From NCBI GenBank assembly GCA_016789745.1, contig JAEUQF010000057.1:1-40176 (forward strand): DNA of 40,176 bases, read 5' to 3'. Each line of letters begins with the position of its first letter. Position 1 is the first letter of the stretch. A model generated the notes under the pieces. That model was not told the DNA's origin. It made no database searches and was given only the letters and a program-made list of their open reading frames with translations. The position numbers and the translations under genes are program-made. Positions 1-40,176 of the stretch are shown piece by piece. Source of the stretch: Bryobacterales bacterium (GTDB taxonomy: Bacteria > Acidobacteriota > Terriglobia > Bryobacterales > Bryobacteraceae).

Positions 1-1
1 C

Positions 2-1834
2 TCCTTCCACGACGACCTCACCTGGATCAAAGGCAAACACACCTTCAAGTTCGGCGGCATGTACCAGCGTAACCACTACAATGGCTTCGGCCAGCAGTGG
101 GACGCCGGCTTCAGCAACTTCAGCTTCACCGGCACCGGACGCCCCGGCGACCTCAACTTCGCCACAGCCGGCGGCAACAGCTTTGCCAGCTTCCTGCTCG
201 GCCACGCCAATAACGGCCAGATTCACACCGTCCGCTTCATCAGCCAGCAGTGGCCTTACTTCGCCGGCTACGCCCAGGACGATTTCCGCGTCTCCCGCCG
301 CCTTACCATCAACTATGGGCTGCGCTGGGAAACCACACTGCCGCCCGTCGAATCCAAAGACCGCTGGAGTGACTTCAGCCCAACCCGCCCCAACCCCCGC
401 GCCGACGGCCTTCCCGGCGCCCTTGTCTTCGCCGGAGATTGCGATGGCTGCGAAGGCAGCCGCACCCTTGCCGACAGTTACTTCAATGCCTGGGGCCCGC
501 GCGTCGGCTTCGCCCTCAGCCTCAATGACAAAACCGTCGTCCGCTCCGCCTACGCCCGCGCCTACGGCGCCATCACTACCGTCACCGGCTCCACCCACTT
601 CCTTGGCCACGTGCAGATCTTCGATGCCGTCAACTTCAGCTCCGGCATCGAACCCGCTTATCGCTTCCGCGACGGCTTCCCCAGCTATCCCATTCCTCCC
701 TTCATCGACCCGTCATTCGGCAACGGCAATAACGTTCCGTGGTGGCAGGGCAGGGAAGCCACCACTCCCCCGGTAAACGATACCTGGACCTTCTCCATCC
801 AGCGCCAATTGCCCCAGAACACGCTACTCGAACTGGCTTACAACGGAATGGCCGGGTCTAACCTGCAGTCCCAGAATCTTGCCTATAACCAATTGCCCTT
901 CAGCGTCTACGAACGCTATGGTCGAGACCTGCTCAACCGCAACATCAATGATCCGCTCGTCGTCGCCGCCGGAATCCGCAAGCCCTTCGCCAGTTTCAAC
1001 AACACGGCCGCGCAGGCGCTTCGCCCGTTCCCGCAGTTCCAGAACATTGACACTGCCACCGGCGGAGGCGACCACTCCGGCCACTCCACCTACCACGCCA
1101 TGATCCTCCGCTTCGACAAACGCACCTCCAACGGCCTCACGTTCCAGACCTCCTACGTGCTTTCGAAGCTGCTCACCGATTCCGATTCCTACTGGCCGGG
1201 CACGTCCTCCATGGACCACTACAATCGCGCCCTCGAAAAATCCATCGGCCAGTTCGACGTCACTCACAACTTCAAACTTAGCTACGTCTGGGAACTTCCC
1301 TTCGGCAAGAGCCGCCCGTTCACCATGGGCAATAGCCGCGTGGCGAACTTCCTGTTCGGTGACTGGCGCATTGGCGCCGTTCACCTCTATTCCAGTGGCT
1401 TGCCCGTTTCCCTCGGCGCCGCAGCCGCCTTTCCCATCTTCAACGGCGGCAACCGCCCCACCGTCACCACCTACGAAGGCTGGCGCGGGCAACAGGCCGG
1501 CGATCAGTTCGACCCCCAAACCGATCGCTTCTTCCAGCCCGCCAGTTTCTTCGGCCCGCAATCCGATCAACGCCTCGGCAACATGACCCGCTTCAACCCC
1601 AAACTGCGCCTCATGCCCAGCTACCAGGAGAACTTCTCCTTCGCCAAAACCTTCGGCATCACCGAGCGCTTCCGCCTCAACTTCCGCTGGGAGGCTTTCA
1701 ACATCTTCAACCGCGTTCGCTTCGGCACGGGTCCGAACGGGCTCACCAATCCGAACTTCGGACGCCTCACGGGCAATCAGGACATCCTGCTGGATCCGCG
1801 CCGCATGCAGGTGGCTTTGAAGCTGTACTGGTAA
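2..1834 (+). CDS. TonB-dependent receptor (Oar-like), C-terminal part
   Basis: The reading frame is open from the first full codon of the window, and the residues before the first ATG (position 59) read DDLTWIKGKHTFKFGG, a typical receptor barrel strand, so the gene begins upstream. About 610 residues are present. They carry the repeated aromatic beta-strand pattern of an outer-membrane barrel, the landmark YAQDDFRVSRRLTINYGLRWE, and a terminal strand ending in Trp (ALKLYW) as expected for barrel insertion. Known family role: large Acidobacteriota Oar/SusC-like receptors importing or binding glycans or other substrates through TonB. The plug and carboxypeptidase-like N-terminal domains lie outside the window, so substrate cannot be judged. 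It converges on the next gene with only 2 bases between stop codons. Confidence 0.88.
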   Translation, partial: SFHDDLTWIKGKHTFKFGGMYQRNHYNGFGQQWDAGFSNFSFTGTGRPGDLNFATAGGNSFASFLLGHANNGQIHTVRFISQQWPYFAGYAQDDFRVSRRLTINYGLRWETTLPPVESKDRWSDFSPTRPNPRADGLPGALVFAGDCDGCEGSRTLADSYFNAWGPRVGFALSLNDKTVVRSAYARAYGAITTVTGSTHFLGHVQIFDAVNFSSGIEPAYRFRDGFPSYPIPPFIDPSFGNGNNVPWWQGREATTPPVNDTWTFSIQRQLPQNTLLELAYNGMAGSNLQSQNLAYNQLPFSVYERYGRDLLNRNINDPLVVAAGIRKPFASFNNTAAQALRPFPQFQNIDTATGGGDHSGHSTYHAMILRFDKRTSNGLTFQTSYVLSKLLTDSDSYWPGTSSMDHYNRALEKSIGQFDVTHNFKLSYVWELPFGKSRPFTMGNSRVANFLFGDWRIGAVHLYSSGLPVSLGAAAAFPIFNGGNRPTVTTYEGWRGQQAGDQFDPQTDRFFQPASFFGPQSDQRLGNMTRFNPKLRLMPSYQENFSFAKTFGITERFRLNFRWEAFNIFNRVRFGTGPNGLTNPNFGRLTGNQDILLDPRRMQVALKLYW

Positions 1835-1836
1835 CC

Positions 1837-2559
1837 CTACAGCTCCAGCGCGCCCCCGTATTGCATCGCGCCCAACTTGAACCGCTCCTCTACCCGCAAA
1901 ATCTGCAGGTCGGCGCTAAATTCCAGTTCCTTGTCCGTCGCCGTGATCGCCGGCGTGCGCGGGAAATAAATCAGAATCCCCAAGGTATCGCCGTTGGTCG
2001 TCACCTTCACGCGGCTCGGCTTCCAGGTCCGCCCCGACTTGCTCTTCAAAACCGTGCCGTTGCGCACCACCGCCTCCACGCTCTCCACGCCCCGGTGCGC
2101 CAGCATTGCCGGCGTGCCGAAGATTTCTACCACGTAGTCCGTCGCCGCGGGGCCCACCAACTCCGGCAGCTTCCCCGCGTCCAGGTTCTCATCCCGCTGC
2201 TTGTACAACGCCACCGCCTGCCGCACCGGCAGCGCGCTCGCCCATCGCACAATCAGGTCCGCCTGGTCCGGCAGCTTCGGCTTCGCCTTCCCAATGCCCC
2301 CCACCGGCGACCCCCCGATCGTCCCACCGCCCGGCCGGTTCTGGCTGTGATCCGCCCCCGGCACATCCTTGTAAGTGAACGGGCGGTCTTCCTGCTTGTG
2401 CCATTGCAGAGGCACCGTGCGCGGCTTCGACCACGGCGAGTCCGTCAACAGTTTGAGGACCTTGTTCTCCGGCCATTGAGGAAATCCGCCTTCCTTCCAG
2501 TCGGCGCCGAACATCGCAACGCCGGCCACCGCCAAAACAAATACTGCTCGAAATGTCAT
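1837..2559 (-). CDS. Secreted protein of unknown function
   Basis: This 240-residue protein opens with a clear Sec signal peptide (MTFRAVFVLAVAGVAMFGA). It is followed by FPQWPENKVLKLLTDSPW, a block I recall from many small exported Acidobacteriota proteins. A Gly/Pro-rich linker (about residues 72-95) follows, then a mixed alpha/beta region. No catalytic motif or metal site is recognisable. The start codon overlaps the stop of the upstream Uma2 gene in an ATGA arrangement, so the two are probably co-transcribed and translationally coupled. Function is unknown; I do not assign one. Confidence 0.75.
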   Translation of the reverse strand: MTFRAVFVLAVAGVAMFGADWKEGGFPQWPENKVLKLLTDSPWSKPRTVPLQWHKQEDRPFTYKDVPGADHSQNRPGGGTIGGSPVGGIGKAKPKLPDQADLIVRWASALPVRQAVALYKQRDENLDAGKLPELVGPAATDYVVEIFGTPAMLAHRGVESVEAVVRNGTVLKSKSGRTWKPSRVKVTTNGDTLGILIYFPRTPAITATDKELEFSADLQILRVEERFKLGAMQYGGALEL

Positions 2560-3149
2560 GAGGGTACTTCTTCAGACAGCGGGAACTCCACGTCTTTGTA
2601 GATCTCGGAAAACGGCAAGGACACGCCGATAGAGTGTAGGGCGACTTCCGCGGTCAATCCCGAGTCGCTCGTGAGCCGCCAGCTTCCGTCTTCGCTAAAA
2701 CGATAGGTCTCAATCAGTGGTTGGTCCTGGGCGATCAAAACATACTCGCGCAGCGTGCGCAGCTTGCGATACAGAATGAACTTTTCGCCATAGTCGTAGT
2801 TTCTCGTGGAGCGTGAAAGGATCTCGAAAATGATGGTCGGGTTTCCCACGCTCTCTCCATCCGGCAGAAACTGCGCTTTGCCGCAGTAGACCATCAGATC
2901 GGGGTAGACGTACTTGCGCTCACGCGGGCAGACGCGAGCTGTGGTCGTCGGCCGGCAAGGCTTGCCCTCCAAGCGGGTTACTAGCGCTCCGGAGACGTTG
3001 AGGATGATATTCCCGTGCCAGAGTCCGTCCCAGCCGATCGGAAACACCTCTCCATCGTGATACTCCAACGGCACCTCGGAGTGGCGGTCCAACTCCAGGT
3101 ATTCCTCAACCGACATCCGGGGTTTTGGGAAGGCGCCCATACCCCTCAT
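2556..3149 (-). CDS. Uma2-family (DUF820) putative endonuclease
   Basis: About 197 residues from the preferred start. The opening MSVEEYLELDRHSEVPLEY, the YPDLMVYCGK segment (conserved Asp) and IIFEILSRSTRNYDYGEKFILYRKL (conserved Glu, Asp and Lys) are the hallmarks of the Uma2/DUF820 group. That group has a PD-(D/E)xK-type fold and is massively amplified in cyanobacteria and Acidobacteriota; its biological role is not established. The ORF can be extended to an ATG at 3206, but that leaves 5 bases to the divergent ffh start and lacks a ribosome site. The ATG at 3149 has GGGTGGGGG about 5 bases upstream and is preferred (3140 is another option). It overlaps the next gene by 4 bases. It is diverged from the Uma2 copies near 11.3-12.1 kb. 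Confidence 0.8.
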   Translation of the reverse strand: MRGMGAFPKPRMSVEEYLELDRHSEVPLEYHDGEVFPIGWDGLWHGNIILNVSGALVTRLEGKPCRPTTTARVCPRERKYVYPDLMVYCGKAQFLPDGESVGNPTIIFEILSRSTRNYDYGEKFILYRKLRTLREYVLIAQDQPLIETYRFSEDGSWRLTSDSGLTAEVALHSIGVSLPFSEIYKDVEFPLSEEVPS

Positions 3150-3170
3150 TCTAACCCCCACCCGCCGCGC

Positions 3171-3176
3171 TATACT
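3171..3176 (+). promoter_or_regulatory. Putative -10 element of ffh
   Basis: TATACT preceded by GC lies 35 bases before the ffh ATG. No convincing -35 hexamer is visible at 16-18 bases upstream. The same GC-TANNCT core recurs before several other genes in this window, which supports it. Confidence 0.5.
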
Positions 3177-3211
3177 GGTAACGCTGCCCACTCTGCGGTA
3201 TCCCACGCATC

Positions 3212-4585
3212 ATGTTTGAGAATCTATCCGATAAGCTGCAGCGCGTCTTTAAGAACCTGCGCGGCGAAGGTAAGCTGACGGCCGAGAACATGGAAGCGGC
3301 TCTCAAGGAGATCCGCGTCGCCCTGCTCGAAGCCGACGTGCACTTCAAGGTCGTCAAAGACCTCATGGCCGGCGTCAAGGAAAAGGCCATGGGCCAGGAC
3401 GTGCTCGCCAGCTTGTCCCCCGCCCAACAGGTCGTTAAAATCGTCCGCGATGAGCTGCTGCGCATCCTCGGCACCCACCAGTCTAAGCTGCGTTTAGCCA
3501 ATGAGCCCCCCTCCGTCGTCATGATTGTCGGCCTCCAGGGCTCCGGCAAAACCACCAGCACCGCCAAACTCGCGCGCCTCCTCGCCAAGGGCGGCAATCG
3601 CCCCATGGCCGTCTCGGTTGATATCTACCGCCCCGCCGCCCGCAAGCAACTCGAAGTCTTGGCCAAGGGCCTCCAGGTACCGCTTTACACCGGAACCGAA
3701 GAGGAAGCCTCCAAGCCCGTCGAACTCGCCCGCTCGGCCCGCCGCGAAGCCGTCACCAGCAATCGCGACGTGCTTCTGGTCGACACCGCCGGCCGCCTCC
3801 ACATCGACGAAGAGCTCATGACTGAGCTCCAGCAGCTCAAGGAACTCCTGAACCCCGTCGAAATCCTCTTCGTGGCCGACGCCATGACAGGCCAGGACGC
3901 CGTCAAGTCGGCCGACGAGTTCCACAAACGCCTCGGGATTACCGGCGTCATCCTCACCAAGATGGACGGCGATGCCCGCGGCGGCGCCGCCCTCTCCATC
4001 CGCACCGTCACCGGACAGCCGCTCAAGTTTATCGGCCTGGGCGAAAAGCCCGACGCCTTCGAGTACTTCCATCCCGACCGTGCCGTCTCCCGCATCCTCG
4101 GCATGGGCGACGTACTCAGCCTGATCGAAAAGGTCGAGCAGACCATCGATCAGAAAGATGCGGAAAAGATGCAGCGCAAGCTGCTCGATGACGAGTTCAC
4201 GCTCGAAGACTTCCGCGACCAGCTCAAGCAAGTCCGCAAACTCGGCTCCATCACGGATCTGCTGGCCATGATGCCGCAGGTGGGCCCCCTCGCCAAGGAA
4301 TTGAAGAACCAGAAAGTCGATGAGAAGGAATTCACGCGCATTGTCGCCATCATCGACTCCATGACCGCCGCCGAACGCGCCAATCACATGATCATCTCGG
4401 GCAGCCGCCGCCGGCGCATCGCCATGGGCAGCGGAACCAGCGTCCAGGACGTTAACAACCTGCTCAAGCAGTACACCATGGCCCGCAAGATGATGAAAAG
4501 CATGACCAGCAATATGTTCGGGGCCGCCGGCAAGAAGTTCGGTAAATTTAAGATGCCCAGCCTCAGCGATTTCGGTCTTCGCTGA
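3212..4585 (+). CDS. ffh: Signal recognition particle GTPase Ffh (SRP54)
   Basis: 457 residues, the normal length for bacterial Ffh. The protein binds 4.5S RNA and signal peptides and, with FtsY, delivers ribosome-nascent chains to the SecYEG translocon. Domains in order: N-domain helical bundle (1-95); G-domain with P-loop GLQGSGKTT (107-115), DTAGR (191-195) and TKMD (249-252); Met-rich M-domain from about 310, with the RNA-binding SGSRRRRIAMGSG block and methionines in the C-terminal helices. It heads the translation block ffh-rpsP-khpA-rimM-trmD-rplS, an order common in several phyla. Its stop codon sits in the right arm of a 9-bp stem-loop. Confidence 0.98.
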   Translation: MFENLSDKLQRVFKNLRGEGKLTAENMEAALKEIRVALLEADVHFKVVKDLMAGVKEKAMGQDVLASLSPAQQVVKIVRDELLRILGTHQSKLRLANEPPSVVMIVGLQGSGKTTSTAKLARLLAKGGNRPMAVSVDIYRPAARKQLEVLAKGLQVPLYTGTEEEASKPVELARSARREAVTSNRDVLLVDTAGRLHIDEELMTELQQLKELLNPVEILFVADAMTGQDAVKSADEFHKRLGITGVILTKMDGDARGGAALSIRTVTGQPLKFIGLGEKPDAFEYFHPDRAVSRILGMGDVLSLIEKVEQTIDQKDAEKMQRKLLDDEFTLEDFRDQLKQVRKLGSITDLLAMMPQVGPLAKELKNQKVDEKEFTRIVAIIDSMTAAERANHMIISGSRRRRIAMGSGTSVQDVNNLLKQYTMARKMMKSMTSNMFGAAGKKFGKFKMPSLSDFGLR

Positions 4586-4587
4586 GG
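4561..4587 (+). promoter_or_regulatory. Stem-loop spanning the ffh stop codon
   Basis: CCTCAGCGA (4561-4569) and TCGCTGAGG (4579-4587) pair perfectly over 9 bp around a 9-base loop, and the TGA stop (4583-4585) is inside the stem. No U-run follows, so it is not a standard intrinsic terminator. It could act as an attenuator, a processing site or an mRNA 3'-end stabiliser separating ffh from rpsP. A comparable hairpin covers the trmD stop before rplS. Confidence 0.55.
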
Positions 4588-4602
4588 ACCATCAAAATTC
4601 GC

Positions 4603-4608
4603 TACACT
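4603..4608 (+). promoter_or_regulatory. Putative -10 element of rpsP
   Basis: GC-TACACT-GA lies 36 bases before the rpsP start, after the ffh stop hairpin. It matches the core before rplS (GC-TAAACT-GA). No strong -35 is seen. It would allow the ribosomal protein genes to be transcribed independently of ffh. Confidence 0.4.
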
Positions 4609-4644
4609 GAATTGGATACACATTAGGAGTAAGAAGAAAATCGC

Positions 4645-4899
4645 ATGTTGATGATTCGTATGGCTCGCTTCGGCGCCAAAAAGAAGCCCACCTACCGCCT
4701 GGTTGTGATCGAAAAAGAGCGCGCCCGCGATAGCCGTGCCGTCGAAGTCGTTGGCCACTATAACCCGCTCACCACCCCGGCCACTATCAAGCTCGACCAC
4801 GATCGCATTTCGCACTGGATGAAGAACGGTGCCCAGCCGTCCGATACGGTGGCCCGTCTGCTCAAGGCTAATCCCGTACCCGCTCCCGCCGCCGTCTAA
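4645..4899 (+). CDS. rpsP: 30S ribosomal protein S16
   Basis: 84 residues, normal S16 length. The N-terminus MLMIRMARFGAKKKPTYRLVV corresponds to the canonical IRLARFGxKKxPxYRIVV beginning, followed by the family blocks RDSRAVEVVGHYNP and DHDRISHWMKNGAQPSDTVARLL. S16 binds 16S rRNA in the body of the small subunit and is needed for assembly. AGGAG at 4625-4629 is 15 bases upstream, rather far; the purine run AAGAAGAAAA lies closer. A second in-frame ATG at 4651 is possible but would remove residues normal for the family start. Confidence 0.97.
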   Translation: MLMIRMARFGAKKKPTYRLVVIEKERARDSRAVEVVGHYNPLTTPATIKLDHDRISHWMKNGAQPSDTVARLLKANPVPAPAAV

Positions 4900-4992
4900 A
4901 CTCCGGCCACTGGCAGTACCTTCGGAGCCCGGTGCCGGCTCCGGTGCCGGTGCTATCATCGATCGAGGCCGCAAAGCAGGAGCCCTCCCGAG

Positions 4993-5229
4993 ATGGGTAT
5001 GCGAGAACTAGTAGAAGAAATAGCAAAAGCCCTCGTTGACATGCCCGACGAAGTGGTGGTGCGCGAGATCAATGGCGAACAGACCACCGTTCTCGAGCTC
5101 AAAGTGCACGCCACTGACCTGGGTAAGGTGATCGGCAAGCAGGGGCGTACCGCACGTGCCATCCGCACGCTGCTCGGAGCCTCCGGCATGAAGCTGAATC
5201 GCCGCTTCAACCTGGAGATCCTGGAGTAA
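4993..5229 (+). CDS. khpA: KhpA-type KH-domain RNA-binding protein
   Basis: 78 residues forming a single KH domain. The GxxG loop is GKQG (48-51) within [19 protein letters not shown], the nucleic-acid-binding signature. In other bacteria KhpA (YlqC) pairs with KhpB/Jag and binds many RNAs, affecting cell elongation; its gene sits between rpsP and rimM exactly as here. AGGAG (4978-4982) is 10 bases before the ATG at 4993, which decides that start over the ATG at 4999. A TATCAT hexamer near 4954 could be a -10. The gene ends 3 bases before rimM. Confidence 0.93.
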
Positions 5230-5232
5230 CCC

Positions 5233-5754
5233 TTGGCTGAGCGATTCCCCGTGGCTCGCCTCGTGCGGCCCCGTGGGCTTCGTGGCGAACTCGTTGCCGA
5301 CCCGGCTGGCCTCACCGCCGCCGAGATCCGCGCCCTTCCTGCCTTGTTTCTGGACCCGCCTGGAACCCCAGTTACTGTCGAGAATGTGCGGGACCACCAG
5401 GAGCGCCTGCTCATCAAGCTGCGCGGCGTCGACTCCCCGGAAGCGGCCGAAGCCCTCCGCGGCGCTGTTCTCAGTGTCGAACGGCAGCATCTGCCGGAAC
5501 CCGAAGAAGGCGAGTATTACTTCGGCGATCTGATGGGTTGCACCGTCATAGATAGCAGGAACGGACAGCCCATTGGTGTGGTCGCCAATTGCGCCCGCTA
5601 CGGCGGCCCGGTGCTGCTGGAAGTGGATGTGCCCGGCAAACCGCAAGTGCTGATTCCCTTCGTCAAGGCCATCTGCCACACCGTCGATCTAACGGCGAAG
5701 CAGATCCTGGCGGAGTTGCCCGAAGGCCTGATCGAATCGCAGCAGGAACGTTGA
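5233..5754 (+). CDS. rimM: 16S rRNA processing / ribosome maturation protein RimM
   Basis: 173 residues, typical length. The N-terminal RimM domain begins FPVARLVRPRGLRGELVADP, and a PRC-barrel domain (from about residue 93, EYYFGDLMGCTVID) ends with VLIPFVKAICHTVD, matching the family's conserved block. RimM binds S19 and helps mature the 3' domain of 16S rRNA. The start is a TTG at 5233 with GGAG (5223-5226) 6 bases upstream, inside the end of khpA. The stop is immediately followed by the GTG start of trmD, indicating tight coupling. Weak starts on rimM and trmD fit lower expression than the flanking ribosomal proteins, as described for the E. coli operon. Confidence 0.95.
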   Translation: MAERFPVARLVRPRGLRGELVADPAGLTAAEIRALPALFLDPPGTPVTVENVRDHQERLLIKLRGVDSPEAAEALRGAVLSVERQHLPEPEEGEYYFGDLMGCTVIDSRNGQPIGVVANCARYGGPVLLEVDVPGKPQVLIPFVKAICHTVDLTAKQILAELPEGLIESQQER

Positions 5755-6453
5755 GTGATTTTTCACATCGTCACCATCTTTCCGGAGTTCTTCGCTGGGC
5801 CGTTTCAGTACGGCGTCGTTGGGAAGGCCATTGAAGCCGGCCTGCTGACGGTGAGGATCCACAACCTGCGGGATTGGACCTTCGACCGGCATAAGACCGT
5901 CGATGACCGCCCATTCGGCGGCGGCGAAGGAATGGTGATGAAGCCGGAACCGTTGTTCCTGGCCGTCGAGTCCATCCTGCCGGAGCGGGATCGCGAGAAG
6001 CAGGCCGTGGTGCTGATGTCGGCTTCGGGCAGGCTTTTCGAGCAGGCCCAGGCGCGGTGCTTAAGCCAGTTGTCGGAAGTGGTGCTCATCTGTGGGCGCT
6101 ACGAAGGAGTCGATGAGCGCGTCGCCACGCTGCTGTGCGACGCCGAACTGTCCATCGGCGATTATGTCTTAAGCGGTGGCGAACTCGCCGCCGCCGTTGT
6201 TGTCGATTCTGTCGCCCGGCTCCTGCCGGGTGTGTTGGGAAATGAGGCGTCCACCGTGCAGGAGTCGTTTTCGGCCGGTATTCTGGACTGCCCGCACTGG
6301 ACCCGTCCGGCGGAATTCCGCGGCGTCAAGGTGCCTGAAGTTTTGTTGAACGGCCACCACGAGCAGATTCGCAAGTGGCGCCATGCCGCGGCTTTAGAAA
6401 AAACCGCGCGTATGCGCCCCGATCTGCTGCCCGGGGAGCCAAGCGCGAAGTAA
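5755..6453 (+). CDS. trmD: tRNA (guanine37-N1)-methyltransferase TrmD
   Basis: 232 residues, normal length. TrmD methylates G37 next to the anticodon using S-adenosylmethionine and prevents frameshifting. Visible signatures: IFHIVTIFPEFF at the start, DDRPFGGGEGMVMKPEPL (about 44-61), ICGRYEGVDERV, and the deep-trefoil-knot SAM site GDYVLSGGELAA, then LPGVLGNEAS and HWTRPAEFRGVKVPEVLLNGHH. It starts with GTG directly after the rimM stop. The stop codon lies within an 8-bp stem-loop before rplS. Confidence 0.97.
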   Translation: MIFHIVTIFPEFFAGPFQYGVVGKAIEAGLLTVRIHNLRDWTFDRHKTVDDRPFGGGEGMVMKPEPLFLAVESILPERDREKQAVVLMSASGRLFEQAQARCLSQLSEVVLICGRYEGVDERVATLLCDAELSIGDYVLSGGELAAAVVVDSVARLLPGVLGNEASTVQESFSAGILDCPHWTRPAEFRGVKVPEVLLNGHHEQIRKWRHAAALEKTARMRPDLLPGEPSAK

Positions 6454-6464
6454 CGTTTCGCGCT
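6442..6464 (+). promoter_or_regulatory. Stem-loop spanning the trmD stop codon
   Basis: AGCGCGAA (6442-6449) pairs with TTCGCGCT (6457-6464) over 8 bp, with the TAA stop (6451-6453) in the 7-base loop. No U-run follows. It overlaps the putative rplS promoter, so it could act on DNA or RNA. Confidence 0.5.
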
Positions 6465-6469
6465 AAACT
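6464..6469 (+). promoter_or_regulatory. Putative -10 element of rplS
   Basis: GC-TAAACT-GA lies 32 bases before the rplS ATG and matches the hexamer context before rpsP. The 14 bases AACGTTTCGCGCTA leading into it (6452-6465) recur exactly in front of rlpA on the other strand (21913-21900). Confidence 0.4.
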
Positions 6470-6501
6470 GAAATATTTGCGTCCCGTGAAGAGGTAAGAC
6501 C

Positions 6502-6852
6502 ATGAATCACCCGTTACTGACGAAGATCACCGCCAAATACAAGCGCACGAATTTGCCCGCCATCCGCATCGGCGACACGTTGCGCGTCCAGGTTAAGATT
6601 CGCGAAGGCGAAAAAGAGCGCCTCCAGGCTTTTGAAGGCACCCTCATCGCCCGCAACAACAGCGGCTTGGGTGAGACCATCACGGTCCGCAAGATGAGCT
6701 TCGGCCATGGCGTGGAACGCATTTTCCCGATCAATGCCCCGGTCGTCGATTCCATCGACGTCGTGCGCACCGGCCGCGTCCGCCGCAGCAAGCTCTACTA
6801 CCTGCGCGCCCTCCGCGGCAAGGCCGCCCGCCTCAAGGAACGCGCCAGCTAA
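6502..6852 (+). CDS. rplS: 50S ribosomal protein L19
   Basis: 116 residues, the usual length. L19 lies at the interface between the two ribosomal subunits. Family blocks: [54 protein letters not shown] and [22 protein letters not shown]. The ATG follows GAAGAGGTAAGACC, giving AGAGG about 8 bases upstream. It is the last ribosomal gene of the block and is followed after 19 bases by rnhB. Confidence 0.98.
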
Positions 6853-6871
6853 CGAAAGGCACACAACTCAC

Positions 6872-7531
6872 GTGGGTGCGACGGCGGCCAGGACCGACAA
6901 GATCCGCAGCACCTACGAGAGAACTGCGCGCAAACTCGGATTCCAATGCATCGCCGGCGCTGACGAGGCTGGACGCGGCTCGCTGTTCGGTCCCGTCTAC
7001 GCTGCCGCGGTCGTGTTGCATCCGGACCGCGCCATCCGCGGCCTTCGCGACAGCAAACGGCTTTCCGCTGAACGCCGCGAAGAGCTCAGTCTCAAAATCC
7101 GCGAACGCGCGCTGTGCTGGGCCGTGGCCACCGCCGAGGCCGACGAAATCGACCGCATCAACATCTACCAAGCCTCCCGTGTGGCCATTCGCCGCGCGAT
7201 CGAGGCCCTCCAACCCTGTCCCGATTACCTCCTCATCGACGCCCTTCAAATCGACCTCGAGATCCCCCAGCAGGGCATCATTCATGGCGATGCCCTCAGC
7301 CCCTCCATCGCCGCCGCCTCCATCCTCGCCAAGGTCGACCGCGATGCCTGCATGTGCCACTTCGACGTGGTGTACCCGGGCTACGGCCTCGCACGTCATA
7401 AAGGGTATCCGACCCCGGAGCATTTCGATGCTCTGGCAAGGCTTGGCCCGACTCCCCATCACCGCATGAGCTACGCACCGGTGCGACAGCTTCCGCTTTT
7501 TCCCCCCATGGAGCGCACCGCGTGTCACTAA
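6872..7531 (+). CDS. rnhB: Ribonuclease HII
   Basis: 219 residues from a GTG at 6872, with GAAAGG (6854-6859) 12 bases upstream. The frame stays open far upstream inside rplS, but homology begins here. RNase HII removes ribonucleotides from RNA/DNA hybrids. Signatures: the catalytic Asp-Glu in AGADEAGRGSLFGPVYAAAV (31-32), LRDSKRLSAERRE, LLIDALQIDL (third Asp), SIAAASILAKVDRD (fourth acidic residue) and YGLARHKGYPTPEH. All four active-site acids appear present. The 3' end overlaps the next gene by 10 bases. Confidence 0.95.
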   Translation: MGATAARTDKIRSTYERTARKLGFQCIAGADEAGRGSLFGPVYAAAVVLHPDRAIRGLRDSKRLSAERREELSLKIRERALCWAVATAEADEIDRINIYQASRVAIRRAIEALQPCPDYLLIDALQIDLEIPQQGIIHGDALSPSIAAASILAKVDRDACMCHFDVVYPGYGLARHKGYPTPEHFDALARLGPTPHHRMSYAPVRQLPLFPPMERTACH

Positions 7532-7853
7532 GCCCCGATCCCACTCCCTTTGTCCAGCACTACCCCGCCGGCGCGGAACACGCCCACCAACCACCGCCCG
7601 CCGAACCGCAATACCGCTGGTATCACAAGGTACGCGCCGTCCTATTCGCCATCTTCTGTTTCGAACTCGGCGTCTTCCTGCTGGTCTTCCCCTGGCTCGA
7701 CCTCTGGGAACTCAACTTCTTCGCCACCTACAGCCATACCCTCCAGCAGATCTGGATGAACCCCTATTTCCGCGGCGGCGTCAGCGGCCTCGGCCTGGTG
7801 AACATCCTGGTTTCCTTCGTCGAGATCATCGGCCTCCGCCGCTTCGCCACCGA

Positions 7854-7857
<4 letters not shown>
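7522..7857 (+). CDS. Small membrane protein of unknown function
   Basis: 111 residues from a GTG overlapping the end of rnhB, so probably translationally coupled. A Pro-rich, His-containing soluble N-terminus (1-35) is followed by a hydrophobic segment (about 38-57, VRAVLFAIFCFELGVFLLVF) and a second (about 88-104, GLGLVNILVSFVEIIGL). The spacer contains an aromatic amphipathic stretch. No known domain is recognised. It closes the translation block and overlaps, tail to tail by 3 bases, with the fumarylacetoacetate-hydrolase gene. Confidence 0.75.
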
Positions 7858-11042
<3,185 letters not shown>

Positions 11043-11125
11043 ATATAACCCCACAAATACGTGGTGCTATCAATTAGACTACGCACAACCCCGTCCCGTT
11101 GCAACCAGCCCACTTCCGTTGGGGG

Positions 11126-11162
11126 GCGGGTCCCCAGACCCGCGCGGGACCCCAGGTCCCGC
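11126..11162 (+). repeat. Twin-hairpin REP-like element, copy 1
   Basis: Two perfect hairpins directly abut. GCGGGTC/GACCCGC (11126-11132, 11137-11143) has loop CCCA; GCGGGACC/GGTCCCGC (11144-11151, 11155-11162) has loop CCA. The same architecture, with different stem bases, recurs at 14806-14843. It lies between the aminotransferase promoter region and the broken Uma2 copy. Confidence 0.6.
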
Positions 11163-11222
11163 CAGTCCCTGCTGCCGGATCTGGCCGAAACCACCGTCCG
11201 ACACGTTATACGAGGAGAGCTG

Positions 11223-11270
11223 CGCGATGCATCCCTTCGTCGGGCATGCGCTCCAGTCCACGATGGTGAA
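11223..11270 (-). pseudogene. Inverted N-terminal fragment of a Uma2 gene
   Basis: Read on the minus strand, these 48 bases match the start of the intact Uma2 gene at 11598-11646 (YTLADLERMPDDGMHRE) at about 42 of 49 aligned positions with one single-base gap. The fragment is inverted relative to the rest of the remnant, which resumes on the plus strand from 11271. A local inversion plus deletion explains this best. Confidence 0.6.
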
Positions 11271-11580
11271 GGTGAAGCCCGAACAATCTGCAGTCCCGGA
11301 TAGCGACTACGCCCTCGGCGCCCCACTAGTCGCCTTCGAAATCGTATCCCCCTCCGAATCCGCCTTCGGCAGCGAAGCCAAATCCCTCGCCTATCTCGAA
11401 GCCGGTGCCCGCGTCGTCGTCTGGATCTACCCCAAAACCCGCACCGTCCACACCCTCGGGGAAGGCGAACGCCGCCTCAACGACAAGGACACCCTGGAAC
11501 TCCCCTCGATCCTCCCGACTGGACCCTCCCCGTCCGCGGCCTCTTCCCCGACTAGCTTCGTTATAGGATGGAAGCTGTGA
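11271..11580 (+). pseudogene. Uma2-family remnant, C-terminal half
   Basis: The plus strand encodes VKPEQSAVPDSDYALGAP and continues to TLELPSILP, almost identical to residues 85-168 of the intact Uma2 gene that follows. The N-terminal half is missing apart from the inverted piece next to it. An ATG at 11263 gives a 105-codon open frame lacking the family's first part, and the 3' end has diverged (SSPTSFVIGWKL). The middle of the domain is deleted, so this is most likely non-functional. Tandem duplication followed by rearrangement is the simplest origin. Its stop overlaps the start of the intact copy. Confidence 0.7.
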
Positions 11581-12119
11581 GCGTCGCGACCGCCCCCTAC
11601 ACCCTCGCCGACCTGGAGCGCATGCCCGACGACGGCATGCATCGCGAGATCCTCCATGGGGAGTTGATCGAATTGCCACTCGCAAAACTGGGCCAGACGA
11701 GAACGGCGATGAAGATCGTTGCATCGCTGCTGTCCTACCTCGGTCACCATTGTGAGATCGGAACGGTATTAGTTGCCGGCTTTCTGCTCGATGCGTCCTC
11801 TTGGCTGCAACCGGATGTAGCGGTGTTGAAGCCCGAACAAATTGCAGTGCCGGATAGTGACTACGCCCCCGGCGCCCCGCTCGTCGCCTTCGAAGTGGCG
11901 TCCCCTTCGGAGGCAGGCGTCGACAGCGAAGCCAAATCCCTCGCCTATCTCGAAGCCGGTGCCCGCGCCGTCGTCTGGATCTACCCTAAAACCCGCACCC
12001 TCCACATCCTTGGCGAAGGTGAACGCCGCCTCGCCGAGCATGACACCCTGGAACTCCCCTCCATCCTCCCCGGCTGGACCTCCCCGTCCGCGACCTTTTC
12101 CCCCGTTAACCGTGCCTGA
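11568..12119 (+). CDS. Uma2-family (DUF820) putative endonuclease
   Basis: 183 residues. Family blocks in order: PYTLADLERMPDDGMHREILHGELIELP, WLQPDVAVL (conserved Asp), LVAFEVASPSEAG (conserved Glu), AKSLAYLEAGARAVVWIYPKTRTL (conserved Lys). The fold is a PD-(D/E)xK nuclease core; physiological role and target are unknown. It is the intact partner of the rearranged copy just upstream and overlaps the start of the transporter gene by 8 bases. The C-terminal tail (SPSATFSPVNRA) is weakly conserved. Confidence 0.82.
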   Translation: MEAVSVATAPYTLADLERMPDDGMHREILHGELIELPLAKLGQTRTAMKIVASLLSYLGHHCEIGTVLVAGFLLDASSWLQPDVAVLKPEQIAVPDSDYAPGAPLVAFEVASPSEAGVDSEAKSLAYLEAGARAVVWIYPKTRTLHILGEGERRLAEHDTLELPSILPGWTSPSATFSPVNRA

Positions 12120-12846
12120 TCTACCGCTCTGGAAATACCTGCTCGGCGCCCTCTGCGCCTTCAATATCGGCATGGCCAAAACCGGTATGCCCGGCCTCGG
12201 CATCCTCGCGATCCCCTTGTTCGTCGTCACAGTCGGCGACGCCCGCCTCTCCGCCGGCTGGCTTCTCCCCATCCTCCTTAGTGCCGACCTGCTCGCCGTC
12301 TTCTACTACCGCAAGCATGCCGCTGCCGGACGCCTCTTCACCCTGCTGCCTTCGGTAGCTGTAGGCATGGCGGTCGGCGCCTTCGTCCTAAAATACGACG
12401 ACAAGGTGCTGCGCCCCATCGTCGGCGCCATCATCCTCTCCATGCTGTTCCTGTTCCTGCTGCGCAAGCGGTCCGTCAACCCGCTGCCCACCGACGGCGC
12501 GCTCTATTCCGGCATGTACGGCTCGTTCACCGGCTTTGCCACTATGATCGCCAACGCCGCTGGGCCCATCATGAACATCTACCTGCTCAGCAAGCGCCTG
12601 GGCCGTGAGGAGTTCGTCGCCACCGGAGCCTGGTTCTTCTTCATCGTCAATGCCACCAAGCTGCCGGTGTACATCCATCACGGCCTGATCAGCCGCACAT
12701 CCCTGATGTTCGACCTCGCGCTGCTCCCCGCCAGCCTCGCCGGTGCCCTCATCGGTCGGCGCCTGCTGATGAAGATCCCGCAAGCCTTGTTCGAAACCGC
12801 CGTCATCGTGCTGGCCTTCCTGGCCACCATCCTGCTGTTCTTCTAA
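12112..12846 (+). CDS. TauE/SafE-family transporter (sulfite/organosulfonate exporter-like)
   Basis: 244 residues from a GTG at 12112 that lies inside the end of the Uma2 gene. About seven to eight hydrophobic segments span the protein, beginning WKYLLGALCAFNIGMAKTG. The early G-x-KTG-x-PG block and the internal repeat around GSFTGFATMIANAAGPIMNIYLL are characteristic of the TauE/SafE (DUF81) family. Members move sulfite, sulfoacetate or other small anions across the inner membrane, but substrate is not predictable here. It converges on the large secreted-protein gene with 1 base between stops. Confidence 0.86.
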   Translation: MPDLPLWKYLLGALCAFNIGMAKTGMPGLGILAIPLFVVTVGDARLSAGWLLPILLSADLLAVFYYRKHAAAGRLFTLLPSVAVGMAVGAFVLKYDDKVLRPIVGAIILSMLFLFLLRKRSVNPLPTDGALYSGMYGSFTGFATMIANAAGPIMNIYLLSKRLGREEFVATGAWFFFIVNATKLPVYIHHGLISRTSLMFDLALLPASLAGALIGRRLLMKIPQALFETAVIVLAFLATILLFF

Positions 12847-12847
12847 A

Positions 12848-14770
12848 TCACTTCTTTCCGTACCAGCCGCGATCCCACGGAAACGCGAAGGTCGGCTTAT
12901 TCGCATAGCGCGTCATCGCGAACTCAATCCGCGACCCGGCACCCGGCTCCAGCCGCACCGTAAACACCGGCCCATCAATCTTCGTCGTCACCCCATCAAT
13001 CGTCGCCGTGTCGAAGCGATGCTCGCCATAACCGCCGGCCTGCACCACCATCGTCCGCGCCTCAATCGGATTCGTATTCACCAGCGTCACCGTCGCGCTC
13101 TTCGCGCCCAGCTTCTCCACCAGCGCCCCGACATCCTTCGGCAACCCCGCCCGCCGCTTCTCCGGATCAAAGTAGCGGAACCGGCTGTGCAGCACCCAAA
13201 TCCGTCCGCGCGCGAAATACCCACCCATCGTCAGATTCACCAACGCATTCGTCGCCGCCGGATTGAAGTCCAGCAGGTAATCCGCCAGCCGCGTATCGGC
13301 CGTCGTCTGATCCGTCCGGATCATCTCCACCCGCCGCCGGATGGACGCCAGATCCGACTGCAGCGCCTTCTCCGGAAACTCCGGCAGCTTCCCTTCCAGA
13401 TACCCCAGCCACATCGACCCGCGATCCGAGCCACCATACCCGCCGCGCCCGCCGCGTTCCTCATACTTCGTCGCCACCGGCACCCGCTCCAGATCCTTCC
13501 GATCCATCGACCACAAATAAATCTCGGTCAGCCGGTCGGAAAACGTCTCCGGCGTGTAGTGATACCAGCTCGGCGGCCCGTTATGCTTGTACCCCTTCGG
13601 ATCGCCATACATCACCGGCAACAGCGTGCGCCCGTTCTCCACCTTCTTCTGTGCATAAACCAAATCCATCTGCTTCCGCAGCGTACCCACGAAACTCTGA
13701 TCGCCGCTCAACAGCAGCGCATTGCCAAACCCTGGCCAGGACCCCTGCACGAAGTAATTCCGATGCGCGATCTGCTCCAGTTCGCCATCGAAGATCGTGA
13801 AGTTCCAGCCGTACGTTCCCTTCCACCACTGCCCGTTGTACTCCCCGCCCGGCTTGCCATTCAGCCCGACATTGCTGGGAATCATTCCGCCGCATTCTTC
13901 GGCCCGCTTCTGCCACGCCCGAACATACTCCACCGCCCATGTTCGATACTTCTCATCGCCCGTCAACGCAAACGAGTTCAGCCCCAGAATCGTCGACGCC
14001 AGGTTCAGGTTGTTATCGCCCACGCTATCCAGATACTCCGCGCAGTGCGCCAGCATCTTGTCGTAGTGCTGCACCAGATCCAACAGCTTGCTGGTTCCCG
14101 CGGGATTATGCAGCAGGTGAAACTTGCCGGGATTCGGATCGCCGACCCAATCGTACGTCGTCGCCTTCCGCAGCATCGGCCCCGTACTGCCAGTCCAGAT
14201 GCTCTTGATCAGCTTCTTCTCCGGATCATAATTCGGCGCATCCGGATCCTCGCCCATGTACATCTTCGCGAACCGCGTCATCCGTTCCCGATAAAGGGTG
14301 TTGTTCGGATCCGAAAAGCCCATCATCAGGAACGCGCGCATCCCCTCGCCGGTATGAAACCAGTCCGATTGCGTGATGAACTCCTTGTGATACGCCCCGT
14401 TCTTGGCCAGTTCCGTCGTCGTGGTGCGCAGCTCGTTGTACTGCCGCCAGTGGCCCTCCTGCGCCTTCTTGTATAGATCCAGCACCGAGTCCGATCCGCC
14501 CAAAGCATGCAGCAGAGTCCAGTTCCAGTAGGTCTCGATGGCATCATCCGGGCCATCCAACGTACCCCACCGCGGCGTGTGCGCCAGGTACCCGCGCTCA
14601 TCCACATACTTGCTGGCGAACAACTCCACGGCCTTCGAACTGTGCTGCAAAACCTGCTGCTCCAGGAAGGCCCAAGCCGGCGGAGCCATCGGCTTCTTCA
14701 CATGCAACGTCACATCCTGGCCCTGCAACGAAAGGCCCAGCAGAACGAAAACACCGAACAGGCGAAACAT
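12848..14770 (-). CDS. Large secreted protein, probable alpha/alpha-toroid carbohydrate-active enzyme
   Basis: 640 residues with a Sec signal peptide (MFRLFGVFVLLGLSLQGQ). The body is rich in helices with aromatic/Trp residues (ETYWNWTLLHALGG, WFHTGEGMRAFLMMGF, YTPETFSDRLTEIYLWSM), reminiscent of six-hairpin glycosidases or polysaccharide lyases. The C-terminal 100 residues look like a beta-sandwich (VTLVNTNPIEARTMVVQAGG). I do not recognise a named family and see no confirmed catalytic motif, so enzyme activity is inference. A Gly/Arg-rich loop (EERGGRGGYGGSDRG) is unusual. It appears monocistronic, between a convergent transporter and a repeat-bearing intergenic region. Confidence 0.72.
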   Translation of the reverse strand: MFRLFGVFVLLGLSLQGQDVTLHVKKPMAPPAWAFLEQQVLQHSSKAVELFASKYVDERGYLAHTPRWGTLDGPDDAIETYWNWTLLHALGGSDSVLDLYKKAQEGHWRQYNELRTTTTELAKNGAYHKEFITQSDWFHTGEGMRAFLMMGFSDPNNTLYRERMTRFAKMYMGEDPDAPNYDPEKKLIKSIWTGSTGPMLRKATTYDWVGDPNPGKFHLLHNPAGTSKLLDLVQHYDKMLAHCAEYLDSVGDNNLNLASTILGLNSFALTGDEKYRTWAVEYVRAWQKRAEECGGMIPSNVGLNGKPGGEYNGQWWKGTYGWNFTIFDGELEQIAHRNYFVQGSWPGFGNALLLSGDQSFVGTLRKQMDLVYAQKKVENGRTLLPVMYGDPKGYKHNGPPSWYHYTPETFSDRLTEIYLWSMDRKDLERVPVATKYEERGGRGGYGGSDRGSMWLGYLEGKLPEFPEKALQSDLASIRRRVEMIRTDQTTADTRLADYLLDFNPAATNALVNLTMGGYFARGRIWVLHSRFRYFDPEKRRAGLPKDVGALVEKLGAKSATVTLVNTNPIEARTMVVQAGGYGEHRFDTATIDGVTTKIDGPVFTVRLEPGAGSRIEFAMTRYANKPTFAFPWDRGWYGKK

Positions 14771-14788
14771 AGCTCTCTACAATATCAC

Positions 14789-14843
14789 CGCCCCTCCGAT
14801 GGAGGGCGGACGGCCTCGTCCGCGGCCGACCCCCAGGTCGGCC
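14789..14843 (+). repeat. Hairpin cluster with twin-hairpin element, copy 2
   Basis: GCGGAC/GTCCGC (14806-14811, 14818-14823; 6-base loop) is directly followed by GGCCGACC/GGTCGGCC (14824-14831, 14836-14843; loop CCCA). The order and zero-base junction match the element at 11126-11162 although stem bases differ. A further imperfect hairpin, CGCCCCTCC-GAT-GGAGGGCG, precedes it from about 14789. It lies in the 5' region of the large secreted protein gene. Confidence 0.55.
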
Positions 14844-14868
14844 CACTACCTTTATCCCAAGCCGAACT

Positions 14869-15186
14869 GGAGCACAGCGGTGGATCCCTTTCGCGGGTGG
14901 TTGTCCGATCTAACTCTTTTGATGATAGAGAGAACGCGCGATAGGACGGCCAGCGAGACGATCGAGTCGCTTCGCTCGGCATTGCTCAGCCTTCGGTATG
15001 CTCATATCTCCTCTGTGAGGGCTGGTTCCTACGGCTTCTTGCAGCCAACGGCAAGCTCACACGCGCAAAGGCAATACGGAGCCGCCTAACCAAGGAGTTC
15101 CAGGCCTACTGCGACGCGCACCAAGCTACGTCTCGGTATCGAGAGGAGATGTTGACGAGGTTGCAGTAGCCCCAATCGGAGCACAG

Positions 15187-15187
<1 letters not shown>
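14869..15187. other. Gene-poor stretch bounded by a 10-bp direct repeat
   Basis: GGAGCACAGC occurs at 14869-14878 and again at 15178-15187, the second copy touching the mutase stop codon. Between them the plus strand has a stop-free stretch of about 75 codons ending at a TAG (15167-15169): GWFLRLLAANGKLTRAKAIR and then a basic tail. It has no ATG, GTG or TTG start. It may be a decayed gene end or inserted element, but I recognise no family, and chance is possible. Confidence 0.25.
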
Positions 15188-16686
<1,499 letters not shown>

Positions 16687-16700
16687 AAGTGAGAGACCAC

Positions 16701-16904
16701 TCAGGATCGCTGGATCTTACGAGCCCTTAGAAACGAAGTGATGCCGAAGTAGAGCATCACCACGGAGAACGACACGGTCAGAAGCAGCCGGAAAGGGCCG
16801 TCGGTGCCGGCCTCCAACTCCCGCCAGGCACGGTAGGCCGACGGCAACGGCACCAGCCCGAGCACAATGAAGACGAAGCCGATCATCTCGTTCCAAAGGA
16901 CCAT
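16701..16904 (-). CDS. Small membrane protein of unknown function
   Basis: The frame is open up to a TTG at 17111 (136 codons), but the first ATG is at 16904, giving 67 residues ([17 protein letters not shown]...). A later ATG at 16886 has GGAACG upstream. A TTG near 16964 (LAGKVGKFFQHVLPGVIRP) is also plausible because the residues after it look like a natural amphipathic N-terminus. Two hydrophobic helices are evident ([14 protein letters not shown] and [20 protein letters not shown]), with a basic C-terminal end (RARKIQRS). No family recognised. It follows the divergent small gene at 17114. Confidence 0.55.
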
Positions 16905-17080
16905 GATGGGACGGATGACCCCGGGAAGTACGTGCTGAAAAAACTTGCCGACCTTGCCTGCCAAGCCTCTATCGTACCAAGGGCTGGAGCCATTCACGGG
17001 ACGTCGCAGGCGGTCGATAAGGTAAGGGAGAATAAGGATGATCCGGTAAGGAATGCGCCGTCGCCAACCGTGAAAGATGC

Positions 17081-17086
17081 TATTCT
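17081..17086 (+). promoter_or_regulatory. Putative extended -10 of the 17114 gene
   Basis: TGC-TATTCT-GA gives an extended -10 28 bases before the TTG start; no clear -35. It fits the GC-TANNCT pattern seen before other genes here. Confidence 0.45.
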
Positions 17087-17113
17087 GAGAACGTCCTCGA
17101 AAGGGGCACAAGC

Positions 17114-17410
17114 TTGGACGAACGACTGAAAGAGCTAATGCAGGAGCTGGGCAACGCGATTAACGAATCGCTATCAGACTCCGATCGTATCGCCGAAGCC
17201 ATTGGCGAGATCAAACGCGCCGGTTATGACGTGTTTCTCGTTCTGGAAGCCACCATCGGCTTCAATAAGCGCGAAGAGGGTAGCGATTCGGATGAGCCTT
17301 CTGCTTCCACCAGCACCCTCGATTACGACGCCGCCACTCGCCTGAAGTGGACCTCGCAGGATCACAAGTTCTTGAAGGCCCTCAAGATCTCTACCGACGA
17401 AGATCGCTAA
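17114..17410 (+). CDS. Small acidic cytoplasmic protein, unknown function
   Basis: 98 residues from a TTG at 17114, chosen because AAGGGG (17101-17106) is 7 bases upstream. The N-terminal half is helical (LDERLKELMQELGNAINESL... IAEAIGEIKRAGYDVFLVLEATIGF). The middle is a Ser/Asp/Glu-rich disordered stretch, and the C-terminus reads LKWTSQDHKFLKALKIS. No domain is recognised; I believe homologues occur in other Acidobacteriota, but this is memory, not a search. It converges on the glycosyltransferase gene with 11 bases between stops. Confidence 0.72.
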   Translation: MDERLKELMQELGNAINESLSDSDRIAEAIGEIKRAGYDVFLVLEATIGFNKREEGSDSDEPSASTSTLDYDAATRLKWTSQDHKFLKALKISTDEDR

Positions 17411-17421
17411 GTTCCTCGTCC

Positions 17422-18525
17422 CTACGCCAACAGTTCCCGATAGACATCCCAAGTTCGCGCCGCGGCCGCGTTCCATGTGAACGGTAGCGCCCGTGCGAGC
17501 CCCCGCTCCGACAACTGCCGCCGCAGCTCCGCATCCGCGGCCAGCCGCCGCATGCCTTCCGCGATGGATCCGGCGTCCTTCGGATCCACCAACACCGCTG
17601 CATCTCCCGCTACTTCCGCCAGCGCCGACCCGTTCGACGTCAGCACCGGCAAGCCATGTCCCATCGCCTCTAGCACCGGGATGCCGAAGCCCTCATCAAA
17701 GGATGGGAATGCCAGGATGCGCGCCCGGCGATAGGCAGCTTGCAGGCCCGCATCATCCACGTAGCCCGCAATCTCAATCCGCTCGCGTGCGGGACTCGCC
17801 GCCAGCCGCGCCGCTATCTCCTCCCAGCCATACCCGGTGGACCCAGCCAGCAGCAGCCTCCAGGAGGAATCCAAATGTTCGAAGGCGTGAATCAGCCCAA
17901 CAATGTTCTTGCGCTTCTGCAGCGCTCCCACGTGCAGCACCAGATTCTCACGGCGTTCCTCCGGAACAGGTGCACCCGCCGGCGGCTCCATGCCATGCCA
18001 TACCACGCGCAGGCGTGCGCGCTCTACACCCAGCAGCGCCTCCACCTGCGACGCCGTGTGCGCCGACACACAGATAATCAGGTCCGCGCGCTCGGCAGCC
18101 TCTCGTGCCTGTTGCGCAAAGCGTTCGCGAAACTCCCGCGTGGAGTACTCGCCGGTTAAGACAAACAGATCGTGAAAGGTAACCACATGCCGGGGCGCCG
18201 TCCAATTCGGCAGGCGTTGGTTAAGCCCGTGATACAGACTGCAGGAGACGCCTACGGATTCCAACAGCAGCCTGCGCGCGACATTCGTTGGTGCAGGTTG
18301 CCGCAGCCCACGAAGCAGGCGATGCGGGCGGTAGCACCAGCGATAGCGCTGTTCCGGTTGCAGGCGTGCCAGCCCGTGCAGGATTTCGCGGCAATAGACA
18401 CCAACTCCGCTCAGCGCACGGCCAACACTATAGGTTGCATCTAAAGCGATGACTGTCGGGCGACGAAAGTGAATGGGCTGTTCTCCGCGAGAGGCAGTGC
18501 TGCCGGATCCCCCACATTCTCGCAC
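17422..18525 (-). CDS. Glycosyltransferase family 1/GT4-like protein
   Basis: 367 residues from a GTG at 18525, the only standard start in frame before the domain. The first about 24 residues overlap the upstream gene and look non-native, so the true start may be an unusual codon nearer VIALDATYSVGR. GT-B fold features: N-terminal ALSGVGVYCREIL (acceptor-domain Gly loop), SLYHGLNQRLPNW, VLHVGALQKRKNIVGLIHAFE, and the C-terminal nucleotide-sugar site AFPSFDEGFGIPVLEAMGHGLPVLTSNGSALAEVAGDAA with the E-x7-E motif. It probably transfers a hexose to a polysaccharide or lipid carrier; donor unknown. It is the last of three same-strand genes behind a sigma-54 activator. Confidence 0.87.
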   Translation of the reverse strand: MRECGGSGSTASRGEQPIHFRRPTVIALDATYSVGRALSGVGVYCREILHGLARLQPEQRYRWCYRPHRLLRGLRQPAPTNVARRLLLESVGVSCSLYHGLNQRLPNWTAPRHVVTFHDLFVLTGEYSTREFRERFAQQAREAAERADLIICVSAHTASQVEALLGVERARLRVVWHGMEPPAGAPVPEERRENLVLHVGALQKRKNIVGLIHAFEHLDSSWRLLLAGSTGYGWEEIAARLAASPARERIEIAGYVDDAGLQAAYRRARILAFPSFDEGFGIPVLEAMGHGLPVLTSNGSALAEVAGDAAVLVDPKDAGSIAEGMRRLAADAELRRQLSERGLARALPFTWNAAAARTWDVYRELLA

Positions 18526-19406
18526 AGCTGCTTCTCGGCGCAGACCAGCATGTCCGCTGGCGGTTCCAGCCCATCATGCCAGCGCGCCACGCCAAAGCAC
18601 GCTCGCACCTGCCGCCGGTGCGGCTTCTGCCGCATCCCGTGCAGTCTGCGTTCTACCGCCGTTAGCAGGTCGGAGAGCGATGCCTCCGGGGGCCGGATCA
18701 GCGAGAACGCAAAGCGCGCCGTATCGACCCGTGCCAACTGGCTGACACCCGCGGTCACTTCCCCCAGCGCCTCGGCGCAGTCCAGCAGCGCCAGCTGCTG
18801 TTCGTCCTTGCCATAGCTGTGGCCGATCTCCGCCAGCGCCGCCACATCCACCACTACCACCGTCGTGCACAAACCCAATCCGCGCGAATGCAGCAGGTTC
18901 TGTTCCACCAGCGCACCGAAGCCACTGCGGTTCAATAGGCCCGTCAACTCGTCGCGCCAACATTGCGACCGCAGATCGCGCGTGATCCGCTGCCGCTCCA
19001 CCGCCAATCGCAGCGCCTTGGCCAACGGCAGACTGTCCAGCTGCGTCTTGGCAAGGAAATCCTGCGCACCGGCGCGCACCATGCTCACCGCCAAGTGCGG
19101 GTCATCCAGTTCCGAAAGAATGAGGATGGGTAACTCCGGCGCCTGCGATTGCACTCGCAGGTAACTATGCAGGCCAAAGCTGTCGGGAAGATTCGGATTC
19201 AGAAGAACCGCGTCATACTGCTCGCGCTCGTTATCCGCCAGTACGGCAAGCGCGTCGGCCAGACGCTCCAGATGGAACACCTCAATACCATGCATCCACC
19301 CACCGCCGAACCGGCTCTCCTCGAATTCAGCCAGAAGCTCCTGCACCCAACGCGAATCTTCTACCTGTCCATCGACGAGAAGCACCCGGATCGAACGATC
19401 AGTCAT
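18441..19406 (-). CDS. Degenerate receiver plus degenerate GGDEF protein
   Basis: 321 residues from the ATG at 19406 (AGGTG 6 bases upstream; an ATG at 19460 would add 18 residues). Residues 6-125 form a CheY-like receiver, but the phospho-acceptor position is Asn70 (DAVLLNPNLPDS) instead of Asp; Lys120 (FLAK) is kept. Residues 150-310 start with RDELTGLLNRSGF, the usual entry to a GGDEF domain, yet the catalytic signature is RVDTARFAF rather than RxGGDEFxx. It should therefore neither be phosphorylated normally nor make c-di-GMP. It may be a protein-protein or nucleotide-sensing output for the adjacent sigma-54 activator. It overlaps the glycosyltransferase ORF by 85 bases. Confidence 0.82.
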   Translation of the reverse strand: MTDRSIRVLLVDGQVEDSRWVQELLAEFEESRFGGGWMHGIEVFHLERLADALAVLADNEREQYDAVLLNPNLPDSFGLHSYLRVQSQAPELPILILSELDDPHLAVSMVRAGAQDFLAKTQLDSLPLAKALRLAVERQRITRDLRSQCWRDELTGLLNRSGFGALVEQNLLHSRGLGLCTTVVVVDVAALAEIGHSYGKDEQQLALLDCAEALGEVTAGVSQLARVDTARFAFSLIRPPEASLSDLLTAVERRLHGMRQKPHRRQVRACFGVARWHDGLEPPADMLVCAEKQLCENVGDPAALPLAENSPFTFVARQSSL

Positions 19407-19463
19407 AGACGCACCTATTTGTACTAGTGCGTTAGGGTGGACGATTTTCTCATCACCCAACCA

Positions 19464-20513
19464 TCAACATGCAAGTTGGTACTCTTTTAACTTCCGATAC
19501 AGCGTGGTACGTCCGATTCCCAGTAGGGTTGCGGCCACCCCGCGGTCACCCTTGGTATACGCCAGCGCCTTCTGAATCGCCAGCTTCTCCATCTCACAAA
19601 GCGGCAGGATCTTCTCCCCGCCAAACTCCATCGGTATCGACCGGTCCATCACCGGCGCGCTGGAAGGCGGCATCGGCTGCACCGGCGCCACCGGCGGAAT
19701 GCCGTGATACGCACCCACTGCCGCCGACATCGCAGCCGGACGATGTGCCGCCAAGTGATGCTGGATCGGCGATGGCAGATCCGTCACCGTCAGCACTGGA
19801 CCCGTGTGGATGGCCACCATGTGCTGCACACAGTTCTCCAACTCGCGCACGTTGCCCGGCCAGCTGTACGTCATCAACGCATCCATCGCGTCAGTCGTGA
19901 AGCGATGGCCTCGCCCGTACATCTCCAAAAAATGCGAGACCAGCAGCGGCACATCATCACGCCGGTCGCGCAGCGGTGCCAGCTTCAACGTCACCACGTT
20001 CAAGCGGTAGTACAAATCGCGCCGGAATGTACCTCGTTCCACTTCCTTCGCCAGGTCCCGATTTGTTGCCGCCACGATCCGGAAATCCGATTTTCGAGGC
20101 GTCAATGAGCCCACCGGGCGGAACTCCTTTTCCTGCAGTACGCGTAGCAGCTTCGATTGCATGTCCAGCGGCAGTTCCCCGATCTCATCGAAGAACGCCG
20201 TGCCGCCGTTAGCCGCCTCAATCAACCCTGTCTTCTGCGCAAAGGCACCCGTGAACGCGCCCTTGGTGTGCCCGAACAACTCGCTCTCCATGATCGTGCC
20301 GACCAGCGCTGAGCAATCGATCGTCACGAACGGGCCCGCGTTGCTCATTTGGTGGATGGTCCGGGCCACCACTTCCTTACCCGTCCCGGTCTCGCCGAGA
20401 ATCAGCACGGGCCAACGGCTCGGCCCAAGCTTATCGATGAGTCGCATCAACTGGCGTGTGCGATGCGACTCGCCTACTAGCGCTGGCTGCGATCCTTTTG
20501 GATGAGAGAACAT
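19464..20513 (-). CDS. Sigma-54-dependent transcriptional activator without receiver domain
   Basis: 349 residues. The AAA+ domain begins almost at the N-terminus: Walker A GETGTGKE (40-47), the sigma-54 contact loop GAFTGA (85-90) within ESELFGHTKGAFTGAF, Walker B GGTAFFDEIGE (103-113), RLNVVTLKLAPLRDRRDD and SWPGNVRELEN. A Pro-rich linker (about 265-300) leads to a Fis-type HTH (EKLAIQKALAYTKGDRGVAATLLGIGRTTLYRKL). With no sensory domain it resembles PspF-like activators that are controlled by a partner protein. The degenerate receiver/GGDEF gene that follows is an obvious candidate partner. That is inference from position. Confidence 0.93.
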   Translation of the reverse strand: MFSHPKGSQPALVGESHRTRQLMRLIDKLGPSRWPVLILGETGTGKEVVARTIHQMSNAGPFVTIDCSALVGTIMESELFGHTKGAFTGAFAQKTGLIEAANGGTAFFDEIGELPLDMQSKLLRVLQEKEFRPVGSLTPRKSDFRIVAATNRDLAKEVERGTFRRDLYYRLNVVTLKLAPLRDRRDDVPLLVSHFLEMYGRGHRFTTDAMDALMTYSWPGNVRELENCVQHMVAIHTGPVLTVTDLPSPIQHHLAAHRPAAMSAAVGAYHGIPPVAPVQPMPPSSAPVMDRSIPMEFGGEKILPLCEMEKLAIQKALAYTKGDRGVAATLLGIGRTTLYRKLKEYQLAC

Positions 20514-20779
20514 TCCCGATCCCTTCCCTTACCGGGCGCCCTGCTTCCCTGCAAGCCGGCGCCTAGGATTTGTCTGGTGCTTCTCGCGTCTTCTGGGGTG
20601 TTCCCCTTAACTGCGCGAGTTGGCACTCTCTAGTAGTAGTGTGTTTACCGAATCTAAAATCTAACGAAGAGTTGCCTAGTACCGCAATACCAGCGAGTTT
20701 GTTTTCTCTGACTCTTATGCGGTAGGAAAGCCACCCCTCACGTGAGGGTATGCATGACAGTACGTACAGGCAGCGTCCT
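20514..20779. other. Non-coding region with a CACGTG palindrome
   Basis: No supported gene. It includes the 14-bp perfect palindrome CCCTCACGTGAGGG (20735-20748) and two nearby GAGTTG(G)C repeats. It is the 5' region of the sigma-54 activator; no convincing GG-N10-GC promoter was found. Confidence 0.3.
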
Positions 20780-21004
20780 TCAGGCGCGCTCCCAAACCAG
20801 TCGGTGCACCGTCTCCCGCCCGTTGCGCCAGCGCGACGCGCTCAACGTCAGCCGCGTCCCTTCAAACCGGAACCGCCGTCGCTGCTCGCCACCCACCCAG
20901 GGCGGATACAGGCTGGCCTCCACGTGATGCACCACCTCACCGGCTTCCTCATCCACCAGGTAACGGCCGCAGTAGGCAATGTAGCCCGCCTGCGAGGGAT
21001 GCAC
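20780..21004 (-). pseudogene. Lipocalin-like protein, C-terminal part after in-frame amber
   Basis: This frame continues directly after a TAG codon at 21007-21005 and encodes HPSQAGYIAYCGRYLVDEEA, then VVHHVEASLYPPWVGGEQRRRF and LTLSASRW, ending RLVWERA. That is the second half of the lipocalin-like domain that also occurs as a short stand-alone bacterial protein. The first codon after the TAG is GTG, with GAGGTGAAGG about 11 bases upstream, so translational restart giving a 74-residue piece is conceivable. Otherwise the gene is inactivated by a nonsense change. No frameshift is needed to join the halves. Confidence 0.6.
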
Positions 21005-21190
21005 CTACGCAGCAGCCTTCACCTCACGGCCGGGTTGCATGAGTTGCCCGCTCATGTAGCCGTCTTCGGTGTAGAGCAGCAGGCCGGTTGCCTGCTCGCC
21101 GAACGGATGGACCACCGGCAGCTCTTCCTCCTGCATCTGGTACGACAGCAGACGCCACGTGCCGGCGAAGCGCGCATCGCCGTGCGTCAT
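21005..21190 (-). pseudogene. Lipocalin-like protein, N-terminal part ending at amber
   Basis: 61 residues from an ATG at 21190 that overlaps the rlpA stop (ATGA). It encodes FAGTWRLLSYQMQEEELPVV, then HPFGEQATGLLLYTEDGYMSGQLMQPGR, the first half of a lipocalin-like domain (PF13924 type, from memory). It stops at TAG exactly where the domain should continue into the next reading-frame segment. Compared with relatives I recall, a few linker residues may also be missing. Together the two pieces would make a protein of about 135 residues. Confidence 0.6.
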
Positions 21191-21879
21191 TCGTCCCCTT
21201 CCTGCTTCTGCTGCCGCACCAGGATGGCACGCACACCCTTGCGGCGCAGCTCCGATACCAGCCTGGTTGCTTCTTCGGCATTCGTGGTGCGGCGATACCA
21301 CACCGCATGCAGAGCAGAGCCCGCCCGCGGCGGTGCCAATATCGCCTCTCCTAGTTCCTTCTCCATGCGGGCGCGATACGCCTCCGCTTTGTCGCGTTCC
21401 TGGAAGGCGCCCAGTTGCACCGCATAGTCTCCGCTCGCAAACCCCAGCACCGTCAGCTTCACATCCACGATGCCCGGTCCGATCATCTCGATCTTCTGCG
21501 CCGCCGAGCGTGACAGGTCAATGATGCGGCCATCCACGAACGGGCCGCGATCGGTGATGCGCACATCCACCTCTTTGCCATTGGCGAGGTTCTTCACGCG
21601 CACCATCAGTTCGAAGGGCCATTCGCGATGCGCCGCGGTCAAACGGTTCATGTCGTAGACTTCGCCGTTAGCCGCGCGCCGGCCATGATAGGGATGCCCA
21701 TACCAGCTCGCGATGCCCTTCTGCGTCTCACCTGTTTTGGGAACACGCACGGGCTTCGGCATGCGCGCGGAAGGACGTTGCGTACGCTTGCCGCAACCGG
21801 CTGTGCCCATCAGCGCAAGCACCACCGCGCTCACCACCAGCGTGCTTCGAAGGCCTGTAAATCGGGCGTTCAAACGCAT
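21187..21879 (-). CDS. rlpA: RlpA-like lipoprotein with SPOR domain
   Basis: 230 residues. The N-terminal hydrophobic stretch ends in a lipobox-like GTAGC (Cys29), predicting a lipoprotein. The double-psi beta-barrel (about 52-145) shows KGIASWYGHPYHGRRAANGEVYDMNRLTAAHR and the catalytic-type Asp in VRITDRGPFVDGRIIDLSRSAA. A SPOR domain (about 149-226, SGDYAVQLGAFQERDKAEAYRARME) should bind denuded septal peptidoglycan. RlpA proteins are septal lytic transglycosylases in some bacteria; activity varies by lineage. A TAGAAT -10 candidate lies just upstream (21901-21896), giving a very short leader. The stop overlaps the lipocalin-like start. Confidence 0.92.
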   Translation of the reverse strand: MRLNARFTGLRSTLVVSAVVLALMGTAGCGKRTQRPSARMPKPVRVPKTGETQKGIASWYGHPYHGRRAANGEVYDMNRLTAAHREWPFELMVRVKNLANGKEVDVRITDRGPFVDGRIIDLSRSAAQKIEMIGPGIVDVKLTVLGFASGDYAVQLGAFQERDKAEAYRARMEKELGEAILAPPRAGSALHAVWYRRTTNAEEATRLVSELRRKGVRAILVRQQKQEGDE

Positions 21880-21895
21880 GTCAGCCTATAAAACA

Positions 21896-21913
21896 ATTCT
21901 AGCGCGAAACGTT
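21896..21913 (-). promoter_or_regulatory. Putative rlpA promoter -10 with shared 14-mer
   Basis: On the minus strand AACGTTTCGCGCTA runs into TAGAAT (21901-21896), about 17 bases before the rlpA ATG. The identical 14-mer precedes the rplS -10. A GCGCGAA/TTCGCGC pair brackets it. Confidence 0.35.
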
Positions 21914-21969
21914 TTTTGCCTTCTTCGCGCCACCAACGCTCTTCTTCATTCTCGCACCGCACTTTTCTC

Positions 21970-21998
21970 TTGACTTCTTTCTCAAACAACCTTATATA
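21970..21998 (+). promoter_or_regulatory. Strong sigma-70-like promoter of the lysine-rich peptide
   Basis: TTGACT (21970-21975), 17-base spacer, TATATA (21993-21998). This is the best consensus-like promoter in the window. Predicted transcription start is near 22005, leaving a leader of about 53 bases. Confidence 0.75.
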
Positions 21999-22009
21999 TG
22001 GATCACACT

Positions 22010-22029
22010 GCGATCTCGAACGAGATCGC
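22010..22029 (+). promoter_or_regulatory. 20-bp inverted repeat in the leader (operator or hairpin)
   Basis: GCGATCTCG-AA-CGAGATCGC has perfect 9-bp arms about 5-25 bases after the predicted start. As DNA it is a good dimer operator; as RNA it folds to an 8-bp stem with a GAAC loop. Confidence 0.6.
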
Positions 22030-22057
22030 TAAATCTGATGTTAGGGAGAATCATTCG

Positions 22058-22129
22058 ATGAAGAACGCAACGAAAAAGGCTGCCAAGAAGGCCCCCGCCA
22101 AGAAGGCTGCTGCCAAGAAAAAGAAGTAG
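22058..22129 (+). CDS. 23-residue lysine-rich peptide (histone H1-like composition)
   Basis: MKNATKKAAKKAPAKKAAAK plus KKK: 12 Lys and 8 Ala in 23 residues, no acidic residue. AGGGAG (22043-22048) lies 9 bases before the ATG. A consensus-like promoter, an inverted repeat and a terminator frame it, so it is a complete independent transcription unit although far below usual ORF cut-offs. The KKA(A/P)KK pattern resembles tails of eukaryotic H1 and bacterial Hc1/AlgP-like proteins, suggesting binding to DNA or RNA, but as a free 23-mer this is unusual. Alternatively the unit expresses a small RNA and the ORF is incidental; the good Shine-Dalgarno and biased composition argue against that. Confidence 0.65.
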   Translation: MKNATKKAAKKAPAKKAAAKKKK

Positions 22130-22159
22130 CCCAGGCGGATCAACAAGGTTCGTATAGCA

Positions 22160-22184
22160 GGCCCCGAGGAATCGGGGCCTTTTT
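22160..22184 (+). terminator. Intrinsic terminator
   Basis: GGCCCCGA (22160-22167), loop GGAA, TCGGGGCC (22172-22179), then TTTTT. It lies 30 bases after the lysine-rich ORF and before the convergent ispF. Confidence 0.85.
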
Positions 22185-22217
22185 CTTTGCCTCATCACCC
22201 CGCCTCCGCCTCTTCCC

Positions 22218-22700
22218 TCAACCCCGCTGCATCAACGCGATCGCTTGTGCTTCCGCCGATCGACCCTCTCCCACCGGCCCCACCTTCTCCGCTGTTTTGA
22301 ACTTCACCGATATGCATTCCACAGGCAGCCCAACACACTCCGCCAGGCTCTCGCGAATGCGTAGACGATAGTCCTTCAACTTCGGCCGCTCCAGTATCAC
22401 CGTCGAGTCGATGTTCACCAGCGTGAAGCCCTGTGCGGCAGCAAGCTCCACCGCATGCCGCAACAGCTTCAGACTATCGGCGCCCTTCCAGCGCGGATCC
22501 GTATCGGGAAAGTGCATGCCGATATCACCCAGCGCGCACGCACCCAGAATCGCATCGGTGATCGCATGTGCCAGCACGTCCGCATCGGAGTGCCCATCCA
22601 ATCCGAACTCCGCCGCAATCGCTACACCACCCAATAACAGCGGCCTTCCTACAGCCGTGCGATGAACATCCCAACCCAGCCCGCTGCGATACTCACTCAC
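22218..22700 (-). CDS. ispF: 2-C-methyl-D-erythritol 2,4-cyclodiphosphate synthase
   Basis: 160 residues, normal length. It catalyses the fifth step of the MEP isoprenoid pathway, releasing CMP. Metal ligands and family blocks: GWDVHRTAVGRPLLLGGV (Asp11 and His13), GLDGHSDADVLAHAITDAILGACALGDIGMHFPDTD, NIDSTVILERPKL, ISVKFKTAEKVGPVGEG. The enzyme is a trimer with zinc at the active site. The start overlaps ispD by 4 bases, so the two are coupled. Confidence 0.97.
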   Translation of the reverse strand: MSEYRSGLGWDVHRTAVGRPLLLGGVAIAAEFGLDGHSDADVLAHAITDAILGACALGDIGMHFPDTDPRWKGADSLKLLRHAVELAAAQGFTLVNIDSTVILERPKLKDYRLRIRESLAECVGLPVECISVKFKTAEKVGPVGEGRSAEAQAIALMQRG

Positions 22701-23437
22701 GGCGCGGGCTCCGCCACGCGCTCGGCCGCCGAACGTTCCTGCGTCAGAAACAACTGCGCCAGTTCGAGATCAGTGGGCTTGGTGATTTTGATGTTGCGGT
22801 CACTGCCCGCCACCACACTCACCTCCACCGTCTCCAACCGCTCGACGAGGCTGGCTTCATCGGTGCCGGTGAACGAATCGGCCGCGGCGCGCTCGAAGGC
22901 TTCCTTCAACAACTCGAAGCGAAACACCTGCGGCGTCTGCGCCAGCACCAGTCGATCGCGCGGAATCGTCGCGCGGATCTTGTTGCGATGCACCTGCTTG
23001 ACGGTGTCCACCGGCACCACGCCCACAATCGCCGCGCCCGTCTCGGCAGCCTCGGCAATCACCTTCGTGATCGTCTCCCCATCAATGAACGGACGCACCG
23101 CGTCATGCACCGCCACCAACTCCGTGTCCGGCGCCAGCGCCTGCAGCCCGTGCCACACCGACTCCTGGCGCGTGTCGCCGCCCTGCACACAACGCACCGG
23201 CTTGCTAAAACTCTGCTCGGCCACCGACCGCGCTACCGACTCCAGATCATCGGCGCGTACCGCCACCACGATCTCATTCACTTCGCGGCACGCATCGAAC
23301 TTGCGCAGCGTGTGAATCAGGATCGGTACGCCTTCGAGTAACAGAAACTGCTTCCGGCTGGATGCGGGACGCTCCGCCTGCGTGCGGCTCATGCGAGTCC
23401 CCAGCCCCGCGGCGGGAATGATCACGGCAACTTTCAT
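22697..23437 (-). CDS. ispD: 2-C-methyl-D-erythritol 4-phosphate cytidylyltransferase
   Basis: 246 residues from the ATG at 23437 (AAAGG 6 bases upstream; a TTG 6 bases earlier is less likely). It transfers CMP to MEP in the isoprenoid pathway. Signatures: VAVIIPAAGLGTRM with Lys in SSRKQFLLL (nucleotide binding), GGDTRQESVWHGL, LVAVHDAVRPFI, AQTPQVFRFELL and TDEASLVERL. It lies 55 bases after the PIN/TRAM gene, the same order (yacL-like, ispD, ispF) as in several other phyla. Confidence 0.97.
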   Translation of the reverse strand: MKVAVIIPAAGLGTRMSRTQAERPASSRKQFLLLEGVPILIHTLRKFDACREVNEIVVAVRADDLESVARSVAEQSFSKPVRCVQGGDTRQESVWHGLQALAPDTELVAVHDAVRPFIDGETITKVIAEAAETGAAIVGVVPVDTVKQVHRNKIRATIPRDRLVLAQTPQVFRFELLKEAFERAAADSFTGTDEASLVERLETVEVSVVAGSDRNIKITKPTDLELAQLFLTQERSAAERVAEPAP

Positions 23438-23492
23438 GTTCAACCTTTATGTCCTCACAAACAGCGCGTGTTCGCAAGAGGACGCCGCGCGC

Positions 23493-24563
23493 TTAGGAAG
23501 GCGGCGTCGCGTGATTGGCCTGCTCGCGCACCTGCGCCTTCTCGCCATGCTTCTCATACACGGCATGCACACGATCATCGTGGCGGCCAAAGATCATCTT
23601 GCCGGCGGTGGTCTGCAGCACACTGGTGACGCTGATGTCGATGGTCTTCGAGATCAGCCGCTTGGCATTGTCCACTACTACCATCGTGCCGTCATCCAGA
23701 TAGGCCACGCCCTGGTTGTATTCCTTACCTTCCTTGAGTATAAAGACGCGCATCGTCTCGCCCGGCAGTACCACCGGCTTCAACGCATTGGCCAGTTCGT
23801 TGATGTTCAACACATCCACGCCATGCAACTGCGCCACCTTGTTCAGATTGAAGTCGTTGGTGACGATCTTGCAGTCGTAAAGCTTGGCCAGTTCAATCAG
23901 CTTCATATCGACATCCCGCAGATGCGGGAAGTCTTCCTCTACGATCTGGATGTGCAGTTCGGGCATCTTCTGGATGCGCTGCAGGATGTCCAGCCCGCGA
24001 CGGCCGCGGTTGCGCTTCATCGAATCGCCGGAGTCGGCCACCAGTTGCAGCTCGCGCAGCACGAACTGCGGGATCACCAGTGAGCCATCCACAAAGCCCG
24101 TCTCCACAATGTCGGCAATGCGCCCGTCGATAATCACGCTGGTATCGAGGATTTTGAACGAGTGCTTCGGCATCTTCTCACTGCCGAACACCCCGCCAAA
24201 GGCCGCCAGGTTCAGCATGTCGCCTTTGTTGGCCCCTACCACCAGGCCGACATACGTCATCAGCAGCAAAATGCCGAGTTGCAGGAAAGGTACGGTCGAG
24301 GTGTTCTCCGGCAGCGCCTGCCGCAGCACCAGCGAGATCAGATAAGCCCCGAAGATGCCCATCACGCTGCCGGCAGCCGCGCCTATCAGGCGCTTCAGGC
24401 TAATTTCTTTGGCGCGCAGTTCGAAGACGACAATGGAGACGCCGCACAGCAGCCCTATGCCGCCGGCGAGCCATGGATTGGTGAGATTGAAAGGACGTAA
24501 GAAGAAGGCAGATAACGTTATGAGGACGATGAAGAGCCCGCGGATAACGAATAAATCACTCAC
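23493..24563 (-). CDS. PIN/TRAM-domain membrane protein (YacL-like)
   Basis: 356 residues from the GTG at 24563, with GGAGGGG 10 bases upstream in a hairpin loop. An upstream in-frame start at 24629 would place the promoter region inside the gene and is rejected. Four N-terminal membrane segments (LFVIRGLFIVLITLSAFFL, LAGGIGLLCGVSIVVFELR, GAAAGSVMGIFGAYLISLVL, FLQLGILLLMTYVGLVVGA) lead to a PIN nuclease domain starting FKILDTSVIIDGRIADIVETG, with further acids in DSGDSMKRNRGRRGLDIL and IVTNDFNLNKVA. A C-terminal TRAM RNA-binding domain (about 275-340) follows. Probably a membrane-anchored ribonuclease; substrates unknown. First gene of the operon with ispD and ispF. Confidence 0.9.
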   Translation of the reverse strand: MSDLFVIRGLFIVLITLSAFFLRPFNLTNPWLAGGIGLLCGVSIVVFELRAKEISLKRLIGAAAGSVMGIFGAYLISLVLRQALPENTSTVPFLQLGILLLMTYVGLVVGANKGDMLNLAAFGGVFGSEKMPKHSFKILDTSVIIDGRIADIVETGFVDGSLVIPQFVLRELQLVADSGDSMKRNRGRRGLDILQRIQKMPELHIQIVEEDFPHLRDVDMKLIELAKLYDCKIVTNDFNLNKVAQLHGVDVLNINELANALKPVVLPGETMRVFILKEGKEYNQGVAYLDDGTMVVVDNAKRLISKTIDISVTSVLQTTAGKMIFGRHDDRVHAVYEKHGEKAQVREQANHATPPS

Positions 24564-24657
24564 GCTTCCATCCCCCCTCCGGATGGAGACACCCCGGCCT
24601 TTGCCGGGATATCGGTGTGAGTATAACACCGATAGAGAAGCCTACGCGTGAGTGATT
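24554..24657 (-). promoter_or_regulatory. Structured promoter/leader of the PIN/TRAM-ispDF operon
   Basis: Reading with the gene: TATCGGTGT-TATACTC-ACACCGATA (24634-24610) is a perfect 9-bp inverted repeat with the -10 TATACT (24625-24620) in its centre. CCCGGC-AAAG-GCCGGG (24608-24593) is a second hairpin. TCCATCC-GGAGGGG-GGATGGA (24587-24567) is a third whose loop is the Shine-Dalgarno sequence. The whole is bracketed by a 12-bp inverted repeat (24554-24565 and 24646-24657, GCGTGAGTGATT), one arm covering the GTG start. Confidence 0.55.
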
Positions 24658-24720
24658 GGGAATGAGAGAAATCGGAACGAACGGAGCGAGGAGAGGGGCG
24701 GGCGAGGAACTCGCGGGAAC

Positions 24721-25155
24721 CTAGAGGGCCTTCGCGAGTTCCTGGGCAAACGCACTCTGCGGCTGATTCGTGCGCGGCTTCTTATGCTTCTTACCACCGC
24801 GCTGTCGCTGGCGGTCCAGTGCGTTCGCACCGGCAACGCCGGTAACTCCGGCAGTTACACCGATCGGGCCGGCACCGGGTAGCGGCTTGGCGGAACCTTT
24901 GGGTCGTGGAGGCTGGGCGGGGTTGGCGCGGAGAATGCGATCTTCCAGCGGGGCGCGATCAAAGCGCCGGATAATCGAGTCCATCTCCTCTTGGTTGGGG
25001 GCGTCGATGAAGGCGAAACCTTTCGACTCCTGGGTTTCCGGATTGCGAATTACCTTAACCTCATCAGCAACGAGGTTTTCGGCTCGCAACCACGATAGGA
25101 TGTCATCCTTCGTTACCCAGGTAGGCAGGTTGCCGAGAAAAACAGTAAAACTCAT
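24721..25155 (-). CDS. RRM-domain RNA-binding protein
   Basis: 144 residues. One RNA-recognition motif (2-80) with RNP2 VFLGNLP (5-11) and RNP1-like KGFAFIDA (45-52). A low-complexity Pro/Gly/Ala tail and a basic patch (RQRQRGGKKHKKPRTNQ, about 115-131) follow. Bacterial single-RRM proteins of cyanobacteria and Acidobacteriota bind U/G-rich RNA, often under cold or stress, but no specific target is evident. A GGAG 18 bases before the ATG is distant. It stops with TAG, 157 bases before the PIN/TRAM start. Confidence 0.88.
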   Translation of the reverse strand: MSFTVFLGNLPTWVTKDDILSWLRAENLVADEVKVIRNPETQESKGFAFIDAPNQEEMDSIIRRFDRAPLEDRILRANPAQPPRPKGSAKPLPGAGPIGVTAGVTGVAGANALDRQRQRGGKKHKKPRTNQPQSAFAQELAKAL

Positions 25156-25292
25156 TCGAGGGTGCTGTTCACTCCGTAGGGGATTTCAGGTGGGCTCGTC
25201 CGTGGACGCAGTCCATCAGAGCACTTCAATCGTAACACAGCTATTTGAGGGCCGCAAAGAGGGAAAAGCTGCGGCAGCGCGAAAGCCGCCGC

Positions 25293-26318
25293 TCACCGCC
25301 CAAGAGGGCCCGCCACCGCACTCAAAGCCGCCGCCGGAGCCATCCGGTACGGCGCCAACAGTGCATCTTCGAACGAATAATCGCGCGGCTCTTTGCTCCG
25401 ATTCCGCTGGTACCAGCGATACGTCGCCGTAAGCCCATCCGGGAACGGAGTCGGCGTAAACCGCAGCATACGCTGCGCCTTGCTGATCACCTGCGTGATC
25501 GCTGGCAGGTCGTAATAAACACCAAAGTAGAGCGGCGCCGCCATCGCGTTGCCCCCAGCCTGCTGAATCCGGTCCCGCGGAATCCGAACCGTGTCCGGCT
25601 GGCGCCCCATCACCTTGCCCAGCGCATCCACCAACTCCGCCTGCGTCACCGGCCGCGCATTCGCGATATTGAACGCATGGCCCACCGCCAGCGGGCTCTC
25701 CATCACCTTCATACAGGCCCACACCAGGTCTTTCACATAGCAGAACTGCATCAATCGACGCCCGTCTCCCGGCAGAATGATCGGGCGGTCATCGCGCAGC
25801 CGGTCCCAGAAAAAAGCCTCCCGGTAGAACGGATTTCCCGGACCATATATAAAAGGTGGCCGCAGCGTCACGATCGGCGTACGGTGCCGCTGGTGCATGC
25901 GAAACAGCGTCCGCTCGCTGCGCGCCTTATTGCGCACATACGCGTCGGGGTGATGGTCGGGCGCCAGCGCATTCCCTTCATGATGGTTCAGCCCATCGCC
26001 ATAGGCCGCCACGCTCGACATAAACACGTAGCGCCGCAGATGGTCCCCGGCCGCGTGCACGGTCGCCTCCACCTGCTCCGCCGTTGTCCCTCGCTGCCAG
26101 TCGTATACGTTGTCGAAAACTACCTCGAAGCGCCGTCCCGCCAGCGCCGCCCGAATCGCCTCCGGATCATTGCGGTCCGCCTGCAGATTGCCCACCTTGC
26201 GCCCAAACCCATGTTCCGGCCTCCGGTGCAGAACGCTTACCTCATGTCCCGCCTCCACCAACTCCCGCACCAACTCCCGGCCAATGAACAACGTCCCGCC
26301 GATGACTAGAACTTTCAT
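25293..26318 (-). CDS. NAD-dependent epimerase/dehydratase (extended SDR)
   Basis: 341 residues. Rossmann nucleotide-binding motif GGTLFIG (7-13) replaces the usual GxxGxxG and is typical of an atypical-extended SDR subgroup. VVFDNVYDWQ and FMSSVAAYG (Ser region, 99-107) are followed by the catalytic Tyr127-x3-Lys131 (YVRNK) and RPPFIYGPGNPFYREAFFWDRL. The C-terminal half binds the sugar-nucleotide or other substrate (GRRLMQFCYVKDLVWA, AFNIANARPVTQ). Substrate not predictable. It appears monocistronic, divergent from the LytTR regulator. The last about 20 residues are Ala/Pro-rich and poorly conserved. Confidence 0.88.
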   Translation of the reverse strand: MKVLVIGGTLFIGRELVRELVEAGHEVSVLHRRPEHGFGRKVGNLQADRNDPEAIRAALAGRRFEVVFDNVYDWQRGTTAEQVEATVHAAGDHLRRYVFMSSVAAYGDGLNHHEGNALAPDHHPDAYVRNKARSERTLFRMHQRHRTPIVTLRPPFIYGPGNPFYREAFFWDRLRDDRPIILPGDGRRLMQFCYVKDLVWACMKVMESPLAVGHAFNIANARPVTQAELVDALGKVMGRQPDTVRIPRDRIQQAGGNAMAAPLYFGVYYDLPAITQVISKAQRMLRFTPTPFPDGLTATYRWYQRNRSKEPRDYSFEDALLAPYRMAPAAALSAVAGPLGR

Positions 26319-26419
26319 AACAAAAGCAACCTGCTCATTTAGGCAAGACGAAATCGCGCGCCCTTTTCCTTCAGCATCTTCTAAACCGGCTCACCCGGCC
26401 AGGTGCCCCAGCCTGTTGC

Positions 26420-26425
26420 TATACT
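26420..26425 (+). promoter_or_regulatory. Putative extended -10 of the LytTR regulator
   Basis: TTGC-TATACT ends only 11 bases before the ATG at 26437. A start site at the usual distance would leave about 5 bases of leader and no Shine-Dalgarno sequence is present, suggesting a leaderless message. Confidence 0.5.
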
Positions 26426-26436
26426 AGCCACTTGCA

Positions 26437-27225
26437 ATGCCGGCCCGCCCGTCTTTAGTGATCCAAGCCGTCTTAGTGGATGACGAGCAACTCGCCTGCG
26501 ACGAACTTTCGTTCCTCCTCAAAGACTTCCCCGATATCGAAGTGCAGGCCGTCGGCAATAACGGCCTGCAGGCCGTCGAACTCATCGAAGAGTTCGAGCC
26601 CGACCTCGTCTTTCTCGATGTCCAGATGCCCGGCATGGACGGCATGTCCGTCATCCGCGCCCTGCGCGAGAAGCAGGGCAGCCTGCCCTACTTCGTCCTG
26701 GTCACCGCCTTCGATAACTATGCCGTCGAAGCCTTCCGGCTGGAGGCAATGGACTATCTTCTGAAGCCCTTGGACAAGGATCGCCTCGCCGAAACTATCG
26801 AACGCGTTCGCCGCTACGTCGCCGATAAGCAGCCCGCCGATGCCTCTAACGCGGCCGGCAGTGCCATCGCCCCCAAACCCGCCCTACAGCGCAACAAAGT
26901 CCTGGTGAAGTCCGGAACCCGCAACTTCATCGTTGATGCGCAGGACATCATCTACGCCACCATCGAAGACGGACTGATTACGGTCGTCGCTTCCAACCTG
27001 GAAGGCCAGTCCAACTACCGCACCATCGAAGAACTCCAGTCCAATCTCGACCCCGAACTCTTCTGGCGCGTGCACCGCTCCTACCTGGTAAACATCAACC
27101 GCATCCGCGAAGTGGTGCCGTGGTTCAAGTCCAGCTACCAACTCCGGATGGATGACAAGAAGCAGACCGAAATCCCCGTCAGCCGCGTCCAGACCAAGCG
27201 CCTCCGGATGCTCCTGAAGCTCTGA
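26437..27225 (+). CDS. LytTR-family response regulator
   Basis: 262 residues. Receiver domain (9-125): acidic pocket VDDEQ, phospho-acceptor Asp61 in LVFLDVQMPGMDG, Thr in VTAFDNYAVEAF and Lys in YLLKPLD. Linker 128-155 is Ala/Pro-rich. LytTR DNA-binding domain (156-262): LVKSGTRNFIVDAQDIIYATIEDGLITVV and FWRVHRSYLVNINRIREVVPWF. No histidine kinase is adjacent, so it is an orphan. The ATG at 26437 has no Shine-Dalgarno but a -10 directly upstream. It converges on the PQQ dehydrogenase gene with 5 bases between stops. Confidence 0.95.
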   Translation: MPARPSLVIQAVLVDDEQLACDELSFLLKDFPDIEVQAVGNNGLQAVELIEEFEPDLVFLDVQMPGMDGMSVIRALREKQGSLPYFVLVTAFDNYAVEAFRLEAMDYLLKPLDKDRLAETIERVRRYVADKQPADASNAAGSAIAPKPALQRNKVLVKSGTRNFIVDAQDIIYATIEDGLITVVASNLEGQSNYRTIEELQSNLDPELFWRVHRSYLVNINRIREVVPWFKSSYQLRMDDKKQTEIPVSRVQTKRLRMLLKL

Positions 27226-27230
27226 CCCGT

Positions 27231-28859
27231 CTATTCCGGATCGTGAAGTGAGAACGTGAACATCGCCGCACCGCTGGTGATCGTGACGTATTGCTTGCCG
27301 TCAACCGCGTAGCTGATGGGCGACGACAGCACCTGCCCTCCCAGGTAGCGCCGCCACAGTAACTTCCCGGTTGCCGCATCGAGTGCAAAGAAGTGCCCTT
27401 CGCGGTTGCCCGAGAACAACATGTTCGTTGCCGTCGTCAGCAGCCCGCTGTCGCTCACATCCGACATCACAAAGTCCCACACTTTGTTGCCTGTCTTTGG
27501 ATCCAGCGCGCGCACCGCGCCATACCCTGCCGACTTCGCCCGCTTGTTGTTCACCTCATCGCGATTGGTGGCCGGCACCGGTGCCTTCACCGAACCACCG
27601 GCATACCACTTGCCCTGCTCATACTGCTGCGGGTACGTGTAGTAAGTGCTCCAGTAGTCTTCCCATGCCGTCAGATAAAATAGCCCGGTCACCGGACTAT
27701 ACGACGGCGCATACCAGTTCGTCGCCCCCTGTACGCCGGGCCAGATCACCGTTCCCTGCGCGCTCGGCACCTGGTCCGGATTGCGGATCGGTTTGCCGTT
27801 ATCATCCAGCCCCTTCGCCCACGTCTGTTTCGCGAAGGCTTTCCCATGCAGGAACTGCCCCGTGGCGCGGTCCAGCACGTAGAAGAATCCGTTGCGATTC
27901 GCCCACAGAATCACCTTGCGCTTTTCGCCCCGCGCGTCCACTTCGGTCAACACCGGCGTCTGCACCGCATCCCAATCCCAGGCATCGTTCGGCGTGAACT
28001 GAAAATGCCACTTGCGCTTGCCGGTGTCGGCATCCAGCGCGATCACGGAGCTTGTATAAAGGTTGTCCCCCGGCCGCGCCGCTGCGTTCCAGTCGGGCCC
28101 CGGATTGCCGATCCCCCAAAACACCAGGTTCAGATCGGGGTCATAGGAGCCCGTCAACCACACCGACCCGCCGCCGTACTTCCAGGACTCCAACCCCCAC
28201 GTCTCATTCCCCGGCTCGCCCGGCTGCGGAACGGTATTGAAGCGCCACACCTGCTCACCGGTCTTCGCATCGTAGGCCGCCAGGAAGCCGCGAATGCCCA
28301 ACTCCCCGCCTGCGGGCCCGATGATCACCTTATCCTTCACGATCAGCGGCGCCACCGTCATCGAATAGCCCTGCTTGTAATCGACGATCACCTTCTCCCA
28401 TTTGCGCTTGCCGGTGCGCGCATCCAACGCCACGAGTTTGGCGTCGATGGTGGTCATGTACAGCGTGTGGTCGAGAATCGCCAGCCCGCGGTTCACCTTG
28501 CCGCAGCAGGCATAGGTGACGTCAGGCAGCACATGCCGGTAGCTCCAGAAGACGCGGCCCGTACGCGCATCCACGGCATAGACGTTGTTCGGCGGCTCCG
28601 TGAAATACATCACGCCGTCCACCACCAGTGACGTCGGCTCAAACTTCTCCAGCGACCGGCCCTGCCACACCCAGTTCAACTTCAACCGGCCGACGTTCTC
28701 CCGCGTGATCTCATTGAGCGCCGTGTGATGCTGGCTGGCATAGCTGCCGTGATACGTCAGCCAGTTGTGCGGCTCCTTGTTCGCGTGCAGCAGGCGTTCA
28801 TATGTCACCTGCGCCACGGCCACCTGAACGAACAAAGCCAACGCCATCGCCAATCTCAT
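27231..28859 (-). CDS. PQQ-dependent alcohol dehydrogenase, DxD (lanthanide-type) motif
   Basis: 542 residues with a signal peptide (MRLAMALALFVQVAVA). Eight-bladed quinoprotein propeller: NWLTYHGSYASQHHTALNEI, the adjacent-Cys ring YACCGKVNRG (Cys118-Cys119) over PQQ, GGELGIRGFLAAYDAKTGE (metal/PQQ Glu186), WGIGNPGPDWN, catalytic Asp295 in NDAWDWD. Asp297, two residues after the catalytic Asp, is the signature of lanthanide-dependent XoxF/PedH-type enzymes; Ca-dependent relatives have Ala or Ser there. It probably oxidises an alcohol or aldehyde in the periplasm and passes electrons to the di-heme cytochrome encoded just upstream (ATGA overlap). At 542 residues it is shorter than XoxF. Confidence 0.93.
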   Translation of the reverse strand: MRLAMALALFVQVAVAQVTYERLLHANKEPHNWLTYHGSYASQHHTALNEITRENVGRLKLNWVWQGRSLEKFEPTSLVVDGVMYFTEPPNNVYAVDARTGRVFWSYRHVLPDVTYACCGKVNRGLAILDHTLYMTTIDAKLVALDARTGKRKWEKVIVDYKQGYSMTVAPLIVKDKVIIGPAGGELGIRGFLAAYDAKTGEQVWRFNTVPQPGEPGNETWGLESWKYGGGSVWLTGSYDPDLNLVFWGIGNPGPDWNAAARPGDNLYTSSVIALDADTGKRKWHFQFTPNDAWDWDAVQTPVLTEVDARGEKRKVILWANRNGFFYVLDRATGQFLHGKAFAKQTWAKGLDDNGKPIRNPDQVPSAQGTVIWPGVQGATNWYAPSYSPVTGLFYLTAWEDYWSTYYTYPQQYEQGKWYAGGSVKAPVPATNRDEVNNKRAKSAGYGAVRALDPKTGNKVWDFVMSDVSDSGLLTTATNMLFSGNREGHFFALDAATGKLLWRRYLGGQVLSSPISYAVDGKQYVTITSGAAMFTFSLHDPE

Positions 28860-29626
28860 CGCCCACCTCCCACCCGGCAGTTCGCCAGGAACGCCACCAG
28901 ATCGTCCATCTCCGCTTCCGTCATCTTCCCCGCGTAGGAGGGCATAGCCGACTCGGTCACCAACGCAGCTTCCGACAGCGCGCTCTTCGCCACCGAATGC
29001 AAGCCGCGTGCGTCTCGATACTGATAGGAGAACGTGTCCTCATTGATCCGCACGCCCATCACCGCCGCCCCCGCCTTCGTCTTCCCGCGCAACCGCCACG
29101 ACTGCGGCGCAACATCGCTGTTGGGTTCCCGCAGGGCGGCATACAGGTGGCCGATGGAACGCTCCGCGCCGACGTTATCCAAAGATGGTCCCAGCCATCC
29201 ACCCGCACCGCGCAGTTCATGACAGCCGCCGCACTTATGCTGCGTGTACAGCGCCGCACCGCGTTCGACGTTACCTTTCGCCTGCTCCGCGGCCTTCCCG
29301 ATACTCAACGTGCGCAGGTAAGCCACCACTTGCCAGATCTCTTTCGCACTCGCGCCGTAGCCCGGCATCGGTGTGCCGGGAATGCCCTTGCTGACAATCT
29401 GGAACAGCGATTCGTCGGAGTTCCCCCGCTTCATTGTGCCGGTGGTCAGGTCAGGACCCGCCGCGCCTCCCGCGCCTCCCGGCCCATGACAGGCGCCGCA
29501 TTGCGCCCGGAACATGCGGCCGCCTTCAAACACATCTGAAGGCTTATCGAAGGGATTCTTCGTTGTACTTCCGTGCTGACCTGGCAACGGAAGCGTCATC
29601 AGCAAGACTAAGGCTGCAAAACGCAT
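28856..29626 (-). CDS. Di-heme cytochrome c
   Basis: 256 residues with a signal peptide (MRFAALVLLMTLPLPGQ). Two c-type heme sites: CGACH (43-47) and CGGCH (132-136), each in a class-I cytochrome c domain. Candidate axial Met ligands lie in GTPMPGYG (86-93) and SAMPSYAG near the C-terminus. Between them ALREPNSDVAPQSW and GVRINEDTFSYQYRDARG form a segment also seen in large cytochrome/PQQ-linked proteins of this phylum. It likely accepts electrons from the PQQ dehydrogenase, whose start codon it overlaps by 4 bases. It starts 14 bases after the serine-hydrolase fusion. Confidence 0.92.
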   Translation of the reverse strand: MRFAALVLLMTLPLPGQHGSTTKNPFDKPSDVFEGGRMFRAQCGACHGPGGAGGAAGPDLTTGTMKRGNSDESLFQIVSKGIPGTPMPGYGASAKEIWQVVAYLRTLSIGKAAEQAKGNVERGAALYTQHKCGGCHELRGAGGWLGPSLDNVGAERSIGHLYAALREPNSDVAPQSWRLRGKTKAGAAVMGVRINEDTFSYQYRDARGLHSVAKSALSEAALVTESAMPSYAGKMTEAEMDDLVAFLANCRVGGGR

Positions 29627-29640
29627 CGCGTATCATCTTA

Positions 29641-31590
29641 TTACTTCGCGCGCAGCCATAGCGTGGCCTTCCGCGTCGACAGGACGTCGTCGCCCGAAAA
29701 CAGCAGATACATCGTGCGGCCATCGGCGCTCATCCACTTCGGCGGAAAGTGCTGGTTCTCGCCCGGACCCACATCCCACATGGTTGTGAAGTAAGCCGTC
29801 GTCCACGGGCCCCATGGCTCCGGTGCATCGTACACGCCGAAGCCACCCTGGAACCGTACATAGTCGCTGCCGATCAGAATCTGGTTCATCAGGTAGCGTC
29901 TCAACCCGGCGTTGTAGCTGACCTGCGTGCGATATACACCGCCGGGCGGATTCGAGAACACCGGCCCGCGTTGGGCGATGTCTTTCGTCCACACTGGACG
30001 ACTCTTCGCGTCCAGCTTCACGAAGAACTCATAGGCGTCGCGGTCGCGGATGCGCTTCTTCAGCACACGCGCCATCACCAGCGATGCCGAAGCCTGGTAC
30101 GCCGTGTCATGGTCCGGCGAATAAATATAGACGTAGCCGTCCCGGGCATCAGCCCCATCCTGCCCGAAACTCAGAAAGGCCGGGTGTCCGAAGCTGGTGG
30201 TGAACTTCCAATCCGCCCACGTCCAAGTGCGCGCCTGGTCCGTCGACCATGCCAACTGCGAGTTCCCCGCATTCCGCGCCCATAAATAAAGGACGCCGCC
30301 CAGCGCCATCATCCCGCTCGCCTTCTTCCCTTTCGCTCCTTGCCCCGTGTTGTCGGCTGTTTCGGAAACGATGTTCGTGCCGATCACCGCCTCCGGCGTG
30401 CTTATAAGTCTGGCAAAGCCCATGCCCAGCTTCTGCGGTCGCAACGGTGGGAAGCCGCGGCAATCGCCGTAGGCGGTGTAGAGTTCACCATCGCCAGCCC
30501 AGGCGGTCGGGAAGTTGTCGCAGTCCGAGCCATAGCGGCGGATGGTGTCGACGGGCGCCCAGTCGATGGACGCAATGACCGGGCTCGGCGGATAGGGCGC
30601 CTTCGTCTGATGCCGCGCCGCATCCACCGCCTCGACAATCGGCCGCAGGAAGGGCAACAGCCGCGCCGGCTTGGCGCCCGTCGCGCCGTCCATTGATTTC
30701 CCTGCCCGTGCCACGATCAGATCCAGGCTCGGGATCACGATCAGATGGCTGTCGTAAAGCCCCCACGACCAGAACGCATCGCGCGGAACCCCTGGCAGAC
30801 CGCCGTCCCCGTTGTTCCACCACAGCAACCCGTAATGATTGGAGGCCTCCGGGTAATCGCCTTCGCGCAGCACCGGCACTCCCTTCACGCCAGGCACCGG
30901 TTGCCGCAGCATCGCGACATAAGAAGACGGCAGAACCTGCCGCGATTTGATGCGCCCCGCGCGGTTGTACAGCAGCCCCAGTCGCGCCATCGCTTCTACC
31001 GTGGCATGCACGCCGGAACCGAACTCGCGCCGCGGCACGCCATCCAGCAACTTCGGGCGATACGCGTTGTCGCGCCAGCGGAAGCTTTCGCGCGTCACAC
31101 CAAGTGGCGTCAACACGCGCTCGAACAGCACATCGGCCAGGTCTTTCTTATAGAGATGCGTCAGGCAGTCGGCCAGGTAGTTCGGCCCGCTATCGCTATA
31201 GGCCCACTTCGTCCCCGGCGCGAAGAGCAGCGGCTGAAAGCCACCGGGCTTGTCGAAGCCCGCCGTCTGTGTCGCCAGATGCAGAAACGTGATTTTGGGA
31301 TCCGGGATGCCGATATCGGGGCAATGCTTCCCGACCGCATCCGCGAGTGATACCTTCCCGTCGGCAATCGCCAGCCCCAACACCGTTGCGCCGATCGACT
31401 TCGTTGTCGACTTCAGATCATACAGCGCGGCCTGATCGCCCCAGCGATAGACGACCTCTCGATGGATCACCACGCCCGACCCGCCGCCCAGCCGCACCGC
31501 GTAGTCGCGCGCCTGATCGAGTTTGGCTTCATTCAACCCAAACTCAGCCCCCGCCAGCAGCAGAACGACAGCCGAAACCAGTAGCATCAT
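29641..31590 (-). CDS. Serine beta-lactamase-like hydrolase fused to a C-terminal propeller-like domain
   Basis: 649 residues, predicted exported (MMLLVSAVVLLLAGAEF). Residues 22-335 form a class C beta-lactamase/esterase-type domain: nucleophile motif STTK (Ser61, Lys64), YSDSG (131-135, in place of Y-x-N), LTPLGV and HYGLLWWNN. Residues about 345-649 form a second domain rich in Trp and Gly with repeated beta-strands (DNFPTAWAGDGELYTAYGDC, DQARTWTWADWKFTTSFGHP, DGRTMYLLFSGDD). It resembles the DUF4185-type domain found in exported proteins. The hydrolase could act on a D-amino peptide, ester or lactone. Fusion of the two is uncommon as far as I know. It overlaps the PQQ-like propeller gene (ATGA). 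Confidence 0.82.
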   Translation of the reverse strand: MMLLVSAVVLLLAGAEFGLNEAKLDQARDYAVRLGGGSGVVIHREVVYRWGDQAALYDLKSTTKSIGATVLGLAIADGKVSLADAVGKHCPDIGIPDPKITFLHLATQTAGFDKPGGFQPLLFAPGTKWAYSDSGPNYLADCLTHLYKKDLADVLFERVLTPLGVTRESFRWRDNAYRPKLLDGVPRREFGSGVHATVEAMARLGLLYNRAGRIKSRQVLPSSYVAMLRQPVPGVKGVPVLREGDYPEASNHYGLLWWNNGDGGLPGVPRDAFWSWGLYDSHLIVIPSLDLIVARAGKSMDGATGAKPARLLPFLRPIVEAVDAARHQTKAPYPPSPVIASIDWAPVDTIRRYGSDCDNFPTAWAGDGELYTAYGDCRGFPPLRPQKLGMGFARLISTPEAVIGTNIVSETADNTGQGAKGKKASGMMALGGVLYLWARNAGNSQLAWSTDQARTWTWADWKFTTSFGHPAFLSFGQDGADARDGYVYIYSPDHDTAYQASASLVMARVLKKRIRDRDAYEFFVKLDAKSRPVWTKDIAQRGPVFSNPPGGVYRTQVSYNAGLRRYLMNQILIGSDYVRFQGGFGVYDAPEPWGPWTTAYFTTMWDVGPGENQHFPPKWMSADGRTMYLLFSGDDVLSTRKATLWLRAK

Positions 31591-32834
31591 TTACGAGCCC
31601 GCACGTCATAACACCACAGCGTTCCTAAGTCGCGAATGTAGAGCCGCCCGTTGGCCAGTGCCGGATAGGTCCAGGCCACCTCGCGATTGCGCGTATGCTT
31701 CGGCCCGGCGGGAGGTTGGAAGCGGCCCTTCTCGCGATACGCCTCCGGGCTTGCCTCCACCAGCAGTACTTCGTTGCTCTCGGTATGCACGTAGAGGTTG
31801 CCTTCGGCATACAGCACCGCGCCCGGGCCGGTGGTGGCATCCTTCCACTTCGTCTTACCGGTCAGAAAGTCGATCGCGGTCAGTCCTTGCTGATTGGTGC
31901 CATACAGAACGCCATCCAGCAGCACCTGCCCACCCAGCGTGTTCGGCGCATCGCGTTCGAAGTAGACCTCCTCGGCCTTCACACCATCGCTGACCGGATG
32001 CAGTTGCACCAACCCCGCCCCGAACCGCCGCGCATTCGTACTGTAGACGTAGCCGTTCAGCGCCACCGGCGAGGCAATATTCGCAGGCCCATTCGCCGTG
32101 CGGTCATAACGCCACAGAAACTGGCCGGTCTTCGCATCCACACCCACCACGCCCTTATCCAGAAACTGCACGTACTGCTTACGGCCCGCCGCTTCGGTGA
32201 CAATCGCCGACGCATAGGCCGCCACATCGCCACCCGGCACCGCCGACTTCCAGATCACATCGCCCGTCTTCTTCCGCAGTGCCACGAGCGTGGCCGACGC
32301 ACCGCCCGGCGTCACCACCAACACATCGCCATCAATCAACGGCGACTCGGCATAGGCCCACTTGCCGGGCTTGCCGTCGAACTCAGCCCGCACGCTCTTC
32401 TTCCAGATCACCTTGCCGCTTGCGGTTTGTAGACAAGCCAGGTCGCCATCGGAGCTCATGGCATAGAGTACATCGCCATCCAGGATCGGCGTGGAACGCG
32501 CCATGGGGTAGGAAGGCTGCTGATCGGGATTGCCCACCTTCCCCAACCGCGTGGTCCACATGGTCCTGCCGCTACGCACGTCCAACGCCCGGACGTACTC
32601 GTTCTCCATGCCCTCATTGGCCAGCACGTAGACGCGGTCATCGGCGATGACCGGCGCCGCATAGCCTTCGCCCAGATCGTTCACCTGCCAGAACAATCGC
32701 GGCCCTTCGGCCGGCCACTTCGGCAATAGCCCGCGCTCGGCCGAGATGCCGTTGCGCGATGGCCCACGCCAGCCCGGCCAATCCGCCGCCACCAGCAAGG
32801 TGAACGACGCCCAGAAAAGAAGAAGGGGCTTCAT
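31587..32834 (-). CDS. PQQ-like beta-propeller repeat protein (exported)
   Basis: 415 residues with a signal peptide (MKPLLLFWASFTLLVAADW). It is built of WD/PQQ-like blades with repeated A-x-D-x2-T/S-G-x3-W units (VRALDVRSGRTMWTTRL, LACLQTASGKVIWKKSV, LVALRKKTGDVIWKSAV, GVDAKTGQFLWRY, AIDFLTGKTKWKDA). It lacks the double-Cys and DxD residues of the dehydrogenase, so it is probably a scaffold or BamB-like protein, not an oxidoreductase. The opening WPGWRGPSRNGIS is common in Planctomycetes/Acidobacteriota proteins of this type. Its ATG is inside the 3' arm of a 14-bp perfect hairpin. It is first of four overlapping or closely spaced genes. Confidence 0.88.
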   Translation of the reverse strand: MKPLLLFWASFTLLVAADWPGWRGPSRNGISAERGLLPKWPAEGPRLFWQVNDLGEGYAAPVIADDRVYVLANEGMENEYVRALDVRSGRTMWTTRLGKVGNPDQQPSYPMARSTPILDGDVLYAMSSDGDLACLQTASGKVIWKKSVRAEFDGKPGKWAYAESPLIDGDVLVVTPGGASATLVALRKKTGDVIWKSAVPGGDVAAYASAIVTEAAGRKQYVQFLDKGVVGVDAKTGQFLWRYDRTANGPANIASPVALNGYVYSTNARRFGAGLVQLHPVSDGVKAEEVYFERDAPNTLGGQVLLDGVLYGTNQQGLTAIDFLTGKTKWKDATTGPGAVLYAEGNLYVHTESNEVLLVEASPEAYREKGRFQPPAGPKHTRNREVAWTYPALANGRLYIRDLGTLWCYDVRARK

Positions 32835-32861
32835 GGGAGTTAGCTTATCCCATGAAGCCCC
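32825..32861 (-). promoter_or_regulatory. 14-bp perfect hairpin burying a start codon
   Basis: Arms TCCCATGAAGCCCC (32848-32861) and GGGGCTTCATGGGA (32825-32838) are perfectly complementary around a 9-base loop. In the minus-strand message the 3' arm holds the ATG (32834-32832) and first codons of the propeller gene, and a pyrimidine-rich run (TTCTTCTTTTC) follows. It lies 25 bases after the receptor stop codon, so it may attenuate read-through and block initiation. Confidence 0.65.
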
Positions 32862-32886
32862 GGATTACTGCCGCGATCGTTGCGCT

Positions 32887-34380
32887 TTAGAACATGAAAC
32901 GCAGAGTGTACTGCATTTCGCGTCCGCGGTTGGTGGCCGCCTGCGCCGTCGACCGGCCGAACAACTGGTTGCCGACTGCCATGTTCGGGTTCGCCCACAT
33001 CAGGGAGTTCGTCAAGTTATAGGCTTCAAACCGGAACTCGAACTTGTAGCGTTCCTTGATGGGGAAGAACTTCGACACGGTTGCGTCGGTGTTCCAGAAG
33101 ATGGGGCCGGTAACGCCGGAGTACTGGTAAGGATTGGTGCGCGGCGTGAAGGGCGTGGGTACGGTATAGGCATCCGTGTTGAACCACTTGCCAGGCCCCG
33201 GATTGTCGATAAACGGCGACCCGTTCACGTCGGCCTGCGGGAAGCGCAGGAACTCGCCGGACCGGTAGCTGTAGATCCCGCTCAACTGCCAGCCGCCCAC
33301 GATGCCGTTCAACACCGGATGGATGTCGGAGCCGAACTTGCGGCCCTTGCCGACCGGGACGTCATAGACGCCGGCCAGTGTCAGGCGATGGCGAGCGTTG
33401 TTGGACCCCAGCCAGAACGTCTGGAAAACGTACTGCTGGATGTCGTTGAAGTAGGCTTCGTTGCGCTCCTGGTTGTAGTTATAGGCCATCAGCACGCTCG
33501 CCCCCGCCGAGTATGTGCGCTGTACGCGCAACTGCAGAGCCTGGTAGCGATTTCGCCAGTTGCCAACGTTGTTTTCCGTCAGGTTGCCGCCGTACTGCGG
33601 ATAAGGCCGCAGCAGGCTTCCCCGCGTCACTGTCGACTGCGTACGCAGGTTCCCGGGGAACACGTTCGGAGTGAGATAGTTGAAGAACGGATTCGGGATG
33701 TTCCGCGACAGTTCCGCCTTGTAGGTGTAGCCCAACATGGGGTCGGCCATGTTGCGCTGTTCATCATGAGCCACGTAGCGGCCGAAGTTCATGAACCAGG
33801 TGGCATCCACTTTGAACTGCCCTGGAATCTCCCTCATGATCGTGAAGTTGATTCGATCGTTGATCTGCGTGCGGTAGTTCTGCGTCGGCCAGTTGGTCGC
33901 GATGCCGACATTGGTGTACTCGCCGAGCGCTTTACCCACCGGCAGCAGCAGCGGGTTGGAACTGGCTGGGAAGGGGTTCGAAAGATAGGCTTGCGGACGG
34001 CCCTCCACAAACGGCAGCGGATTGGTGATCTGGCTGAAACCAGGGCACCACTGGCAGGCCGCCAAGGTGTTTGCGCTACCGGTGGAAGCGCCGTTGCCGG
34101 CAATCACAGGCACTGCATAGCGGGCGAAGCCAATGTTCAACGCCGTCTTGTCATTCACGCGGATGGCAACGCCGGCACGAGGCAGCAGGACGTTCTTCTG
34201 CGTTGTCCACGCCTTGCGGTTATTGCTGTCGGTGAAAACCCAGGCACCGTTGAACTGCGGAGTGGACAGTGCGCGCAGATCCGCCGGAATGTTCGGCGGA
34301 TTGGCCTGCATCGCCTTGTTGGGCGCGTTCAGATCGAGATAACGCGAAAGGATGTCGTTTTGGTCGTAAGGACCGGACTC
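32887..34380 (-). pseudogene. TonB-dependent receptor, C-terminal part after in-frame amber
   Basis: Same frame as the segment at 34381-36333, separated from it only by a TAG (34383-34381). The residues directly after the stop, ESGPYDQNDILSRYLDLNAP, are the natural continuation of the barrel. The part ends in a normal terminal strand (EMQYTLRFMF). The first ATG is only at 34311, well into the sequence. The sister receptor at 37723 has Tyr at the equivalent place (LRYEYNSP), so a TAT/TAC to TAG change is the simplest explanation. As it stands the barrel would be lost unless the codon is read through. Confidence 0.75.
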
Positions 34381-36333
34381 CTATTCATAGCGCAGGCCAA
34401 GATTGACCGTGACGTTGCGAGTCAGCTTCCAGTCATCGTGGACGAACAGGCCGAAGAAAGGCGCCCGCATCCGCTGGAACGGATAGCCTCGCGCGAACGA
34501 CCGCTGGTCAATAGCTCCCAACAGGAACGACGCATGCGCGTCCCCGGAAAGCGCGGTGTTCGGACTCAGATAGGTATTCGCCGTCTGGTCCGGATAGAAG
34601 TTCCAGTTCATCAGGTTCGGGAATACGCCGTTGCCAAAGTGCAAGCGACCCTCGCCGCCGACCTTCATGTAGTGCGAGCCGCGCGCCTGCGACATCTTGC
34701 CGCTGAACGCGTAATGGTGCGGATGCTGGAACCAGTAGCTGCCCTTCCCATAGGTCTGTGTCGTCTGGCCGTTGATGATCACATTCGGGTAGTAGACCAA
34801 TGGCATGTCCTTGACGTAAGGCGAGTACCAGGGGTTGTTGGGCCAGAACTCCGACAGCCCCTGCTCACCCACCGCGTATTCCGGAGCGGAATAGTCATCC
34901 TGCAACTCGGAATAGCTGCCGCGGAAGTTGAACACCGTCCGCGCCGACATGGTGTAGACAGCGTCGCCGGCGATGTTGCGCGAGTTCATGATACCGCCGT
35001 TGTCGTTCGGCATGGCACGCGAGTTGTTCGGGGTGTAGTTGCCCTGGTCCAACGTCGTGCGGAACTGCGAGAACCGCCCGAACACCTTCCACTTATCATT
35101 GATGTTCCAATCGGTGCGATTCGAGAAGTTGGCGTTCTTCATCGGCCAGGGATACGAGGCCTTAAAGTTGTTCGACCCGCTGAGGTCGTCGCCAGGATTG
35201 TTGGGACCCCAGAAATCCGACATGATGCGGCGCGACGTCGGATCAATGCGGCTCGCCGGAATGATGTTCCCCGGGAACGGGGTGCGCGACGCCGTGTTGT
35301 TGGAAACGTTCAGCACCGTCGTCACCGGATCATAGATGGTACGCAATCCACCAGCGCGCGTCAGCGATTGCGAGAAGTTGCCGGTTCGTTCCAGGTCCGT
35401 TGGCATCGTGCGGAAAGCATCGCGCGGTTCTTTGGTCCGCCAGCCTTCGTAGGTGACAAAGGTGAACAGCTTGTTCTTGACGATCGGCGCGCCCACCGTG
35501 CCACCCCATATGTGGTTGCGGACGAAGTTCTTGGTGCGCGTGATCGGGTTGATAACAGCGTTCAGCGAAGGATTGCGGCCGAAGTAATAGCTGGTGCCAT
35601 GGATTTCGTTCGTGCCCGACTTCATCGAAACCGACATCGTTCCGCCGGCCGAGTGACCGAATTCGGCGTCCACCGAGTTCTGCTGAATCGAGAACTCCTG
35701 CACGGCGTCCATGGGCGGCGCGTACGAGCCCTTCGGCCCAATCTGCAGCGGCGCGCCGTCTAGCAGCAGGTCATTCTTCATGCTGGTGTTGCCACCCACG
35801 TCCATCTGCGACGAAGACCACATGAAGAACGGATTCTTCTCCGCCGTGTAGCGGCTGACCACTGCCGGATCCAGCAATGCCAGCGTGAAGGGATTGCGCG
35901 CCTTCACCGGCAGATCCATGAGCATCTTGCGGTCAATCGTCAGTTCACGGGTCGACGAGTTGAACTGCAGCGTCACCGCCTGCGCCGACACGTTCACGGT
36001 TTCCACCACCGCGCCCGGCGTCAGCTTAAAGTCCACCGTAACGTCGGCGCGCGTCTGTACCAGCACGCCTTCCTTTTGTTGCTTGGCGAAGCCCGACAAC
36101 TCCGCCGACACCATGTAAGTGCCAGGCTCAACGTTGTCGAAAAGATAGGCACCGTTGGTGCCACTATCTCGAGTGGCGGTAATGCCCGTGTTGACATTTC
36201 GAATCGTGACCTTCGCCGCGGCAATCACCGCATCGGACGAATCGGTAACGATCCCTTGGATTTTGGCGCGATAGTCCTGGGCTAGCAGCCCCTGGGCCAG
36301 AAAAAGCATCAAGCAGAACCCTGCTCGCAGCAT
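34381..36333 (-). CDS. TonB-dependent receptor (Oar-like), N-terminal part ending at amber
   Basis: 650 residues, with signal peptide MLRAGFCLMLFLAQGLLAQ. A carboxypeptidase-regulatory-like domain (about 24-115: IQGIVTDSSDAVIAAAKVTI... LSGFAKQ) follows, then a plug domain (about 120-250, with QQNSVDAEFGHSAGGTMSVS) and the first half of a beta-barrel. The frame stops at TAG right after NVTVNLGLRYE, a landmark that in relatives continues with Tyr. AAGGGGG (36348-36342) is 8 bases before the ATG. Full length would be about 1148 residues. It precedes the PQQ operon on the same strand and probably supplies it with substrate. Confidence 0.85.
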   Translation of the reverse strand: MLRAGFCLMLFLAQGLLAQDYRAKIQGIVTDSSDAVIAAAKVTIRNVNTGITATRDSGTNGAYLFDNVEPGTYMVSAELSGFAKQQKEGVLVQTRADVTVDFKLTPGAVVETVNVSAQAVTLQFNSSTRELTIDRKMLMDLPVKARNPFTLALLDPAVVSRYTAEKNPFFMWSSSQMDVGGNTSMKNDLLLDGAPLQIGPKGSYAPPMDAVQEFSIQQNSVDAEFGHSAGGTMSVSMKSGTNEIHGTSYYFGRNPSLNAVINPITRTKNFVRNHIWGGTVGAPIVKNKLFTFVTYEGWRTKEPRDAFRTMPTDLERTGNFSQSLTRAGGLRTIYDPVTTVLNVSNNTASRTPFPGNIIPASRIDPTSRRIMSDFWGPNNPGDDLSGSNNFKASYPWPMKNANFSNRTDWNINDKWKVFGRFSQFRTTLDQGNYTPNNSRAMPNDNGGIMNSRNIAGDAVYTMSARTVFNFRGSYSELQDDYSAPEYAVGEQGLSEFWPNNPWYSPYVKDMPLVYYPNVIINGQTTQTYGKGSYWFQHPHHYAFSGKMSQARGSHYMKVGGEGRLHFGNGVFPNLMNWNFYPDQTANTYLSPNTALSGDAHASFLLGAIDQRSFARGYPFQRMRAPFFGLFVHDDWKLTRNVTVNLGLRYE

Positions 36334-36393
36334 TTACAATTCCCCCTTAAAGTCGGTCGGGCGTCTTGGCCTTACTTATGTGTGGTTCTGGTA

Positions 36394-36399
36394 AGTCTA
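36394..36399 (-). promoter_or_regulatory. Putative -10 of the receptor gene
   Basis: GTG-TAGACT on the minus strand lies 60 bases before the receptor ATG. On the other strand the overlapping TACACT (36398-36403) could serve the divergent oxidoreductase, but that would need a leader of about 290 bases. Confidence 0.3.
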
Positions 36400-36702
36400 C
36401 ACTGCTTCCACGCCGGGCGCCACGGGTAGCGGATCGATAACTCCGGAAGCCGCGGCCCGGTGTCGGATTTCGTTCGTTTCGCTGAACGATTGCCGAATCT
36501 TGACCCGATCAATGGGGCAGCCGTCTACGCCTGCCGGGCGATGTCCACGTGGACCAGGAAGACGACGCTGCCCGTTTCTTTATTCTGCGGCTGTCTTATT
36601 GGCGAGATTGGTGAGCTTGGCGAGAAACTTTCTCAGTCAGCGTCTGCTCTGGAGCGGCGAACTCGACAGCATCGCCACAATGAGACAATAGGCCCGCAGG
36701 CC
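36400..36702 (+). other. Intergenic region before the oxidoreductase
   Basis: About 300 bases without a supported gene. The oxidoreductase frame is open back to 36460, but the residues there are unlike the family and the Tat-like signal starts at 36703. A weak TTGACC (about 36500) has no good -10 partner. I see no RNA gene here. Confidence 0.35.
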
Positions 36703-37722
36703 ATGAATCGGCGTCACTTCTTTCTATCGCTGCCCGCCGCGGCGTACGCGGCGCCCTCGCCCATCGGGGTTGCCTTCTACGGCACACGCCACTCGCATTA
36801 CTCCGGCAAGCTCAAAGCGGTCATCGACAACCCCGCCTATCGCCTCCTCGGCGTCTGCGAACCGGATCCCGAAGCGGCCGCCAAAATCACCGCCCATTCC
36901 AAACTCAGCGAAGAGCAACTCCTCAACGCGCGCGACATACAACTGGTTGTCGTCGAAACCCCCGCTGGCCAGGGCCTCCCCTACGGCCGCAAAGTCATCG
37001 ACGCCGGTAAGCATCTGCACATCGAGAAGCCGCCCACCCGCGAATGGGAACCCTTCCGCCGCTTGGTTGCCGACGCCCAGCGCAAGAACCTCCTCCTGCA
37101 GACCGGCTATATCTGGCGCTTTCACGAAGGTATCACCCGGGCCATCCAGGCCGCGAAACAAGGTTGGCTGGGCGATGTCTATCTCATGCGCGGCACGATC
37201 CATACCGATATCGCCGCCCCGTCCCGCCGCGAACTGGCAGCCTTCAAGGGCGGCATGATGTTCGAACTCGGCTGTCATCAGATTGACCGCGTCGTGGATC
37301 TGTTCGGCCGGCCCAAGGATGTGAAGAGTTGGCTCAACCAGACGCGGCGAGGTAAGCAGGATGGCCTTGCCGACGCGACCGTTGCCATACTGGATTATGG
37401 CAATGCGCAGGCCGTGATCACTACATCGGCCGAGATGCCCACCGCCGGCCCGCATCGCAGCTTTGAGGTCATCGGTACCGAAGGCGCGTTTGTGCTGCAA
37501 CCGGTGGAGCCCGGCGCCGACATGCGCGTCAACATGCGCTCGGCGCGCGGCCCTTATCAGGCCGGTTGGCAGACGGTGAACGTAGGTCCGCAGCCGCGCT
37601 ATATCGGAGACTTTCGCGACATGGCCCGTGCCATCCAAACCAGGTCGCCCCTGAAGTTCTCCTACGATTTCGAAACCCTGGTCCAGGAGACTGTCCTCCG
37701 GGCCTCGCAGGAATTGGTGTAG
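36703..37722 (+). CDS. Gfo/Idh/MocA-family oxidoreductase, probably exported
   Basis: 339 residues from the ATG at 36703. The N-terminus MNRRHFFLSLPAAAYAAP carries twin arginines followed by a short hydrophobic stretch, suggesting Tat export with NAD(P) bound. The Rossmann part reads IGVAFYGTRHSHYSGKLKAV (less canonical than GxGxxG). The EKP motif (108-110, HIEKPP) carries the family Lys, and FELGCHQIDRVVDLFGRP carries the conserved D-x3-His-type active-site block. Such enzymes act on sugars or cyclitols; substrate unknown. The TAG stop is directly followed by the receptor ATG, so the pair is one operon, probably uptake plus modification of one compound class. Confidence 0.88.
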   Translation: MNRRHFFLSLPAAAYAAPSPIGVAFYGTRHSHYSGKLKAVIDNPAYRLLGVCEPDPEAAAKITAHSKLSEEQLLNARDIQLVVVETPAGQGLPYGRKVIDAGKHLHIEKPPTREWEPFRRLVADAQRKNLLLQTGYIWRFHEGITRAIQAAKQGWLGDVYLMRGTIHTDIAAPSRRELAAFKGGMMFELGCHQIDRVVDLFGRPKDVKSWLNQTRRGKQDGLADATVAILDYGNAQAVITTSAEMPTAGPHRSFEVIGTEGAFVLQPVEPGADMRVNMRSARGPYQAGWQTVNVGPQPRYIGDFRDMARAIQTRSPLKFSYDFETLVQETVLRASQELV

Positions 37723-40176
37723 ATGAAGTTTGCTGTTCTTCTTTTCACTCTGCCGCTGTTTGGACAACTGACCAACGGCGGCCTTACTGGCGTTGTTCTA
37801 GATCCATCGGGAGCGGGCGTCAATGGCGCGCGTATTGTCGTGGAAGATACCTCGCGCGGCTATTCGCGCAGCGCTGCCACAGAACCCGACGGCTCCTGGC
37901 GCATCGTGCAATTGCCCGTAGCCACCTATCGTGTCACCGTCACCCGCGATGGCTTCGCCACCCAAACTGCCGAAGCGATTCGTGTCGAGGTGGACTCCGT
38001 CCGCCGCCTGGACTTCCGCCTGCAATTGGGCGACGTGCGCCAATCCATGGAAGTCCGCGAGTCCCTGCTGCAAACCGAAGCGACGGACTCCGGCACCGTG
38101 CTGCAGCGCGAACAGATCGCCAAACTGCCCTTGAATCGCCGCGGCTTTCTGCAATTAGCCCTGCTGGTGCCCGGCGTCAATCCGCCCGTGCAGGATTCCG
38201 AACTCTCGACGCGCGGCACCTTCGCCGCCCACGCCAATGGCGCCCGCGAGGAGTTCAACAACTTCCTCTTGGATGGCGTAGACAACAACGACCTCTACAC
38301 GAACCGCTACGTCATCGAACCGCCGGTGGACACCATCCAGGAGTTCAAGCTCACCGCCGGCAGCTACTCGGCCGAGTATGGCCGCAGCGGCGGCGCGCAG
38401 GTGAACGTCATCACCCGCGGCGGCACCAATGAGTGGCATGGCCTGGCCTACGAATATTTCCGCAACCGCGCGCTCGACGCCTCCAATGCCTTCGATAGCG
38501 GCGTCACCAACAAGTACATCCGCAACCAGTTCGGCGGCCTGTTCGGCGGACCCATCGCGCGCGACAAAGCCTTCTTCTTATTGAATGCCGACGGCTTGGT
38601 GGAACGCCGCGGGCTGACGCGCCTGGCCACGGTGCCCACGTTGGCGGAACGCAACGGCGATTTGTCGGCCCGCGCCGGCGTGGTTCGCGACCCCTTCACC
38701 TTCCAGCCCTTCCCCGGCAATATCATTCCGGCGGCGCGCATCAATCCGGTGTCACGCCGCGTGTTGGATCTGTTCCCCTTACCGAACCGTCCCGGTACCG
38801 CCGGCAACTACCTGGCCCAACCGGTGCTGCGCGAAACCGTGGCACAAGGCGGCGCCCGTGCCGACTGGCATCTGTGCCCCGGCGGCCTGCTGACCCTGCG
38901 ATACCAACAAAGCCGGCAGGATTTGTTTGAGCCCTATGCGGAAGACTCGACCGACGTTCCGGGCTTCGGCTCCGTTGTGGATAACACCGGCCACAACGCG
39001 ATGATCCATCACCAGCAGAGCCTGGGCGCATCCTTCCTGCACTCGCTACGGCTGGGCTTCAACCGCAATGCCCGCGCGGCGCTGCCCGAAAACTTCAACC
39101 GCAACGTCGCTGAGTTGTGGAACGTGCCGTGGCTGGCGAACCTCGCCGAGCGTGATCGCGGCTATCCTTTCTTTAACGTGCAGGGCTTCTCGCCGGTCGG
39201 CGATGCCACCTCGCAGCCGCTCATCCGCTTCGGCACCACGCTGCAGGTACAGGAAGATGTGTCCTGGCTGCGCGGCGCGCACTCGTTTAAAGCCGGCTTC
39301 CAGGTGCGCAATACGCGGGTGAACGGCGTCCTCGATCTGCTGGCCCGCGGTTCGCTGTCGTTCTCCGGCGCCGTATCGGGCTCCGGTATCAGCGATGTGC
39401 TGCTCGGCATTCCCAGTTTCGCGTTGCGCGCCAACCCCGACAATCCGCAGACGTTGCGCACCACCAGCTACGCCGGCTATTTCCAGGATGAATGGCGCGT
39501 CGGGCGCAAGCTCAGCCTGACGGCGGGCCTGCGCTATGAGTACAACTCGCCTGCCACGGATCCCTTCAACCGCATGGCCGTCTTTCAGGCGGACACCGGC
39601 CGCGTCGTGCGGGTGGGAGAGAACGGCGTGCCCCGCTCTGGCATCCGAGCCGACCGCAATAACTTCGCGCCGCGATTCGGCTTTGCCTATAGTGCTACGG
39701 ACAAGACCGTGATCCGCGGCGGCTACGGCCTCTACTACGACGCCGGCATGCTGGTGCTGGCTTCGTCGCAATACTTCAATCCGCCTTTCTTCACGCTGCG
39801 TGCCTTCTTCCCAACCGCCACGTCCATCATTACCTTGAACAATCCGTTCCCGTCCACGGGCGGCATCTCGCCGGTCTCCCCCAGCACGCTGAGCCCCGAC
39901 ATCACCACCGCTTCCATCCAACATTGGAACCTGGAAGTGCAGCGGCAGTTCGGCAGTGAAACTACGGCGTCGGTTGCCTATGTCGGTTCCGCCGGCGCGC
40001 ATTTGATCCGCTCTCGCGACCTGAACCAGGCCCGCCCCGGCTCTACCGACCTCACGGCCCGCCGCCCCTATCCGCAGTACAGCGGCATCGTCTTCATCGA
40101 AACCGCGGGCAATTCGAATTACCATGCCCTGCAGGCGCGCATGGACCGCCGCTTCTCACGACGAATCTCCCTGCTG
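37723..40176 (+). CDS. TonB-dependent receptor (Oar-like), N-terminal part, runs off window
   Basis: 818 codons open to the last base, with no stop. Signal peptide MKFAVLLFTLPLFGQ; carboxypeptidase-regulatory-like domain (about 18-100, GGLTGVVLDPSGAGVNGARI); plug domain with NFLLDGVDNNDLYTN, IQEFKLTAGSYSAEYGRSGG and QVNVITRGGTN; then barrel strands with YAGYFQDEWRVGRKL and LTAGLRYEYNSPATDPFNR. Probably about 1000 residues or more when complete. The start immediately follows the oxidoreductase stop, with AGGA about 11 bases upstream. It has Tyr where the receptor at 32887-36333 has the amber codon. Confidence 0.93.
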   Translation, partial: MKFAVLLFTLPLFGQLTNGGLTGVVLDPSGAGVNGARIVVEDTSRGYSRSAATEPDGSWRIVQLPVATYRVTVTRDGFATQTAEAIRVEVDSVRRLDFRLQLGDVRQSMEVRESLLQTEATDSGTVLQREQIAKLPLNRRGFLQLALLVPGVNPPVQDSELSTRGTFAAHANGAREEFNNFLLDGVDNNDLYTNRYVIEPPVDTIQEFKLTAGSYSAEYGRSGGAQVNVITRGGTNEWHGLAYEYFRNRALDASNAFDSGVTNKYIRNQFGGLFGGPIARDKAFFLLNADGLVERRGLTRLATVPTLAERNGDLSARAGVVRDPFTFQPFPGNIIPAARINPVSRRVLDLFPLPNRPGTAGNYLAQPVLRETVAQGGARADWHLCPGGLLTLRYQQSRQDLFEPYAEDSTDVPGFGSVVDNTGHNAMIHHQQSLGASFLHSLRLGFNRNARAALPENFNRNVAELWNVPWLANLAERDRGYPFFNVQGFSPVGDATSQPLIRFGTTLQVQEDVSWLRGAHSFKAGFQVRNTRVNGVLDLLARGSLSFSGAVSGSGISDVLLGIPSFALRANPDNPQTLRTTSYAGYFQDEWRVGRKLSLTAGLRYEYNSPATDPFNRMAVFQADTGRVVRVGENGVPRSGIRADRNNFAPRFGFAYSATDKTVIRGGYGLYYDAGMLVLASSQYFNPPFFTLRAFFPTATSIITLNNPFPSTGGISPVSPSTLSPDITTASIQHWNLEVQRQFGSETTASVAYVGSAGAHLIRSRDLNQARPGSTDLTARRPYPQYSGIVFIETAGNSNYHALQARMDRRFSRRISLL

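Follow-up and report, generated by a model that had tools for sequence, protein, structure and literature searches.

The stretch of DNA analyzed here, referred to as the window, comprises 40,176 nucleotides of a Bryobacterales bacterium, and within it a promoter-like pair, a leader with an inverted repeat, a Shine-Dalgarno-like hexamer, a 23-codon open reading frame (ORF), and a terminator-like hairpin follow one another between rlpA and ispF (Table 1). All of these elements had been named in a first-pass annotation of the same DNA and were found in place, and the two neighbors that it had assigned matched their profiles above the cut-offs. The annotation had counted 12 Lys and 8 Ala in the peptide; the alanines were counted correctly, but the lysines number 11 in the 23 residues. 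The promoter pair is consensus-like, as had been noted, but not the single best of the window, its score of 9/12 being equal to that of nine other sites. This promoter was absent from our first promoter scan because that scan required a T closing the second hexamer. The predicted RNA (22004-22185) folds at -65.5 kcal/mol, which is 4.3 standard deviations below dinucleotide shuffles (0 of 200 as low). In relatives, the T-rich stretch 5' of the -35 element reads mostly CATTTTTYTC, as judged by eye in most alignment rows and in far loci.

Table 1. Positions in the window of the cassette elements and of the neighboring genes
Feature	Position	Strand	Remarks
T-rich stretch CACTTTTCTC	21960-21969	+	Directly 5' of -35; read by eye
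Promoter-like pair TTGACT-17-TATATA	-35, 21970-21975; 17-nt spacer; -10, 21993-21998	+	Sequence inspection
Leader hairpin, perfect inverted repeat GCGATCTCG-AA-CGAGATCGC	22010-22029	+	Near predicted transcript 5' end
AGGGAG, Shine-Dalgarno-like	22043-22048	+	9 nt 5' of ATG
ORF, 23 codons, peptide MKNATKKAAKKAPAKKAAAKKKK	ATG, 22058; stop TAG, 22127-22129	+	
Intrinsic-terminator-like hairpin (22159-22180), then T run TTTTCTTT	22159-22185	+	
rlpA	21187-21879	-	Divergent neighbor, flank outside gene; TIGR00413, 141.9 bits (cut-off, 82.15)
ispF	22218-22700	-	Convergent neighbor, flank outside gene; TIGR00151, 184.7 bits (cut-off, 116.45)

A DNA search with positions 21960 to 22185 matched 78 of 121 genomes (E ≤ 1e-4), 73 of the 121 being Bryobacteraceae. 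The match was confined to the Lys/Ala repeats or to a short piece elsewhere in 8 of the 78, and the remaining 70 gave loci with the same layout, 69 from the 73 Bryobacteraceae genomes and 1 from a second family (f2). That 69 of the 73 Bryobacteraceae genomes carry orthologues shows that the cassette is not a chance arrangement, and the outcome named beforehand as speaking against a gene, no conservation at all, did not occur. The in-frame Lys/Ala-rich ORF was kept in all 70 loci with its ATG at a similar distance from the promoter, a count that is biased to ORF-bearing copies, since the query included the ORF, and that includes one locus (L031) in which a contig end cuts the ORF after 8 codons; where complete, the ORF had 18 to 87 codons. 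A hairpin with a T run was present downstream of the stop codon in 61 of the 70 loci, two of the nine misses being contig ends. In the stretch between stop codon and terminator (22130 to 22158 in the window), 11 and 14 of 67 Bryobacteraceae loci carried CAGGTT and AGGTTC, respectively. The flanks were variable: of the 70 loci, 50 had rlpA and 10 had ispF within about 1.5 kb of the gene, in the fetched stretch, and rsmE is a neighbor at other loci (see below). Promoter, leader, ORF, and terminator are thus inherited together while the flanks differ, which is what the first-pass annotation had meant by a self-contained gene and had proposed to check.

Sixty-six loci (the 70 without L008, L010, L011, and L031) were aligned. 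TTGAC and TATA were invariant in 66/66, and AGGGAG was nearly invariant. The leader hairpin, which starts a few bases 3' of the predicted transcription start, covaries: six of its seven pairs change on both sides, double changes were observed in 41 cells (10.6 in shuffles), and 95.9% of cells were paired, compared with 86.8% in shuffles and at most 40.7% when one side was slid. Hairpins at mRNA 5' ends stabilize mRNAs.

MKNATKK is the commonest peptide start among the 70 loci. Codon by codon, the 69 Bryobacteraceae loci bear signs of selection on the protein. In codons 4 and 5, base 2 was invariant (69/69) and base 3 took three and four letters, respectively, and Lys codon 7 was AAG in 34 and AAA in 33 of the 69 loci, both of which point to a selected peptide. 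The final codon was Lys at all 68 complete ends. Codons 2 and 3 did not follow a plain coding pattern, base 3 being alike in 67/69 and base 2 more variable, and constraint on the nucleotides themselves may thus act on the start region as well. In-frame repeat growth at the same site, with composition kept, gave rise to long forms of 44, 50, 79, and 87 residues, and two further ones have 76 (L264, from the pattern scan described below) and 52 (L316) residues. Eighty-five distinct ORF-bearing copies from Acidobacteriaceae/Terriglobales, a set partly drawn, among the matches listed, from a pattern scan containing part of the ORF, encode peptides of 12 to 32 residues; overall, lengths range from 12 to 87 residues and mostly from 12 to 30. 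The mean Lys fraction was 0.49 in 67 Bryobacteraceae loci and 0.51 in the 85 Acidobacteriaceae/Terriglobales loci, all of them admitted only with an ORF found and a Lys fraction of at least 0.3. The H1-tail-type composition recognized in the window peptide is kept across loci. What is kept is composition and charge, but neither order nor length; this fits nonspecific binding of a polyanion by an unfolded tail and does not fit a folded or ribosomal part. Nucleic-acid binding by the peptide, as had been suggested, is plausible; the other suggestion, a ribosome accessory part, is not borne out as regards a fixed ribosomal component, given the spread in length. The window locus is most likely a conserved micropeptide gene for a predicted free, H1-tail-like polycation.

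The spread of the gene was assessed with two models. R1, a covariance model built from the promoter, the leader, and the first codons, matched 146 of 399 genomes of the class Terriglobia (E ≤ 0.01; one match per genome), among them 95 of 101 Bryobacteraceae genomes, a number that includes one genome (G018) with a 114-residue H1-like gene alone and without the -35 part, as well as three ORF-less genomes of the Bryobacteraceae genus g42. R2, a broader cassette model, matched 217 of 250 Acidobacteriaceae (f11) genomes at E ≤ 1 and 204 at E ≤ 0.01, covering 76 of 79 genera at E ≤ 1; the 13 matches with E values between 0.01 and 1 could be chance by score alone, and all 13 were read and display the layout. 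ORF-less copies are undercounted in these figures because the first DNA query and both models contain ORF positions. Forty far or weak loci were read, and a short Lys-rich ORF lay at the right place in 34 by script (e.g., MATKKKAKKKKKH, 13 residues) and in two more by eye (L119 and L136); L134 carries a 114-residue gene, and none of L143 to L145, from g42, has an intact ORF. The cassette models matched none of 18 genomes of a family of the same order (f3), nor did they match 4 of 12 g42 genomes and 4 of 7 genomes of genus g142, though relatives of all of these have the gene; either the gene was lost there or its form lies beyond the models.

Across 396 sampled genomes of the phylum, ten genomes outside the class matched at E ≤ 0.05, and all ten were read. 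Three of them (L305 and L306 in family f84 and L307 in f65) show the complete layout, which makes them possible true outgroups. The others were rejected as copies of the gene: L308, L309, and L311 carry the promoter alone, the ORF of L312, at 82 residues, is of a different kind, L313 and L314 resemble other genes, and L310 encodes a 148-residue K/R-rich protein. A pattern scan with part of the ORF, used solely as a source of names and additional copies, gave, among the matches listed, 118 loci with the upstream promoter, all acidobacterial; the acidobacterial loci without it were, among the matches listed, L221, L237, L258, L260, and L287. The predicted gene family spans several families of one class (Acidobacteriota, Terriglobia).

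Two observations were made on the rejected loci. At L308, L309, and L311, which belong to other acidobacterial families, the T-tract/TTGACAT promoter precedes a gene that reads like mraZ, and this recurrence suggests a promoter type common in the phylum. L310 (positions 1161 to 1604; genome G471, from another family of the phylum) has its 148 residues in KATKRK-like repeats after a similar TTTTTTCTTGAC promoter.

The annotation had named as a second outcome against a peptide gene that the transcript be kept while the ORF is lost, and this does occur. Thirty genomes, chosen because their matches had been weak or missing and hence no sample of the family, were searched for ORF-less copies; 24 matched (E ≤ 2), and 23 of these 24, picked for weak scores as they were, had no Lys-rich ORF, the exception being G824. 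The ORF-less genomes were 8/9 of g116, which we took as Granulicella (it contains Granulicella mallensis), 10/10 of g124, taken as Terriglobus (it contains Terriglobus saanensis), 3/7 of g142, 1/2 of g389, and, in g90, G217. Inspection by eye showed that ATG had changed to ACG in several and to AGG in G217 and that the Lys codons were gone. Twenty distinct ORF-less RNAs (without L335, at a contig end, and L300 and L349, from the same genome or near copies) all keep TTGAC-17-TATA, GGGAG, and GGCAA, and in all of them the fold has a terminator-like 3' stem, often with a short T run. The same loss is found in g42, where 5 of the 12 genomes have the ORF and 3 have the layout without it, these three copies differing from one another, a pattern that also fits simple decay. 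The layout is kept while the ORF is lost, and part of the family therefore looks like an RNA gene.

In the fetched stretch of 207 other loci, rsmE was found at 61 (25 ORF-less rows, drawn from 21 genomes, plus 36 others). It lies beside both types of copy, which places them at a shared site. A tree of RsmE had 54 rows after L324 to L327, L300, and L349 (same genome or near copy) and repeated RsmE sequences were left out. ORF status requires at least two changes on it, and Granulicella and Terriglobus fall in one clade of 15 ORF-less rows (support, 100/98). A loss and a regain of the ORF would also account for two changes; our preferred reading is that of separate losses in the Granulicella/Terriglobus clade, g142, and g389.

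Among seven distinct ORF-less Granulicella copies, mean pairwise identity was 0.98 from the -10 element to the start and 0.90 from GGGAG to the terminator, compared with 0.33 in each flank; it was 0.63 in the promoter spacer, 0.63 in the hairpin stretch, and 0.73 in the terminator. Relatedness explains part of this likeness, as the spacer, at 63%, is also above the flanks. A 33-nt core was identical except for one extra A in 3 of the 7 rows, which would break any frame and speaks against a hidden one. In the consensus fold of these seven rows, 6 of 35 pairs change on both sides, and at several pairs of the second hairpin one to three rows do not pair. Constraint is weaker in Terriglobus (6 copies), where the hairpin stretch (0.53) and the middle from GGGAG to the terminator (0.52) are about half identical; identity there was 0.85 to 0.89 in the promoter and 0.74 in the terminator. 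The contrast of 90% with 33% makes it likely that the transcript has an ORF-independent role, at least in Granulicella.

GGCAA repeats point in the same direction. The 20 ORF-less RNAs contain 53 of them in 1,366 nt of a region delimited by a simple pattern, compared with 4.3 in mononucleotide shuffles (maximum, 13 in 1,000). GGCAA also lies within 45 nt past the stop codon at 56 of the 85 ORF-bearing Acidobacteriaceae/Terriglobales loci (8.4 expected); no enrichment was found in Bryobacteraceae (7 of 67 loci; shuffles, 4.1; maximum, 11). Shared ancestry stays in all these shuffle tests. The Acidobacteriaceae transcript is thus predicted to carry, at the RNA level, a second signal that persists after the ORF is lost.

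From these comparisons, we consider it on the whole probable that the locus is a stand-alone micro-gene of Bryobacteraceae and Acidobacteriaceae, the Lys/Ala peptide of which would act as a free polycation on nucleic acid and the transcript of which would have a second role. The peptide-independent role is likely and appears clearest in Acidobacteriaceae. RNA polymerase would start a few bases past TATATA and stop near position 22185, yielding an mRNA about 180 nt long that the hairpin near its 5' end would shield from decay; AGGGAG would drive strong translation, and the peptide would neutralize DNA, rRNA, or another polyanion in the fashion of an H1 tail. In ORF-less relatives, the hairpins and GGCAA repeats between GGGAG and the terminator may bind protein or RNA. 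More tentatively, and in our estimate at somewhat less than an even chance, the gene may be an ancient bifunctional RNA of Terriglobia, short and stable, serving at once as the message for a free histone-tail-like peptide and as a scaffold for binding protein or RNA, that turned into a selected, purely noncoding RNA in Granulicella and Terriglobus and in two or more further lineages.

Were the peptide the sole function, the gene would be the mRNA for a polycation and the ORF-less copies decaying relics. The ORF at 70 and 85 loci (both sets biased to ORF-bearing copies) and its growth in frame agree with this, as do the mutually unlike ORF-less copies of g42 and the four further g42 genomes without a match, but relics would hardly be expected to retain 90% identity from GGGAG to the terminator beside flanks of 33% in Granulicella, nor to persist across the 15-row Granulicella/Terriglobus clade (support, 100/98) of the RsmE tree, and we regard this explanation as unlikely. 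The reverse explanation takes the gene for a small regulatory RNA in which the Lys-rich ORF is a by-product of an unpaired A/G/C-rich stretch. Hairpins, GGGAG, and terminator do outlast the ORF, and GGCAA is common to ORF-bearing and ORF-less Acidobacteriaceae copies; the base 3 variation in codons 4, 5, and 7, with its AAG/AAA swaps, and the in-frame change in length are, however, coding signatures, and GGCAA is not enriched in Bryobacteraceae, which together render a by-product improbable. A missing small ribosomal protein, of the sort of the small families bTHX and bL37, would likewise be short, very basic, and encoded behind a conserved promoter in many genomes; against this, the peptide has neither a fixed length (12 to 87 residues) nor an ordered sequence, being of low complexity, the ORF was lost in several genera, and no PDB chain was matched at E ≤ 10, the 23-mer being a weak query, so that we give this very little credence. 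A Lys-rich leader peptide of an attenuator, suggested by the Lys-rich ORF ahead of a terminator-like hairpin, was rejected on the gene order of the window and is barely credible, as no co-directional biosynthetic gene follows (ispF, the next gene, is convergent on the opposite strand), neighbors vary between families, and the terminator-like stem persists in copies that have lost the Lys codons.

The reading that we prefer, a micropeptide gene with a second, RNA-level role, was compared with known systems. The peptides are Lys/Ala/Pro-rich, of low complexity, and built from repeats, as are H1-like proteins. The C-terminal KPAA repeats of AlgP have been likened to an H1 tail (PMC9239181), and chlamydial Hc2 consists of Lys-rich pentamers and varies in length (PMC2848022). 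As far as these accounts describe them, the KPAA domain of AlgP/PhaF and Hc2 resemble the present peptides in Lys/Ala/Pro composition and in repeat-driven variation of length. Unlike them, the tail stands alone here, usually with 12 to 30 residues and no folded domain, and is encoded with a promoter, a covarying leader hairpin, and a terminator of its own, with no Pfam or NCBIfam match.

The gene also has the short terminated transcript with a selected ORF, as predicted from sequence, that marks dual-function small RNAs, of which SgrS/SgrT is one. Vibrio cholerae VcdRP has a 29-residue protein (PMC8672173), and Bacillus subtilis SR1 encodes SR1P (PMC8501984). In the outline given by these reports, both systems have a short monocistronic terminated transcript with a tiny ORF, as here, where the RNA role is a predicted one. 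The present gene differs from them in that the RNA layout persists without the ORF in genera and in that the peptide is a bare polycation. According to the summary of a survey of 14 bacteria, most sRNAs contain some ORF of 10 to 50 residues (PMC5521070); that survey covered 14 bacteria, whereas the gene family described here spans several families of one class.

If our reading is correct, a gene with a product as short as 12 residues, below the length that gene callers normally accept, is common to a large part of a class of soil bacteria, and this product would be a histone-tail peptide that lacks any folded domain. The locus would also provide a natural series from coding through dual to noncoding RNA, and the transition from mRNA to regulatory RNA could be tested directly in strains that grow in culture, among them G. 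mallensis and T. saanensis.

The cassette was compared with curated families and earlier reports. No RNA family was recognized: the four Rfam matches in the window at positions 21500 to 22700 (E ≤ 5) were each below their gathering scores, and nine relatives gave none. Orthologues of 44 and 76 residues had no protein-database match at E ≤ 1, which is weak evidence because their composition is of low complexity. The titles and opening lines of abstracts returned by a literature search held nothing concerning the cassette gene. Pfam and NCBIfam, HC2 and H1-like profiles included, gave no family for the 23-mer and four long orthologues, and the 114-residue gene of L134 remained under the profile cut-offs (12.5 of 40 bits and 33.1 of 80 bits). 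The longer Lys/Ala proteins of the same clade nevertheless point to H1-like proteins, though no curated profile was reached. Such Lys/Ala/Pro proteins, of 74 to 114 residues and without the conserved promoter, were observed at L237 (1084 to 1305), L304 (1228 to 1518), and L134 (611 to 952); they start in a similar GGGAGAAT...ATGGC(A/T)ACAAA(A/G)AAA context and may be relatives or replacements of the micropeptide.
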